A model generated the notes under the pieces. That model saw only the letters and a list, made by a program, of their open reading frames with translations, made no database searches and was not told the DNA's origin. The position numbers and the translations under genes are program-made. This document shows, in pieces, positions 1-64,000 of a stretch of 64,000 nucleotides of DNA (position 1 is the first letter of the stretch; each line of letters starts with the position of its first letter). Origin of the DNA: Phytohabitans rumicis (GTDB lineage Bacteria > Actinomycetota > Actinomycetes > Mycobacteriales > Micromonosporaceae); the NCBI RefSeq assembly GCF_011764445.1, contig NZ_BLPG01000001.1, positions 7,333,001 to 7,397,000 on the forward strand. Direction: 5' to 3'.

Positions 1-1
1 C

Positions 2-1195
2 GACCCGGAGCCCGAAGTCGACATCGCCCTCAGCGGCGACCTGGTGCGCTCGCTAGGCGGCGGCCGGCCCTGGCTGGTCATGGAGCACTCCACCGGTGCG
101 GTCAACTGGCAACACGTCAACCGTGCCAAGCGGCCGGGGGAGATGCACCGCAACGCGCTGGCCCACGTCGCCCACGGCGCCGACGGTATCGCCTTCTTTC
201 AATGGCGAGCGGCAACAAACGGCGCCGAGCAATGGCACTCGGCAATGCTTCCCCACGCGGGCACCGACAGCCGCATCTGGGACGACGTCGTCCGCCTCGG
301 CGCGGACCTGAAGGCACTCGCGGAGGTACGGGGCAGCGAGAGCGCCGCGCGGGTCGCCATCGTCTGGGACTGGGACGCCCGCTGGGCCCTCGAACTGCCC
401 TCCCAGCCCAGCGGCGAACTGCGCTACCAGGACCTGGTGCGGGACTGGTACGCGCCGCTGTGGCGAGCGGGCGTCGCCGTTGACTTCGTCAGCCCCGGCA
501 GCCCCAACCTCGACCGCTACCGACTGGTGCTCGTCCCCAGCCTTTACCTGGTCGACGACGCTGGCGCGGCGAACCTCACGAACTTCGCCGAGCGCGGCGG
601 CACCCTGGTTGTCGGCTTCCACAGCGGCGCCGTCGACGAAAACTGCCACATCCGCCTGGGCGGTTACCCGGGCGCCTTCCGGGACGTCCTCGGTGTGCGC
701 ACCGACGAGTTGTTTCCCTTGCTGCCTGGCGAAAGAGTCGGCCTCACCGGCGACGTGCCGGCGGGGGCGACGGCTGGTCTGTGGTCGGAGCGGCTCCGGC
801 TCGCCGGCGCTGAAGCCGTCGCCACGTACGCCGACGGTCCGGTGGCCGGCATCCCAGCCGTTACCCGCCGCACTCGCGGCAGCGGAGCTGCCTGGTACCT
901 GGCGACCCACCCCGACTCCACCACACTGGCGGCCGTGCTCGACCGCATCCGACGGGAGGCGGGCGTACAGCCGGAGCGTGCGGCGCCGGCCGGGATCGAG
1001 GTGGTCCGGCGTTGCGGTGCGGACGCGGACTATCTGTTCCTGATCGACCACGCTGGAGTCGGCGCCGAGGTCACCGCTGATGGCGTCGAACTCCTCACTG
1101 GCAAGACGGTCTGCGGCTCCGTCACCGTCCCTGCTGGAGGCGTCGCGGTCGTCCGAGAGCCGCACCGACCGGCACCCAGAAACTGGCGAGGCTGA
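2..1195 (+). CDS. GH42 beta-galactosidase, C-terminal part (5' end outside window)
   Basis: The reading frame is open from base 2, so the start lies upstream. Residues just inside the window (LVMEHSTGAVNWQ) match the strand carrying the catalytic nucleophile of family 42 glycoside hydrolases; the Glu of VMEHS is the likely nucleophile. The following part (about residues 100-300) is the trimerisation, glutamine-amidotransferase-like domain (LVLVPSLYLVDD, GGTLVVGF), and a small beta domain ends the protein. It should hydrolyse terminal beta-galactosides in the cytoplasm. The stop is 5 bp before the aldo/keto reductase start, so the two are probably co-transcribed. Confidence 0.88.
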   Translation, partial: DPEPEVDIALSGDLVRSLGGGRPWLVMEHSTGAVNWQHVNRAKRPGEMHRNALAHVAHGADGIAFFQWRAATNGAEQWHSAMLPHAGTDSRIWDDVVRLGADLKALAEVRGSESAARVAIVWDWDARWALELPSQPSGELRYQDLVRDWYAPLWRAGVAVDFVSPGSPNLDRYRLVLVPSLYLVDDAGAANLTNFAERGGTLVVGFHSGAVDENCHIRLGGYPGAFRDVLGVRTDELFPLLPGERVGLTGDVPAGATAGLWSERLRLAGAEAVATYADGPVAGIPAVTRRTRGSGAAWYLATHPDSTTLAAVLDRIRREAGVQPERAAPAGIEVVRRCGADADYLFLIDHAGVGAEVTADGVELLTGKTVCGSVTVPAGGVAVVREPHRPAPRNWRG

Positions 1196-1200
1196 TCAAC

Positions 1201-2196
1201 ATGGCGTACGTGGCAAGCCCGAAACGATACGACGACATGGTCTACCGGCGCAGCGGCCGCAGCGGGTTGAAGCTGCCCGCGATCTCCCTGGGACTGTGGC
1301 ACAACTTCGGCCACGACCGCCCCGCCGAGCGCCAGCGCGAGATCGTGCGGCGCGCGTTCGACCTCGGCGTGACCCACTTCGACCTGGCCAACAACTACGG
1401 CCCGCCGTATGGCGCGGCTGAGGAGAACTTCGGCCGGATACTGGCCGCGGACCTGAAGCCGTACCGCGACGAGCTGGTCATCGCGACGAAGGCCGGCTAC
1501 GACATGTGGCCCGGCCCGTACGGTGACTGGGGTTCGCGCAAATACCTGACCGCGTCGCTGGACCAGTCGCTGCGGCGGATGGGCCTGGACTACGTCGACG
1601 TCTTCTACTCGCACCGCTTCGACCCGGACACGCCGATCGAGGAGACGATGGGCGCGCTGGACGCGGCCGTGCGCGCGGGCAAGGCGCTGTACGCCGGCAT
1701 CTCGTCGTACACGTCGGCGCAGACGCGCCGGGCCGCGGCGATCCTGAGGGACCTGGGCACGCCGCTGCTGATCCACCAGCCGTCGTACTCGATGTTCAAT
1801 CGCTGGACCGAACGCGACCAGCTGCTGGACACGCTGGCCGACGTCGGCGCGGGCTGCATCGCGTTCTCGCCGCTGGCGCAGGGCCTGCTCACCGACCGCT
1901 ACCTCAACGGGGTGCCGGACGACTCGCGCATGCGCAGCAGCCGGTTCCTCGACGAGGACGCGCTGACCCTGGGCAAGCGGGTGAAGGTCGAGGGGCTCAA
2001 CGCGATCGCCAAGCGGCGCGGGCAGTCGCTGGCGCAGCTGGCGCTGGCCTGGGCGCTGCGCGACGAGCGGATGACCAGCGTCGTGATCGGGGCGTCGAGC
2101 GTGGCGCAGCTGGAGGGCAACGTGGTCGCGCTGGGCGACCTGCACTTCACGGCCGAGGAACTCGCCGAGATCGACCAGTTCGCGACCGAGGGCTAG
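1201..2196 (+). CDS. aldo/keto reductase, YghZ/L-glyceraldehyde-3-phosphate reductase type
   Basis: 331 residues, full length for the AKR14-like group. The AKR tetrad is visible: Asp and Tyr in HFDLANNYGPPYG, Lys in IATKAGYDMW and His in FYSHRFD. The C-terminal NADPH-binding strand SVVIGASSVAQLEGN is intact. The family reduces aldehydes such as L-glyceraldehyde 3-phosphate or methylglyoxal with NADPH. It follows the GH42 gene by 5 bp, so a role beside sugar breakdown is plausible, but the substrate cannot be told from sequence. Confidence 0.9.
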   Translation: MAYVASPKRYDDMVYRRSGRSGLKLPAISLGLWHNFGHDRPAERQREIVRRAFDLGVTHFDLANNYGPPYGAAEENFGRILAADLKPYRDELVIATKAGYDMWPGPYGDWGSRKYLTASLDQSLRRMGLDYVDVFYSHRFDPDTPIEETMGALDAAVRAGKALYAGISSYTSAQTRRAAAILRDLGTPLLIHQPSYSMFNRWTERDQLLDTLADVGAGCIAFSPLAQGLLTDRYLNGVPDDSRMRSSRFLDEDALTLGKRVKVEGLNAIAKRRGQSLAQLALAWALRDERMTSVVIGASSVAQLEGNVVALGDLHFTAEELAEIDQFATEG

Positions 2197-2550
2197 TTGT
2201 CGAGGAGGTGTTTGATGATCGCGGCGGTGACCTCGGTGGTGGACGCGGTGCCACCGATGTCGCGGCTGTGGGTGCCGTTGGCGGTGGTGGTTTCGATGGC
2301 GCGGTGAATGGCTTTCGCCTCGTCGTTGAGTCCGAAGTGTTCGAACATGGAGGGGAAGCGTCGCTCGGGGTTGAGGTTGGCGCTGGCGGCGATGCCGAGG
2401 CTGCCGGCGAGAGCGCTGCCAGGGTCGGAGAGATGTCGGCGTTGAGTTGGATGCGACGACAACCGAGAGGTCCTCGGGGTGGAGCACGAACTTCGCCGGC
2501 CATGGCGTCGACGAGGACGCTCTCGCTTTCCACGTCGGGGTGGTCGGCGG
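2193..2550 (-). pseudogene. decayed isopropylmalate/tartrate-type dehydrogenase, C-terminal remnant
   Basis: Pieces of the decarboxylating dehydrogenase family appear in three frames: PDVESESVLVDAMAG, then KFVLHPEDLSVVVASN, then NADIS, then SALAGSLGIAASANLNPERR and FPSMFE. The final piece THSRDIGGTASTTEVT is the family's normal end. After FPSMFE about 30 residues (the usual PVHGSAPDIAGKGIANP stretch) are deleted and the text jumps to HFGLNDEAKAIHRAIE. At least three indels plus this deletion make it a true pseudogene. Its 3' end overlaps the aldo/keto reductase stop region tail to tail. Confidence 0.85.
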
Positions 2551-2621
2551 CGACCCGGCCGCGACCAACACCAGGACAGCGGCGAGCGCGGCCGCGCGTC
2601 GGCGACCGGAATATGTGTGGA

Positions 2622-3062
2622 TCATTCGGTGGCCTCCGCCAAGGTCTGCAGCGCCCGCACCACCGCGGCGCGCTCATCTTCAGGGACACGTTCAAGCAGG
2701 GCGGTCAGCCGCTGCTGGCGGGCCTCGGCCAGCCGGCCGGCAGCGGATGCGCCGGCCTCGGTCAACTCCAGCAGCACCCCGCGGCCGTCCTCGACCGCCG
2801 CCTGTCGGCTGATCCAGCCGCGCCCGACAAGGTTGGTGACCAGGCGGGAGACGGTGCTTTTCTCCAGGCGCAGCCGCCGGGCCAGCTCCACCTGGCGCAG
2901 CCGGCCATCCCGGGCGACCTCGGTCAGCGCGTGCGCCTCCGAGACCGGCAGTGGCTGCCCACATGGCGTCCGGTCCGGCTGGTGCAGACCGAAGCCGCGC
3001 ACGAAACGCATCAGCGCGTCTTGCGCTACCGCGACATCGGCGGTCTCATCCGGGTCGGCCAT
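2622..3062 (-). CDS. MarR-family transcriptional regulator
   Basis: About 146 residues from the ATG at 3062 (an upstream in-frame ATG at 3098 is less likely because it lies inside the operator repeats). The winged helix is clear: LRQVELARRLRLEKSTVSRLVTNLV as recognition helix region, then a wing (AAVEDGRGVLLELTEAG). It is divergent from the aldolase-like gene, and two near-identical 19-bp palindromes lie between them, one touching its own start codon. Autorepression and control of the neighbour are therefore likely. The ligand is unknown. Confidence 0.88.
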   Translation of the reverse strand: MADPDETADVAVAQDALMRFVRGFGLHQPDRTPCGQPLPVSEAHALTEVARDGRLRQVELARRLRLEKSTVSRLVTNLVGRGWISRQAAVEDGRGVLLELTEAGASAAGRLAEARQQRLTALLERVPEDERAAVVRALQTLAEATE

Positions 3063-3101
3063 GGTTCGACCGCACAACCAACTGGTTCGACTGTACAACC
3101 A
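3062..3101. promoter_or_regulatory. two tandem 19-bp palindromic operators (probable MarR sites)
   Basis: Site 1 (3062-3080) is TGGTTCGACCGCACAACCA and site 2 (3083-3101) is TGGTTCGACTGTACAACCA. Both have TGGTT/AACCA arms separated by 9 bp and differ at only two central bases. Their centres are 21 bp apart, two helical turns, so two dimers would sit on the same DNA face. Site 1 overlaps the MarR start codon. Binding by the adjacent MarR protein is inference. Confidence 0.7.
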
Positions 3102-3158
3102 TCGTGATGTCGGTCACGACCTATTGCCATGAGTTTGCAACAGCGACAGTCTGTGATC

Positions 3159-4244
3159 ATGACGACGCCCCAGACCGGCAGTCCCGTCCGCCAAGCCCTG
3201 TTCCTACACGCGCCGATCCGCCGGCAGCCGCACCTGGTGCTGCGTCAGATGCTCGACTACGTCGACCCGGACACGCCGCCGGACGGACCTGACGGGCCTG
3301 TGGCGCAGTTGGAGCGCAGCCTGGCCACCCTGCTCGGCAAACCAGCGGCGCTGTTCTTTCCCACCGGCACGATGGCCCAGCAGACCGCGCTGCGTATCCA
3401 CGCCGACCGGCGCGGCCGCCCGGCGTTCGCCGCCCACCCCCAGTCCCATCTGCAGGCGTGGGAGAAACAGGGCTACGCCGCCGTACACGGGTTGCGGTTC
3501 CACCCCGCCGGCGACCGGCACCGGCTGATGACCGGCGACGACCTGGCCGCGATCGGCGAGCCGCTCGGCGCCGTGGTCTGGGAACTGCCGCAACGCGACA
3601 TCGGTGGCCTACTACCCGCCTGGGACGACTTGACCGCCCAGGTGAGCGCCGTCCGCGCCACCGGCGCCGCCACCCACCTGGACGGCGCCCGCCTGTGGGA
3701 GGCACAACCGTTCTACCAACGGCCACTGGCCGAGATCGCCGCGCTGTTCGACACCGCCTACGTGTCGCTCTACAAAGGACTACAGGGCATCCGCGGCGCC
3801 GTCCTCGCCGCAGACGAGACCACCATCCGCGAGGCAGCCGTCTGGCGCACCCGGCTCGGCGGAAACATCCACGACGCCTGGCCGCTGGCGTTGGCGGCAC
3901 TGGTAGGGCTCGACACCCTCGCGGCACGGACGGTCGCCTACCACGCCCACACCATCGCACTGGTTCAAGCGATCAACACCGATGGCGCCGCCCTGGCCTG
4001 GCCGGACCCACCCCAAACGCCGATCTTCCACGTCCACCTGCCGGCAGCACCAGCCGCCGTCGAAAACGCCGCCACCGCCATGCTCACCGACCGAGGCATC
4101 CAGATGTTCGGCCGGACTCGCTCGGCACCCGACCCCACCCGCTGCAGCTTCGAGATCAGCGTCGGCGACAACGCCATGGCGTTCACACCCACCCAGGTCG
4201 TCGACCTCATCCGCGAACTGCTCCACCGGGCCGCGGCAAGCTAA
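3159..4244 (+). CDS. low-specificity threonine aldolase-like PLP enzyme (beta-eliminating lyase fold)
   Basis: About 361 residues. The fold-type I PLP signatures are present: PTGTMAQQTALRIH near the phosphate site, THLDGARLWEAQ with the cofactor Asp, and the Schiff-base Lys in VSLYKGLQGIRGAVLA. The family cleaves L-threonine or related beta-hydroxy amino acids to glycine plus an aldehyde. No good ribosome site distinguishes the ATG at 3159 from the one at 3129; 3159 gives the normal N-terminus (MTTPQTGSPVRQ). The two MarR operators immediately upstream suggest repression. Confidence 0.82.
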   Translation: MTTPQTGSPVRQALFLHAPIRRQPHLVLRQMLDYVDPDTPPDGPDGPVAQLERSLATLLGKPAALFFPTGTMAQQTALRIHADRRGRPAFAAHPQSHLQAWEKQGYAAVHGLRFHPAGDRHRLMTGDDLAAIGEPLGAVVWELPQRDIGGLLPAWDDLTAQVSAVRATGAATHLDGARLWEAQPFYQRPLAEIAALFDTAYVSLYKGLQGIRGAVLAADETTIREAAVWRTRLGGNIHDAWPLALAALVGLDTLAARTVAYHAHTIALVQAINTDGAALAWPDPPQTPIFHVHLPAAPAAVENAATAMLTDRGIQMFGRTRSAPDPTRCSFEISVGDNAMAFTPTQVVDLIRELLHRAAAS

Positions 4245-4373
4245 CGGTAGCCAAGAAACACCCACTAGAGGGTTCTCGCCGCCAGGCTGATCCTTCAGAA
4301 CCGCGAAGCTACGCCGGTGGCCGCCCTCCCAACCGGTCTTCTGGATGTGCGCGTAACCCGATCGGGTCCGGAC

Positions 4374-4404
4374 TTGTATCCGGTACCCAGGTACAGGTTT
4401 ACCG
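4374..4404 (+). promoter_or_regulatory. MerR-type promoter/operator
   Basis: A -35-like TTGTAT (4374-4379) is separated from a TTTACC/TTACCG -10-like element by 18-19 bp. The spacer is filled by the dyad CCGGTACCCAGGTACAGG (4380-4397). An overlong spacer carrying a GTACC..GGTAC dyad is the classic layout of metal-responsive MerR promoters. It lies 53 bp upstream of the first gene of the operon that runs to 6744 and includes two MerR-like genes. Confidence 0.7.
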
Positions 4405-4456
4405 TCGAACCAGACGGCGCCGAACCGGCGCCAGGAGCCGCCCTCGGGGGTATGCG

Positions 4457-4804
4457 ATGGATGTCCAGGTGCCCGACGCGTGCACGTTGCCGACCGCGGA
4501 GCAGCCGCTACGGCTGGCCGAGTTCGACGAGCTGTTCGCCACCGCGGTACGCCGGGTGGAACCGATCGCCGCCGATCACGTGCGGATGTCGCTGACCGGC
4601 CCCACGGGGCTCGCGGAGAAGGTGCGGGACCTGACCGCGCGAGAGAGCGAGTGCTGCTCCTTCTTCGCCTTCACCATCACCCCGCAACCGGCCACCGACG
4701 GCGAGGCGCTGGCCCTCGACATCAGCGTGCCGGCCGTCTACACCGACGTGTTGGACTCGTTGGCGCAGCGGGCCGCGGCCGTCTCGACGGGCACCGCGTC
4801 GTGA
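4457..4804 (+). CDS. hypothetical protein with paired-cysteine (ECCSF) domain
   Basis: 115 residues, first gene after the MerR-type promoter. The recognisable part is LTARESECCSFFAFTITPQ followed by LALDISVPAVYTDVLDSLA. The same pattern (LAAAEYRCCSFGSYTL..LTLQVRMPD) occurs at the C-terminus of the next gene, so the two proteins share a domain with a vicinal Cys pair that could bind a soft metal. I know no characterised function. The stop overlaps the next start by 4 bp (GTGA), so the genes are translationally coupled. Confidence 0.7.
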   Translation: MDVQVPDACTLPTAEQPLRLAEFDELFATAVRRVEPIAADHVRMSLTGPTGLAEKVRDLTARESECCSFFAFTITPQPATDGEALALDISVPAVYTDVLDSLAQRAAAVSTGTAS

Positions 4805-5670
4805 CCGCCTTGCTGTATCTGGCCGAGCTCGCCGACCGCGCCGGTGTGCCGGCTGCGCGGATGCGGGACTTCGACGACGCGGGGCTGTTGCCGGCCGCGC
4901 GCCGGGACGGTGACCGGTACGGCTACCACCCGGATGAGGCCACCGTCGTGCGGCTGTTTGACGACGCGGATCGGCTCGGCATCCCCACCGCCGACCTGAC
5001 CGACCTGGCCGCCGGCTGGCGGTCCGGTGACTGCCAGGCCGCTCAAGACACCCTCGCCCACGCCGTGACCCGCCGCACCACCGTCGTCCAGGACCAGATC
5101 ACCGCCCAACTGCGCGACGCCATGCAGGCGGGTGCCGGCAGGGACCGGTGGGCGCAGGTCACCGGCGACAGCCTCCCGGCGTTTGAGCAGGCCGCCTGCC
5201 TCCAGGCAGCCTCGAAGGTGCTGGCCGGCGCCGACCACACCGGCCCGTGCGGCCCCGAGTGTGCGTGCACGACCGCGTTGACCGCACCGGCCGCCACCTA
5301 CCAGTTCCCGGGCGGTGACGGCGACGCGTTGAGCTGCGACCTGGCCGCCGCCGGCGGCGACGCGCAGCAGCGGATCGGCGCCTGGCAGCAGGTCCTGGCC
5401 CAGGTTCAGGCCCGCGAGCCGCTGCCGGATACCACCACCGGGTTGGCGTTGCGGTTCCCGCTGGACGGGGACCTGGCCGCGATCCTTGCCCGGCTGGCCG
5501 CCGCCGAGTACCGGTGCTGCTCCTTCGGCTCCTACACCCTCGTCATTGACGGCGACGGGCTGACGCTGCAGGTCCGCATGCCCGACGGCGCCGCCGACCA
5601 ACTCGCTGCCGTGCCCGGCACCCCCGACACACCCGCATGGGAGGCACCTGGTGCGAACGATCGACCGTGA
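4801..5670 (+). CDS. MerR-like regulator with cysteine-rich sensor and ECCSF-type C-terminal domain
   Basis: 289 residues from the GTG at 4801. Residues about 4-70 form a divergent MerR winged helix (LAELADRAGVPAARMRDFDDAGLLP, then YGYHPDEATVVRLFDDADRLG). A helical linker follows, then a Cys cluster (GPCGPECACTTA, about residue 145-155). The C-terminus is a RCCSFGSYTL domain like that of the preceding gene. Cys-rich and vicinal-Cys segments suggest a soft-metal sensor. The arginine of the usual RYYE helix is kept (RMRDFDDAG) but its partners differ, so DNA binding may be altered. Confidence 0.72.
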   Translation: MTALLYLAELADRAGVPAARMRDFDDAGLLPAARRDGDRYGYHPDEATVVRLFDDADRLGIPTADLTDLAAGWRSGDCQAAQDTLAHAVTRRTTVVQDQITAQLRDAMQAGAGRDRWAQVTGDSLPAFEQAACLQAASKVLAGADHTGPCGPECACTTALTAPAATYQFPGGDGDALSCDLAAAGGDAQQRIGAWQQVLAQVQAREPLPDTTTGLALRFPLDGDLAAILARLAAAEYRCCSFGSYTLVIDGDGLTLQVRMPDGAADQLAAVPGTPDTPAWEAPGANDRP

Positions 5671-5761
5671 GGAACTACTCATCCTGCTCGGCAAAGCCGA
5701 CTGGACACTAGCCGGCCTGCCCCTGCACGGCACCCGCACGACCACACCGGAGGCCGCCTGA
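5651..5761 (+). CDS. small protein, 36 residues, overlapping both neighbours
   Basis: A GTG-initiated frame (MRTIDREELLILLGKADW...) overlaps the preceding gene by 20 bp. It ends TGATG, sharing one base with the next ATG. It is too short for ordinary gene finders, but its position and tight coupling argue that it is translated. No motif is recognisable. Confidence 0.45.
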   Translation: MRTIDREELLILLGKADWTLAGLPLHGTRTTTPEAA

Positions 5762-6197
5762 TGACCACCGAACGCGCCGGGCTGCGCACTGGTGAGGTCG
5801 CCGAACAGGCCGGCGTCAACATCCAAACCCTGCGCTACTACGAACGCCGCGGCCTGCTCGCCCAACCACGGCGCAGCATCGGCGGGCACCGCATCTACCC
5901 CGAAGACACCGTCACCCTGCTCGGCGTCATCAAAACCGCGCAACGGCTCGGCTTCACCCTCGACGAGGTCGCTGAACTCCTCGAAGCCGGCCGGCGCCGC
6001 CACCCTCACCCGACCTTCGCCAACGCGCCACCGACAAGATCACCGAGATCGACGCCAAGATTGCCGACCTGACCGCGATGCGTGACGCGCTCACCGAGGT
6101 TGTTGCCGCCGAGTGCGACAGCCTCGCCAACTGCACCTGCCCCGACTGCCCGATCCCTTTCATCGACATCAATCGCCTGGACGGAACCCGCCCATGA
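5761..6197 (+). CDS. MerR-family metal regulator, broken by a 1-base shift
   Basis: The N-terminal half (GEVAEQAGVNIQTLRYYERRGLL, GGHRIYPEDTVTLLGVIKTAQRLGFTLDEVAELLEAG) is a canonical MerR DNA-binding domain. The frame then runs off. From about 6012 a second frame supplies the missing half (DLRQRATDKITEIDAKIADL, AAECDSLANCTCPDCPIPF), the dimerisation helix and Cys-containing metal loop of mercury/copper-type MerR proteins. Adding one C in the run at 6009-6011 fuses both halves to 145 residues, the usual length. Its stop overlaps the next start (ATGA). A sequencing undercall is the simplest explanation. It probably acts at the promoter at 4374. Confidence 0.8.
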
Positions 6198-6496
6198 CCC
6201 TGCCCACGAAGTCGCCGGCCGCCGCCGGCCACCAACCCACCCCGATCCAGATCGACAACAAACCACCCACCCGGAGCAAGGTCACCGGCGCATTGGCCGC
6301 CCTCGCCTGCGCCGCCTGCTGCGCCCTGCCGCTGCTCATCGCCGCTGGCGTACTCACCGGTGCCGGCGCTGGCCTCCTGGAGAAGACCCTCATCGCTGTC
6401 GCCGCCATCCTGGGCGCCGCCGCCCTGGGCATGTGGTGGCTGCACCGGCGCCGCGGCGCCCGCGCTGGCTGCGGCACCGCAGGCTGTGACTGCTGA
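6194..6496 (+). CDS. small two-TM membrane protein, MerT/MerF-like metal transporter candidate
   Basis: 100 residues. A first hydrophobic helix carries the cysteine cluster [10 protein letters not shown], a second helix follows ([17 protein letters not shown]), and the C-terminus ends in Cys pairs (CGTAGCDC). A vicinal Cys pair in TM1 is the signature of MerT/MerF mercuric transporters, and the upstream genes are MerR regulators. Family assignment is by layout only; overall similarity to MerT is weak. Confidence 0.6.
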
Positions 6497-6537
6497 TCTC
6501 GACGTGTTTCGGCGTCGCAGTGTGGTGGCATACCCCA

Positions 6538-6744
6538 GTGACGATCCTCCGGTCCATCGCCCTGTTCCTGGCCGCCGCTGTCGCTGAGATCGGCGGCGCG
6601 TGGCTCGTCTGGCAAGGTGTCCGCGAACACCGCCTCGCCTGGGCCATCGTCGTGGACAAGTTCCGCCCCGACCGCTACGACCTGACCGGCGCCGCACTCT
6701 GCCTGGCCGGCGTCGCCGTCATCATGTACGCACCACGCGGCTAA
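6538..6744 (+). CDS. YnfA/UPF0060 membrane protein with internal deletion
   Basis: Residues 1-27 ([31 protein letters not shown]) match the first helix of the YnfA family. The end ([33 protein letters not shown]) matches the fourth. Family members are about 108 residues; this has 68, because roughly 38 residues covering helices 2 and 3 are missing at REHR/LAWAI. The frame is kept. It is probably non-functional. GTG at 6538 is chosen because homologs begin at this point; an ATG at 6520 is also in frame. Confidence 0.7.
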
Positions 6745-6929
6745 ACGCCGAGCGGGGGCGCTGACTCGACCCACGGGGTTGGCGGTGCGGGGGTTGACCT
6801 CGTCGGCGTCGGCGTTGGGGTTGCTGCTGCCGGTGCCGCGCCGCGATCTGACGGTTCTCGATGTTCGCGAGTTTGGGCACCATCCCCAAGGGCTCACCGG
6901 CTTGTTTCCGCCCTGCTCCCGATGCTGAC

Positions 6930-7883
6930 TCACGGTGGTGACGCGCGTCGCCGGTCCGCGCGATTCGCGGCATGATCGCGCGCCGCGTACGCAGATGGGC
7001 GTGCTGGCTGTCCACGACGCCGGATTCGGGGCTCCCGAGGGGTTCGGCTCGGGCGGGGGTGGACCGATTCGATGAAGGTGATCAGCTCCTCTGAGAGGAG
7101 TTCGGGTGCGAGCACGGGCGCGAAGTGGCCGACGCCCGGCAGTTCGCGGATGTGCGTGTCGGGGACATGCCGGGCGATGTGCTCTGCCGACTCGGCCCAC
7201 AGGGCCTTGAGCAAGGTCTGCTCGCCGCGCAGGACCAGCACCGGGACACTTACCTGCTCGAGCGCCTCGGGGTCGATGGACCGTGGGCCTTCGTAGGCGC
7301 GGTCCTGCCTGAGGTCGTTGAGCAGGGCCGGGACGGCGCCCGCCCAGCGCTCGAAGAAGGTCGTCGGCTCCAAGGCGGCGACTTCGTCGTCGGTGCAGAT
7401 CCCGGCGGCGAAGGCGCGGATGGCGTCGACGAGCCGGCCGTCGGCAGCAGCCATGCCCACCTTCTGCAACGCGGCGCCGAGCCGTGGCATGTCGGCTTCT
7501 CCCGAGCCGGGGACGACCGGCTCGTAGGTGGCGACGGCGATCACCGAGTCGCTCTGCGCCGCCGCGCCCAGACACCACGGCCCGCTGCCCGACCAGCCCA
7601 CGACGCCCACCGGCTCGCCGATGCTGTCGACGAAGGCGGTGACGTCCTCGACCAGGCGCGGCGGCGTGTGGTCGGGGTGGTCGCCCGACAGGCCGCGGCC
7701 GCGGGTGCTCGGCAGGTAGCAGGTGAACCGGTCGGTGAGGTGTGGCAGCAGCGCCTCCCAGGCGAGGTCGCCGTGTCCGATCCCGCCGTGGACCAGCACC
7801 AGTGCCGGTCCTTCACCCGCGACTCGTCCGGCGAGCTCGGTGCCGTCGGCGCAGACGGCTCGGTGGATCCGCTTGTCGTTCAT
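6930..7883 (-). CDS. alpha/beta-hydrolase
   Basis: The N-terminal 270 residues are a standard alpha/beta hydrolase: oxyanion motif LVHGGIGHG, nucleophile elbow GWSGSGP, acid after LVLRGEQ and catalytic His in LPGVGHFAP. The substrate is not predictable. From about residue 272 (HPRPSRTPREPR onward) there are some 45 extra Arg/Pro/Ala-rich residues that do not belong to the family, so the original stop was probably lost. It precedes, in the same direction, nothing closely coupled; the LuxR gene upstream is 141 bp away. Confidence 0.85.
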   Translation of the reverse strand: MNDKRIHRAVCADGTELAGRVAGEGPALVLVHGGIGHGDLAWEALLPHLTDRFTCYLPSTRGRGLSGDHPDHTPPRLVEDVTAFVDSIGEPVGVVGWSGSGPWCLGAAAQSDSVIAVATYEPVVPGSGEADMPRLGAALQKVGMAAADGRLVDAIRAFAAGICTDDEVAALEPTTFFERWAGAVPALLNDLRQDRAYEGPRSIDPEALEQVSVPVLVLRGEQTLLKALWAESAEHIARHVPDTHIRELPGVGHFAPVLAPELLSEELITFIESVHPRPSRTPREPRIRRRGQPARPSAYAARDHAANRADRRRASPP

Positions 7884-8024
7884 GGTGGTGCTCCCGATCG
7901 TTTCGGCGCCGGTGGTTGGCGCGTCTTCGAAAGGACGCTAGGAAGCGCGTCGGGTGCGGGGCATCGGCGGAACCAGCCGACCTGCGGCGGCTCGGCTACG
8001 CGGTCCTGCGTAGTCGCGTCCGGC

Positions 8025-9634
8025 TCAACGGGTGGTGGCCATCCCGCGCTCGATGGCGTAACGGGCGGCCTGGGTGCGGGAGGTGACACCGAGCTTGTGG
8101 TAGATGTTCGTCAGGTGCCGGCCGACCGTGCGGTCGCTGATGAACAACTGCTCGCCGATCTCCCGGTTGGAGCGTCCTTCGGCGACGAGCGTCAGCACCT
8201 CGCACTCGCGCCGGCTCAGTCCGTCGGGCGCCTCCGCACCCGGCCGGGGGACGCCCAGCAGCTCGTACGCCTCTTGCGCCCGTGTGTCCTCCGCGGCGGC
8301 GGACGCCTCATCGCCGAGTGCCCTGTATGTCTCGGCCAGGCGGGTGCAGGTGGTGGCGACGTCGTGGGTCGCGCCGATCCCGTGCCAGCGCCGGCAGGCG
8401 TCGCGCAGCACCGGAAGGGCCTGCTCGGCGTGGCCTTCGGCCAGCAGCATTGCGCCGCGCGCACCGGCCGCCATCGCCTGCAGCCCGGAGGTGGCATAGG
8501 TCGCTGCCGTCGCCGCGAGCTCGGAGGCTGCGGCCGACGCGTCGCCCGGTCGTCCCGCGGCAACCGCGATCTCGACCGCGGCAGCGCACAACGGCGCCCT
8601 GCGCAGCCAATCGCTGCCCACGGCCGTCAGGGCGGTGCGCACGGACGTCGCGGCTCCCGCGGCGTCGCCACCCAGGAGCTGCAGCAGGGCCCGACCCGGC
8701 TGCGGGTCGCGCCCACGGGCGTGCGCCTCGTCGTAGGCGCCTGCGGCGCTCGGGTCGCCGCGCAGCCGGCGCGCCTCGGCCACGACGTACCATGCCTCGG
8801 CGGCATAGTCGATCCGGTTGGCATCGAGGTCCGGCACGACCTGCAGCGCTGTGCGCTCGGCGTCGTTCCACCTGCCGTGGATGAGGTGGAGCTGAGCCCG
8901 GTGCACCGCGCACAGACCCCGAACGCCACCGCCGCGGGGAATGTGGCCAACCACCGCTCGGCCAGGTCGGTCCACCGAGCCATCCGGCGGACGTCGACGA
9001 CCTCGTGGCACGCCGTGATGGTGTGGCAGTAGAGGGTGCCGGACACGAACGGGGCGAGCTCGCCATCCAGGACGGCGATCATCGCCTCGTCGAGCAGCCT
9101 CAGCCCGTCGATCACATGGCCCGACCTGATCAGCGCGCGACCCTCGCCGTTGAGGCCAATGGCCACCAGGTCGGGCTGACCGAGCCGACGGCCGAGGTCC
9201 CGCACCTGGCGTGCCGCATCCACCGCCGCCGCCGGCTGCCCGGCCTGCAGGCTCGGCTCCACCCCCGTCAGATGCAGCAGCAGCCCGTGCACCGGGCACA
9301 CCGGGACACCCTCCAGCAGGTGTCCGGCGCGGCCGATCCACCCCATGCCCTGCGGCTCGTCGCCCCGCGCCAGGTGCAAGACGCCCAGCACCAGGGCGGC
9401 CCCTGCGGCCTCCACCGGTCGGGAGTCAGCCAGGAACGCGTCGCATGCCGCGGCGCTGAGCCGCAGGTTGTCCTCGATGCGGCCGAGCCACCACACGGCA
9501 TCTGCATAGTCGGCGAGGTCGTCCGCGGCGAGTTGCCCGGTCGGGACGGCGTCGAAGCGCAACGCGGCGGTCGCCCAGTCGCGCGCCGCGTAGGCCTCCC
9601 GCGCCTGGGTCAGGCTGTGCATGTGCTCGTCCAC
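8025..9634 (-). CDS. LuxR-family regulator with TPR-like N-terminal region, 1-base shift
   Basis: After restoring one base the protein has 536 residues. About 450 residues are helical TPR-like repeats (LTQAREAYAARDWATAALRF, ARGDEPQGMGWIGRAGHLLE). The LuxR helix-turn-helix is at the C-terminus (LSRRECEVLTLVAEGRSNREIG, DRTVGRHLTNIYHKLGV). The frame breaks at the CCCC run 8917-8920; one extra base gives VAFGGLCAVHRAQ and joins both parts. Start: GTG 9634 with GGAGG about 7 bp upstream; ATG 9622 is an alternative. A truncated relative of its N-terminus is at 22981. Confidence 0.82.
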
Positions 9635-9863
9635 CCGCTGTCCTCCACCGACGGTCAACACGCTACCCACCGCTATCCCCACCCTCAGCCCATTCAGGCA
9701 CTCTCGTGCCCAATCCCGTGGGTCACGATCGGCCAGGCGGCCCCTGCAACGGCTGGGGCGGGTGTTCACGAACATTCGCGCAGGACGGGCCGACGAGGAG
9801 CGCCGAAAATTGGCGAACATCTGGCTCCCATTCTCGCGAACGAAACCACGGGTGCATCATCGG

Positions 9864-10181
9864 ATGGTGCAGGTGTTGGTGCTGTACTTCGCGAGCTGTC
9901 CGAACTGGCCCGAAGCCGGGCGACGGGTCCGGCACGCCCTCGACCAGGTAGGTCACCCAGAGACGGCCGTGACGTTCGTCCCGGTGGAGACCGACGCCGA
10001 GGCAGCGGCCCTCGGCTTGCGAGGCTCGCCAACCATCACCGTCGACGGCGAGGACCTGTTCCCGGCCGTCCTACCACCGGCCGGGCTGAGCTGCCGGATT
10101 TACCCCACGACAAGCGGCCCGGCCGGGGTTCCCGACCTGCCAGACCTCATCGCGGCACTTCGAGAAAGGGCACGCCGATGA
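9864..10181 (+). CDS. thioredoxin-like small protein
   Basis: 105 residues. The N-terminus VQVLVLYFASCPNWPEAG is a thioredoxin-fold beta strand ending in a CPxW motif with a single Cys. LRGSPTITVDGEDLFP is the cis-proline loop region. Such proteins often accompany organomercurial or other metal operons in actinomycetes. It overlaps the next gene by 4 bp (ATGA). It may hold or transfer a thiol-reactive ligand, but only the fold is supported. Confidence 0.65.
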   Translation: MVQVLVLYFASCPNWPEAGRRVRHALDQVGHPETAVTFVPVETDAEAAALGLRGSPTITVDGEDLFPAVLPPAGLSCRIYPTTSGPAGVPDLPDLIAALRERARR

Positions 10182-10414
10182 CCGCCCAGACCCCGCCCGT
10201 CACCGAACTGCGCCGATGCGGCTGCTGCGACCGGGACCGACCCGCCGGCAAGGTCGCCGAACTGGGCAACACCCCCGGGGTGTACATCTGCGCAGGGTGC
10301 GCCCTGTGGGCAGCACGCCGTGCCGGACTGCTGTCCGCCCTGGCTGACGTCCGTTACCCAGGAAGGCGGCTACTGCGATCCTGGCGGCACCGGCGAGGCA
10401 ACCCGCGACGGTGA
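10178..10414 (+). CDS. small zinc-ribbon-like protein
   Basis: 78 residues with two CxxC pairs (RRCGCCDRDR and YICAGCALW) spaced like a four-Cys zinc ribbon, followed by an Arg-rich tail. It is translationally coupled to the thioredoxin-like gene through ATGA. No specific function can be assigned. Confidence 0.55.
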   Translation: MTAQTPPVTELRRCGCCDRDRPAGKVAELGNTPGVYICAGCALWAARRAGLLSALADVRYPGRRLLRSWRHRRGNPRR

Positions 10415-10534
10415 GGAATCGGCCCCTTCACCGCGAAGGTGGCCGCCGCGCCGCGAGGTCACGTCCTTATCTTGGCGAGAACCTGGCGGTGACCGGAGTC
10501 GACCGGTCGCTGTCGACCAGATCGGCCGAGGTGT

Positions 10535-11625
10535 TCAGGCTGTGACGATGATGCTGAGGCTCCAGCGGAGTACGGGTGACGGGCAGGGCGTCGGTAGGTG
10601 GTTGCACGGGTCGTCTGTGGTGGTGGACATTGCGGTTTGTCCGGCTGCAGTCGCGAGGTAGCGGGCGACGAGCGGCTGGCCGGTGGGGTAGCCACCGACG
10701 ACATCGCGCTCGACGATGACCCCATTTGCGGCGGTCCTCGGTGGGAGGTAGGCGCTGGGCAGGCTGACCACGAGCGTGTCGCCGACACGCAGCCGCTCTG
10801 TGCTCTGGTTGTCGGCTGTGGTCACGGTGATGGTCTGACCCGTGTCGGGTACGTCGACGACGTTGACGTGCAGTGTCCACAGTGTGGTGGGCAGGGCGCA
10901 TGGGGGCGAGGTATGCAAGCAGGCGTAGTCCGTGCGCGTCGTTATGTCGACCGGGCCTGCCGCTACAGCGTGGTACGACGCGGCGAGGGGTTGTCCGGTG
11001 GGATAGCCGCCGCTGGTCGACAGTTGCGCGAGGCCGGGGCCGCTGACCGTTGGGGAAGGAAGTCGGGTCCAAGGGCTACGCCGAGCGTCTGCCCGACGAG
11101 CAGGGTGACGGTGCGCTGGTTGTCGGCCTGGGTGACCGTGACGTCAACCCCGCTGGGCGGCGTCGCACTCGTGGGTCCGGAACTGGGCGGCGTGGACGTG
11201 TCGTTCCCGCAGCTCAGGGCGGGAGCCGGAGCGAGGCCAGATAGCTGCGCGCCGAAGGTGGTCGATGCCGCGGGGGCGAGCACTCCGTTGTACGAGGCGT
11301 TGACCGCCGTCACGGTGGTGCCGGTCGTGCTGACAGCGGCGTTCCATGCCGCTACGACGCGCTGGCCGGTGCCGAGGGTCCAGGTCACGGTCCATTTCGT
11401 GGCGGTCGTCGCCGAGGTGTTGGTAACCGTGACGGAAACGACTTGACCGCCGGTTGCCCCGGTGCCCCATTGCGAGTCGATGCGCGCGGTGGCACGGCAC
11501 CCGCCGTCCCCGGGGGTAGACGCTGCCGCGCCGGCCACCGCCGAGGTCATCACGGCGGCGGCAAGCAGACCCGTGCCCGCCACGATCCCACACACGGCCA
11601 GGGTCGACCGCCTGGATACAGCCAT
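10535..11625 (-). CDS. secreted CBM2 protein with two repeated beta domains, 1-base shift
   Basis: 363 residues after correction. A signal peptide (MAVSRRSTLAVCGIVAGTG) is followed by a family 2 carbohydrate-binding module (GCRATARIDSQWGTGATGG to LAPAPALSCG) with the framing Cys pair. Then come two copies of a domain of about 110 residues: DVTVTQADNQRTVTLLVG and ITVTTADNQSTERLRVGDTL, each with a GGYPTGQPL motif and a Cys pair. These repeats resemble chagasin-like beta domains only loosely. The frame breaks at the GGGG run 11052-11055; one base restores LPPTVSGPGLAQLS. It probably binds cellulose outside the cell. Confidence 0.8.
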
Positions 11626-11789
11626 GACAACCAACCCTTCCCATCCCAGAACGAGGGCCCCGGCCATGCGTCGAGGCCGACAACTAACGATGGGCCAGAA
11701 CGCCCGCCCGACGCCGCGAACCAGAGCACCAATACCGTAATGCGCCCGACATCGAGATCGCCAGACGTCAATGTATCGATGCCGGCGCC

Positions 11790-11936
11790 TACGCTCGCAC
11801 TCCGCGGGTTACTGCACACAGCGCTGGTGAGCTTGCCAGGCTTGGATTTCTTGATCGGCGCGGTGAAGGTGCCTGCCTCGCCCTCGTAGCCCAGGTCAGC
11901 GAGGGCGGCAAGATCGTCCCCAGTCCATTCGGTCAA
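11790..11936 (-). pseudogene. transposase fragment (DDE_Tnp_4/IS5-like)
   Basis: About 45 residues (LAALADLGYEGEAGTF, APIKKSKPGKLTS) match the region of DDE transposases that usually reads DLGYEG...P.KK..G.LT before the final Glu. No other part of a transposase is present on either side. It is a scar between the CBM2 gene and the P-type ATPase. Confidence 0.6.
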
Positions 11937-11984
11937 CGCGGCCCCGAATCTCGGGACCGGCCTTGAGACAGGTGAGGTGATCCG

Positions 11985-14148
11985 CTACCGCCGCGCGTTG
12001 CGATCGGGCGCGGTGGTTTGTGCCGCGGCGGTGGTGGCTGGCTGGCAGCAGGCGCAACCCGGCTCGCACCCGCACCCGTCCGGCTCGTCCGGGGTGGAGG
12101 CGGCCGCCGCACTTAGGGTCAGCATCGTGCGCGCACCGGCCGACCCCGCGCCCGCCGCGGCGGGGGTGTAGCGGCGGCGAGGACGGCCTGTTTGGCCGGC
12201 TCCGATGCTGGCGTCTGAGTGGCGGCCGTGGCGGGCGGTAGCGCGACGGTGCGGGCGGCGCGGACGGCGTTGGCGATGACCACGACCTCGGCCAGTTCGT
12301 GGATGAACACGACGGTGGCCAGGCCGAGCACGCCGACGGCGGCGAGCGGGATCAGGGCGCCGATGATGAGCATCGACAGGCCCACGTTCTGCAGCATGAT
12401 CCACCGCGCGCGGCGGGCATGGCCCAGCAGTTGAGGCAGATGCCGCAAGTCTTCGCCCATCAACGCCACGTCGGCGGTTTCGATGGCCACGTCGGTCCCC
12501 ATCGCGCCCATGGCGATGCCGACGTCGGCGGTGGCCAGGGCGGGGGCGTCGTTGATGCCGTCGCCGACCATCGCAATGCCGCCCGAACCGCGCCGCAGCC
12601 GGCCGATCAGGTCGGCCTTGTCCTGCGGGCGTAGGTCGGCGTGCACGGCGGTGATGCCGGCCGCAGCGGCCAGGGCCTGAGCGGTGCGCGGGTTGTCGCC
12701 GGTGAGCATCGCCACCGACACACCCAGCTTCCGCAACGCCGCAACGGTGTCGGCGGCCTCGCCGCGCAATTCGTCCCGCACCGCGAGGACACCGATCGGG
12801 GTGCCGTCCTGTTCGACCACCACCACGGTCGCGCCGGCGGTTTGCAGCCGGGTCACGTCCGTGTTCAGCGCGGCGGGGTCGACGAAGCCGGGCCGGCCGA
12901 GCCGTACCGGTACGCCGTCCAGCGTGCCGACAAGGCCGGCGCCGGCGACGGCTTGCACGTCCTGGGCCGGGGCAGGCGTGTCGATCTCGGCCAGGACCGC
13001 CTTGGCGAGGGGTGTTCGCTGCGCGCCTCCAACGAGGCGGCGACGTGCAGCACCTGCTGTCGGCTGAACCCGTTGGCCGGCACGACCTCGACGACGCGAG
13101 GCTGGTTGCGGGTCAGGGTGCCGGTCTTGTCCAACGCGACCACGCGGATGCGGCCCAGGCGTTCCACGGCAAGGCCACCCTTGACCAGGGCCCCGGTCCG
13201 GCTGGACGCCCCGATCGCGGCGACCACCGTCAACGGCACCGCGATGGCCAGAGCGCATGGCGACGCGGCGACCAGCACGATCAATGCCCGCTCGATCCAC
13301 ACCCGGGGGTCGTCGAGCAGGCTGCCGGCCACCGCGATCACGGTGGCCAGCAGCATGATGCCGGGTACCAGCGGCCGGGCGATCCGGTCGGCCAGCCGCT
13401 GCCCGGCCCCCTTGCGTTCCTGGGCCTGCTCCACGATGTGCACGATGCGGGCCAGGGAGCTGTCCGCCGCCACCGCGGTGACCTCGACCTCGACCACGCC
13501 GCCGCCGTTGATCGCCCCCGCGTAGACGACGTCGCCGGCGCTTGCCTCCACCGGTACCGACTCGCCGGTGATCGCGGACAGGTCCAACACGGTGCGCCCG
13601 GAACGCAGCACGCCGTCGGTCGCGGCGCGCTCGCCGGGGCGCAGCACCAGCACGTCACCGACCCGCAGTTGCTGGGGGTCCACCAATATCTCGGCGCCGC
13701 TGCGCAGTACCGTCGCGGTGCGCGGCACCAGGTCCAGCAGCGCCCGCAACCCGCGGCGGGTGCGGGTGACCGCGTACTCTTCCAGGCCCTCGGCGATGGA
13801 GAACAGCACGCCGAGCATCGCCGCCTCGGCGATCTTGCCCAACGCCACCGCGCCGATCGCGGCGATCATCATCAGGGTGGCCACCCCGATCTTGCCGCGT
13901 AGCAGCCGGCGGATCGCGCCGGGCACGAACGACGCGGCGCCGACCACAGCCGAGCCGAGCTCCAGTACCGTCGTGGCGGTGTCGAACCCGGCTCGCCCGA
14001 CGCCCCAACCGGCCGCCAGCAAGACCGCCGCAACGGCGGCCAGCTGCAGCTCGCGGACCTGCCACCACCGGCCCTGCCCGTCGTCGTGATGGTCGTCGGT
14101 GGTGGAGGTGTTCGTGGAGACCTCGTCACCGCAGCAGTCGGCACCCAT
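11985..14148 (-). CDS. heavy-metal P1B-type ATPase, CtpG-like, two 1-base shifts
   Basis: 721 residues after adding two bases. In order: CC near the N-terminus (MGADCCGDE), TM helices, TGES phosphatase loop (DLSAITGESVPVEA), ion-site motif SPCALAIAVP, phosphorylation motif DKTGTLT, TGDNPRTAQALA and MVGDGINDAPALA. It ends in a Cys-rich tail (GCGCEPGCACCQP). Frame breaks are at GGGG 13009-13012 (restores EHPLAKAVL) and GGGGG 12162-12166 (restores the Cys tail). It should pump soft divalent cations (Cd, Pb, Zn, Co) out of the cell. It overlaps the CmtR-like gene by one base, the arrangement seen with ctpG and cmtR in Mycobacterium tuberculosis. Confidence 0.88.
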
Positions 14149-14525
14149 CAGCGCGTGACCTCCTTCACGCCGGCAACGCCGTACCCCAGTCCCTCCACAT
14201 GAATGGCAGCGTCCGCACCTTCGGGCGCGCACGCCGGATCCACCGTCAACACCAAACTCAGCAGATCACCCAATGCGTGTCCGAGCCGCCGGTCGGCCAG
14301 CTCGTAGCGCATTCGCCGGCCCTGCGGCACCGCCACCACCAGGCCACACCCACGCAGGCAGGCCAGGTGATTGGACACGATCTGCCGTGACACCCCCAGC
14401 AGGTCCGCCAGATCCGCCGGATAGGCCGGGGCCTCCCGCAAGGCCAGCAGCAGCCGTGCCCGCGTCGGATCCGACAGGGCATGCCCGAACCGGGCCAGCA
14501 CCTGCCCGTACGACACCGTCTCCAT
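14148..14525 (-). CDS. cmtR: ArsR/SmtB-family Cd/Pb sensor, CmtR-like
   Basis: 125 residues with a winged helix (PADLADLLGVSRQIVSNHL). The CmtR-defining motif ACLRGCGLV places two metal-binding Cys four residues apart at the end of the recognition helix. A third candidate ligand Cys (DPACAPEG) lies near the C-terminus, as Cys102 does in CmtR. Metal binding should release DNA and switch on the downstream ATPase, which starts on the last base of this gene's stop codon. A palindrome 28 bp upstream is the likely operator. Confidence 0.87.
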   Translation of the reverse strand: METVSYGQVLARFGHALSDPTRARLLLALREAPAYPADLADLLGVSRQIVSNHLACLRGCGLVVAVPQGRRMRYELADRRLGHALGDLLSLVLTVDPACAPEGADAAIHVEGLGYGVAGVKEVTR

Positions 14526-14552
14526 AACTCATGAGAGTACAGCGAACTCTGG

Positions 14553-14570
14553 ATACAGCAAATCCTGTAT
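14553..14570. promoter_or_regulatory. 18-bp palindrome, probable CmtR-like operator
   Basis: ATACAGCAAATCCTGTAT has perfect 6-bp arms (ATACAG/CTGTAT) around a 6-bp centre. It lies 28 bp upstream of the sensor gene in AT-richer sequence, where its promoter should be. Confidence 0.6.
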
Positions 14571-14916
14571 TAGGGTGCTTGCGGTCGTGAAGCGGCGTTG
14601 AGCCCCGCCATCGCCGCAGTCGTATGTCATCGTGTCGGGGGCACAGGCCGTCATCGATCACCGGTACGCCGCCCTTGGGCGTACGGCTGATCAGCCAGAG
14701 TCGCCAGGCCCGGCGCAGATATGGGCCGGAGTGTCCGGCAGCGGCTCACATGCGCGCTCCCACCCCCGATGCGGTCCCAGCCGCCACCGGGGCACTGACG
14801 CAGCGCCCGGGTCGTAAACCGCACCCGCTCTCCCTTCGCCCATCAGCGAAGCAGCTCAGCAGCGGCCCGGCTCGGCCATGTGACCATGGCCGAGCCGGGT
14901 GAACGGGCGACCGCCG
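14571..14916. other. non-coding stretch, no feature seen
   Basis: About 345 bp between the CmtR operator and the VKOR stop. Short open frames exist on both strands but none has a recognisable domain or ribosome site. Confidence 0.5.
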
Positions 14917-15554
14917 TCACAACAAGGTGCGCCAGTACGTCCAGAACGCCTCGCCGATCAGCAGGGTCAGGATGAGCAGCCACGCCACCGGGATCGCGGT
15001 GTGCAGGCGGGTGACGGCGGTGACCGCCGGCCGCCAGGAGGCGGGGCCGGGAGGTGGCCGCGGTCGAGGTTGTGCAGTGTGGTGTAGCTGAACACGATGA
15101 TCGTGACCACCCACACGACCATGCAGTACGGGCACAGCGCGCCGATCCGGTAGAGGCTTTGTACGAACAGCCAGTGCACCAACCCGATGCCGAGGATCGT
15201 GCCGGCCTGCATGCTGAGCCACCACCAGCGGGGCAGCCGGATCCCTCCGAGTACGGCGACGCCGGTGGCGACCACCACTGGAAACATGGCCACGCCGAGC
15301 AGCGGGTTGGGAAAGCCGAACACTTCAGCCTGCGGAGTGTTCATGACCGACCCGCAGGACAGGATCGGGTTGATCGAGCAACTGGGCGTGTAGCCGGGAT
15401 CGCGCAGCAGCGCGATCTTCTCCACGATCAGGACGAATGCGGCGACGCCGCCGAGCAGCCCGCCGACGGTCAGGACCCAGCCGACCAGCCGGTCGCTGAT
15501 CGGGCTCCCTCTGAGGACCGACAAGATCACAGGACGGCTCGCGCAACTCGCCAC
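14917..15554 (-). CDS. vitamin K epoxide reductase family (VKOR) protein, 1-base shift
   Basis: About 212 residues after correction, with a four- to five-TM bundle. The loop Cys pair lies in PSCSINPILSCGSVMNTPQ, which also carries the family's conserved Ser/Asn-Pro context (FGFPNPLLG). The quinone-side CXXC is ALCPYCMVVW. The frame breaks at GGG 15049-15051 (or the GGGG just before). One base restores ASWRPAVTAV and the last TM (PVAWLLILTLLIGEAFW). VKORs oxidise a DsbA-like partner and pass electrons to quinone. The start is uncertain: GTG 15554 has AGGAG upstream; GTG 15530 is possible. It is the last gene of the sulfur operon. Confidence 0.8.
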
Positions 15555-15576
15555 GATCGGCGCGTGGGACTCCTTC

Positions 15577-16806
15577 TCAGCCGCGCAGGTCCGAATCCTC
15601 ACCGGCTGATTCCACGGCCGCACAGAGCCGTTCGCGTTCGGCGTCGGAGTGCCGTCTGCGCGCGGCCGTGGCGAGCAGGTTGGCTGCTTGGTCGACGTCG
15701 GCGGTGGTGGTCCATCGGCCTAGCGACAGGCGTATCGCCCCGAGCGCGCGGTCGCGGTCGAGGCTCATGGCGGTCAGGACGGGTGAGGGTTCGGTGATAC
15801 CGCTGTGGCAGGCGGATCCGGTGGAGGCGGCCAGTTGGGGGACGGCGGCGAGCAGCTCGGTTCCTGGTACGCCGGTGATGCTGATGTTGAGGGTGTTGGG
15901 CAACCGCTGATCGGCATGCCCGTGGAGGTGTATCCGGTCGGGCAGGGCGGTGTTGAGGGCCTGGTGGAGCCGGTCCCGCAGCTCGGTCAGTCGGGACAGT
16001 TCGCTGTCGAGGTTGGCGCGGCTGAGGTTGGCGGCGGTGCCGAGCGCGACGGCGTAGGGGACGTTCTCGGTGCCCGCGCGGAGGCCGTGTTCTTGTCCGC
16101 CGCCGTAGATGATGGGTTCCAGGGTCAGGCCGGGGCGCCGGTATAGGGCGGCGATGCCCTTGGGCGCGTACATCTTGTGCCCGACCAAGGTGACCAGGTC
16201 GACACCGAGCGCGTCGACGTCGATGGGTATTTTGCCGGCGGCTTGGGCGGCGTCGGTGTGTATTACCGCGCCGTGGGTGTGGGCGATGGCGGCGAGTTCG
16301 GCGATCGGCTGGATGGTGCCGGTCTCGTTGTTGGCCAGCATGATCGACACGAGGGCGGTGCGTGGAGTGATCGCCGCGTGCAGGTCGGCCGGGTCGACTA
16401 GGCCGTGGGCGTCGACGGGCAGGACGGTGACCTTGATGCCGTGCAGGCGGTGCAGGGCTTGGCAGGTGGCCAGCACGGCGGGATGCTCGGTGGCCTGGGT
16501 GATCACATGCCGCCGGTGGTCGGGGGCGGCGAGGACGGTGCCGCGGATGGCGAGGTTGTCGGCCTCGGACCCGGAGCCGGTGAACACGATCCCGGTCGGG
16601 TCGGCGCCGATAAGCGCCGCAACTTGTGTACGGGCGGTGGCGAGCGCTGCGGCGGGGGCGGTGGCGTAGCGGTGGGCGCTGGACGGGTTGCCGAAGCCGG
16701 TGGCCAGGTAGGGCCGCATCGCGGTGACCACGGCCGGGTCGATGGGTGTGGTGGCGTTGTAGTCCAGGTAGATCGGCTCGCCGTCCAGGCCGGGATGCGT
16801 GCTCAT
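15577..16806 (-). CDS. cysteine desulfurase, NifS/IscS type
   Basis: 409 residues. Key features: LDYNATTPIDPAV at the N-terminus, TEHPAVL with the PLP-stacking His, HTDAAQAAGKIP with the cofactor Asp, Schiff-base Lys about 211 (VGHKMYAPKG) and persulfide Cys about 333 (TGSACHSG). It converts cysteine to alanine plus enzyme-bound persulfide. The ATG at 16806 follows GAAGAGG and starts 6 bp after the MFS stop. With persulfide-handling genes upstream and VKOR downstream, it belongs to a sulfane-sulfur operon rather than an Fe-S cluster operon. Confidence 0.92.
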   Translation of the reverse strand: MSTHPGLDGEPIYLDYNATTPIDPAVVTAMRPYLATGFGNPSSAHRYATAPAAALATARTQVAALIGADPTGIVFTGSGSEADNLAIRGTVLAAPDHRRHVITQATEHPAVLATCQALHRLHGIKVTVLPVDAHGLVDPADLHAAITPRTALVSIMLANNETGTIQPIAELAAIAHTHGAVIHTDAAQAAGKIPIDVDALGVDLVTLVGHKMYAPKGIAALYRRPGLTLEPIIYGGGQEHGLRAGTENVPYAVALGTAANLSRANLDSELSRLTELRDRLHQALNTALPDRIHLHGHADQRLPNTLNISITGVPGTELLAAVPQLAASTGSACHSGITEPSPVLTAMSLDRDRALGAIRLSLGRWTTTADVDQAANLLATAARRRHSDAERERLCAAVESAGEDSDLRG

Positions 16807-16811
16807 CCTCT

Positions 16812-18092
16812 TCACCCCTTCGTTGAGGCTGGTGCCGGGTGGCGCTGGTGGGTCTCGTACATGCGGATCGCGACGATGATGCCGGAGGCGGCGGTGATCG
16901 CGGCGACGAGCCAGATCGCCGCTCGTAGGCCGAGCAGGTCGGCGGTGATCCCGGCGATCAGGGCGCCGGCGACGTAGCCGAGGTCGCGCCAGAGCCGGTA
17001 GACGCCGACGGCGCGGGCCCGCCAGGTGGGGTGGGCGACGTCGCCGATGACGGCGAGCAGGACCGGGTACACCATGGCGGTGCCAAGGCCCATCAGGACG
17101 GCGGCGATCGCCCACACCGCGAAGTCGGTGGTGGCGGCGACCAGCGCGATCCCGGCGGCCTGCACCAGCATGCCGGCGGCGATGAGCCATTTGCGACCCC
17201 ACCGGTCCGACAGTCCGCCGGTGATCATTTGCCCGAAACCCCAGACTCCCGGATACAGGGCGACGAGGACGCCGATGCGGGCGACGCCGAGGCCGGACGT
17301 GGCGAACAGGATCGGAAACAGGCCCCAGGCGAGGCTGTCGTTGAGGTTGTTCACCAGCCCGGCCTGGCTGGCGGCGGACAGGGCCTTGTCGCGGAAGCTG
17401 GTGAGGGTGAAGATTTGCCGACCGGGCAGGGCGTCGTCGTGCTCGCCGTGGCGCGGGATGTGGGTGCGGGCCTCGTGCCGGGCGTGGTGGACGGTCTCCT
17501 TGACAAACAGCGTCGACAGGCCCAAACCCAGGGCGGCGAAGGCGAGCCCGAGCAGGAACGGCGCCGGACGCAGCCCGTGTTCGGCGGCCAGAGCGCCGGT
17601 CGCCGCCGAGGTGGCGGCGAGGGCGAGGTAGCCGGCGGCCTCGTTGAAGCCCATGGCCAGGCCACGGCGGGCCGGGCCGACGAGGTCGATCTTCATGACG
17701 ATGGTGGTGGACCAGGTCAGGCCCTGGTTGACGCCGAGCAGGACGTTCGCGGCGATGACCCACCACCACGACGGCGCCCAGATCAGCAGCACGGGCACGG
17801 GCAGGCCGATCAGCCACCCCGCGACGAGGACCGGTTTGCGGCCGTAGCGGTCCGACAGCGCACCGGCGGCCAGGTTCGTCAGTGCCTTGGTGACGCCGAA
17901 CGCGACGATGAAGGTCAGCGACGCGGTGAACGCGCCGATGCCGAACACCTGGTCGGCCAGCAGCGGCAGCACCGTGCGCTCCTGGCCGATCATCCCGCCG
18001 ACCAGGGCGTTGACCGCGACCAGGAGGATGAACTGGGGCAGATTTTCGCGCAGGCCCAGCCGCGGCGGTGCCGGGCTTGCGGTGGTGGTCAT
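16812..18092 (-). CDS. MFS transporter
   Basis: 426 residues with twelve predicted TM segments and two MFS signature loops (GALSDRYGRKPVLVAGW after TM2 and GGLSDRWGRKWLIAAGM after TM8). Its ATG overlaps the stop of the persulfide-dioxygenase fusion (ATGA), tying it to that operon. The transported compound is unknown; an inorganic sulfur species is a reasonable guess from context. Confidence 0.85.
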   Translation of the reverse strand: MTTTASPAPPRLGLRENLPQFILLVAVNALVGGMIGQERTVLPLLADQVFGIGAFTASLTFIVAFGVTKALTNLAAGALSDRYGRKPVLVAGWLIGLPVPVLLIWAPSWWWVIAANVLLGVNQGLTWSTTIVMKIDLVGPARRGLAMGFNEAAGYLALAATSAATGALAAEHGLRPAPFLLGLAFAALGLGLSTLFVKETVHHARHEARTHIPRHGEHDDALPGRQIFTLTSFRDKALSAASQAGLVNNLNDSLAWGLFPILFATSGLGVARIGVLVALYPGVWGFGQMITGGLSDRWGRKWLIAAGMLVQAAGIALVAATTDFAVWAIAAVLMGLGTAMVYPVLLAVIGDVAHPTWRARAVGVYRLWRDLGYVAGALIAGITADLLGLRAAIWLVAAITAASGIIVAIRMYETHQRHPAPASTKG

Positions 18093-19444
18093 CGGCCGGT
18101 GGCCAGGGTCCGGCCGGTGGCCGTGGCCCAGTCGTGGGCGCCTCCGGCGAGGATGGACACCTGGGTGTGGCCGGCGCGTTCGAGCAGGCTCGCGCCGGTG
18201 GCGGCGCGCTCGCCGTGCCCGCACATCACCGTCACCGCACCGGCAGGAACGCTGCTCGCGTGGCCGGTCAGGTCGCCGAGTTCGATCAGGTCCGCGCCGG
18301 GCAGGTGCCCGGCGGCGGTCTCGCTGGCCTGGCGCACATCGAGCACATTGGCGGTGTCCATCTCAGCCGCGTTCACCACCCGGGCCGTGGCCACCTGTTC
18401 GCCGGCGGTCGACCAGGCCGCGAGTCCACCGGTGAGTTCCCCGACGATCGTGGTGTAGCCGACGTTGAGGGCGGGCCACCGGATGTCGGCGGGGTCCTGG
18501 CCGGGGTTGCGCACGATGACGATGGGTACCTCGGGTGGGATCAGCCAGCCCAGCCAGGTGGCGTACTGGGCGCGCAATGGGATCGCGATCGAGCCGGGGA
18601 TGTGCCCGGCGGCGTAGTCGCGCACCGGCCGCACGTCGACCACGATCGCGCCGTCACCGAGCAGGCGCCGCACCCGCGCGGCGTCGAGTGGGGCGAGCAG
18701 CGGCGGGGTGGTGATCACCTGCCCGTGGCGGTTGAGCTCGCCGAGCCGGGCGAAGTAGACCGGGTAGGAGCCGAGGCTGTCGATCAGCATCCGCGCGAAC
18801 GTGTCCTCGTCGGGTGCGGCCAGCAGCGGGTTGGCCTGCTTCTGCTCGCCGATGGTGGAGGTGCGGGCGGCGCCGGGTGGGGCGGAGCAGAACGAGCCCG
18901 CGCCGTGGGTGGGCCACACGGCGGTCGCGTCGGCCAGGGACGCCAGCCGCCGCAGCGAGGAGTACTGCGCACGGGCCAGTTCCTCGGTGCGATCGGGGCT
19001 GATCAGGTCGGTGCGGGCGGCGGCCCCGACGATCAGCGACCCGCCGGTGAACACCCCGATCTCGCGGTCGCCGTCGAGCAGCAGGAACGACAGGTGTTCC
19101 GGAGTGTGGCCGGGTGTGGCCAGGGCGCGCAGGGTGAGCCCGCCAAGGTCGACCTCGGCGCCGTCGTCGAGGCGCAGGTGGTCGAACGTGCGCTGTCCGG
19201 CGGCCGAGGCCAGGATCTGCGTGCCGTGGTCGTAGGCGAGTTGACGGGCGCCGGACAGGAAGTCGGCGTGCAGGTGGGTCTCGGCCGCGTACGCGATCCG
19301 CAGACCATGTTTGGTCGCGGTGGCGTCGGTGGCGCGCAGGTCCAGAGATGGGTCGACGGCCAGGGCGCGGCCGTCGCCGAGGTCGAGCAGGTATGCCGAG
19401 TTGCCCAGGCCCTCGTCCACGAGTGGGATAAGGCTGCCGTCCAC
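18089..19444 (-). CDS. persulfide dioxygenase-rhodanese-rhodanese fusion (CstB-like)
   Basis: 451 residues from a GTG start. Residues 1-240 are an ETHE1-type metallo-beta-lactamase fold with the iron ligands in ETHLHADFLSG and ATPGHTPEHLSF and the family-specific PTHGAGSFC. Residues about 255-345 form a rhodanese-like domain without catalytic Cys (IVIVRNPGQD). Residues 360-445 form a second rhodanese with an active loop (VMCGHGERA). This order matches CstB-type enzymes that oxidise protein or low-molecular-weight persulfides. It is divergent from an ArsR-rhodanese regulator and co-transcribed with MFS, cysteine desulfurase and VKOR. Confidence 0.88.
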   Translation of the reverse strand: MDGSLIPLVDEGLGNSAYLLDLGDGRALAVDPSLDLRATDATATKHGLRIAYAAETHLHADFLSGARQLAYDHGTQILASAAGQRTFDHLRLDDGAEVDLGGLTLRALATPGHTPEHLSFLLLDGDREIGVFTGGSLIVGAAARTDLISPDRTEELARAQYSSLRRLASLADATAVWPTHGAGSFCSAPPGAARTSTIGEQKQANPLLAAPDEDTFARMLIDSLGSYPVYFARLGELNRHGQVITTPPLLAPLDAARVRRLLGDGAIVVDVRPVRDYAAGHIPGSIAIPLRAQYATWLGWLIPPEVPIVIVRNPGQDPADIRWPALNVGYTTIVGELTGGLAAWSTAGEQVATARVVNAAEMDTANVLDVRQASETAAGHLPGADLIELGDLTGHASSVPAGAVTVMCGHGERAATGASLLERAGHTQVSILAGGAHDWATATGRTLATGR

Positions 19445-19493
19445 GTGTCACGTCCTCCTCGCGGCGCGGGTGGCGGTCACCCGAACCCATCTC

Positions 19494-19520
19494 CTACAAT
19501 ATTCCATAGAACTTTGGAGG
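19494..19520. promoter_or_regulatory. AT-rich divergent promoter region with short dyad
   Basis: In the 76-bp gap between the divergent sulfur genes, TACAATATTCCATAGAACTT is strikingly AT-rich and contains the dyad TTC-cata-GAA. ArsR-type proteins bind such AT-rich dyads over promoters. GGAGG at 19516-19520 directly abuts the first of two ATGs. Confidence 0.45.
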
Positions 19521-20186
19521 ATGATGGCTTTGGGTGACCGTCAGCACAAGACCGCGCTGTTCGACCAGTTCGCCCGGGTTGGCAAGGCCCTCGCCTCGGG
19601 CAAACGCCTGGAGCTGCTGGACCTGCTCGCCCAAGGCGAACGCGACGTCGCCTCGGTGGCAGCAGCGGCGGATGTCGGGGTGAGCACCGCGTCGGCGCAC
19701 CTGCAGACGCTGCGCCAGGCGAACCTGGTCACCACCCGCCGCGACGGCACCCGCATCCTGTACTCCTTGGCCGGACGCGACGTCGCCGACCTGTTCGCCC
19801 GGCTGCGCGAGGTCGCCCAGTCACATCTACCCGACGTCGAAGCCGCCCGCGTCACCTACCTCGGCGAGGACGGCGGCCGGCCGGTCACCCGCGACGAGTT
19901 GCACCGGCTGGCCAAGACCACGACTGTCACTGTGCTGGACGTGCGCCCGCGCGAGGAGTACGCGGCCGGTCACATCCCCGGCGCGGTCAGCATCCCCCTG
20001 GACCAGTTGGCCGACCGGCTCGCCGAGCTACCTAACGACGGGCAGATCGTCGCCTACTGCCGAGGCGCGTACTGCGTGCTCGCTCACGACGCGGTACGGC
20101 TGCTGCGCGCCCACGGCCGCGACGCGATCCGCCTGGCCGACGGCATGCTCGAATGGCGTCTGGCGAGTCTGCCGGTCGCCGCCTGA
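19521..20186 (+). CDS. ArsR-rhodanese fusion regulator (sulfane-sulfur sensor candidate)
   Basis: About 221 residues. Residues 10-100 are an ArsR winged helix (SVAAAADVGVSTASAHLQTLR). Residues 125-215 are a rhodanese domain (VLDVRPREEYAAGHIPGAVSI) with active loop YCRGAYCVLA, giving two Cys four residues apart that could form a persulfide or tetrasulfide bridge. It is divergent from a persulfide dioxygenase operon. I infer that sulfur loading of the rhodanese loop alters DNA binding. The exact start (ATG 19521, ATG 19524 or TTG 19530) is unclear because the ribosome site touches the first ATG. Confidence 0.85.
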   Translation: MMALGDRQHKTALFDQFARVGKALASGKRLELLDLLAQGERDVASVAAAADVGVSTASAHLQTLRQANLVTTRRDGTRILYSLAGRDVADLFARLREVAQSHLPDVEAARVTYLGEDGGRPVTRDELHRLAKTTTVTVLDVRPREEYAAGHIPGAVSIPLDQLADRLAELPNDGQIVAYCRGAYCVLAHDAVRLLRAHGRDAIRLADGMLEWRLASLPVAA

Positions 20187-20231
20187 CCCGACGTTCAACC
20201 AGCGGAGGACAGCGACGGTCACCCGGCGCGT

Positions 20232-21029
20232 TCATCGCCCGGCCTGGCGCCGGGCACGGTCGAGCAAGCCGATGAGCGTGGGTTGCTCGATGTCGATGCC
20301 CTCCGAAAGACGCGCGGCGGTGTGCACGACCAGCCACGAGGCCACCTGCCGCAACGGTACGGGTGAGCCGCCGGCGTACGCCCGCGCGTAGCCGTGCGCG
20401 AACACCGACCGGCCAGTCGCCATCAGAGCGCGCAAGAACAAGGGGGTGCCGGGCAGGGGATCAGCCCACCGCAGCAGCAGGAGCGTGCGCGCGTGATCGG
20501 CTTCGGGAACGCCGCAAGTGGCGCCCACCCAGTCGATGATGTTGACCCGGTCGGCGGCGACCAGAGCGTTGCCCGGGTGGTAGTCGCCGTGGCACACGCG
20601 ATCGCCGTCCGGTAGCCCGTTCAGAACCCGCAAGGCGAAGTCGCGCAACTGCGCGGGCATTGCCGCGTCCTCGATGCGGGCGGCCAGCACCTGGCGCAGA
20701 TCGGGAAGGCTGCCCTGGGCGCGGACGGCGTGGATGGCAAGGTGGGCCTTGGCCAGCGCGCGGGCCAAGCCAAGCACACGCCACGGTTGGCGTTGCAGCA
20801 GCACCAGCATGTCCGACCCGCCGAGGCGTTCCAGCACCAAGCCGGTGCGGCCATCGCGGTCGACGACGTCAATCAGCCTCGGGGCGAGGCCCTGACCGTC
20901 CAGTTTGGCCAGTGCCACCCCTTCGGCGCGGTGCCCGCCGAATCCGGGGCGGTACAGCTTGACGACCGCGTCGTCACCCCACGCGTACACGTCGGCCTCG
21001 CGGCCAGCTCCAAGTTTGGCTCCGATCAC
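20232..21029 (-). CDS. aminoglycoside phosphotransferase-like kinase (APH fold)
   Basis: About 265 residues from GTG 21029, which lies 1 bp after the methyltransferase stop. Kinase-like motifs: GAGREADVYAWGDDAVVKLYR (nucleotide loop and Lys), VCHGDYHPGNALV (catalytic HGDxxxxN) and VNIIDWVGA (metal Asp). The substrate is unknown; APH-fold proteins phosphorylate antibiotics, sugars or choline-like compounds. The operon order is TetR, methyltransferase, kinase. Confidence 0.8.
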   Translation of the reverse strand: MIGAKLGAGREADVYAWGDDAVVKLYRPGFGGHRAEGVALAKLDGQGLAPRLIDVVDRDGRTGLVLERLGGSDMLVLLQRQPWRVLGLARALAKAHLAIHAVRAQGSLPDLRQVLAARIEDAAMPAQLRDFALRVLNGLPDGDRVCHGDYHPGNALVAADRVNIIDWVGATCGVPEADHARTLLLLRWADPLPGTPLFLRALMATGRSVFAHGYARAYAGGSPVPLRQVASWLVVHTAARLSEGIDIEQPTLIGLLDRARRQAGR

Positions 21030-21030
21030 G

Positions 21031-21669
21031 TCAGCTGCCCGGCATCGGCTTGCGGGCGTGGACGCGTTCGATGGTGCCGGCCTTGACGCGTTCGACCTCG
21101 ATGATCTCGAACCCGGCTGCGCGTACGAGCGGGAGTTGGCGGCGGGTGAAGTGTTCACCGGCGGTGCGGATGGTTAGCCGTTCGAGGAGCCACTGGGCGG
21201 CGTGGATGGGTGGCCAGGTGCTGGCGGTGTGGTCAAGTAGCAGCAGTCGCCCGCCGGGCACAAGCACCCGTTTCATCTGGCCGATGGTGGTGGCCGGGTC
21301 GGGGATCGTGCACAGCGACAGCGCGCAGACGACCGTGTCGAACGCCTCGTCGGCGAACGGTAGCGCTTGGGCGTCGCCGGTGTGGAGGTCGACGGCGCGG
21401 CCGAGGTCGGCGGCGCGCCGCTTGGCTCTGGCCAGCATTGCCGGGCTCAGCTCGATGCCGGTGATCGACGCGTCGGTGGGGTAGTGCGGCAGGTTGAGGC
21501 CGGTGCCGATCGCGACTTCCAGGACGCGGCCCTGGGCGCGGGCGCCGAGCCATTCCCGGCCGCCGCCGAACCAGATCCTCTCGAAGATGGCGATCTGCTT
21601 GTCGTAGCCCGGTGCGGTCTTCTCCCAGGCACGCAGGACCTTGGCGGTCTCGTCCGGTGTCGCGTTCAC
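21031..21669 (-). CDS. class I SAM-dependent methyltransferase, UbiE-like
   Basis: 212 residues from GTG 21669, which overlaps the TetR stop (GTGA). Motif I is VLEVAIGTGLNLPHYP, the acidic loop ITGIELSPAML, motif post-I GDAQALPFADEAFDTVV and motif III RVLVPGGRLLLLDH. This is the ubiquinone/menaquinone-type family, widely used on small molecules or lipids. Longer upstream open reading frame has low-complexity Arg/Gly content and is excluded. Confidence 0.87.
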   Translation of the reverse strand: MNATPDETAKVLRAWEKTAPGYDKQIAIFERIWFGGGREWLGARAQGRVLEVAIGTGLNLPHYPTDASITGIELSPAMLARAKRRAADLGRAVDLHTGDAQALPFADEAFDTVVCALSLCTIPDPATTIGQMKRVLVPGGRLLLLDHTASTWPPIHAAQWLLERLTIRTAGEHFTRRQLPLVRAAGFEIIEVERVKAGTIERVHARKPMPGS

Positions 21670-22316
21670 GATGTGCTCCAACCGGGTGGTAGGCAGCCGA
21701 GCCCATTGTCTGTGGCTGCGGCGGTGATGACTCCGGCGATGACCTGCCGGACCCGGTCGGGGGCCAGGTCCGGGTCGGGTTGCCCGGCGTCGAGCCAGGC
21801 GATGATCGCCTCGATCGCCGCGGTCGGAGCCAGTTGCGCCGCCCATCGTGCCCACGCCTGATCGGTGACGAATTTCGAGATCTGCAAGTGGGCAATCTCG
21901 GTGACCTCAGCGCGGAACCGGTCAGCCGCGGCTCTGAACTCCGGCTCCCGGGCGGCGTGCACGAACAGCAGCCGGAACCCATCCGGTTCGGCGATCGCGG
22001 CCTTGAGTAAGCCGTCGACGCTGGCGTCGGTGAACCCGCCCACCGGCTCGGCCACGTGGTCGGACATGACGGCGCAGAACCGGTCCAGGGCCGCCTGGTA
22101 CAGGTCGGTCTTGGAGTCGAAATGCCGATACAGGATCACGCGGGTGATCCCGGCCTCGCCGGCGATGTCATCCAGGTTCGTCGCGGCGAACCCGTTGCGC
22201 GCGAAAGCCGTCGTCGCCGCTGCGAGGATCTGCTCCCGCCGCTGGGCGCGCGGCAGCCGCCGCACCGGCTCGGACCTCGCATCCGTCACGATCACCGCCT
22301 CCGTCCGCTTGTTCAC
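21666..22316 (-). CDS. TetR-family regulator
   Basis: 216 residues. The N-terminal helix-turn-helix reads RREQILAAATTAFARNGFAATNLDDIAGEAGITRVILYRHF, the family signature. The C-terminal helical ligand domain is variable. It heads an operon with a methyltransferase and a kinase. AT-rich sequence containing repeated GTAC (22318-22350) lies directly upstream and may hold the operator. Its former divergent partner may be the DrrA-type ABC ATPase that now survives as a fragment. Confidence 0.87.
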   Translation of the reverse strand: MNKRTEAVIVTDARSEPVRRLPRAQRREQILAAATTAFARNGFAATNLDDIAGEAGITRVILYRHFDSKTDLYQAALDRFCAVMSDHVAEPVGGFTDASVDGLLKAAIAEPDGFRLLFVHAAREPEFRAAADRFRAEVTEIAHLQISKFVTDQAWARWAAQLAPTAAIEAIIAWLDAGQPDPDLAPDRVRQVIAGVITAAATDNGLGCLPPGWSTS

Positions 22317-22361
22317 TCTGAAGTGTACTTGTACCTATGTTTACTTTCAAGGTTACATATT

Positions 22362-22735
22362 GAGCCTGGCCATCCCGCGCGGTGTCATTTACGGGCTGCT
22401 CGGCCCCAACGGCGCGGGCAAAACCACCCTGATTCGCGTCCTCGCCACCCTCCTGCGGCCCGATTCCGGCACCGCCCTGGTGGCCGGGTACGACGTCGCC
22501 CGCAACCCAGCACAGGTACGCGACCGCATCGGCCTGGCTGGGCAGTTCGCCGCCGTCGACGACCACCTCGCCGGCCGGGAGAACATCACCATGATCGGCC
22601 GCCTCTACGGACTGACCCGCCGCGAGGCCGGCACCCGCGCCAACCAGATCATCGAACGCATCCACCTCGCCGCCGCCGCATCGACCTCGCCGCGAGCCTC
22701 ATCGGGCCCAGGTGCTGTTCCTCGACACCCTCCCG
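22362..22735 (+). pseudogene. DrrA-type ABC transporter ATPase remnant
   Basis: SLAIPRGVIYGLLGPNGAGK (Walker A) through VDDHLAGRENITMIGRLYGL and EAGTRANQIIERIHLA is a daunorubicin-resistance-type ABC ATPase lacking its first 20 or so residues and any start codon. After HLA about 15-20 residues with the signature motif are deleted. RRIDLAASLIG and, one frame off, AQVLFLD (Walker B) follow, and the rest is gone. The gene is dead. Confidence 0.82.
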
Positions 22736-22736
22736 G

Positions 22737-22896
22737 CGACTTGGACGGCTACCACCTGTACCACGCCACCCGCGCCGAACTGCTGCGCGAACTCGGCCAC
22801 CCGGACCAGGCCCGCGCCGCGGACCGCCGCGCCCTTGAGCTGACCGCCAACCCGGCCGAACAGGCCGTCCTTCAGCAGCGCCTCACCTGGACCTAA
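22737..22896 (+). pseudogene. C-terminal end of an ECF sigma factor (DUF6596 type)
   Basis: DLDGYHLYHATRAELLRELG and the tail ALELTANPAEQAVLQQRL are the characteristic C-terminal helical repeat of large ECF sigma factors. It is joined directly to the ABC ATPase remnant and has no sigma2/sigma4 domains. It therefore marks a deletion or recombination junction near 22735. Confidence 0.75.
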
Positions 22897-22980
22897 ATCA
22901 GCCCTCTAGGGGGACGGCACCGGTGGGCCGAAAATGCATCGGATGAAAGGGACGAAGGGACAAATAGTCGCGGGGTTCTC

Positions 22981-23744
22981 GTGGACACCACCACACTGAA
23001 GGTTGTGAGGGCCATCGGCGTACTCGCGCAGGCGTGGGCGTCTTTCGACCAGCGCTTGTGGGGTGAGGCGTACGGCAAGTTCGCGACGGCCGACGCCGCC
23101 ACGCCGCTCGATCTCGATGATCTTGAGAGGTTCGCGCTCGCCGCGTACTTGACCGGACATGAGGAATCCACGCTCGGGTGGACGCGTGCCCACCGCGAAG
23201 CTCTCCGTCGCGACGATCCGCGGCGGGCCGCCCGGAACGCCTTGATGATCGGGGCTGATCTTCCGGGGGAGACCGCACCGGCGATGGGATGGTTCGCGCG
23301 CGGTGGACGTGTCCTGGAAGGCTGCGGCGATTGTCCTGAACAGGCGTGGCTGCGGACGTGGAACGCCTTCGTGCGGATGTGGGGCGAAGACCCGCAGGGG
23401 CGCAGCCCGCGTTCGCCGAGAGTGTTGCGGCCGGCCAGCGTTTCAACGACTCCGACCTGCTCACGATGTCGCGGCTCGGCCAGGGCATGTGCCTGGTCTT
23501 CCAGGGCCAAGGCGCCGCCGGCATGGCCCTGCTGGACGAGGGCATGGTCGCGGTCACGTCCGGCGAAGTGTCCCCGATGTACGCCGGAATCGCGTACTGC
23601 ACGATGATCGTCGGCTGTTCGGACCTGTTCGACGTGCCGCGGGCCAGGCAGTGGACGGCCGCGTTGACCCGATGGTGCGACGCCCAGCCCGATCTTGTCC
23701 CGTTTCGGGGAAACTGCCTGGTCCACCGATGCGAGCTGCTGCAG
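22981..23744 (+). pseudogene. N-terminal part of a LuxR/TPR regulator, truncated and fused to a ThuA-type gene
   Basis: Starts at GTG 22981. FALAAYLTGHEESTLGWTRA, PAMGWFARGGRVLEGCGDCP, MALLDEGMVAVTSGEVSPMY and DVPRARQWTAALTRWCDAQP match the TPR part of LuxR regulators like the gene ending at 8025. After HRCELLQ (about 23744) the homology stops and a secreted-protein sequence begins in the same frame. The LuxR DNA-binding domain is absent. A one-base shift also occurs at the CCC run 23391-23393. A fusion by deletion is the simplest reading. Confidence 0.75.
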
Positions 23745-25916
23745 TTCACGACGGTCAACTTTGCCAACATCGGTGCGGTGCGGGCGCGTACCACCGGGGC
23801 GGGCACCATCCAGCTGCGCTGGAACGCCGCGGACGCCGCACCGTTCGCGACGGTCGCCGCGCCGGCCGGTGAGGGCTGGCAGGAGACCATTTTCCACCTG
23901 TCCGACCCGCCGCAGGGCACCGGCACCCTCGTCGTCACCTCCAGCGGTGGGGTCAACCTCGACGAGCTGTACCTCGCCGACGACAAGGCGCCCGAGGTCA
24001 AGCTCACGCTCAACCCGGCCACGCCGAACGGCAACTCCAACTGGTACCGGCAACCGGTGTCGGTCACCGCGACCGCCACCGACGCCGACGGTGCCCCCAC
24101 CGTCGAGTACACCCTCAACGCCGGCGCGACCTGGACCCCAGTCAACGGGCCCATCACCGTCGGCGCCGAAGGCGCCAACGCCCTCTTGGTACGCGCCGCC
24201 GACAGGTGGGGCAACGCCGGCGAGGCCCGCCAGAGCATCAGCGTCGACACCAAGGCTCCGACCTTGTCCTGGTCCCAGATCCAGAACGGGAACGTCGGCC
24301 TGTCGGTCTCCCTCGTACCGACCTACACCGATCCCACACCCGGTTCGGGCGGCGCGGCCATCCAGCGCATGAAAGTCGACGGCAAGTGGGTCTACCCGAA
24401 GGCGGTCAACCTGTGGGAGATCGGTCCCGGCGTGCACACACACGCCGTGACGAGCAGCGATGTGGCCGGCAACAACGCGACCACCACAGCGACCTTCGTG
24501 GTGTCCACATCGTTCGCCGACATCAGCGCACTCATCACCCGGTTCACCACGTCCGGCGTGCTCACCGCCGGTGAGGCCACCACGCTCAACACCATCCTGG
24601 CCGAGGCGCAGAAGGCCGCGGACAACGGCAAAATAACCCAGGCCAGGGCGAAGCTCGCCCTGTTCGCACTGAAGGTTTGGCTGGTCACCTCGTCGAAGGA
24701 GACGGTCGAGCGCACCGCGTTGACCAAGGGCGCGGAGGACCTGGGCAAGAGGCTGACCGGGTGGACCCCCACTGCCAAGACCGGGGTCGTGGTCAAGCCG
24801 GAGGAACCCATCCTGCGGGTGGTCGTCAACCCGGTCGCCGACTTCGACGTCCCAGGCGCTGGCTACAAGGTGCTGGTGCTGGCCCGGACCCCGTCGTTCC
24901 GGCACGAGCACATCGTCGACACCCAGACCATGATCCAGAACCTGGGCAAGGCCAACAAGTTCGACGTGGACGTCTGGGACCCGAACCTGGGCTCCGGGCC
25001 CGGCCGCCAGACCCCGACCGGCGTGTCGCTGACCGCGAGCCCGTTCACCAGCCTGGAGACGCTCCAGCAGTACGACACCGTGGTCTTCGACTCAACCGTG
25101 GGGCGGACGAACAACGAGCCGCTGTCCACAGAGGAACAAGCGGTGTTCGAGAGGTACATCCAGGGTGGCGGCGGCTCCGTCGGCATCCACGCCGCCTCCG
25201 ACGGGTTCTACAACTGGCCCTGGTACGGCGAGATGCTCGGTGGTGCCTGGTTCAACGGCCACGGCGGCAACCAGCGCGGCATCCAGCCGGACTGCATGTC
25301 CTGCGTGTGGACCGAGACGGTGAACGAGAACAAGTCCAACCCGATCGTCAAGGGCATGCCGGCGACGTTCTCCATGCTGGACGAGCTGTACAACTACAAG
25401 GCGAACCCCCGCGGTGAGGTGCACACCCTGCTCAGCATCACCGAGTCCAGCTACAGCGGGGGCCTCGGCAGCAGCACCGTCGCAAACCCGATGGGTGCCG
25501 ACCACCCGCACGCCTGGTGCTCGAACTACGACGGCGGCCGCACGTTCTACATCGGCTTCGGCCACAACTGGGAACTGTCCACTGGGGACGACAACTACGA
25601 GCGCTGGTTCCAGGGGATGATCCTCGGCGCGATCTAGTGGACCGCCGGGCAGACCAAGGCCAACTGTTCGTCGTACGGCGAGGCGTTCCGGGTACTCGCC
25701 GGCAGCGCCTTAGCCACCACCGTCAACGATAAGTTGGCAGCTGACCTACAGGCGGCCAAGGATGCCTACCTCGCCGGGAAGTATACGGTGGCCGTCCAAC
25801 AGCTGACCAAGTTCGAAACCAACGCCAGCAAGCTTGTGACCAACCAGAGCAAGCGCCGCGTCCTGCTCGCGGTCTCCACACCACTAAAGGAATGGATGAA
25901 GGATCTAGGCTGCTGA
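23745..25916 (+). pseudogene. ThuA-domain secreted protein, 5'-truncated, interrupted by TAG at 25635
   Basis: From about 23745: a carbohydrate-binding beta domain (ARTTGAGTIQLRWNAADA, GTLVVTSSGGVNLDELYL), two Ig-like domains (VSVTATATDADGAPTVEYTL), a helical FIVAR-like spacer (ITRFTTSGVLTAGEATTLN), then a ThuA/trehalose-utilisation-like domain (YKVLVLARTPSFRHEHIVDT to FYIGFGHNWEL). The signal peptide and N-terminus are replaced by the LuxR fragment. A TAG at 25635-25637 follows QGMILGAI; the same frame continues WTAGQTKANC and a second helical spacer to the stop at 25914-25916, just before a hairpin. The TAG probably replaces a GAG codon, so the original gene ended at 25916. Confidence 0.8.
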
Positions 25917-25928
25917 GCCGGGGAGGCT

Positions 25929-25954
25929 GGGGTGTCCGGCAGCCCGGGCACCCC
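25929..25954 (+). terminator. strong hairpin, probable terminator of the ThuA gene
   Basis: An 11-bp stem (GGGGTGTCCGG at 25929-25939 with CCGGGCACCCC at 25944-25954, one G-T pair) closes a 4-base loop, starting 12 bp after the stop at 25916. There is no T tract, as is common in actinomycetes. Its position supports 25916, not 25637, as the original gene end. Confidence 0.65.
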
Positions 25955-26256
25955 CGCCATCGTTCTTGCCGGGTGGCCCTGGTCGAGACCACCCTAACTG
26001 GCTCACGATTATCCAACTCCCGGTAGCGCGACGCACGCCGCGATCGCGTTCGCCTCCTGCGTGTGCGTGGCGACGTCGACCAGGTCACTGGCCGGCCGGC
26101 AACCGTGCGTGACCATGCCGCTTGGCCCTCCTGACCCTGAAGGTGTAGGTGTTCGTCTGCGAGGCCGCGGTACCCAGGAGCGGGACTGCCCCGTGAATCA
26201 CGGCCTGCCACGTCAAGGATTTGTGTGAGAGGGTGGTTCGTGAGGTCGTGTCCGTT
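25955..26256. other. non-coding stretch next to an IS remnant
   Basis: About 300 bp. No frame has a recognisable product, and no inverted repeat that would define an IS end was found by eye. Confidence 0.4.
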
Positions 26257-26712
26257 TTAGTTTGCCGTCGAGTTAGCGTCCCGTTCGGGGTCCTGTGTGG
26301 ACGGTGTCAGAGGAGCAAGTGCGAAGAGGCCGGGTTCGGTCTCGACGAGGACCTGGCGGGCGACGAGGCGTTTGAGTTTGGCGCGTAGCCCTTCGGTGTC
26401 CTTGGGTGTAGTGCCCAGGCCCAGTGCGAGGCACACGTCCTTGGCGCGCATCGCGTCGGTGGCGGCGGTGAACACGCCGCGGATCTGTTGGTAGGCAGGG
26501 CTGGCGACGGTCGCATCCGATGTTGCGGTGTCGGGCTGGCCGCCGGTCAAGGCGGTCAGGGTCTTACGGGTGGTCGCAAGGTCGGCCAGTTCCGTCTCGA
26601 CGCGGGCCAGTTGCGTAGTGAGTGTGGCGATCTGCTCGCGCAACCCTTGCGCTGTCGCGTTCGCGGCGTCTTCGCACTGCGCGATCAACTGCCAGATCGA
26701 CGGTGCGTTCAC
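26257..26712 (-). CDS. IS-associated coiled-coil protein, function unknown
   Basis: 151 residues. The N-terminal half is a coiled coil (LREQIATLTTQLARVETELADLATTRKTL). The C-terminal half looks like a small winged helix (SPAYQQIRGVFTAATDAMRAKDVCLALGL, then LRAKLKRLVARQVLVET). It lies 7 bp from a transposase remnant in the same direction; proteins of this build often sit beside actinomycete IS elements. Function unknown. Confidence 0.55.
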   Translation of the reverse strand: MNAPSIWQLIAQCEDAANATAQGLREQIATLTTQLARVETELADLATTRKTLTALTGGQPDTATSDATVASPAYQQIRGVFTAATDAMRAKDVCLALGLGTTPKDTEGLRAKLKRLVARQVLVETEPGLFALAPLTPSTQDPERDANSTAN

Positions 26713-26719
26713 GAGGGTG

Positions 26720-26925
26720 CTACACCCGACGCCAGGACGGTGTGGCCGTACCGGTCAACCGTCGGACCAGGTTCGCCGTGGACGCCCACAGCGTGCGGGA
26801 CACCGACGAGGTCGGCTTGGACTCGTACTCGCGGGTCAACCTGCGGTGCTGCATCAGGGGGCCGTTGGTCTGCTCGACCACCCACCGCCGTTTGATCGGC
26901 ACGAACCCGGCCGCGGTAGTGGTGC
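26720..26925 (-). pseudogene. IS5-family transposase C-terminal fragment
   Basis: AAGFVPIKRRWVVEQTNGPL, MQHRRLTREYES and LWASTANLVRRLTG are the final 60 residues of an IS5/DDE_Tnp_1 transposase, including the catalytic Glu region (VVEQT). Everything upstream is missing; the remnant abuts an M23 peptidase fragment on the other strand near 26930. Confidence 0.8.
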
Positions 26926-26934
26926 GCTTGACGG

Positions 26935-27369
26935 GGTGGACCTCGCAGCAGCGTGCAGCACGCCGGTCCGGGCGCCGCGTCCGGAACGGTCCTCACCGTG
27001 CGGTGCAACGTGGACCCCGCCTCCCACGGCTGCGACATCGACGGCTCCCGCAAATCGGCGGCTGCGACCAGTTACGTCGACATCGCCCACGCCGGCGGCG
27101 TCATCACCCGCTACTGCCATATGGGCCAACGACCCTTCGTCGAGCAAGGCCGGCATATCGTCGTCGGCCATGTCATCGGACTCGTGGGCTCCAGCGGCCA
27201 CTCCTCCGGTCCGCACCTGCACTACGAAGTACACCTCAACCGCGACTCGAGCGCTGCCGGGGCCGTCGACCCCGTCCGGTTCATGCGAGATGTCGGGGCA
27301 CCGCTTGGTAAACCAGTGTCGTGTAGGTTCTCGTTGAACATGTCGCCGTCTCATGGAGATGTCGCCTGA
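26935..27369 (+). pseudogene. M23 metallopeptidase remnant, 3' end occupied by the Tn7-like element
   Basis: GVDLAAACSTPVRA, then (one base off) SGTVLTVRCNVDP, ITRYCHMGQRPFVEQG, GLVGSSGHSSGPHLHYEVHL and AVDPVRFMRDVG are the LytM/M23 core with the HxH motif. The part before GVDLA, including the first zinc His, is missing. The transposon starts at 27322, so the present C-terminus after GAPLGKPVS is transposon-encoded. Removing the element and one TGTCG copy gives GAPLGKPVSR followed by TGA, so the insertion hit the last two codons. Confidence 0.82.
27317..27321. repeat. 5-bp target-site duplication, left copy (TGTCG)
   Basis: TGTCG immediately precedes the left terminal TGTAGG; an identical 5-mer follows the right terminus at 34695-34699. 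Five base pairs is the duplication length of Tn7-family transposition. Confidence 0.88.
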
Positions 27370-27397
27370 GATGTCGCTTGCGACATTTCCGTGAGAA
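27322..27397 (+). repeat. transposon end proximal to tnsA, with TnsB-site-like repeats
   Basis: The terminal TGTAGG is followed by a repeated motif TTCTCA-N6-TGTCGC. Copies: TTCTCGTTGAACATGTCGC at 27329; GTCTCATGGAGATGTCGCC at 27349; and an inverted copy GCGACATTTCCGTGAGAA at 27380-27397. Spacing and orientation equal those of the second end at 38713. They are probably TnsB binding sites. Confidence 0.8.
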
Positions 27398-27450
27398 GTG
27401 GTTCGGCGTGGCGTCGATGGATCTCGATCTGAATCTAGCACTATCCGGGT

Positions 27451-28203
27451 ATGTCCGGCGTTGTGGTCACCCGTTCGCGTGCGCCGATGGTCCGGTATCG
27501 GAGCGCCACTGGTGAGTTCGGCGAGAGCCGACTGGACCGGGTGTCTGCCGAGGTGCTGCTGAGCGGCGTGCCGGTTCGGGAGTTCCGCTGGTTCAAGGGA
27601 CGTCGGTTCTATTCGGGCTGGTACTGGTCAGCTACGACTGGCGGCTTGGTGGCCTATGAGAGCCGCCTGGAGCTGGCCCGCGTCTTGTTAGCGGACTTCG
27701 ACCCGGCGGTGGTGGCGATTGCGGCGCAGCCATTTCAGCTGTCGGGCATGGATGCTGGCCGGAGCCGTTCGCATGTGCCGGATCTGTTGCTGCAGGACAC
27801 GTCCGGCCTGGTGACAGTGGTGGACGTAAAGCCGGAACACCGGCTTGCGCGTCCGGAGGTGCAGGCGGTGTTCCGGTGGACCGAGGAGTTGGTCACGGCC
27901 CATGGCTGGGCCTTCGAGGTCTGGTCGGGGACCGACGCGGTGGTGTTGGAGAACGTGCGCTTCCTGGCTGGCTACCGCCGTCCGGGAACGATCGAGCGGG
28001 GCTTGCTACCGCTGGTGATGGAAGCGTCTGAGCAGGGCGGAACTATCGAGGAGCTGGAGCTCACGCTGCGTTCTCAGGCGCCGGTGTCGGCGGCCCGCCC
28101 GGCCATTTTGCATCTGCTTTGGCGGGGTGATCTGCAAGCCGATCTGACGGTGCCGCTGGCGGCTGGGTCGGCGGTCTGGCCGTGTGGGAGGTCGGTTCGT
28201 TGA
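27451..28203 (+). CDS. tnsA: TnsA-like transposon endonuclease
   Basis: 250 residues. A PD-(D/E)xK nuclease core is visible: Glu in YESRLELARVLL, Asp in SHVPDLLLQD and the VVDVKPEH strand with the catalytic Lys, then a tail that should contact TnsC. TnsA cuts the 5' ends of the element so that it moves by cut-and-paste. TGATG couples its stop to the tnsB start. Confidence 0.9.
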   Translation: MSGVVVTRSRAPMVRYRSATGEFGESRLDRVSAEVLLSGVPVREFRWFKGRRFYSGWYWSATTGGLVAYESRLELARVLLADFDPAVVAIAAQPFQLSGMDAGRSRSHVPDLLLQDTSGLVTVVDVKPEHRLARPEVQAVFRWTEELVTAHGWAFEVWSGTDAVVLENVRFLAGYRRPGTIERGLLPLVMEASEQGGTIEELELTLRSQAPVSAARPAILHLLWRGDLQADLTVPLAAGSAVWPCGRSVR

Positions 28204-30227
28204 TGGATTCGGTGATCAGCATCGGCCCGGGCGCTCATCTGTTGTTCGACGGCGACTTGGTCGAGGTCGTGGAGTTGGAGGGTACGCGGGTCACGCTGCG
28301 CAACCTGCGTACGCAGGGGCACCTGGTGGTCGGCTTGACGCGGCTGGCGGCCCGGGCACGCCGGCCTGCCGGCGATCACGACCGGGAGGCGGCGGGCGTG
28401 ATGCTGGCCGGGCTGACGGTCGAGCAACGCCGCGAGCTGGGCGAACGCGCCGGGCATGTGCGGGAGGTGCTGACCGGGTTTCGCAGCGGCGATCCGAGCC
28501 GTCCGGCACCGGGTGAGCCCGACCCGGCATTCGTGGCCGACGTCGCGTTGAAGGCCCGTTACCGGGCCAAGGCGGCGCAGCTGGGTGTGACGGCCCGGAC
28601 GGTCGAGCGTTGGGTGGCTGCCTACCGGGAGTGGGGCGAGGCGGGTCTGGTCGATCGCCGCGACGGTTCTCCACCTGCGGTTGACGTCCGGTGGGAGGAC
28701 GCGGTCCGGCAGGTGGTGGCCGAGTCGGTGAGCGCGTCGACGCCGACGCGGAGCGCGGTGTTGGCCAGGGCGGCGGCCCGCTTGGAGAAGGAGTACGGCC
28801 CAGGGGTAGTGCCGGTTCCGTCGCGGGCGACGGCTTACCGCCGGTTGGCGGAGTTGGCCAAGGGCACCAATGCGGTGTCCGGTAGTGCGAAGGCGCGCCG
28901 GTCGATCGCTGACCGTCCGAAGGGTGTCTACGGCAGGTTGCGCGCGACGCGGCCGGGTGAGTACGTCGTGTTGGACACCCAGGATCTGGACGTGTTCGCG
29001 ATGGAGCCGGTGACCTGCCGCTGGGTGCGTGCTCAGCTGACCGTGGCCCAGGACCTGTTCACCCGCTGCGTCGTGGGCTTGCGCGTCACCCCGGTCTCGA
29101 CGAAGGCGGTCGACGTCGCCGGGGTCCTCTACGAGACGGTGGCTGGCAGGGAAGCGCCGAGATCGTGGCCGCGCGAGGCGGTCTGGCCCTACCACGGCGT
29201 CCCGACCAATGTGGTCTTCGACGAGCACGGCCCGCCCATGACCGGGCCGGTCTGCGCGCCGGAGACTTTGGTCGTCGATCACGGCAAGGTGTTCTTGTCG
29301 GCGCACGTGATCGCGGTCTGCACCCGGCTGGGGATCTCAATCCAGCCGGCGCAGCCGCACAAGCCGACCGACAAACCCACGGTGGAGCGGTTCTTCCGCA
29401 CCTTGCGGGAGGGGCTGATCCAGCACCTGCCGGCCTACAAAGGACCGGACATCCACTCGCGCGGGGACCGGGTCGAGGACGAGGCGTTCCTGTTCCTCAA
29501 CGAGTTGGAGGACGTGATCCGGGAGTGGACCGCGACCGTCTACCACTGCAGCAAGCACGACGGTCTGACGGTGCCGCAGTGGCCGCAGTTGAAGCTGTCC
29601 CCGGCGGAGATGTTCGCCATCGGGGTCGGCAAGGCCGGCATGTTGCGGATCCCGGCGACACCGGAGCTAGCACTGGATTTCCTGCCGGTGGTGGGACGCA
29701 CAATCCAGCACTACGGGGTCGAGGCGCACGGCCTGCGCTACAACGGCCCGGTGCTGGACGGCTACCGCAACGCCACCAGCCCCTACGGCGGGGCGCTGGC
29801 CGGCAAGTGGCCGATCCGGATCAACCCGGACGACGTGCGACATGCCTGGTTCTGCGATCCGGCCGACAACCGTTGGCACCGCCTGGATTGGGAGCACCAG
29901 CCGCTGCTGGATCTCCCGTTCTCGGCCGAGGCCGCCGCGCACGCCCGCCGGCTGGCGACCTCCACCGGCGAACTGGATGCGGCCAAGACCCTGGCTGGTC
30001 TGCTGGAGCGTTGGGAGGCCGGCCTGGTCACGGACCGGCGGGAGCGGCGCATGGCGGTACGCCTCGCGGCCGAGTACACCGCCCTGCCCGCCGCCGCACC
30101 ACCAGCCGCGGCGCCGCCGACGGCGCCACCGGCCGCGGCTGAGCTGGTGCTTGTCGACGGTGATGACGATGACGAGGGTGAGTTGGAGGATGGGTTCTAC
30201 GACGACGCGTTCGAGGTCCTGGCGTGA
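28203..30227 (+). CDS. tnsB: TnsB-like DDE transposase
   Basis: 674 residues. N-terminal DNA-binding helices (LGVTARTVERWVAAYREWG) are followed by an RNase H-fold integrase core with catalytic Asp in VVLDTQDLDVFA, Asp in LVVDHGKVFLS and Glu in KPTVERFFRTLREG. Then comes a Mu-type beta-barrel region and an Ala/Pro linker with an acidic tail (DGDDDDEGELEDGFYDD), the likely TnsC-binding hook. It binds the repeated end sites and joins 3' ends to the target. It ends in a GTGA overlap with tnsC. Confidence 0.93.
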   Translation: MDSVISIGPGAHLLFDGDLVEVVELEGTRVTLRNLRTQGHLVVGLTRLAARARRPAGDHDREAAGVMLAGLTVEQRRELGERAGHVREVLTGFRSGDPSRPAPGEPDPAFVADVALKARYRAKAAQLGVTARTVERWVAAYREWGEAGLVDRRDGSPPAVDVRWEDAVRQVVAESVSASTPTRSAVLARAAARLEKEYGPGVVPVPSRATAYRRLAELAKGTNAVSGSAKARRSIADRPKGVYGRLRATRPGEYVVLDTQDLDVFAMEPVTCRWVRAQLTVAQDLFTRCVVGLRVTPVSTKAVDVAGVLYETVAGREAPRSWPREAVWPYHGVPTNVVFDEHGPPMTGPVCAPETLVVDHGKVFLSAHVIAVCTRLGISIQPAQPHKPTDKPTVERFFRTLREGLIQHLPAYKGPDIHSRGDRVEDEAFLFLNELEDVIREWTATVYHCSKHDGLTVPQWPQLKLSPAEMFAIGVGKAGMLRIPATPELALDFLPVVGRTIQHYGVEAHGLRYNGPVLDGYRNATSPYGGALAGKWPIRINPDDVRHAWFCDPADNRWHRLDWEHQPLLDLPFSAEAAAHARRLATSTGELDAAKTLAGLLERWEAGLVTDRRERRMAVRLAAEYTALPAAAPPAAAPPTAPPAAAELVLVDGDDDDEGELEDGFYDDAFEVLA

Positions 30228-31318
30228 GTGGCGGTGGGCTCTACACCTTGTCGCGCAAGGAGGGCTGGCGCCGTTGGGCCGACGCCACCGCCCGCGCTCG
30301 GCCGGAGTCGCTGACCGCGCGGCAGATCGGCCGGCTGGGTGCGGACGCCAAGGCTGACTACGACGATGCCCGGCACGACTGGCACGCCAACTTCGGCACC
30401 ATCAAGACCCCGCAGCTGGCCGCGATCCACGACGAGCTCGACCAGATCGTGGCCACCAACCGGCAGGACCCGGACCGAGTCCGCGGCGCCGCGGTCATCG
30501 ACGCCCTACCCGGTTTGGGCAAGACCACGATCGCGAACACGTTCGCCCGGGACTTCGACCGCACCCAGCGGCGCCGGCACGGAGACCTCACCGACGAAGG
30601 CCACGAACGGCTCCCGGTGTTTCGGGTCGGGCTGACCTCACGCACCACCCTGCGCACCCTGAACCGGATGATCTGCGAGTTCTACGGCCATCCCGGCACC
30701 GACCGCGCCAACTCCGCCCAGTTGGCCAGCTTCGCCGTCGACTGTGTGCTGTCCTGCCACACCCGTATCGGGGTCATCGACGACCTGCACTTCATCGACC
30801 CGAACCGCCGGGACGGGATCGAGGTGTCCAACCATCTGAAGTGGCTGTCCAACGAGCTGCCGGTCACGTTTATCTACGCCGGTGTCGGGCTGGCCGAACG
30901 CCGTCTGTTCGCCGAAGGGCTGACCGGCGACAACGCGGTCATGGCCCAGACCGCCCGCCGGTGGACCCGGCTGGAGCTACCTCCGTTCGCGGTCGGCGAC
31001 AACGCCAGCCGCCGGCAGTGGCGCAGCCTGCTCAAGGCCACTGAACGCCAGCTCGTGCTCGCCAAGGTGCACCCGGGCATGCTCACCGACCTGGACGACT
31101 ACCTGTTCGCCCGCTCCAGCGGCCACATCGGATCGTTCATCACCCTCGTCACCCGCGGCTGCTACAAAGCCATCCGCACCGGCACCGAGCAGCTGACCGA
31201 GCCGCTGCTGGACAGCGTCCGCATCGACGAAGCCTCCGAGGCCGCCCGGCACCGGCTGCACGCCGGGCTCACCGCCGCCCGGCGATCTCGCCGCCCGGGC
31301 ACGGCGACCACCTCCTGA
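30224..31318 (+). CDS. tnsC: TnsC-like AAA+ regulator ATPase
   Basis: 364 residues. Walker A is ALPGLGKTT (about 94-102), Walker B RIGVIDDLHFID (about 181-192), and a sensor-like segment TFIYAGVGLAERRL follows. TnsC polymerises on target DNA and links the target selector to TnsAB. GTG start overlaps the tnsB stop. The next gene begins 4 bp after its stop. Confidence 0.92.
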   Translation: MSGGGLYTLSRKEGWRRWADATARARPESLTARQIGRLGADAKADYDDARHDWHANFGTIKTPQLAAIHDELDQIVATNRQDPDRVRGAAVIDALPGLGKTTIANTFARDFDRTQRRRHGDLTDEGHERLPVFRVGLTSRTTLRTLNRMICEFYGHPGTDRANSAQLASFAVDCVLSCHTRIGVIDDLHFIDPNRRDGIEVSNHLKWLSNELPVTFIYAGVGLAERRLFAEGLTGDNAVMAQTARRWTRLELPPFAVGDNASRRQWRSLLKATERQLVLAKVHPGMLTDLDDYLFARSSGHIGSFITLVTRGCYKAIRTGTEQLTEPLLDSVRIDEASEAARHRLHAGLTAARRSRRPGTATTS

Positions 31319-31322
31319 ACCG

Positions 31323-33985
31323 ATGCTCGTGCAGCCGCGCACGCTCCCGCTGCGGGTCCCGCTCGCCGACGGGGAAGCGCTGGACTCATGGCTGGCGCGT
31401 TTGTCCCACCGCAACGGCATCCCGGTGCTTCCCCTATCACGGGCGCTGGGCTTCGGTGACCGGCTACGGGTCTGGCACAACCACGCCCTGACCTGGCGGC
31501 TGCCGGCGCCGCTGCTGCGGCGCATGGAAGCCCAGACCGGGCTACCGACCGGCGCGCTGGACGCGGCGTTGCTGGACCAGTTCGACGTCCTGGGCTGGAA
31601 ACCGACCGCCGGCTCCCGCTACTGCCCGGCCTGCCTCACCGAGACGGGCGGCATCTGGCCGCTGCGCTGGCAGCTGCCCCACACGTTCGCCTGCCTGGCC
31701 CACCGGTGCCTGCTGGCCGTGCTATGCCCAGGCTGCGGACGCACCCCGCGGTCTCGGATCTCTGAACGGTCCGGGCTCGCCCCACCCACCCGCTGCACGC
31801 TGGGCACCTCCCGCCACGGCAACCCTTGCGAGGCTGACCTGCTCACCCACCGGTGGCAGCGGCTACGGGAGGGTGATCCGCGGCTGGCCGCGCAGGCGTG
31901 GGTCGACGAACGTCTGGACCGCATGGACGCCACAGCGGTCACCGACCTGCGGGACCTCGACGCCCTCGCGATCTGGTTCCGGCAGCGCATCTATCCGAGC
32001 GAGCTCAAACATCTCGGCGCGGCGACGGTCGCGGCGATGACCGAGTTCCGCGACGAAAACCACGCCCTCAAGCGCCACCAGCGGACCGCCGGCCTGATCG
32101 CCGCTGCGATGACCTGCCACGCCATCGACGTCATCACCCTCGACGATCACCACCGCGACCGACGGCTGGCCCCGCTGTTACGGGATGTCCATACCCAATA
32201 CCGGCGGTCTGGGCAGACGCCGTCGACGCGTGGGCCGATGATCCTGTCCCACAAGCGGCTGACGAGCCTGTCGGAACCGTTGCAGCGCAAGGTGTTGCGG
32301 TCGATCGACGCGAAGCTTCCGGTCACCGAGCGGTTGCGTTACCGCACCTGCACCCCTCGCCGCGCGCACCGCGGCCTGGCGCCACGACCGCCGCCGAACG
32401 GGCCAGGCACATCCCGCAATACCTTTGGCCGGAATGGATCATCCGGTTCCAGCCCTTGCGAGGCGCGCACACCGACGACCTCGCCATCGACCTGGCCAGG
32501 GCGCTGCTGATCCCCGGCAACCCGGTCCGCAACATCCATGCCACCAGCGAACTGAACCCGTGGCGCAACAACGTCAGCATCTTCCTCAGCGAGATCGCCG
32601 CACACTATCCGGACACGTTGACCGCGCTCTGCAACATCGCCGCATACCTGGACACCCACGGGGCGCCGATCGACTACCGGCGCCGCCGCACCGCCTTCAC
32701 CGACGTCGATCTCACCGAGGCCCAATTCGCACAGATCTGCCTCCGGGCGGACGCCAACCCAGGACGGGGAGCCCGGCTGCTGCACGCCCGCCGGCACCTG
32801 TTCGCCCTTCTCACCGGGGCCGACCTATTCAACCGGCGACACCAGATGGCCTTCGCCAATCCGCATGAACGCGGCCACTACCACCTGTTCCAGCAGCAGA
32901 TGACCAGCACTCTGCGCGCCGAACTGCACCGCCACGCAACGGACCTGCTCGCCGCGGCTGGCATCGACGAGCCGGTGACCTGGAGCCCACCCGGCCAGTG
33001 CGTCGCCGGCCTCAAGCTGCCCGGCCGCGAACCCGACGACATCGACCTGAACGCCCTGCATCAGATGGTCATCGTCGACGGCACCAGCTCGCGGTCGGTG
33101 GCGCGCCGGCTCGGTGTCACCGTCGAACACGTCCGCTATGCCAGCCAACAATTGCACCGGCTACCACCACAGCGCGCACCCAACAGCAAGCCTCGCATCA
33201 GCAAGCTCCGCGCCCGCGCCGAGCAACTGCTTACGCGGGAGTTCTTTCAACGTGAGCACGTCGCGGCCGGCAAGAACCTGGCCACCCTGGCAACCGAGAC
33301 CGGGTTCTCCCGTTGGATGCTGCACGAGCACGCCCGCGCTGCTGGCGTCAAGATCGTGACACGGAAGATCAAGGAACGCGTCAAGGTCACCCGGGCCCTG
33401 CGCGGCGACCGCATCGACCCTCAGTGGCTGCGCGAGCAGGCAGGCACCCTGCACCGCGCCAACACCGACATCGCCGCCGAACTCGGCCTGTCCCACGAAA
33501 CGATCCGCCGCTACCGCCGCGACTACGGCATTCCCAGCCGGCCCACCGGCGGGCACAGCCACGTCGTCAGCAACCTGCGCCACCCCAACCTGCCCCGCGA
33601 CATCCGCCTCGCCGTCGAAGGCCAACGCGGCGGCTGGCAACGCCTACACCGATTCCAGCAGATGATCGCCTACCCCAGCATGAACACCGCAGCCGCAGCG
33701 CTCGGCCTGCACACCCAGAACCTCAACCTGCAAATCCAACGCCTCGAAACCGACATCGGCGGCCAACTCCTACAACGAGCCCCACACCGCTACGCACCCA
33801 TGGTCCCCACCCGTCGCGGACAACGCCTGCTCGACCACCTCAAACAGCCGGCCATCCGTGAACTACTGGACCGCTACGCCGACGCCAACGCCCGCCCCAA
33901 ATGCGGACCATACAAGCGCTCCACCAGCGATAACACGACCAGCAGCGTCAACGATGCGCCGCCATCGGTCGCGGTCAGCAGATGA
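31323..33985 (+). CDS. tniQ: large TniQ/TnsD-like target-selection protein, 1-base shift
   Basis: 887 residues after adding one C at the run 32353-32356 (the two halves then join at RTCTPSPRAPRPG). The N-terminus is TniQ-like (ALDSWLARLSHRNGI) with a zinc-ribbon (RYCPACLTETGG, FACLAHRC, VLCPGCGRT). The C-terminal half has several helix-turn-helix units: SSRSVARRLGVTVEHVRYAS, ATLATETGFSRWMLHEHA, TDIAAELGLSHETIRRYRRD and NTAAAALGLHTQNLNLQIQR. This size and DNA-binding array fit a TnsD-type protein that recognises a fixed attachment site, here probably the M23 gene end. Confidence 0.87.
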
Positions 33986-34005
33986 TCGAGGCGCTCCCGT
34001 CACCT

Positions 34006-34350
34006 CTACGGCTGTTTCAGCCGCAGGAAGAGGGCAACGGAACCCACGATTGCAGCGCCGAGGACGAGGCCCCAGAAGAAGGCGCGTCTTAAGCGAGAGC
34101 CGACCTTCTCCTGCTGACGTCTCAGTTTTTCCCGTGCCGACTGTCGCTCCTGCCGCAGTTGCTCAGCCAGATCCAACGCAAGCTCGTGCCATCTATCGAT
34201 CAGTAACCGCGCGTCAGCGGGGACCTTACCTGGTGGCAGTTTCGCCAGCCTTGATCTGGCCTCATTGATCTTCTGCCACCTCGTTGGACGGGCAGCGTGT
34301 TCCAAGATCCGCTTAGCCTCTTCACCTGGCCCGCCTGCCCGATCCGCCAC
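34006..34350 (-). CDS. cargo: small coiled-coil, tail-anchored membrane protein
   Basis: 114 residues from GTG 34350, with GGAGG 8 bp upstream. The N-terminal part is helical (EEAKRILEHAARPTRWQKIN). A charged coiled coil follows (LAEQLRQERQSAREKLRRQQ), then one C-terminal TM (AFFWGLVLGAAIVGSVALFL). It is the only gene in the transposon beyond the transposition module. Its role is unknown. Confidence 0.6.
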   Translation of the reverse strand: MADRAGGPGEEAKRILEHAARPTRWQKINEARSRLAKLPPGKVPADARLLIDRWHELALDLAEQLRQERQSAREKLRRQQEKVGSRLRRAFFWGLVLGAAIVGSVALFLRLKQP

Positions 34351-34580
34351 CTGCCCACCTCCCAGTCGAACGGTGCTGACGATTCGACACGCAGGCCGCA
34401 CCACGCAACAGCCACCTGTCGGATAGCAGTCAGGTCGCCTAAGAGGCGAAGTGGACCAGCACACGCGCCGCGCTGCGGTAACAGCTGTGCACCCATCCGA
34501 ACGGACCGCTACCGCGCTACGGGTAACGCTGCCGCTAACCGTCACAGCCCACGATCACGGCAGAGGCGCACCCAGCCCAT

Positions 34581-34694
34581 GGTCATCAAGAAAGTGACAG
34601 ATCGGTGAGAACAACCGGCCGACAAACCGCTGAGAAGACGCAGTCAGGCCCAGGTCAGCGGCACACCCAACGACAAGATCAACGAGAACCTACA
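34581..34694 (-). repeat. transposon end distal to tns genes, with TnsB-site-like repeats
   Basis: Terminal TGTAGGTTCTCGTTGATCT reads on the minus strand from 34694. Two more motif copies lie inside (minus strand): CTTCTCAGCGGTTTGTCGG ending near 34621 and GTTCTCACCGATCTGTCAC near 34594-34612. The block 34581-34637 recurs at 41453-41507. Confidence 0.82.
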
Positions 34695-34699
34695 TGTCG
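34695..34699. repeat. 5-bp target-site duplication, right copy (TGTCG)
   Basis: Identical to 27317-27321. Joining the flanks here gives ...GTAAACCAG-TGTCG-CGCTGA, which puts a stop codon back in the M23 frame. Confidence 0.88.
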
Positions 34700-34926
34700 C
34701 GCTGACGCAGCAACGCGTCGGCATCACACTCAAGCCGATGAGTGTGTCGGCGAATCGCGCTGCGGCACCGAGCAGCGTCACGACCCGCTGTTGTGCGCCG
34801 CACGTCCGCCGAGGCACGGTCCGGCTGCGTTGGACGCAGGCAAGGATCAATGCATGCTGTCGATGCGGGCGGAACTGGTCGCCTGTGCGGGTCCTGTTCG
34901 ATGCTGGTGGCGTGGGTAGCCCTCGG

Positions 34927-35346
34927 TCAGCTGGGCAGCGGTGGGGCGGCTGGGCGGGACATCACAAGGATGACCGTGATGATGTTGAGTATCACCAGGG
35001 CCGCCGCGACCATGAACATCGCTGCCGGCTGCCCTTGGACCAGGAAGACCGACGCGGTCATGAGTGCCGAGATGACCCGGGCGGCGGCGACAGCGCGGGC
35101 GCCGATACGACTCTTTCGGCGCCACGTGAGAACGACACCGACGATCGTCGTCAGACCGAGTACGGCGGCGGCAACGAACCCCACCAGGACGAGGAGATCA
35201 ACAGGTTCGATCTGGGACTCCCAGAGGAAGAGCATGGTGGCGAGGGCGGCCGGCGACGGAGGGAGATCCGTGAGGCCCAGCACACCGGCGACTACGAGGC
35301 CCACCTTGTTCCGGTGGGAGAGCTGCGAACCGGTGACTGGGCTCAT
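34927..35346 (-). CDS. four-TM hypothetical membrane protein
   Basis: 139 residues from ATG 35346. Hydrophobic segments: KVGLVVAGVLGLTDL, VDLLVLVGFVAAAVLGLTTIVGVVLTW, VAAARVISALMTASVFLVQG and AAMFMVAAALVILNIITVIL. It is divergent from the response regulator/kinase pair with a 168-bp gap between them, so it may be a target of that system. No family recognised. Confidence 0.6.
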   Translation of the reverse strand: MSPVTGSQLSHRNKVGLVVAGVLGLTDLPPSPAALATMLFLWESQIEPVDLLVLVGFVAAAVLGLTTIVGVVLTWRRKSRIGARAVAAARVISALMTASVFLVQGQPAAMFMVAAALVILNIITVILVMSRPAAPPLPS

Positions 35347-35514
35347 GTCGGCGATCCTTTCTCGGCGGTGCCGGACATTACCGGCTGCGAGCAGCATGCG
35401 TCCGACGCCGATCGGGAGGCATGGGGTGGGATTCCTGGGTGGGCCGGGATTCTGCCCGGCTTTGCGGGATAGTGGGTCGATGCGCGAACGACGGTCAGGG
35501 GCCATGATCGAGAC

Positions 35515-36189
35515 GTGAGAACCCCGCCGATCCGTGTGCTCGTCGCCGACGACCACTTCGTGGTCCGGCGTGGCATCGGCGCGCTGCTGGCCTCGCTGGA
35601 CACCTTCGTCGTGGTGGCTGAGGCGACGACCGGAGTGGAGGCGGTGCGCGAGGCGCAACTGACCGAGCCCGACGTCGTCATCATGGACATCAACATGCCG
35701 GTGATGAACGGGATCGAGTCGACCCGGCAGTTGAGCCGAGTGCTTCCCGATACCGCGGTCCTGGTGCTGACGATGTTCGACGACGATGAGAGCGTGCTGT
35801 CGGCGATGCGGGCTGGCGCGCGGGGGTACCTGCTCAAGGGTGCCCTCCAGGACGAGGTGGTCGCGGCGATCCAGTCCGTGGCGGCCGGGCAGGTGGTCAT
35901 CGGAGCTGGTGTCGCCGGGCGGCTGCTCAGTCACCTCAACGCGCCGCAGCCCGCGGACCCGCCGTTCCCGCAGCTGACCTCCCGCGAACGGGAGGTTCTG
36001 GAGCGCATCGCGCAGGGCCAGAGCAACGGCGCGATCGCCGCTGGCCTCGGCCTGGCACCCAAGACGGTAGGCAACCACGTCTCCGCGATCTTCGCCAAGC
36101 TGCGAGTGGCCAGCCGCGCCGAGGCCATCGTCCGGGCGCGCGAGCGCGGCCTGGGCGGGTCGGGCGACGGCTCGACGGAAGGATCGTGA
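35515..36189 (+). CDS. NarL/FixJ-type response regulator
   Basis: 224 residues from GTG 35515. Receiver domain with RVLVADDHFVVRRG, phospho-acceptor Asp58 in VVIMDINMPVMNG and VLTMFDDDESV. The C-terminal LuxR helix-turn-helix (LTSREREVLERIAQGQSNGAIA, KTVGNHVSAIFAKL) follows. It lies 3 bp upstream of its histidine kinase. Confidence 0.93.
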   Translation: MRTPPIRVLVADDHFVVRRGIGALLASLDTFVVVAEATTGVEAVREAQLTEPDVVIMDINMPVMNGIESTRQLSRVLPDTAVLVLTMFDDDESVLSAMRAGARGYLLKGALQDEVVAAIQSVAAGQVVIGAGVAGRLLSHLNAPQPADPPFPQLTSREREVLERIAQGQSNGAIAAGLGLAPKTVGNHVSAIFAKLRVASRAEAIVRARERGLGGSGDGSTEGS

Positions 36190-36192
36190 CCC

Positions 36193-38163
36193 GTGGCACG
36201 CCTGCGGCGATCATCACTCGTCGGCGTGCTGGCTACCGCGGTGGCGGGCGGCGCCGGTGCGGCCGCGGTGTGGACCGCGGCGGTGACCACGGTGCCGCTG
36301 TGGGCGCTGATTTGGCAGTTGACCGTCGGCCTGGGCTGCGCTGTGGCCGGCCACGTCAGCACGGTCGTTGACCGGCGGGCGACGGGTTACCTGCTGATCC
36401 TGGCGGCGCTGAGCTTGTTCGCCGGCCCGGTGATGGTCGTCGCGGGCCAGTCCGGGCTGGCCCGCGGGCTGTGGGTCAGTGCCGTCCTGGTCACCATCCC
36501 GTTGGCGCTGCTGCGGGTCGTCCAGCCGCGCCGGGCGGCGGCCACGAGGTGGGTTGACACGTCCATCGTCGTTGTCGGGCTGGCCACGGCGGTGGCCGGC
36601 GCGGCCGGCCTGCCGCTGGCCGGTGTGCTGCTGGGCATGGCCAGCGCCGCGATGGTGGCGGTGGCAACAGGTCTGCGGTTCGAGATGACCGCAGGCGAGG
36701 ACCGGCGCCGGGTCCTGTGGGTGATCCTCGGGTTCCTGCTGGCGGTACCGTCCGGCCCCGTCGCGCTCGTCGCCGCCAACACGACCGGTGGCCTGGCCGT
36801 TGTGCTCGCGGGGGTGGCGGCGATCTCGTCGCTGTCGTTACCCATCGCCGCCGGGGTCGCGCTGCTCGCACCGCGGATCGTCGACGTGCGCGCCGTCATG
36901 CAACGATCGACCGTCGCCGCGCTCATGGTGGCGCTGGCCGCCGCGACGTACATCGAAGCCGAGGCGGCCTTCGTCACCGTCACCGGCGATCTTCCGCCCA
37001 TCGGTATTCGGGTGCTCATCGTGGTCGGCGTCGCCGCGGGTTTCCACCCCGTGATGCGCTGGGTACGGGCCAGTGTGAACGAGATGCTCTTCGGCGGGCG
37101 CGCCGATCCGGTCCACACGCTGACGCTGCTGGGCAGCCGGCTGGCCGCCGGCTCCTCCCCACCCGACTGGCTCGACACGCTCCGGCTGGCGCTGGCCGCA
37201 CCTGGTGTGGCGCTGCGCACCGGCGAACAGGTCATCGCAACCTCCGGGGACCTCGGTGACGCACCCACGGCGCACACCGACCTGCGGGCCGGCGCGGCGC
37301 ACGTCGGCGAACTCACCGTGGCGCTGGCGACCGACGATCCACGCCTGGCCCGGGCCACCGAAGCCGTCCTCAGCCTGGTGAGCGTGCCCTTGGCGCAGGC
37401 GTTGCACGCCGCCCACCTGACCGAGGACCTGCGCGTGTCACGGGGCCAGGCAGTGACCGCACTGGAGGAGGAGCGCCGCCGCATGCGCCGTGACCTGCAC
37501 GACGGACTCGGGCCGACACTGACCGGGATCGCGTACAGCGCCGATGCCGCCGCCAACCTGCTGCACTCCAACCCCAGCCAAGCATTGGAGATCCTCCATG
37601 CGCTGCGCGGCGAGGCGCGCGACGCCATCGCCGAAATCCGACGCATCGTCTACGGGCTGCGACCCCGCGCCCTGGACGAGCTGGGCCTGGTCGGGGCCGT
37701 ACAACAGCAGGTCTCCCGCCTGCGGACCGCCGACGGTCACTTCCTCACCGTGGCCGTCGACGCGACCCAGGACATGTCGAAGCTGCCCGCCGCCGTCGAG
37801 GTCGCGGCATACCGGATGGCCGTCGAAGCCCTCACCAACGTGGCCCGGCACTCCGGGGTCGCCGAGGCATCGGCCAGCTTCACCCTCGCCGACGGTCCCG
37901 TCCTGCGCGTCACGGTCCAGGACCGGGGCCACTCGGTCTCGGCATGGACGCCAGGCATCGGCATCGCCTCCATGCGCGAGCGAGTGGAACAGGTCGGCGG
38001 CACGCTCCGGATACACGCCGGCACGCACGGAGCGACGGTTAGCGCCGAGATCCCAATCCACCTCCCGCGTAACACCCTTCGCGATCCTCGCCAGGAACAC
38101 GCGGCCATCCAGCTGAGCCCGGTGCGACTCCACCGGACTCCGCCCCGGCCAATCGCACACTGA
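36193..38163 (+). CDS. membrane sensor histidine kinase (HisKA_3 type)
   Basis: 656 residues from GTG 36193. The first 300 residues hold about eight TM segments (a 7TM-like sensor), then a short GAF-like stretch. HisKA_3 phospho-acceptor His436 lies in RRMRRDLHDGLGPTLTGIAY, and an HATPase domain follows (AVEALTNVARHSGVAEAS; GIGIASMRERVEQVGGTL). It pairs with the adjacent NarL-type regulator. The signal is unknown. Confidence 0.92.
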   Translation: MARLRRSSLVGVLATAVAGGAGAAAVWTAAVTTVPLWALIWQLTVGLGCAVAGHVSTVVDRRATGYLLILAALSLFAGPVMVVAGQSGLARGLWVSAVLVTIPLALLRVVQPRRAAATRWVDTSIVVVGLATAVAGAAGLPLAGVLLGMASAAMVAVATGLRFEMTAGEDRRRVLWVILGFLLAVPSGPVALVAANTTGGLAVVLAGVAAISSLSLPIAAGVALLAPRIVDVRAVMQRSTVAALMVALAAATYIEAEAAFVTVTGDLPPIGIRVLIVVGVAAGFHPVMRWVRASVNEMLFGGRADPVHTLTLLGSRLAAGSSPPDWLDTLRLALAAPGVALRTGEQVIATSGDLGDAPTAHTDLRAGAAHVGELTVALATDDPRLARATEAVLSLVSVPLAQALHAAHLTEDLRVSRGQAVTALEEERRRMRRDLHDGLGPTLTGIAYSADAAANLLHSNPSQALEILHALRGEARDAIAEIRRIVYGLRPRALDELGLVGAVQQQVSRLRTADGHFLTVAVDATQDMSKLPAAVEVAAYRMAVEALTNVARHSGVAEASASFTLADGPVLRVTVQDRGHSVSAWTPGIGIASMRERVEQVGGTLRIHAGTHGATVSAEIPIHLPRNTLRDPRQEHAAIQLSPVRLHRTPPRPIAH

Positions 38164-38293
38164 TCAGCCGCGACGAGCGCGTGACCAGCAGTCCCGGACG
38201 CGAAGCGGACAAGATCAGTTGTCGGTCCGCGAAATGACAAACACAGATGTCGGGCAGTCCCATCGTCACGGGCTAAACAGACACTGCAATTAA

Positions 38294-38701
38294 GCAGCTA
38301 CTAACGGGATCGACATCGCCGCGCCGCGCGGCTCCGTCATCTGGGCAGCCTCCGCCGGGCTCGTGGTCACCGTGTTGTGCAACGTGGCCGTGCAGTCCTA
38401 CGCGCCCACCAGCGGCACGTTGACGTGCGACTCCGATGGCTATCCGGGCCTGGGCGGGTGTGGCTGGTATGTGCAGATCCGTCACACCGACGCTGTGACG
38501 CGGTACTGTCACATGCTCGAACAGCCTGCCGTCCGCGTAGGGCAGACCGTGACCGCCGGACAACCCATCGGACTGGCCGGCACATCCGGCAACTCCTCCG
38601 GCGTGCACGTCCACGTAGAGATCCACAGTGGACACCCGGCAACGAGTTCCAATGCGGTCTCCCCAGTGCCGTTCCTCGCCGCCCTAGGCGTGCAGTGGTA
38701 A
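38294..38701 (+). pseudogene. second M23 metallopeptidase remnant
   Basis: NGIDIAAPRGSVIWAASAGL, VTRYCHMLEQPAVRVGQ and GLAGTSGNSSGVHVHVEIHS form an M23 core, but a TAA at 38291-38293 closes the frame just upstream and no start exists. The first zinc His is replaced (TNGID). It is only distantly similar to the remnant at 26935, yet both begin at the same G-[VI]-D-[LI]-A residue. A Tn7-like end starts 11 bp after its stop. Confidence 0.78.
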
Positions 38702-38712
38702 GCCTTCTCGCC

Positions 38713-38788
38713 TGTAGGTTCTCAGAAGAGATGTCCCATCCTCAAATGAGAGGACCACTGGTTGTCCCATGGGTCAATAGATGAGAAC
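38713..38788 (+). repeat. second Tn7-like end, same type as 27322
   Basis: TGTAGGTTCTCAGAAGAGATG begins at 38713. Its first 11 bases equal the terminus at 27322. A TTCTCA-N6-TGTCCC site lies at 38719, a diverged middle site near 38740, and an inverted site GGGTCAATAGATGAGAAC at 38771-38788, all at the same offsets as in the 27322 end. Confidence 0.78.
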
Positions 38789-38851
38789 ACGACCGGACCT
38801 GATGCCCGACCAGGTGGCGTCGCCCGCGCCGCTCCGGCGGGCCGCAGCAGA

Positions 38852-39136
38852 TCAGTCGGTCATGTGGAGCCACTGCTTGCGGGACTGATCGTAGCGGGCC
38901 ACCGTTTCGGTCCGGATCGTTTCGAGTGGCATCCACTCGTCGTCCGGGTTCCAGCGTTCGCCGCCGTGGGCTTGGGCGTAGATCGGATTCGACGCCCACA
39001 GCACCAGGATCTGCTCGTCACTCACCTCGTACACCCAGCCGAGGAACTCCCGACCGTCGATGAGGCTGAAGCCGACCTTGTCACCGCGGTCTGCGCACGC
39101 CGCGAAGAACGCACTTATCGCCGGTCGTTGCGACAC
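38852..39136 (-). CDS. hypothetical protein, SH3-like, cargo
   Basis: 94 residues. The middle (KVGFSLIDGREFLGWVYEVS, EQILVLWASNP) looks like a small beta barrel. It carries a Trp-rich end (DDEWMPLETIRTETVARYD). It is divergent from the next gene with 87 bp between. No family recognised. Confidence 0.5.
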   Translation of the reverse strand: MSQRPAISAFFAACADRGDKVGFSLIDGREFLGWVYEVSDEQILVLWASNPIYAQAHGGERWNPDDEWMPLETIRTETVARYDQSRKQWLHMTD

Positions 39137-39223
39137 GTCTGCAGACTACGAGACCACCAGATCCATCGGCAACGTGCATCCGGCCCCATCGAAGCTCGGT
39201 GCTCGCGGGCGTATGGTCGGTGT

Positions 39224-40219
39224 GTGTCATGGCCCGCCGTCTATGTGGTGATGGACGACGACGTCCTTGACCAGTTGGCCGGTTGGCACCTTCCGGCCGA
39301 CGACGGTCTGCTGTACGCCGCTGTAGAAAGCTCGGGCCTGGCGGTCGGGCCGACTCGTTCGTACCGAATCGTTCTCGATCGGTGGGGTGCCCTCGGGATC
39401 GACAGCATGCTGGCCGGTGGACCCGGGTTTGCCCTGAGCAGGATGCTGGCGGGTGCCGACAAGTGCCGTCTCGGCGCAGGTCACGCCGCGGTGCTGGTGG
39501 ACGTGCGGCGCCGACGGCTGTTGTTCCACTACAGCACGGTCGCGCTGGCCGGCGGCGGCGGTCTCGGCGCGAGCCATGTCGATTTCCGGCTCGGGCTCTT
39601 AGCTCTGTTGAGCCGGATCTGGGAAGGTTGGCAGGTCGACTGGGCCTGGCGCGGCGATCTGGACCTGGCCGAGCACATCGGCCTCGTCGAGGACTTCCGC
39701 CAGCCGCTTGAGGATCCCCGTCGCCTGTGGCCCGGCGTTCACGAAGACCAGACGGTGGTGATGGTCCGGACCGGCGCTGAGGTGCGGGTCTGGTCGACGA
39801 TGTCCACTGCCATCGGTGCCTTCCTACACGGTCCGTCCCTTGTGGATGGTGTGGACGGCGGTGTCGACGAGCGGGAACTCACGGCGATGCCCGCCGGCGG
39901 TCTCTATCTCGATCCGCACCGGCGGGAGATGGACTGGTGGACGACGGGAACCACCGAGGGCTGGGACGCGTCGGCCGCCGCAGCCGAACGCTGGCCGGGC
40001 TGGCGGGCGCAGTTCCTGCGCGACGACTTCTCGCGGTTCTTCGCACGGTGGGCGCCAGCAGTGGACCTGCCAGTGCAGCCGCTGCGCGGGTTGGCCGGCC
40101 TGCGGCACCGACTGAACAGCCCCGGCGCTGAGCACCGCTACGGCACCGACCGGTGGGAGCTGCTCCAGGTCGCCCTCACCGAACTCCAGGCACGGTCACA
40201 TGTTTGGGGCTACGAGTAG
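39224..40219 (+). CDS. hypothetical protein, cargo
   Basis: 331 residues from GTG 39224 (ATG 39251 is an alternative). Soluble, Trp-rich, with DRWGALGIDSMLAGGPGFAL and MDWWTTGTTEGWDASAAAAE as notable segments. No signal peptide, TM helix or known motif is visible. Codon use is like that of true genes of this genome. Function unknown. Confidence 0.6.
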   Translation: MSWPAVYVVMDDDVLDQLAGWHLPADDGLLYAAVESSGLAVGPTRSYRIVLDRWGALGIDSMLAGGPGFALSRMLAGADKCRLGAGHAAVLVDVRRRRLLFHYSTVALAGGGGLGASHVDFRLGLLALLSRIWEGWQVDWAWRGDLDLAEHIGLVEDFRQPLEDPRRLWPGVHEDQTVVMVRTGAEVRVWSTMSTAIGAFLHGPSLVDGVDGGVDERELTAMPAGGLYLDPHRREMDWWTTGTTEGWDASAAAAERWPGWRAQFLRDDFSRFFARWAPAVDLPVQPLRGLAGLRHRLNSPGAEHRYGTDRWELLQVALTELQARSHVWGYE

Positions 40220-40245
40220 CGGCGAAGGACCCAGGTTCGCGATCC

Positions 40246-41199
40246 TCATACCTCGTCGCGCACGGTGACCAGAGCATGGTCGGCGCATGAGACATAGAGG
40301 CGCCGATTTGGCCAGTCGGCGGCGATCTCGATCGGCCCGATGCCGTATTTGGCGTCGTCCAACTGCGTCTCAGACACCCGCGAGCCGCCGCGAGCGTCCA
40401 GGACCGCTAGCGTCCCAGCATCCCAGAACGCGACGAGCAGCCGCGCGCCGTCGCCGCTCACGCCCACAGCCAGGGGCTCCGGCAACACCGGGTCTGCGAA
40501 GGCCACGCCGAAGAGCCCAACCCCCGGCCGATTGGACAGCGTGGACAGCTGCACGGTCTGAATTGCCTCGAGCGCCGTCGTATCGACGACCGTAATGCTC
40601 TGCGACCGCCGGTTAGCGACGTAAAGCCGCGTGCCGGATGGATCCAGCGCCATGTCGACGGGATTACGACCCACTTCGATGGTCGCAACGGTGCCCAAGG
40701 TCCGGGCGTCGATCGCGGACACCGTCGCATCGGCGTTATTGCAGACATACACGCAATCACCGGACGGACTCGCCACCAGAGACGTCGGTCGCCTACCGGT
40801 CCGGACTGTGTCCAGCACCCGCTGCGCATCGGTGTCGACCACCGACATGGTGTCGGTATGCGCGTTCGCGACGTACAACCGATCGCCGCTGCATGCCAGC
40901 GCCCACGGTTGCTTGCCGACCTTGACGCGTGAGGTCTCGGCAGCCACGCGCACGTCAACGATCGACACGTCGTTGGAACTGAAGTTCGCCACGTATATCC
41001 GCTCGCCGTCGGGGTCGACGGCGATACCCGACGGCGTCCTGCCGACCAGGATGCGCGCGACTTCCGTGCGCGCGTACGGGTCGACGACCGTCACAGTGCC
41101 GCGCCGCCTACGCAGACTCCGCAACGATCCGAGGACACCCGGGTTGGCCAAGTAGACGCGATCCCCGGACGGGCTCACCGCGATAGCGCGAGGGAGCAT
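40246..41199 (-). CDS. YVTN/YncE-type beta-propeller protein, cargo
   Basis: 317 residues with six or seven repeats of the form PxG.R(L/I)YVAN....(V/I)VD (GERIYVANFSSNDVSIVD, GDRLYVANAHTDTMSVVD, GTRLYVANRRSQSITVVD). It lacks a signal peptide, unlike most family members, and no ribosome site precedes ATG 41199, so the 5' end may be lost. It is tail to tail with the preceding cargo gene. Confidence 0.8.
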   Translation of the reverse strand: MLPRAIAVSPSGDRVYLANPGVLGSLRSLRRRRGTVTVVDPYARTEVARILVGRTPSGIAVDPDGERIYVANFSSNDVSIVDVRVAAETSRVKVGKQPWALACSGDRLYVANAHTDTMSVVDTDAQRVLDTVRTGRRPTSLVASPSGDCVYVCNNADATVSAIDARTLGTVATIEVGRNPVDMALDPSGTRLYVANRRSQSITVVDTTALEAIQTVQLSTLSNRPGVGLFGVAFADPVLPEPLAVGVSGDGARLLVAFWDAGTLAVLDARGGSRVSETQLDDAKYGIGPIEIAADWPNRRLYVSCADHALVTVRDEV

Positions 41200-41452
41200 C
41201 CTTCAGCATCATCAGCTGTGAGTTGATCCGCACCGGCGCCCCCTAGCGGCACGAGCCCGGCCCGAATCTTCCATCGCCGCTTCGGTAGTGCCGGGCCGGG
41301 CGTGGGCAGTCGGGTGGATGGTACGCGCCACAGGCGATCGCAGCGTTCTTGACAGCGCTACTGATAACGGTCCGATCGCGGCCTGACCACAGCGGCCGAT
41401 TCGCACCCTCGCGCTCCACGGTCGTCCAGGACTCGCCCACGCACCACCAAGG

Positions 41453-41507
41453 TCATCAAGAAAGTGACAGGTCGATGAGAACCAACGACCGACAAGCCGG
41501 TGAGAAC
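41453..41507 (-). repeat. right-end-like block of Tn7-like element
   Basis: GTCATCAAGAAAGTGACAG at 41454 and the following 35 bp repeat the block at 34581-34637 with few differences. Two minus-strand sites, GGTTCTCATCGACCTGTCAC and GGTTCTCACCGGCTTGTCGG, fit the TTCTCA-N6-TGTC motif of all ends in this window. Confidence 0.72.
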
Positions 41508-41717
41508 CCCGACAAGGACTACCGACCATTCGCCAATCGTTGCACGCAATTGTGCGCTGGCTACGCCGACGTCGGGCTAAACCGGCCGCCCCTTTGCCCT
41601 GCCCACGGCCGACAGGAAAGCAGGCCCTGGGCCGGCTGCACCACGGCCAACGGATCAGGCCGTCAGCTGTCGACCGCCATCCCGATGCCGTTCGAGGCTG
41701 CCGGTGCACGAAGCTCC

Positions 41718-42428
41718 TTACCTGCGGCCGTTGCCGGCGGCCGTGCCTGCCGCGGTGAGGCTGTCCGCGATGGCGTCGGCCACTTCTCGGGGGTGGGTCA
41801 GCGGTGCCAAATGGTTCATCGAGTACCGCGCCACTGGCCAGCCGGCGGCCAGGGCTTGGTCGGCGACCGCCGCGTATGCCGCGCTCAACTGCACGTACGT
41901 CTTGCCGACGCGCTCGTCCCAAGGGGACCGCGGCATCGGTTCGCTCAGCAACCCCGCCGGCATGCCGCGTAGCTCGTCGCGAAACCGTTGCGGGACCGCC
42001 TTGTCGGGGAGCACTTCATCCATCGCCTCCGGCGGAAACCATCGGTCCCATGGCGGCAGGAGGCCGTTCTCGACGGACGCGAGTAGGGCACAGCGCCGAT
42101 CCGCCGTCAGCGTCTCCAGCCAAGTACGCCCGTCATGGGGCAGCCGCGCATCCAGGAAGACCGCTGTCGCGCGGTTCGGCCCCATCTTCGCCAACGCGCC
42201 GGGCAGCAAGGGCCCCGCCCTGCTGTGCCCGACCACGGCCACCGCCTCCTGCCCGTCGGCAGGTTCGGCGATCGCTTGGAATAGCCGCTCGTAGAACGGT
42301 GGTCCCGAATCCAGGACCGGGCGTAGATTCGGTACCGCGACGGCGTACCCGAGTTCAGCCAGGCGGGCCGGTACACCGCCCCAGCTCGACCTGGCGAGCA
42401 GCGGGCTGTGTACGAGCAAAACCTGCAT
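41718..42428 (-). CDS. alpha/beta-hydrolase-like protein
   Basis: 236 residues. VLLVHSPLL at the N-terminus, nucleophile elbow AVVGHSRAGPLLP, and a late His in YSMNHLAPLTHP fit an alpha/beta hydrolase of the short, esterase-like kind. The substrate is unknown. It is monocistronic, just outside the candidate cargo-only element. Confidence 0.72.
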   Translation of the reverse strand: MQVLLVHSPLLARSSWGGVPARLAELGYAVAVPNLRPVLDSGPPFYERLFQAIAEPADGQEAVAVVGHSRAGPLLPGALAKMGPNRATAVFLDARLPHDGRTWLETLTADRRCALLASVENGLLPPWDRWFPPEAMDEVLPDKAVPQRFRDELRGMPAGLLSEPMPRSPWDERVGKTYVQLSAAYAAVADQALAAGWPVARYSMNHLAPLTHPREVADAIADSLTAAGTAAGNGRR

Positions 42429-42950
42429 GCCTTGTCACCATAGCCGCGTCGCACGGCCAGCGGATGACCAGGACCAAGTGGGTGAAGCAGCCCAGTGCCC
42501 GGTGACCTGTGGAAGAACCACTTCAATCTGGGCTTCACGCATATTCGTGGCAGCGCATGTTCGAGGCCGCGTGCGCCCTGCGGGCGCTGGCTGCCGCGTT
42601 CGGCAGCACCGGGGTGGCGCCGTCTAGCAACATAGTGAGCCATTCCGCGCAAGCGGTTGACTCCCGGACACCGTCATGTCATGTGGTTCGGGGCGTGGTC
42701 GTTGACGAGCGCGGTCGCGAGTATCTGTCCGATCCGCCGCGGGTCGAGGTGAGTCTTAAGGCTAGGCCGATGATGATCCAGACCGTGCGGGTCGAGACGT
42801 TGTCGTCGTCGCCGCGGTCGCCGGAGCAGCTATCACCCATGGCGGGCATCCTGTCAGGTTGGGGCCGTGCCGGGTGTCGCCGAGGTGTCGAGGGGGACTG
42901 GTGACGATGGACGGCCACCGTCCCTCAGGGGACCCGGCGTACCGGGTTGG
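42429..42950. other. non-coding stretch between hydrolase and ATPase remnant
   Basis: About 520 bp. Short frames on both strands show no recognisable domain, and no repeat or IS terminus was found. It is probably degraded sequence. Confidence 0.4.
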
Positions 42951-43300
42951 CTAGTGCGACGCTTCGCTTTGACGATTGGTGCCGCTGGCCGATGTGGCTG
43001 GTTGACAGCAGGCGCAGCCTGGCTCGCACCCGCAGTCGTCGTCAACGGATCGTGGGGTGACGGCGTGCAGGGTCAGGGCAGGGCGTCCTGCCCGGAGAAT
43101 TGCCGGTGTGGTGGTCGCCGGTTCCGGGGTGCCGGTGGCCGGTAGCCGGACTGTGCGCGCGGCACGGACGGCGTTGGCGATGACGATCACCTCGGCGAGT
43201 TCGTGGATGAAGACGACGGTGGCCAGGCCGAGTATGCCGGTGGCGACGAGTGGGACCAGCGCGCCGATGATGAGCAGGGAGAGGCCGACGTTCTGCAGTG
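42951..43300 (-). pseudogene. C-terminal remnant of a second CtpG-like P-type ATPase
   Basis: LQNVGLSLLIIGALVPLVAT, VVFIHELAEVIVIANAVRAA and the tail DCGCEPGCACCQPATS match the last 115 residues of the ATPase ending at 11985, including the unusual Cys-rich tail. Homology begins abruptly at LQNVG (about 43300); the catalytic domains are absent. Confidence 0.83.
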
Positions 43301-43497
43301 CTCGCCTCGGCATGAAGGCTGTGGAAGCCGGCCGTCGTGTGCTTTTCGCGCCGCTTCCGTGCGATTGCTGCAACATTGTCTGGTTCCATCTAATTTTTGG
43401 GATCACCTGTGTCGCAGTTCTGCCAGTGCCGTTGAAAACGACCGCGTCATCGAGAAGCGTGACTTAGTGGTTCAGGCTCGGGTCAAATGGGGCCGGG

Positions 43498-44484
43498 ATG
43501 CGGATCCACTTCACGAGCGCCGACCTGGCGCGCACGTTCCTGGCTGACGGTCCCGATCCGATGTGGGAGCTGGTCAATAGCCTGCAGGCGTTGCAGAGCC
43601 GGTACGGGCAGCGGGCGCTCGGTGCCTGGCGGCGTCGCGTGGCGGCGGACCTGCCCCAGTTCGGGCTCGCCGGTCCGGTCCGGCACCGGCTGTTCCCGCT
43701 GGCGCCCCACGCGCCGTACTTTCCCGATCTGCTCACCCCGCCGGAGGGCAGGCTCGGGCTCGGTCCCGGCGTGGAGGCGGTGCTGACCACGACGCGAGGG
43801 CGGCTGCGCGACGAGATAGGCCGGCTGGACGGTCGGAGGGGTGCCGGTGCCTGGCTCGCCGACCTCAGCGCTGGACGGCCCAAGGCGCTGTCCGAGCTGG
43901 GCGACACGATGCGGGGGTATTACCGATTCGCGCTCGCGCCCGGGTGGGCCTCGCTACGTGCCATTGTGGACACCGACCTTGCGGTGCGCCGCGGTGCCTT
44001 GAGTATGGGCGGCGTCGAGGCGATGCTGCACAGCTTTCAGCCTGCCATGCGATGGCACTTTCCGGTGCTGGAACTGCCAAGCCATCCGTCGGCGCGGGAG
44101 GTGCATCTACGCGGCAGGGGCCTGCTGCTGGTGCCGTCGTGGTTCTGCAGGCACCATCCGATCACCATTTTCGACCCGGAGCTGCCCCAGGTGGTGGTCT
44201 ACCCGGTTGGCCATCAGCCGCCCGTCGTGTGGGCGGCAGCCAACGGCAAGGCGCTGATCAGGTTGCTCGGCGAAACCCGCGCCGCCGTCCTGCTCGCCGC
44301 CCGCGCCGGCGGCACCACCGGCGAACTTGCGGTGCGGCTCGGCGTCTCGGCGGCGACGATCAGCCACCACACCGCCATCCTGCGCGACGCTGGCCTCATC
44401 ACCAGCGTCCGAGCGGCCTCCGCGGTCCGGCACTCGCTGACTCGTCTCGGCGAGGCGCTGGTACACCGGCACCTGCCCGATTGA
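43498..44484 (+). CDS. ArsR-like winged-helix regulator with long N-terminal domain
   Basis: 328 residues. The last 75 residues are an ArsR-type winged helix (TGELAVRLGVSAATISHHTAILRDAGLI). The long N-terminal part (FTSADLARTFLADGPDPMWE, FQPAMRWHFPVLELP) is the typical partner domain of a large actinomycete regulator group with few studied members. AT-rich sequence upstream (43370-43400) may hold its promoter. The signal is unknown. Confidence 0.8.
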   Translation: MRIHFTSADLARTFLADGPDPMWELVNSLQALQSRYGQRALGAWRRRVAADLPQFGLAGPVRHRLFPLAPHAPYFPDLLTPPEGRLGLGPGVEAVLTTTRGRLRDEIGRLDGRRGAGAWLADLSAGRPKALSELGDTMRGYYRFALAPGWASLRAIVDTDLAVRRGALSMGGVEAMLHSFQPAMRWHFPVLELPSHPSAREVHLRGRGLLLVPSWFCRHHPITIFDPELPQVVVYPVGHQPPVVWAAANGKALIRLLGETRAAVLLAARAGGTTGELAVRLGVSAATISHHTAILRDAGLITSVRAASAVRHSLTRLGEALVHRHLPD

Positions 44485-44655
44485 GTGCGTGGGCACACCA
44501 CTGTGGCGAGGCAATTTTCACGTACGTCGAAGACCGTGGACTGGTCGAGCCGGGGCTTGGCACCATTCAGCGACTGGCGTGTACCTGACGGGGGACTTAT
44601 GCCGCAATGTCGTACAGATGTCGCCTACCTGGCTAAAGGGGAACAGGGCTTTCGC

Positions 44656-47016
44656 ATGCGTCCATGGCGTGTTTGCGCGGCGTTTGCGTTGTCTTCGGCG
44701 CTGTCGGGATCTGTGATCGTCGGTCCGGTGGTGGACCCCGCCGCCGCGACAGCTGTTTCGTTGCGGCAGCTGGCGGCGGCCGCCGACGTGTCGGTCGGCT
44801 CGGCGGTGCGGGCCGTCCGGCTGGACGAGCCGGATTACGGCCACTGGGTCGGCGAGCAGTTGAGCACGTTGACCGCCGAGAATGAGCTCAAGTGGGATCA
44901 GGTCGAGCCAGCTCAGGGCCAGTTCACCTTCACCAACGCCGACAAGATAGTGCAGTTCGCGCTCGACCATGGGCAGATGGTGCGCGGGCACACCCTGGTG
45001 TGGCACTCCGCCCTGCCCTCGTGGGTCGGCGCCATCGGCGACAACACGCAGCTCGAGGCTGCCCTTGAGAACCACATCACCTCGGTGGTGAGCCACTTCG
45101 GGACCGGCGTGGACGTCTGGGATGTGGTCAACGAACCGCTGGACGACAACGGTTACCTGCGCACCAGCGGGACAGAGGGCTTCTGGAACAACAGGCTCGG
45201 CGCGGCATACATCGCTAATTCGTTCCACTGGGCCCACGCCGCGAACCCCTCGGCGCGGCTCTACTTGAACGAGTACGGCATCGAGTCGGACTCGGCCAAG
45301 GCGCGCGGGCTCTACGAGCTCGTCAAGGGGTTGCTAGCCCAAGGCGTGCCTATTCACGGGGTCGGATTCCAGACCCACAAGCTTGAAACCACAAGGCTTT
45401 CCGGCCTGGCGGACACGCTACGCCGCTTCGCCGACCTGGGGTTGGACGTGGCGATCACCGAGCTGGACGTCCGGATGCTGCTGCCGGCCGACGCCGACAA
45501 GCTTGCCCGGCAGGCAAGCGTCTATGGCTGGGCGACCGCGGCCTGCCTCGCGGTGCCGCGTTGCGTCTCGGTGACCACTTGGGGGTTCACCGACAGGTAC
45601 TCGTGGATTCCGGCGGCGTATCCGGGCTGGGGTGCGGCTACGATGACTGACGCCTCCTATGTGGAGAAGCCCGCCTATGTCGCGGTGCAGCAGGCGCTGC
45701 TGGCCGGTCGGCCGGCGCCCGACCCGGTCGCGGCGTGGCGCCTGGACGAGCCCTCGGGCACCATGGCGACGGACGCGTCCAGCTCGCCGGTCCGCCATCC
45801 CGCCCAGGCTCAGCCGGGCAACCTCGGCAACCCGGGCCGGGAACCGTACCTGAAGGCGTTCAAAGGAAACGGCAGCGACTCGAGTGCGGCGACCGCCTCG
45901 AGCGCGATGCGCACCGATGTCTCCTTCACGGTGTCCGCCTGGGTCAATATGGCCAGCCTCGCCGGGGATCAGGTGATCGCCAGCCAGGAAGGCGTGAACG
46001 TCGGCGCCTTCACCTTCGGGCACACCGGCGGCCATTACTATTTCGCGATCCCGGCCGCCGACTCGACCTCCGCGACAGAGCAGAGGCTGGTCTCGGTCGC
46101 GCCGGTGGTCACCGGCGAGTGGGTCCATGTGGCGGCGGTGTGGAACAGGGGCTGGGGCCACGCCCAGCTCTTCATCAACGGGGTGGGGGAGAACGCCGGC
46201 CCGCTGTGGAGCAATTCGTGGGCCTCCACCGGCGCCTTCCACATTGGAGCGTCTCAGGCCGGCCGGCACTTCCACGGATCCATCAGCGACCTTCGGGTCT
46301 ACCAACATGTCCTGGAGGCGTCCGAGATCGCTGTGCTGGCAAGTCCGCTCGTCGGCCGGTGGACCTTCGACGGGCATACCGGTGATGAGAGCTGGTTCCA
46401 CCGGGACGCTGCCGCCCGCAACAACAGCCCGCTGCTGTGGACCGCCGATCGTCACGGGCAGGCCGGCAACGCGATCAACCTGGCAGGGGCTCAGCTGATC
46501 GACACGAGAGGCGGGCTACCGGTCCTCGTGGACCGCTCTTACACCCTGTCGGTGTGGGTCAAGCTCGCCGACACCGATGGCGACGGCCGCGCCGACGCCA
46601 CCGGTGACCAGGTGGTGCTTGCCGCAGACGGCAACAACATCAGCCCGCTCTATCTGAGGTTCAAGCGGGGCGCCAACGCCGCCGCCGATCGCTGGGCCTT
46701 CTCCATCCCGGTCAGCGATACCGGCGGCGCCGCCCAGATCGCCGTGACCTCGATCCAGCCGGCCACGGCCGGGGTCTGGACCCACCTGCTGGCGGTCTGC
46801 GATAGGGGCTCGGCACAGCAGATGCGGCTGTTCGTCGACGGCGCGGTGGCCGCCACCGGCTCGGCGCCCGGGGTGTGGCCTTCGCCGCCGCCTGAGACCG
46901 GTGCCCTCCACATTGGAGCGTCTTCAACCGGAAACCTCATCGGCGCGGTCGACGACGTACAGGTCTACCAGCGCGCCCTGTCGGCGGCCGAGATCGCGGT
47001 GCTGTACACGCAGTAG
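44656..47016 (+). CDS. secreted GH10 endo-xylanase with two LamG domains
   Basis: 786 residues. A signal peptide (MRPWRVCAAFALSSALSGS) is followed by a GH10 barrel: acid/base Glu160 in DVVNEPLDDNG and nucleophile Glu269 in VAITELDVRM, plus the typical GHTLVWHSALPSWV. From about residue 356, two concanavalin-like LamG domains (SFTVSAWVNMASLAGDQVIA; SYTLSVWVKLADTDGDGRAD) with matching ends (HFHGSISDLRVYQHVLEASE; IGAVDDVQVYQRALSAAE). It should hydrolyse xylan outside the cell. ATG 44599, preceded by GGGGGA, is an alternative start. Confidence 0.92.
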   Translation: MRPWRVCAAFALSSALSGSVIVGPVVDPAAATAVSLRQLAAAADVSVGSAVRAVRLDEPDYGHWVGEQLSTLTAENELKWDQVEPAQGQFTFTNADKIVQFALDHGQMVRGHTLVWHSALPSWVGAIGDNTQLEAALENHITSVVSHFGTGVDVWDVVNEPLDDNGYLRTSGTEGFWNNRLGAAYIANSFHWAHAANPSARLYLNEYGIESDSAKARGLYELVKGLLAQGVPIHGVGFQTHKLETTRLSGLADTLRRFADLGLDVAITELDVRMLLPADADKLARQASVYGWATAACLAVPRCVSVTTWGFTDRYSWIPAAYPGWGAATMTDASYVEKPAYVAVQQALLAGRPAPDPVAAWRLDEPSGTMATDASSSPVRHPAQAQPGNLGNPGREPYLKAFKGNGSDSSAATASSAMRTDVSFTVSAWVNMASLAGDQVIASQEGVNVGAFTFGHTGGHYYFAIPAADSTSATEQRLVSVAPVVTGEWVHVAAVWNRGWGHAQLFINGVGENAGPLWSNSWASTGAFHIGASQAGRHFHGSISDLRVYQHVLEASEIAVLASPLVGRWTFDGHTGDESWFHRDAAARNNSPLLWTADRHGQAGNAINLAGAQLIDTRGGLPVLVDRSYTLSVWVKLADTDGDGRADATGDQVVLAADGNNISPLYLRFKRGANAAADRWAFSIPVSDTGGAAQIAVTSIQPATAGVWTHLLAVCDRGSAQQMRLFVDGAVAATGSAPGVWPSPPPETGALHIGASSTGNLIGAVDDVQVYQRALSAAEIAVLYTQ

Positions 47017-47120
47017 ACAACGCCCTCCACTTGAGATTTTGCCCAGGGGTGGTCATGTCAAGCGGATGTCAAGTTTGGACGGGTATCTGTTCGGTCAACT
47101 TTCCGGCCTATCGAGGGCGG

Positions 47121-47369
47121 GTGGCTTACGAGGTTTACGGGAGGAACCGTGCGCCGGTCGCGTCTGTTCTCGTGTTCTGCTTGGTGTTGTCGTTGGTTGC
47201 CGGTCTGACGGTGGCGACGACGCCGTTGCCGTATGACCCGCCTGTGGTGCCCCAGATGCCGCCATGGGTGGCGCCTGCGGCGCCGGCGTGGCCGTCGGCG
47301 GGTTCTGCGGTGCTCGATCTATGGAGTGCGGGGACACCGGCCTCGTTCATGGACGGTGAGGTGGGGTGA
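47121..47369 (+). CDS. short secreted or membrane peptide, function unknown
   Basis: 82 residues from GTG 47121. One hydrophobic segment (ASVLVFCLVLSLVAGLTVATT) precedes a Pro/Ala-rich stretch (PPVVPQMPPWVAPAAPAWP). It lies between the xylanase and the RHS toxin. It may be an exported accessory peptide or a remnant of an RHS N-terminus. Confidence 0.4.
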   Translation: MAYEVYGRNRAPVASVLVFCLVLSLVAGLTVATTPLPYDPPVVPQMPPWVAPAAPAWPSAGSAVLDLWSAGTPASFMDGEVG

Positions 47370-47538
47370 CAGGTGATGCGTCGCCGGGTGGGCCGCCGGT
47401 GTTTGCTTCCCGGTGGCTGTTGTGCCGCTCCGTTCGATCAGCTCAAATTCTCAAGCTTCTATCTTCACTGCAGGTCCGAAAGGCCGGGTTCGCGGTCGCA
47501 GCGTCCCGGTGAATTTCTATCACCACGGGGGTGTGCAA

Positions 47539-50500
47539 ATGCAACAGCGCATGTGGCGTCGGTCTATCCTTTTTGGACTCTGTCTCATCTTGGTGGCGAC
47601 GGCGGCGGAACAGCCGGTGTTCGCCGCGCCCGCGCCGGCGAAGTATGGTCCGCTGGTGGAGGCGGGTAACAAACCGCCCTGCCCGACGTCCCGCCTGGAC
47701 AAGGCATCCGCGATGTTCGCCGCGCGGCAGTGCGGCGGCAAGGTCGAGGTCCTCGACCTGCGCTCCGAAACTACAGTGGTATGGGCGGAGGCCGACGGGT
47801 CGTACACGTCCGAAAAATCCCTTGGGGTGGCGCGTTTCCAGCGCGACGGCCAGTGGGTCGACGTCAATCTCGAGCTGGAGCGCCGATCAGACGGCTCGGT
47901 GGCGCCCAAGGCCCATGCCAGTGGGGTCACGCTCGCCGGGGCGGGCGGTAAGGAACTTGCCGCGCTGGGTTCGGGTGAGGGCAAGCTGTCGCTTGAGTTC
48001 GAGGGCAAGCTGCCCGAGCCGGTGCTGCGTGAGTCCGTCGCCACCTATCCCGAGGTGTACCCGGGTATCGACATCGTGGTGGAGGTGCGCCGCTACGGGT
48101 ACGAGCAGTCGTTCATCGTCAAGGACCGGGCTGCGGTGGCCCATGTGCCCGCTGCGCTGAGAGCCCTTCGGATGCTCGGCCCGCCGGCCGAGCCCGACGG
48201 CCGGGGTGGTCTGGTCTTCAGGGACAAGGCGGGCAAGCGAGTCGGCAGCGCACCCGCACCGCTGATGTGGGACGCTGCAAGGGAACGCGGCGACCGGGAA
48301 TCGGCCAGCGTCAAGCGGGTGGGCCTGAGCCTCGACGCGAAGAAGCGCGTCGCCACGCTCACGGCCGAGATGGCCTGGCTCAACGACCCGGCGCGCTCCT
48401 TCCCCATCACCATCGATCCCTACGAGCAGCAGGACGCACACTTCGACACCTATGTGATGATGGGCCAGACTTCTCCCTACGATGACGATACGACGCTGGC
48501 CATCGGCACCCAGAACTCGGGCGTCACGCAGCGCATGGCGTATGTGAATGTCACCGCTGCCGACATGCGCCGGGCCACGGTCAACTTTGCCACGCTCAAG
48601 ATGTGGAGCATTGCCGCATCTCGCTGCGCGAACGATGACTACCTGCTGTTCGTCCCCGTCACCAATGCGAACGAATCCACTACCTGGAACTCCCGCCCAG
48701 ACCTATATGACGTCTACGGCAACATCATCGGCAAGGATGGGAGCGGTTTCGGCACCACGCCACCGTCCGCGGCCTTCGGTAAGTCGCTGCAAGCGTCGGG
48801 CGGCTGCACCGGAAGGTGGCTCGAGGCCGACGCCGCCGAGGCATACCGGTTCGCCATCGCCCACAACTGGGGCACCTTCACCCTTGCTCTGACACCGGTC
48901 GACCGCCACACCAACGTGTTCTACAAGGAGTTCAAGTCCCTTGACTCCGGGACGCTGCCGCACGTGATGATCAACTGGAACGATCCGCCGCAACTGTCCG
49001 ACGTCGACACCTCACCCAGCGGCGCCTCCGGCTCCTGCGTCAGCGGCAGCAACCGGCCATATGTGACGTCCAAGACGCCGCAGCTTGCGGCGACCGTGAC
49101 CGACTCGGACAGCGCACCAGCAAACGTGACGTTCGAGTGGTGGGTCACCGGCGGGGCGATCATCGGCTCGCAAACGGTGAACAACGTCCCGAACGGCTCC
49201 GTGGCGAAGGTGACCGTGCCTGCGGCGGCGCTGAGCGAAGGCGGCACTTACTCCTGGCGGGCGATGGGCGCGGATCCCTCGGGCAGTCCCACCTCGGAAT
49301 GGACGAGCTGGTGCGAGTTCACCGTCGACACCATCAAGCCAGGCACGCCGATCGTCACCAGCAAAGACGGCATGTACCCGCAGACGAGCACCCACAACAC
49401 CTGGGGTCACGGTGGTTACGGCCAGCAAGGGAAATTCACGATCACTCCGGGAGTCCCCACGGCCGGTCTGGCCTCGTTCACCTACCAGATGGACAACGAG
49501 TCCACGAGTACCACGGTAAGCGCCGCAGCGGCGGTGGACATCGATGTCAAGCCGACCGAGGACGGGGTCCGGACCCTCACGGTCACGGCGAAGGATGTGG
49601 CCGGCAACGTCTCAAACCAAGCGAAGTACATCTTCAACGTCGGCCTAGCCGGTCTGAGTCAGCCACGACCGGGTGCCAACGTATTCAAGCGCACCAACCT
49701 TGACGTGGATGGGGACGCCGCGTACACGCGCGCTCGCTTCCAGGTCCGGCGGGGTCCGGGTGCACCGGAGTACGACATCCCGTGGACCAACCTGACCACC
49801 GCCGCCGGGCAGCCGGTCAGCGGCGGGGCGGGGCAGCCGGTGACGATCTCCAGCCTCGGCAATTACGGGGTATGGAACGCGACCGACACCCTCGGCAGCG
49901 TCGGCGGCGTTGCCCAGGTGCGGGCTCGGCTTTACGGCAACGGCGGGTTCCGGCCCGACCTGAGCGTGCAGCATCCCAGCTCCGGGCGATGCCTCGACCT
50001 TCTGAACTTCGGTCAGACGAACACGACCCCGCTGAACATGCATGACTGCCACGGCGGCACGAACCAGAGGTTTGAGCTGAGACCCGGCGGTTCCATCGTC
50101 AACCCCATCTCCGGACGGTGCCTCGACGTCGCCAACGGCGGCACGGCGGATGGCACACCAATCTGGTTGTTTGACTGCCATGGGGGCGCGAACCAGAAGT
50201 TCGAGCGCCTGGCGGACGGCCAGATCCGCAACCCGAGCAGCGGCAAGTGCCTGAACATTTCGGGTGGCGCGCCGTACAGCAACGGCCAGCTGATCGTCCT
50301 CTACACCTGCATCGGCGCGGACAACATGGTTTTCACCGAGGTGGAGACCAGCTACAACACACAGTGGATCACCATCAATGTCGACCCGGCAGCGTCCGGC
50401 GCGGCGCGGGTTGACGTCGGCCCGGGTTCGGTCAACCTGATCACGGGCGAGGTCAACGTCGGTGGCGCCGATGCGAGCGCCTTCGGCCTCGGCACCGCAC

Positions 50501-53500
50501 GGACACTGTCCACACGCGACAACCAGGCCGGCCGTGTCCCGCAGAAGGAACGGCTGACCACCGCCGGGCAGCAGGCCACCGACCTTTCTCAGTACTCGGC
50601 CGGTTTGAGCACTATCCGCGTCGTCACCGGTCGGGGCCAGGGCGGCTCCAACGAGTCACTGGAGATCACCCCGGCGACCAGTACCGTCGGCAACACCTAC
50701 GCCGCCGTCGGAGGCGACACGGGTGGTATGCGGCTGGGAATGCAGGCGGGTAAGCGTTACCGGGCAACGGGCTGGATCTACGTGCCCGCCGCCACCAGCA
50801 TAAACCCCCCTTACGGCAGCGGACAGCGGATCGTCGCGTACGCGAACGCCGGCTCCGGATACGTCGAATTCCCGTCGCCGAAGGCAACGTTTGTGGACGG
50901 TTGGCAGGAGTTGTCGGTCGACTTCACCATCCCGGCCGGTGCCACCGAGGCGTTCATTCGGGTCTACAATGGGCAGCCCGCCGGTACTGGCAAGGTCGTC
51001 TTCTGGGACAACCTGTCGGTCAGGGAAATAATCGCACCGTTCGGCCCGCAGTGGTCGTCGAGCGCCGGGGGCGGCCCGGCCGGGGTGAGTTACACCGGGC
51101 TGGAGTTCCCTTCCGCCGACGTGGTGAAGGTCAACTCCGCCAACGGCAGCTACCTCACCTTCGGCAGGTCGACCAGCGGGACGTTCTTCCCCAGCCGGGC
51201 GCCGAGGACATGACGCTGGCCGCGGTGGACGCCGACCATTACCGGCTCTCCGACGACGACGGCACCGTGGTGGAGTTCACCCAGGTGATCGCGGGGAAAT
51301 GGGTAATGAGCCGGACATGGACGGCACAGTCGCCAAGCACCACGACGTATCTGTATGAAACCGCCGACGACCGGGCGATCCTCAAACGGGTGATAGCACC
51401 GACCGAGAGTGGTATAGGCGACTGCACCGCGGCCGTGCCGGCCAGGGGCTGCCGAGTGCTCGAATACGACTACGCGGTGATGACCACCGCCACCGCAACG
51501 ATTTTGGGCGACTTCGCCGAGCGCGTGCGCGCGGTGAAGGTGTGGTCCTGGGATCCGGCGGCGGGCAATGTCAACGCGATCGAGGTCACCCATTACGCCT
51601 ACGACACTCTTGGTCACCTGCGCGAGGTGTGGGATCCGCGTCTGGATTGGATGGACGAGGGCGTTCACCAGGTGAAGGTCAAGTACTCTTACAACACTGA
51701 TGGGATACTGGCGAAAATCACCCCCGGGGCACAGGAACCGTGGAACCTCAGCTATACCACGGTTCCGGGCGACGCGAACAAGGGCCGTCTGGCCAACGTG
51801 ACCCGCTCGGCCCTGACCGCGGGCACCTCCCAGACCACCGTGGTTTACGGTGCGCCACTGTCCGGGTCCGGTGCGCCGTTCGACATGTCTGCGGCCAACG
51901 TGAGCCGGTGGTCGACGCAACTTCAACTGCCGACAGATGCTACCGCCGTCTTCCCGCCGACACAGATCCCCGATGGCCACCAGGCCACCGGCGTGATGCC
52001 GTCGTCGTGGACGAAGGCATCGGTGACCTACATGGACGCCAACGGGCGCGTCGTCAACCGGCTTAGCCCCGGCGGGCACCTCGACGCCACGTGGTACGAC
52101 GTCTACGGCAACGTGGTGCAGGAGCTGACCGAGGGCAACCGTGTGCGGGCGCTGGGATACTCCGCTACCGACGACCCGGGCACCGAGGCGGTGTACGCCT
52201 TCGGGTTGTCGACCCTGACGAGGTACAGCCCGGACGGGCGTCGTAGCACAGCCGCCTTGCAGCCCTGGCGACTAATCCGCCTTGACAGCGGCGCGCTGAT
52301 GTCGGGGCGAGTGGAGACGAAGTACAGCTACGACGAGGGTGCGCCAGCGACCGGTGACGTCTTCGACCTGGTGACCAGCGAACTCACCCAAGGAGTTCGT
52401 CCCATGCCGGACGGGACGGTACTCACCTACGATCACCGGCTCGAGACGACCGAGTATGATTGGGCGACCGAGCGGCCCACAAAGTCCATCGTGGACCCGG
52501 GCGGGCTGGCCTTGGCCACGCGCACCGGTTACGACTCCCAGCAACGGGTGGTCACGCAGACCAATCCCGCCGGTGGCAGCGTCGACACCAGCCCTTCCAC
52601 CCGGGTGACCGTCTACTACAGCGTCGGCGCCGACGCGACCTACCCCCAGTGCGGCGGCCGGCCGGAGTGGGCTGGCCTCGTCTGCCTGACCAAGCCGGGC
52701 GGGCAGCCGGGAACCGGGGCGCAACTGCCCACAACGACAACCACCTATGACCGGTACCAGCAGACCGCGGTGGCGACAGAGTCGACCACGGCGGGCACGC
52801 TGCGAACCACCACGGTCACCTACGACTCGGCCGGACGAGCCTCGCGCGCCACCGTGTCCGCGCCGGGTCTGGGCGAGCCGCTCCAAACCCGGCAGACCGT
52901 CTATGATCAGGCCACCGGCCAAGCGGTCAAGACCCAGACCCTCGACGGCAGCAACAACGTCACCGCCGAGATCGTGCGGAGCTACGACACCCTGGGACGC
53001 CTGACCTCGTACCAGGACGCCGACAACAACACCTCCACGACCACCTACGACATCGCCGGCCGGCCGCTGGTCGTCAACGACGGCAAGGCGACCCGCACCT
53101 ACACCTACAACGAAACCCTTGAGCCGCGCGGGCTCGCGACCTCGGTCGTGGACTCCAACGTGGGCCAGCTCACCGGCGTCTACGACGCCGACGGCAACCT
53201 TGTCACCCAGACATGGCCCAACGGCGTCAACGTCACCACCACCTACGACGAGACCGGCGCGGCCGTCGGGTTGACCTACGTCCAACCCGGCTGCGGCCTG
53301 CCCGACTGCACCCTGTACAGCGAGACCAACACGATCGGGGTGCACGGCCAGGTCATGACCCGGGTGTCGAGCCTGTCCAGCCAAACCTACAGCTATGACA
53401 AGGCGGGCCGGCTCGCCAAGGTCGCCGACAGGGTCGGTGGGCAATGCGCCACAAGGGTTTACAGCTTCGACACCGCCACCAACCGGACCGGCCAGACCAA

Positions 53501-54674
53501 CTACGGACCCGGCGGCGGCGGAGCCTGCCAAACCACCACGGCGTCAGGCGCCACCACGTGGAGCTACGACACCGCCGACCGCGCGATCAACAACGGCTAC
53601 ACCTACGACACGCTTGGCCGGACACTGACCATGCCAGGCACGGACACCGCCATCCCCGGCGGCGGCACCAACACCATGACCTACCACGCCAACGACATGG
53701 CTCGATCAATCAACCAAGATACCCGGACCACCGTCTATACCCTCGACGTGGTCGCCAACAGGTTCCGCTCCTGGACTGACAACAAGACCGGAGCCATTGT
53801 CACCAAAACCAACCACTATGGCGATGACGGCGACAACCCTGTTTGGACAGATGAGGGCGATGGTGTCAACTACACTCGCGCCATAGCGGGTCTCAACGGG
53901 ATGGCCGCCATGCACACCGCCACCGCCGGCGAGTGCTGGGTGATCGTCAACCTGCATGGCGATGTCGTGGCAGGCATGCCAGAAACCGGCACCGGGCTGA
54001 CCTATGTCAGCGAACAAACCGAAGGCGGCACGCCTCGCAACCCTGCCGACGCGGGGAGCCGCAGGTATGGCTGGCTCGGCGCTTCTCAGCGGGCCTCAGG
54101 AACTCCGGGCGGCCTGATCCTTATGGGCTCCCGTCTCTACGCGCCAGGCAGCGGGCGGTTCCTATCCGTGGACCGTATTTGGGGAGGCAACTGCAACGCG
54201 TACGAGTATGTCTGCGGCGATGGTGTCAACAACGATGATATTTCGGGTGACATGGGCTGCCGGATTGATAGCAAGCGTAGATGGACCGAGGTGAAGCGTC
54301 ATTGGGGGCTGCCGTGGAGGAGCACCTATAAGAAATACCTTGCCAGGGTCAACTTCACCTGCTTCCTCACCCACAACGATGTCACCACGGGCTTGACTGT
54401 AATGGGAATCCTCGCGGCGTTCTTCAGATTGATAAGCGCGTTCATAGGACTTCTCGCCAACTTCCCCCACATCGTTGTTACGGCCCTCGGGAAGACGCTT
54501 GGAGCATTGTTCAACGTAATCGGCAATGCCCTTGGGATGGCGGTTCTCGTCCTGGGTGCCGCATATATACTTCGATGCAAGGCACAAAATGGCGTCCGCA
54601 TAAGCTTCAAGGCGGAAGCACAATATCCACCACCGCTTCTCTATGTGGCTAAGACCGGCTGGGGGTGTGCATGA
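47539..54674 (+). CDS. giant secreted RHS/YD-repeat polymorphic toxin, 1-base shift
   Basis: 2378 residues after one base is added in the CCCC run 51189-51192 (restores FFPQPGAEDMTLAAV). In order: signal peptide (MQQRMWRRSILFGLCLILVA); a beta-rich DNRLRE-like region; Ig-like domains; a ricin-type lectin (about 806-934, LSVQHPSSGRCLDLLN, three SGRCLD/SGKCLN units); a carbohydrate-binding domain; many YD repeats (YDTLGRLTSYQDADNN); and the RHS core end GSRLYAPGSGRFLSVD near residue 2196. The last 140 residues are a variable toxin module with hydrophobic helices (TVMGILAAFFRLISAFIGLL, LFNVIGNALGMAVLVLGAAY). No nuclease or deaminase motif is seen, so a membrane-acting toxin is likely. Confidence 0.88.
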
Positions 54675-55126
54675 GACGGAACGACGTCCTCGTCAGAGGT
54701 GGTATTGCGACACGTCTACCTTCACGTTCCGTTGTTGATGGTGCACAAGGCGTCGAGATTGTCGCCACTCCTATTCGCAACGGCCGCGGGGTTCGATTTG
54801 ATCTCCCTGTGGGGCCTAAGCATGCCTGGCGCTTCAGGAATGCGAGAGTGTTGGTCGGGAGCGGCCTTTGGGGCGGGGTAACCGCGGCAGCACTGCTGTT
54901 GGCCGGTGCCTTGACCCTGACTGTGGATGGTCGTCAAGAGTTGGCCATCGTATTGCTCGCCAGCGGTGTTGGGATGGGGCTGATGGGGTCAGCGCTGAGC
55001 TGGGCAGCCCCTCGGCAGCATCCATCAATTCTGCAAGGCGATGTCGTCACACCGCGCGTGGCTTCGGATGCCGCGGCCGAATGGCTGGAGGCAAATGGAG
55101 CGGACGTCGTGCGGGTACTCGACTGA
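54671..55126 (+). CDS. two-TM protein, candidate immunity to the RHS toxin
   Basis: 151 residues. Its ATG overlaps the toxin stop (ATGA), the usual place for an immunity gene. Two TM helices (SGLWGGVTAAALLLAGALTL; LAIVLLASGVGMGLMGSALSW) would put it in the membrane where the toxin tail should act. GC content here and in the toxin tail is lower than in the RHS body, as expected for an exchangeable pair. No known immunity family is recognised. Confidence 0.65.
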   Translation: MRRNDVLVRGGIATRLPSRSVVDGAQGVEIVATPIRNGRGVRFDLPVGPKHAWRFRNARVLVGSGLWGGVTAAALLLAGALTLTVDGRQELAIVLLASGVGMGLMGSALSWAAPRQHPSILQGDVVTPRVASDAAAEWLEANGADVVRVLD

Positions 55127-55221
55127 GTGGCCGCGACTCCTGAACCTATCGGGCTGTCGGGTAGGATCCCGGCAGCCCGACTATCTATATGCGCGAGTAA
55201 CTGCGGCCGCGCACGTCAGTC

Positions 55222-55565
55222 TCATCGTGCGGGGCCCGGAAACGTCTTATGAATTGGCCGCGCTTGACCTGCCTTCGAGACCGGAACAACGGCTTCGAGC
55301 TGGTCGATGACGAGGTCTATTTCGGACTCGGTGACGGCCAGTGGCGGGCGAGGCGCAGGTTTGAGCCGTGGGTCTCCTTGACCGGTACGCCTTGGTGCAT
55401 AAGGGCTTTGGCGGCCTGGCGGCCGGTCATCAGGGCCGGGTCGATGTCGATTCCGGCCCCACAGGCCCCGGCCGCGAACGGCCGTCAGACCCTGGCCCAC
55501 AAGGGCTTGCAGGCGGGCATTCAGGTGCACACCGAGTTCGCCGGCCGCAGCACCGTACCCAACTT
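55222..55565 (-). pseudogene. ornithine aminotransferase (RocD-like) C-terminal remnant
   Basis: GELGVHLNARLQALVGQGLT, TAVRGRGLW, GAGIDIDPALMTGRQAAKAL, THGSNLRLA and PPLAVTESEIDLVIDQLEAV are the last 110 residues of a class III ornithine/acetylornithine aminotransferase. Two one-base losses (runs 55457-55460 and 55346-55348) scatter it over frames. The catalytic part is absent. Confidence 0.75.
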
Positions 55566-55797
55566 CACCCACCTCGCGGCAGACCACGCGGTCGCCTGGT
55601 CCGGCGGCTCCGAACCCGAGGACGCCATAGCGGAAGTAGAGGGGGAAGCGGAAGCCGGGACTGCGGAAGCCGGTCGCCGTTACTCGAGGCGGGGTCTGCG
55701 TCGGACGAACGGCGTCGTGGTCGGCCGGAGTCCGACTGGCGAAGTGACGGAGGCAAGGTGGGCCGAGGTCTTGCCGCGTCTTGAGGTCCGCGACGTG

Positions 55798-56733
55798 TCA
55801 TGGCGTGAGGTGGTAGACGGTGATGGTCTGTGCGAGTTTGCGGTGGGTGCCGGTCAGGCCGCGGGTTTGTGCGATTCCGGCGGTGGGGTTGCTGCTGTTG
55901 GGTTTGACGAGGGTGCCGCGGCGTACCCAGACGTCGTTGGGTCGGATCAGGTAGTTGGTGGTCAAGATGGTGGCGTGGTGAGCGAGCAGGAACTCCAGGG
56001 TGTAGTGCAGTTTCTGACTGTTACGGGAGTACCGGCTCAAGGCAGACGTGCACGCGACGAAGTCGCCGCCGGTCGCCTTGCCGAGCAGGTTCATCAGGTG
56101 CTGGTCGAAACGCGGGTCGATCGCGCTGAACACCATGGCGGTCTCGTCGTGGGTGGCCGGTGCTGCGGTGGCCAACTCGTCACCGGTGGGAAGGCCGGGA
56201 ATCGAGGCAATAGGTAGGCGAAGCGGCTGCCTGCCGCCATCGGCGAAGGCCACGGTCAACGCGTCCAGGCATGCCCAGGCGCGGGGATAGCGGGCGGCCA
56301 GTGCGGTGAAAGGGTTGGGGCCGCGGTAGTCGACGGGGTTGCGGCGTCGCGCGGCGAGGAAATGCGAGAGCGGGCCGGCAGCGTACTCGGTGGCCGGGAT
56401 GATCCCCGAGGTGAGCTGCCCGATGTGGTGGGCCTGTTCGAGCAGGCTGTTGCGGACCACCAGGGTGACCTTTGCCTTGAGATCCAATGAGGTGTCGAGC
56501 GGCTTGTGGTCGAACACTTCCTCGACGAACGGGGCGATCAGCACGTCTTGGTCGCGTGTTGGCATGCTGGCCAGCGCTTCGGCCCGTTGCAGGATGTCTT
56601 GGCCGATGCGCAAGGCGAGGTCGGGGTCGACTCCGCAGGCGGTGGTCAGCATGTGGGGCAGTACGTCACCGCAGTATTCGATCATGTGGTTGGGGTTGGG
56701 ACTGGTCATCTCCTCCACCCGGCCGTTCGACAT
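55798..56733 (-). CDS. hypothetical protein
   Basis: 311 residues (ATG 56733; ATG 56709 and 56685 are alternatives, GGAGGAG lying just before 56709). Soluble, alpha/beta composition with segments YPRAWACLDALTVAFADGG and SAIDPRFDQHLMNLLGKATG. No motif, signal peptide or TM helix recognised. It is in the same direction as the SAVED remnant upstream of it, so both may come from one lost island. Confidence 0.6.
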   Translation of the reverse strand: MSNGRVEEMTSPNPNHMIEYCGDVLPHMLTTACGVDPDLALRIGQDILQRAEALASMPTRDQDVLIAPFVEEVFDHKPLDTSLDLKAKVTLVVRNSLLEQAHHIGQLTSGIIPATEYAAGPLSHFLAARRRNPVDYRGPNPFTALAARYPRAWACLDALTVAFADGGRQPLRLPIASIPGLPTGDELATAAPATHDETAMVFSAIDPRFDQHLMNLLGKATGGDFVACTSALSRYSRNSQKLHYTLEFLLAHHATILTTNYLIRPNDVWVRRGTLVKPNSSNPTAGIAQTRGLTGTHRKLAQTITVYHLTP

Positions 56734-56914
56734 CGGTGGGTCAGACTCGTGGTTCGAGGTAATCGTCGCTTGTGGAGCGTGTACAGGCTGGCGGACACGC
56801 GTGCCCGACCGCGGCGATCCCTAGGGTCGTTCGAAGGCGTGAGCCGCCCGGCTTGCCTCCATCGATCTGATGAAACGGTTGGTACGAGCTCGCAGGCGGC
56901 GCCACCTCCGCCGC

Positions 56915-57430
56915 CTATCGCTTTACGCGAAGCGCATGGAAGAAGCCCTCGTCGTCACCTCTGTCGTGGATGTTCCAGGCGGACGATACATGTGGCATGA
57001 GTACCTGGCCGATGGTGACTGCCGCCGACACACCAACGGCAGGGAACAGGTCGATGGCGTCGATCCGACCATGATCGGCCTCGACGGACGCGAGGAACTT
57101 GCGCATGATGCCCTCGAAAGATGCCAGGTCTGCCGCCGACGAGATCAGCGTTGGCTCCGAGTCTGCGGGCGGGTTTACCGTGATCTGGTATATGTGATGG
57201 CCTGCCAAGATCCTTTCTGGGAGGTCCTCAAGAGGGATCGAGCCGGAGAGGTTGACGACCAGGGCCACGGATTGCTGGGAGTCGCCCGCGCGGACGCGCG
57301 TGACGTCGAACGTGATCGGCGGCCGCTACTCTGTCGGCCAGGTCCACGCGTTGGCGCGGTCGGTGCGGTGTCGCTGGAATACGAGGGTGGGCACCTTGTC
57401 GTCGAGGCGCGCGCCGAAGGCGATCAACGA
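56915..57430 (-). pseudogene. SAVED-domain (CBASS-type effector) remnant with in-frame TAG
   Basis: LIAFGARLDDKVPTLVFQRH, TDRANAWTWPTE, a TAG at 57326-57328, then ITFDVTRVRAGDSQQSVALV, NLSGSIPLEDLPERI, IDAIDLFPAVGVSAAVTIGQ and SAWNIHDRGDDEGFFHALRV follow the SAVED layout: a ligand-pocket core that senses cyclic oligonucleotides. All pieces except the stop are in one frame. No effector domain (nuclease, protease or TM) and no CD-NTase gene are found nearby. Confidence 0.7.
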
Positions 57431-57684
57431 GGGGATTCTGGTTCTGGGTTTGCCACTTTCCCATCTGCGAGACGCGGGAGCAAACGCGTACCGAAACGCT
57501 GGTGAAGACGCGGCCCTTCGAGACCGAGAACGGCTGGATCGCCGCCCACACTGATGCGGGCGATGATGGGCGAGTGTTCTCAAGCTTCGTCACGGTGTGG
57601 GTCGGGCGAGCGTGGTTCCGGTCAGGCCCGCTTGGTCGAGCAGGGCGCTGGCGGTGGGCGGCGGCGAGACCGTCGAGGGTGACC

Positions 57685-57837
57685 ATGTCGATGATCACCA
57701 ACACCGAGCCCGAGATCACCATCCCGGCACCCGGAGCCGCTTCCTGGACCCGAGCGGGTCGGTCGGTCAAGGGCAAGGCCGACTGCGCTACCTCACCGGT
57801 CCACCTCATCTACGAGGACAAGGATCACGCCTGCTGA
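57685..57837 (+). CDS. 50-residue peptide, RiPP-precursor-like in build
   Basis: MSMITNTEPEITIPAPGAAS begins the peptide and SPVHLIYEDKDHAC ends it; two Cys (one C-terminal) and several Ser/Thr lie in the second half. GAGGG sits 6 bp before ATG 57685, a good ribosome site. It is convergent with the AraC gene, 15 bp away. A leader/core build is suggestive, but no RiPP enzyme is adjacent, and a small regulatory or structural protein is equally possible. Confidence 0.5.
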   Translation: MSMITNTEPEITIPAPGAASWTRAGRSVKGKADCATSPVHLIYEDKDHAC

Positions 57838-57852
57838 CACACGAAATGTGGG

Positions 57853-59436
57853 TCAGGCTTTCTCGGTCTCGTGCGCCTGATAGTCGCGTGGTGATAGTCC
57901 GTGGAAGCGAGTGAAGGCGGCGCTGAAGGTCGGCAGGTGGGCGTAGCCGACGCGGCGTGAGACGGCGCTGGGCTTGGCACCGCCGGCGAGCATGTCTCGG
58001 GCGATGCGCATGCGGGCGGCGTAGCACCACCGGGCGAAGCTCATACCGGTCTGTTCGCGGAAGGTCCGGTGGACGTCGGCGGACACGTCGAGGCCTGACC
58101 CGCCGGAAGTGCCGATGCGGCGCAGGTAGTCCATGGCCGCTCCCCGTGCCCGTGAGTCGGTCGGCATCGGTAGCGACAGCGCTTGCTGCGCAGCGACCCG
58201 ATCGGCGAACAGATCGAGGATATGGCTGGGGTTGTAGTCGTCCGGACGCAAGGGGGTGCGGGCGCTGATGGAGCAGAACATCAGGTAGTCGTCCCAGGCG
58301 GGCGAGAACTGGGCCTGCAGCGGCTCGGTCAGTTGAAGGTCGCCGGTGCTGGCGTTCCCGAGCGGCAGGGAGATCGAGTTCTCGCGAACACCCGTGGTGT
58401 GCTCCGAGCCCGCGGGGATCCAGGTCGCGACGCCTCGTTCCTGTTCGTAGCGGTGATCGCCGATGTCCAGATATCCGCTGCCGCGATACGTCCAGATGAG
58501 CACGTGGACGTTGTTCGTATGCGACGGCGTGCGAGCCGCGGGCAGCATGTCAGGCGCAGTGGGCGTGTCCTTCGCGCGCATCATGCGCATCAGGTTGTCG
58601 GCCTGGCGTGCCGCCGCCGGGCGTTGCGTCAGCCCACTCGCGACAGGCCGGGCGGAGAGGGCCCGGCTGAACTCGTGAGGGGTCAGCCCGAATTGCTGCT
58701 TGAACGCGCGAGTGAAACCGCTATGAGTGGCGAAACCCACTCGTGCCGCCACCTGACCGACGCCGTAGCCGGCTGCCATGTACTCGACAGCCGCGCTCAA
58801 CCGGCAGCGCAGCCGCCACTGCTCGAAGGTCAGCCCGGTGTCACCGCGGAAGTCGCGGAGCAGGGTACGCGGGCTGGACAGCACCCGTGCCGCCCATTCG
58901 GTGACGGTGAGGTCGAGCGCGGGATTCCGAAGCAGTTCGTCGGCCACTTCTCGGGCCCCGCCGGCTCTCGGCATGACCGGCGGATCGACCGCGCACGTCC
59001 GGGTGCCCTCGCTTCGCGCAGGCGGTCGCCGACCGGAGCCGCGGAGAAGATCGACGAGCGCATCCTGGGAGTATCCGTGGCCGGTCAGCGGCGTGACCAT
59101 GAGGTTGAAGCCCTGGATCAGCCAGTCCTGCCAGCCATCGGGAATCACGAACCGCCTCGGCTCCGGCAAGGCCCCGGCCGCGATACTCGGATGTGTCAAC
59201 AACGGGAAGGCGACCGTGCCTGGCTCAGTGACGACTGTCCATCGGTTGCCCCTGTCCGCCGGAATCCAGACACCCTCGCCTTCGGCGAGCCGAAACTCCG
59301 GATTGCCCTCCATCCGGACGCATGCCGAGCCGGTACGGACCCAAAGCAGGAGATGCTCGGGCTGATCCCATAGGCCGCCCGACCGCACTCGAGGAATCGG
59401 CGGCGGTCGACTCGTGCCCAGCGGAGCTGGATCCAC
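57853..59436 (-). CDS. tandem AraC-AraC regulator (two cupin + HTH units in one chain)
   Basis: 527 residues, twice the family norm. Unit 1 (about 1-265): cupin (LLLWVRTGSACVRMEGNPEF, GEGVWIPADRGNRWTV) and AraC HTH (LTVTEWAARVLSSPRTLLRDF, VGQVAARVGFATHSGFTRAF). Unit 2 (about 285-527): cupin (VHVLIWTYRGSGYLDIGDHR, GVATWIPAGSEHTTGV) and AraC HTH (EQTGMSFARWCYAARMRIAR, SAVSRRVGYAHLPTFSAAFT). It is divergent from the iron-boxed siderophore operon, so it probably activates that operon in response to a siderophore. Confidence 0.88.
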   Translation of the reverse strand: MDPAPLGTSRPPPIPRVRSGGLWDQPEHLLLWVRTGSACVRMEGNPEFRLAEGEGVWIPADRGNRWTVVTEPGTVAFPLLTHPSIAAGALPEPRRFVIPDGWQDWLIQGFNLMVTPLTGHGYSQDALVDLLRGSGRRPPARSEGTRTCAVDPPVMPRAGGAREVADELLRNPALDLTVTEWAARVLSSPRTLLRDFRGDTGLTFEQWRLRCRLSAAVEYMAAGYGVGQVAARVGFATHSGFTRAFKQQFGLTPHEFSRALSARPVASGLTQRPAAARQADNLMRMMRAKDTPTAPDMLPAARTPSHTNNVHVLIWTYRGSGYLDIGDHRYEQERGVATWIPAGSEHTTGVRENSISLPLGNASTGDLQLTEPLQAQFSPAWDDYLMFCSISARTPLRPDDYNPSHILDLFADRVAAQQALSLPMPTDSRARGAAMDYLRRIGTSGGSGLDVSADVHRTFREQTGMSFARWCYAARMRIARDMLAGGAKPSAVSRRVGYAHLPTFSAAFTRFHGLSPRDYQAHETEKA

Positions 59437-59482
59437 CCCACCATGTCCTAACTATATGGCGATCTACGCACACCATGCGAAG

Positions 59483-59501
59483 TTAGGATTGCCTAACATT
59501 A
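59483..59501. promoter_or_regulatory. iron box (IdeR/DmdR-type operator)
   Basis: TTAGGATTGCCTAACATTA matches the actinomycete iron box TTAGGTTAGGCTAACCTAA at 14 of 19 positions, including TTAGG and CTAAC. It lies in the divergent gap upstream of the siderophore operon and also 47 bp from the AraC start, so it may control both. Confidence 0.8.
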
Positions 59502-59573
59502 GCACCGGTCCTTGTGTCGATCATGGCGCGCGGCCTGGTCACCTTCGTAGCGATCGGAAAGAGCTGTCTCAAC

Positions 59574-61439
59574 ATGCCGAAGACCTCACGCCGGATCACC
59601 GTGCACCCGTTGACCTTGCGAGAGGTCGAGGTCGTACGTGTGCGGGACCTGACGCCGGGGATGCGGCGTATCACGTTGGCCGGCGAGCAGCTGCGCGAGT
59701 TCACCTCGGCGAACGGCTTCGCTCAGCCGGCGTTCGACTCGACGGGCTTCGACGACGACATCCGGCTGGTTTTCCGCTACCCCAGCCAGGCCCAGCCGGT
59801 GCTGCCGGTGCAGAAGGAGAAGGGCCTGGACCTGCCGAGAGATCCGCGGCCGTTGTCGAGGATCTACACCGTGAGTCGCTGGGAGCCCAAGACTGGCGAG
59901 TTGGACGTCGACTTTGTCAAGCACGGCATCGGCGTCGGCACCACCTGGGCGTACCGCGCCCAGGTCGGCGATCGCATCCACTTCTTCGGCCCGAGCTCGT
60001 CGCGGGCGCTCCCGCGGGATGCGGACTGGCTGCTGGTCGCCGGAGACGACACGACGATCCCCGCGATCTCCCGCCTGCTCGAAGAGCTGCCGGAGGGCAC
60101 GAGGGCGCAGGTGTTCATCGAGGTCGCCGAGAAAGAATACCGCCAGAAGTTGCGTGAGCTGCCCGGCGTCGAGGTGACCTGGCTCGTGCGCGACGGCGCC
60201 GCGGCCGGCACGACCACCCATCTGGTGGATGCGGTCAGGAACTGCGGCTGGTGGGACGGCAGGCCGTTCGCGTGGGTCGCCGGGGAACAGGCGACGGTGC
60301 GAAACATCCGGCGTCATCTGGTCGAGGACCGAGGAGTGTCCAAGGAGGACATCGAGTTCATCGGGTACTGGCGTCGCGGCGAGGTCGTCGCGCTGGAGGC
60401 CGACGGGGCGGTGCCCGATCCCGTGAAGACGAGAACCCCGTTGGAGAAGCTCCACGATCTGACCGAGCTGATTGCACCGGTGGCGATCCGCACCGCCGTC
60501 GAGCTGGGCGTTCCCGAGCTGATCTCCCGTGGCGTGAACGCCGTGAAGGACCTGGCCGTCAAGGCGGGTGCCGATGCGCGGGCGCTGGGCAAGTTGCTGC
60601 GCTACCTGCACGCCCTGGACGTCCTGACCGAGACCGAACCGGGCCACTACGGCCTGACGACAGTGGGTGAGGTCCTGACCGTCGAGTTCATGGCCGACTT
60701 CCTGCACCCCGCCGGGGTGGCGGGGCGCGAGATGCTCGGCATCTACGGGCTCACCGAGTCGATCCGCACCGGCCAGCCGTCATACGCCTCGGTCACCGGG
60801 CAGACCTATGCAGAGGTACGGGCCGAACAGGACTACGAGGATCGCTACCTGGAACGACTGGCGAAGTTCCAGGCGACGCTGGCCGAGCCGATCGCCACGT
60901 CCGACATCCTCAACGGTGTCCGGCACCTGGTGCTCCACTCCGGCGGCGCGGGCGCCCAGGCCCGCGAGTTCGTCGCCGCCCACGAGAACCTCCGGGTAAC
61001 GATCTGCGCGTTGCCCGCACAGTCGGACTGGCTGCGCCGCGACCTGCTCGACAGCATCCCAGACGAGCAGCAGCGCGCGCGTGTCAGCGTGGTCGAGCAG
61101 TCCGTCTTCGAGCCCAGCCCGCCAGCCGACGTCGTGTTCATCATCCGCGCCTTCAAGACCCTGGCCGATGCCGATGCCGCCCATGCCCTGCGGCGGGCAG
61201 CCGAGAACCTCCTCCCCGGCGGCCGGGTGCTGCTGGTCGAAGACCTCTTCGACACCGACGACCTCGACGAACACGACGGCGAAGCCGACCTGCTCGCCCT
61301 CACCGTGCACGGCTCCGGCGTACGCACCGCCGCCGAGCTCGACGACGTCATCTCCCGAGCAGGGCTCGAACGGAGCACCACACACACCGTCGGCTGGGGC
61401 ACCAACGTCCAGGAACTCGTACCCGCGGAGGCCCAATGA
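59574..61439 (+). CDS. siderophore-interacting flavoreductase fused to an O-methyltransferase-like domain
   Basis: About 621 residues from ATG 59574 (GTG 59514 is in frame). Residues 1-270 are a SIP/ViuB-type reductase: FAD-binding RIYTVSRWEPKTGELDVDFV, DWLLVAGDDTTIPAISRLLE, and NADPH end WVAGEQATVRNIRRHL. Residues 300-621 are like plant-type O-methyltransferases: dimerisation helix (GVPELISRGVNAVKDLAVKA) and a Rossmann part (LPGGRVLLVEDLFDTDD) in which the glycine-rich SAM loop is poorly kept. It may reduce ferric siderophore in the cytoplasm; the role of the second half is open. It ends in ATGA with the next gene. Confidence 0.82.
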   Translation: MPKTSRRITVHPLTLREVEVVRVRDLTPGMRRITLAGEQLREFTSANGFAQPAFDSTGFDDDIRLVFRYPSQAQPVLPVQKEKGLDLPRDPRPLSRIYTVSRWEPKTGELDVDFVKHGIGVGTTWAYRAQVGDRIHFFGPSSSRALPRDADWLLVAGDDTTIPAISRLLEELPEGTRAQVFIEVAEKEYRQKLRELPGVEVTWLVRDGAAAGTTTHLVDAVRNCGWWDGRPFAWVAGEQATVRNIRRHLVEDRGVSKEDIEFIGYWRRGEVVALEADGAVPDPVKTRTPLEKLHDLTELIAPVAIRTAVELGVPELISRGVNAVKDLAVKAGADARALGKLLRYLHALDVLTETEPGHYGLTTVGEVLTVEFMADFLHPAGVAGREMLGIYGLTESIRTGQPSYASVTGQTYAEVRAEQDYEDRYLERLAKFQATLAEPIATSDILNGVRHLVLHSGGAGAQAREFVAAHENLRVTICALPAQSDWLRRDLLDSIPDEQQRARVSVVEQSVFEPSPPADVVFIIRAFKTLADADAAHALRRAAENLLPGGRVLLVEDLFDTDDLDEHDGEADLLALTVHGSGVRTAAELDDVISRAGLERSTTHTVGWGTNVQELVPAEAQ

Positions 61440-62461
61440 CGTTCACCCGAACGACGAAGAGAAAGAAGAACACAGCCATGACCATGACACCCCTGAGACG
61501 GCGCGGCGCGGCCCTGGCCACCGTCCTTAGCGCTGCGCTCGCCATCACCGCCTGCGGCGGTGATGGCGACGACACCGGCGACGCGACCGCCAAAACCCGC
61601 AGCGTCGAGGCCGACAACGGCACGATCGAGGTCCCCGCCGACCCCCAGCGGGTAGCCACGATCGGCAACACGACTCTGCCGTTCATCGACATCGGCGGGA
61701 AACCGATCGGCGTCACGGCGGAGTCGGACTCCGATGTCAAGCTGTTGCCCGAGGACCAGCAGGCGACGTATGCGGCGGCCACGATTCTCGCGCCCAGCGC
61801 CGACGAGGTCGACATGGAGAAACTCGCCAGCCTGAAGCCGGACCTCATCCTGGCTCAAATTCCCGATGCCGAGTTCGAGCTGATCAAGAAGCGGCTGGAG
61901 GCGATCGCCCCGACCGTGTTCTTCGGACTCGACACCGAATGGAAGGCCCTCGCCGACGGACTCGCGGGGGCCGGCAACCTGACGGACAGGTTCGGCCAGC
62001 AGAAGGCGGAGTTCGAGGGCAAGGTCACGAAGATCCAGGAGACCTACCGCAAGATCATCGACGAGACCTCGTTCGTCGACGTCAACCGCTGGGCCTCGTC
62101 CGATCCCGGAACGTTCGCCATCGCGGACATCGGTTGCTCCGAGATCGCCAGGGACGACGTCGGCATGGACTTCCCTCAGGCGGCCGCCGGCGCCGATCCC
62201 CTGGCCTGGACGTCCCTGCCATTCGAGCAGATCGGCAGCCTGTCCAAGTACGACGTGATCACCTACCCCGTCGACGCCAAGGGTCAGCCGACAGAGCCCT
62301 TCGTGCCGGTGGTCGAGACCAACACCTGGAAGGCGCTGCCTGCCGTGAGCTCCGGTCGCGCGCTCGGAGTCTTCTGCCCCGGCAACAACGCCTACGGATC
62401 CGTCGTCCGATACCTGGACTCGCTAGCCAGCGTACTGGCGACCCTCCCCGCCACGAAGTGA
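61436..62461 (+). CDS. siderophore-binding lipoprotein of an ABC importer
   Basis: 341 residues. ATG 61436 has GGAGG 4 bp upstream and overlaps the previous stop. A long signal with lipobox (ATVLSAALAITACGGDG) anchors it to the outer face of the membrane. The rest is a class III periplasmic-binding fold (VATIGNTTLPFIDIGGKPIG, LASLKPDLILAQIPDAEFEL, SLPFEQIGSLSKYDVITYPV). It delivers ferric siderophore to the permeases downstream. Confidence 0.92.
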   Translation: MTFTRTTKRKKNTAMTMTPLRRRGAALATVLSAALAITACGGDGDDTGDATAKTRSVEADNGTIEVPADPQRVATIGNTTLPFIDIGGKPIGVTAESDSDVKLLPEDQQATYAAATILAPSADEVDMEKLASLKPDLILAQIPDAEFELIKKRLEAIAPTVFFGLDTEWKALADGLAGAGNLTDRFGQQKAEFEGKVTKIQETYRKIIDETSFVDVNRWASSDPGTFAIADIGCSEIARDDVGMDFPQAAAGADPLAWTSLPFEQIGSLSKYDVITYPVDAKGQPTEPFVPVVETNTWKALPAVSSGRALGVFCPGNNAYGSVVRYLDSLASVLATLPATK

Positions 62462-63501
62462 CAACCCTCGCCCTGCGGCAGGACGGTCCGGGCACCGTGA
62501 CGGTGCCCGGACCGCGTCGTCGCCTGCTCGGCCTGGTCGTCGCGCTGGTGGTCCTGCTGGTCCTGCTGGTGCTGAGCGTCATGATCGGGTCGACGCCGAT
62601 CCCGCCGTCAGTGGTGTGGGACGCGCTGTTCCACTCATCGGCCGACATCGACCAGTTCGCGATCCGCGACTACCGGCTGCCGCGCGCGATCGTGGGTCTG
62701 GTCGTCGGCGTCGCGCTCGGCCTGTCGGGCGCGTTGATCCAGGCGCTCACCCGCAACCCCTTGGCCGATCCGGGCATTCTCGGCGTCCATGCCGGTGCGT
62801 CCTTCGCGGTGACGGTCGCCGTGGGGCTGCTCGGCGTCCGCGACGTCCAGGGCTACATGTGGTTCGCGTTCGCGGGGGCGCTGGTTGTCACGCTGATGGT
62901 GCTCGCACTTGGGTCGACGCGGCAGGGCTCCTCGCCGGTGGTCATGGTGCTGGCCGGGGTCTGCGTCGGCGCGGTGCTCGGGGGCGCCAGGGACGCCCTC
63001 CAATTGACCAACCCGGACGCGTTCGACGCGCTGCGGTCGTGGAACGCCGGTTCGATCGGGGGCCGCCCGCTGGAGGCGATGTGGCCGATCCTGCCGTTCT
63101 TCGCGGTGGCACTCGTTCTGGCGTTCGTGGTGGCCGGCCCGCTCAACGCGATGGCCCTGGGTGACGAACTGGCGGTTGCCCAGGGTGTCCGCCTGGCGCG
63201 TACCCGCGTCCTTGCGATCATCGCGCTCACCCTCCTCTCCGGGGGTGCGACGGCCATCGCCGGGCCGATCGTGTTCGTCGGTCTCATGGTTCCGCACGTG
63301 GCCCGTTGGATCGTCGGCCCGCACCAGGGGTGGATCTTCGCTTACAGCATCCTGCTCGGCCCGAGCCTGCTGCTGCTCTCCGACATCCTCGGGCGGGTCG
63401 TGATGCGGCCCGGTGAGATCCCCGTGGGTGTCGTCACCGCCTTCGTCGGCGCCCCCGTTCTCATCGCGCTGGTGCGGCGGAGAAAGGCGAGCGGACTGTG
63501 A
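62458..63501 (+). CDS. FecCD-family siderophore permease 1
   Basis: 347 residues from GTG 62458, overlapping the binding-protein stop by 4 bp. About nine or ten TM helices. Family motifs: YRLPRAIVGLVVGVALGLSG, LTRNPLADPGILGVHAGASF and AIAGPIVFVGLMVPHVARW, the loop that contacts the ATPase. Confidence 0.93.
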   Translation: MTTLALRQDGPGTVTVPGPRRRLLGLVVALVVLLVLLVLSVMIGSTPIPPSVVWDALFHSSADIDQFAIRDYRLPRAIVGLVVGVALGLSGALIQALTRNPLADPGILGVHAGASFAVTVAVGLLGVRDVQGYMWFAFAGALVVTLMVLALGSTRQGSSPVVMVLAGVCVGAVLGGARDALQLTNPDAFDALRSWNAGSIGGRPLEAMWPILPFFAVALVLAFVVAGPLNAMALGDELAVAQGVRLARTRVLAIIALTLLSGGATAIAGPIVFVGLMVPHVARWIVGPHQGWIFAYSILLGPSLLLLSDILGRVVMRPGEIPVGVVTAFVGAPVLIALVRRRKASGL

Positions 63502-64000
63502 CCATGGGTGTTTCGTTCCGGTCGCGGTTGGCTCGCGCTCGTTCGACGGGCGGGGCTCCCGCGGAGCGGGTGGACTTCGGGCGGCGTGTGCTGACGTTAC
63601 GGCGCTGGAGGGTCGCGGTGCGGCTCGAGTGGCGCTCGGTCATCGTCTGCGCGGTGCTCGCGATCGCGATCGCCTGCGTGGCGGTGTTCGCGCTGATGAC
63701 CGGCTCGTACACGCTCAGCCCGGGGCAGGTGGTCTCCGCGCTGACCGGCGGGGAGACCGGGCTGGTGCACGACATCGTGGTCGAGTGGCGGCTGCCGCGG
63801 GTGGCTGCGGCGCTGGTGTTCGGCGCCGCACTGGGGGTCAGCGGGGCGGTCTTCCAGTCGATGTTGCGCAACCCGCTCGCGGACCCCGGCATCATCGGGT
63901 TCTCCCAGGGCCCCTACACCGGCGCACTGATCGTGATCCTCCTCGTCAACGGCACCTACGTGCAGTTGGCCGGCGGGGCGTTGCTGGGCGGGATGGCCAC
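63498..64000 (+). CDS. FecCD-family siderophore permease 2, 3' end outside window
   Basis: GTG 63498 overlaps the first permease stop (GTGA). A basic N-terminal extension (RSRLARARSTGGAPAERVDF) precedes the first TM helix. WRLPRVAAALVFGAALGVSG and MLRNPLADPGIIGFSQGPYT identify it. The frame is still open at the window edge. It should form a heterodimer with permease 1; an ATPase gene is expected downstream. Confidence 0.92.
   Translation, partial: MTMGVSFRSRLARARSTGGAPAERVDFGRRVLTLRRWRVAVRLEWRSVIVCAVLAIAIACVAVFALMTGSYTLSPGQVVSALTGGETGLVHDIVVEWRLPRVAAALVFGAALGVSGAVFQSMLRNPLADPGIIGFSQGPYTGALIVILLVNGTYVQLAGGALLGGMA

Follow-up and report, generated by a model that had tools for sequence, protein, structure and literature searches.

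A Tn7-like transposon close to the stop codon of an M23 peptidase gene of Phytohabitans rumicis and its probable homing to the 3' ends of such genes

The window analysed here, a stretch of 64,000 nucleotides from an actinomycete, contains a Tn7-like transposon of 7,373 bp with little cargo (27322-34694), inserted inside the two final codons of what is left of an M23 peptidoglycan-peptidase gene. The sequence-only reading of the same stretch described the transposon and passed over the insertion point, which is a recurrent target and not an incidental one. In its composition the element is Tn7-like by several features taken together: TnsB is encoded beside other core genes, with an AAA+ regulator and TniQ, between inverted termini that carry repeats and that are bordered by a 5-bp duplication.

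The terminal 16 bp, TGTAGGTTCTCGTTGA, are identical at 27322-27337 on the forward and at 34679-34694 on the reverse strand, and these are the only two matches to this sequence in the window at up to three mismatches; shuffled windows gave 0.16 matches on average, and two matches were obtained in one of 100 shuffles. Ten exact inverted 16-mer pairs lying 0.5-30 kb apart occur in the window, several of them mutually overlapping, and one of the ten, the pair of transposon termini, has equal 5-bp flanks. The repeated TTCTC...TGTCG motifs of the left end are taken as putative TnsB sites; under a strict pattern this end has one direct and one inverted TTCTC...TGTC, and the right end has three. Joining the flanks with a single TGTCG gives ...GAPLGKPVSR*, with the M23 stop codon supplied from 34703-34705, beyond the far end of the transposon. 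The exact ends, the duplication, the gene set, the scarcity of cargo and the restored stop, all proposed before from the letters alone, are thereby confirmed (Table 1). The interrupted gene being of the M23 family, glmS was ruled out as the target.

Table 1. Features of the transposon, of the second copy in the window and of four small related elements (the last four rows are numbered within their own loci)
Feature	Position	Strand	Evidence or remark
Target gene, M23 peptidase C-terminal remnant	26953..27321	+	PF01551 55.1 bits
Left target duplication TGTCG	27317..27321	.	
Left end with tip TGTAGGTTCTCGTTGA and TTCTC...TGTCG repeats	27322..27398	+	model R1 56.5 bits (training sequence)
tnsA, 250 aa	27451..28203	+	NF033179 242.8 bits (cut-off 110); PF08722 27.4 bits
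tnsB, 681 aa, DDE-type transposase	28182..30227	+	Pfam search, alignment, profile comparison
tnsC, 364 aa, TniB/AAA ATPase	30224..31318	+	PF05621 (TniB) 46.7 bits against cut-off 22.4; PF13401
tniQ first part, TniQ domain, zinc-finger-like cysteines	31323..32339	+	PF06527 64.4 bits
tniQ second part, other frame, C-terminal region with helix-turn-helix matches	32342..33985	+	
ORF of 179 aa, sole cargo candidate	34006..34545	-	no Pfam family; stretch without counterpart in L176
Right end, three TTCTC...TGTC motifs and terminal TGTAGGTTCTCGTTGA	34571..34694	-	
Right target duplication TGTCG	34695..34699	.	
Second M23 remnant	38348..38701	+	41% identical to first remnant
Second left end, TGTAGGTTCTCAGAAGAG...	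38713..38790	+	model R1 51.6 bits (training sequence)
Decayed right end, 60-bp piece	41447..41506	+	87% identical to inner right end of transposon
Small element L171	907-1617		
Small element L169	1012-2792		
Small element L168	2030-6646		
Small element L179 (reverse complement)	879-2016		

The genes follow the order tnsA-tnsB-tnsC-tniQ. They had been described as one overlapping operon, of which the gene set stands but the overlap of tnsC with tniQ does not, a 4-nt gap separating the two. Residues D265, D366 and E402 of TnsB are invariant across five aligned TnsB proteins and presumably form the catalytic triad. Among TniQ chains of solved structure the first part of TniQ finds weak matches (E 0.03-0.04). 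The reading frame of tniQ breaks off at about 32340-32360, and homology goes on in another frame through 33985. Neither TnsE nor Cas12k was found among the ORFs of the transposon.

A complete close relative, L176, is present in another genome of the same family. It measures 6,591 bp, is bordered by the duplication CGCCC and has all four genes, with tniQ in one frame and the right end about 100 nt behind it. Its proteins share 58% (TnsA), 72% (TnsB), 84% (TnsC) and 69/56% (TniQ) of residues with those of the window, and the DNA of the two elements is 71-78% identical (77.0% at the right tips) in an alignment that takes in either tip and most of the length. L176 is also inserted in an M23 gene, at the same position, and the stop codon is restored 6 nt past the junction, as in the window. 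The minimal complete unit is L176, and the earlier view of the window copy as close to a minimal autonomous one is not supported, its tniQ being broken.

Further copies with the same termini, which the sequence-only reading had proposed to look for, were found in relatives. TnsB relatives at E <= 1e-30 occur in 157 plasmid records, and 46 relative loci were taken from the genome collection; the viral contigs gave no TnsB relative, and none of 14 pattern matches there was confirmed. Ends were searched at 55 loci, 54 of them distinct (L028 and L039 are one contig), both ends having to lie within three mismatches of an 11-nt consensus and to be bordered by an exact 5-bp duplication. Thirteen of the 54 have such ends: the window, five relatives on plasmids (L022-L026), L028, L037, L038, L045, L049, L063 and L074. 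The tip TGTAGGTTCTC is common to both ends of the window element, L022, L023, L024 and L045. A truncated relative, reduced to the latter half of tnsB and a portion of tnsC, was observed at L116/L029 (genome G106), its TnsB stretch being 78% identical, and ends of the searched pattern were not found at this locus. The own genome carries, at about 3.81 Mb of contig C1 (L031), a second Tn7-like tnsA-tnsB-tnsC set with a TnsB 34% identical.

The search for an empty site, also suggested earlier, had a divided outcome. For the window locus none was found in 151 genomes with a joined query of 482 nt: in the other 150 genomes no match extends past position 209 or crosses the junction, and the right flank matched the own genome alone among the 151. 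For L024, which has the same terminal 11 bp, an empty site was found in two strains of Rhodococcus opacus (three records), its joined flanks being covered over positions 1-266 of 268 at 86-88% identity.

How regular the insertion is can be judged from a census of left ends, made with a model (R1) built from 12 left-end sequences with their flanks excluded and applied to 300 genomes of one family, which we take to be Micromonosporaceae. It matched 44 left ends in 36 of the 300 genomes, and exactly two in the own genome, both of them the left ends of the window and both training sequences. M23 genes precede 23 of the 44 ends, which begin 49-59 nt after a DPxxFM-type codon (mean 54.0, SD 2.39); in the window the DPVRFM codons start at 27268, which puts 54 nt between their first base and the left end. 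Four training sequences are among the 44 (the window twice, L028 and L034), two of them at M23 genes, so that 21 of 40 remain when these are removed. As for the rest, L152 is a second end 226 nt behind an M23-adjacent one, five ends lie behind NlpC/P60 genes, one (L028) behind an ORF of unknown family, and 14 have no recognised target, two of these abutting the end-like GAACCTACA. L028, the closest relative outside the pair of the window and L176, is not at an M23 stop: it begins 26 nt after this ORF, and the M23 gene there lies 650 nt upstream. These counts take each site singly, and some sites may share descent.

Taken over 18 of the 24 M23 rows, the distance from DPxxFM to the end varies less than that from the stop codon (SD 2.14 against 4.89, p = 2e-4), which rules out a constant stop-codon distance; over the same rows it is also less variable than that from the HxH motif (SD 5.02), the latter difference being not significant (p = 0.06). 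The anchors DPxxFM and HAPxxG were picked by eye after the sequences had been viewed. The M23 genes beside the ends differ widely, with 39-60% identity to that of the window. The left-end sequence is not a native ending of M23 homologues: among the top ones (19 fetched, 17 measurable) it is absent at the corresponding place in 16 of 17, L082 being the only one with an end-like sequence there. Near the insertion sites conservation is highest in a block that starts about 58 nt upstream and stops about 16 nt short of the insertion; this is no proof of binding, because the block also encodes conserved protein.

Behind NlpC/P60 genes a similar picture is obtained. Eleven such loci were recognised by eye and ten measured (L034 was missed by the pattern), with Pfam confirmation on four, and the distance from the HAPxxG codon to the end is 91-98 nt (SD 2.0, n=10), whereas that from the stop ranges over 5-26 nt (SD 8.05; Brown-Forsythe p = 5e-4). 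Insertion at a fixed distance from a coding motif, in the manner of TnsD, is thus observed at both M23 and NlpC sites. Other relatives occupy the 3' ends of quite different genes: of a VirB4-like conjugation ATPase at three Nocardia loci (L026, L048, L049), one of which matched NCBIfam at 39.8 bits, below the cut-off; of dnaB at L035 and L051 (Pfam on L051); and of gap at L056, L059 and L061 (Pfam on L056). In a TniQ tree of 44 rows, 23 of them without assigned target, the window and L176, both at M23 genes, are sisters at 100/100; the three Nocardia loci form a group with support of 100/100, as do the two dnaB loci with 100/99. Target labels require 13 changes on this tree against a shuffled mean of 19.9, a number as low being reached in 0 of 200 shuffles; NlpC and gap do not form single groups, NlpC requiring 6 changes (as low in 25 of 500 shuffles). 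TniQ of the M23 type has about 850 residues (L176), against 947-1005 in most of the NlpC type. The pairing of M23 target and TniQ type is drawn from two complete elements, since a full tns set is present at one of 20 fetched sites (17 M23, 3 NlpC), namely L176.

From the data above we consider it very probable that the element is a cut-and-paste Tn7-like transposon, employing TnsA with TnsB, TnsC and one TniQ, which homes to the 3' ends of M23 genes. The exact ends, the 5-bp duplication, the gene set and the recurrent placement about 54 nt past the M23 codon pair are shown at the level of sequence; homing of the TnsD type through TniQ, with its recognition step, we infer by analogy with Tn7. 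The long TnsD-like C-terminus of TniQ would bind the DNA that encodes ...DPxxFMxxxGAPL..., the bound protein would recruit TnsC, and TnsA and TnsB would then paste the element downstream of that DNA, at a constant spacing that brings it to the stop codon. Because insertion falls there, the enzyme gene would lose little or nothing; in the window the joined flanks would restore the stop one codon later. Target binding by the TniQ C-terminus, recruitment of TnsC and downstream insertion by TnsAB are all described for Tn7 in the accessible portions of PMC11406308 and PMC10293859.

That a preference of TnsB and TnsC, or of a host factor, for gene 3' ends and not TniQ creates the M23 association seems improbable to us. 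Such a preference would accommodate the relatives at the stop codons of quite different genes; moreover, TniQ-DNA binding is a deduction here and many of the fetched end sites carry no tniQ, so that the selector which placed those ends is unseen. Yet the insertion distance varies less when taken from the coding motif than from the stop codon, the targets follow the branches of the TniQ tree, and TnsD/TniQ is the established selector of Tn7-like elements according to what is accessible of PMC11406308. The presence of an M23 gene next to 23 of the 44 left ends might also suggest that this gene belongs to the element as cargo or as a part of it. We give this hardly any credence: the termini and the duplication stand between the M23 gene and tnsA, and the position of the duplication already refutes the cargo reading; the joined flanks restore the M23 stop in both the window and L176; and the divergence of the flanking M23 genes, with 16 of the 17 top homologues lacking the end, speaks against it as well. 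Random insertion, with the M23 position in the window due to chance, could appeal to the 14 ends without recognised target, but it is scarcely believable when 23 of 44 ends fall into a span of 11 nt that is counted from a single codon in a single gene family.

Homing to M23 genes being retained as the preferred reading, the state of the window copy is a separate matter. As read, this copy is probably non-autonomous, since its tniQ is frame-broken while that of L176 is in one frame. It might instead be active, if the break stems from an error of sequencing or from programmed frameshifting; the open remainder of the operon and the homology kept by both tniQ halves would agree with that; we regard this as possible and rather doubtful, for tniQ is unbroken in a single frame in L176, L022, L023, L025 and L026, and with five relatives reading it so no frame programming is needed. 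The target gene is truncated at its 5' end too, 26953-27321 being its whole remainder. A truncated target together with a broken tniQ indicates that the window copy is probably stranded, unless the tniQ break is a sequencing error. The truncated gene is abutted by an ORF at 26709-27053 on the reverse strand, for which a Pfam search gave no match; to our eye it resembles the C-terminus of an IS5-type transposase.

The window holds traces of a second event of the same kind. A second left end stands 11 nt after the stop of another M23 remnant, whose SPVPFL codon precedes it by 53 nt. Behind this end (38713-41506) there are no tns genes, and a right-end remnant lies 2.7 kb beyond; this remnant (41447-41506) is the one further place in the own genome with a DNA match to the transposon above 70 bits. 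The stretch 38713-41506 may represent a decayed relative, possibly the remains of two. Short elements that lack a full tns set, yet have both ends and an exact duplication each, stand at M23 genes (L168, L169, L171) and at an NlpC gene (L179); they carry STAS, pentapeptide/DinB-like or unknown genes, the pentapeptide/DinB Pfam match having been made on a similar gene of L166. Small elements of this sort were likely moved in trans. L168 retains a tniQ relic, and related pentapeptide/DinB-like genes are seen in L166, L167 and L179, from three genomes; the imperfect small elements L165, L166, L167 and L180 are left out of the exact-duplication counts. Ends stacked directly behind the end of another element were noted at L045 (16130), L145 and L153, and as the second left end of L045 directly follows the first element, one site can serve repeatedly.

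Elements of this general kind are known. Like Tn7, the present one has TnsA with TnsB, an AAA regulator, a TniQ-domain selector with a long C-terminus, a 5-bp duplication and an insertion point that lies at a constant spacing beyond conserved coding sequence at the 3' end of a gene. Whereas TnsD of Tn7 reads the 3' coding end of glmS, as stated in the accessible part of PMC11406308, the targets here are M23 or NlpC/P60 peptidoglycan-hydrolase genes, a single TniQ is present with no TnsE found, and TnsB is distantly related (7pik, E 4.6e-5). By profile the nearest solved TnsB proteins are those of type V-K CAST (ShCAST; 8aa5, 7svw; E ~3e-16), from which the window element differs in having tnsA and a long TniQ and no Cas12k among its ORFs. 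One study is said to deal with telomeric Tn7-like elements. With the Tn5053 family a single TniQ selector and plasmid-linked targets are shared, as far as the accessible text of PMC11406308 describes them; that family targets resolution sites, in contrast to the window element with its tnsA and its use of gene 3' ends.

In actinomycetes, Tn7-like elements are not rare, and the rarity asserted by the sequence-only reading was overstated: TnsA scores well above the cut-off of an actinobacterial TnsA-like subfamily, NF033179, which covers this type, the plasmid records with relatives are numerous, and an actinobacteria-dominated clade 2 of Tn7-like transposons, not experimentally characterised, is presented in the accessible part of Benler 2021 (PMC8649781). 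Our element is similar to that clade, by description, in host phylum and core genes; M23 or NlpC targets are not named in the same portion of that source. Tn7706 of Rhodococcus erythropolis, as described in the accessible part of PMC12915292, likewise comes from an actinomycete, has tnsA, tnsB, tniQ and tniB and occurs in plasmid copies, but it has 19,377 bp and 19 genes and no cell-wall target is described for it there. Among the open-access papers listed, none seemed to deal with M23 or NlpC attachment sites, and as far as those papers reach the Tn7-like kind is known and the peptidoglycan-hydrolase class of targets is new.

Some M23 targets are linked to conjugation. Relatives of VirB4, SCO6880 or SCO6881 are encoded in the upstream stretch, of up to 8.5 kb, at six of 20 M23 sites, at neither site of the window, which weakens the link to a part of the M23 targets and rules out that these always lie in conjugation operons. 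They are also found at three of six M23 genes chosen as unoccupied comparisons, two of these three having supplied query proteins and one of the six (L111) bearing an end-like sequence, and at two of nine NlpC sites tested (L024, L045); L022, an NlpC site, has an annotated conjugation operon that was the source of query proteins. Hydrolase genes stand both on chromosomes and in plasmid conjugation operons, so one selector may serve a safe chromosomal site as well as a transmissible plasmid. We tentatively suggest an actinobacterial lineage in which a single TniQ is aimed at the catalytic-domain end of M23 and NlpC/P60 genes and serves chromosome and plasmid alike, with tns-less elements at the same sites moved in trans; as the conjugation link is partial, the one-selector idea is offered as a possibility and not as a finding.

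If this is true, one TniQ would do what Tn7 does with TnsD and TnsE. The sites described here give the poorly characterised Tn7-like elements of actinobacteria testable attachment sites, with the peptidase-homing and the VirB4-homing TniQ proteins as candidates, and a 6.6-kb unit such as L176, with few parts and a defined site, would be a natural start for site-specific insertion in actinomycetes.
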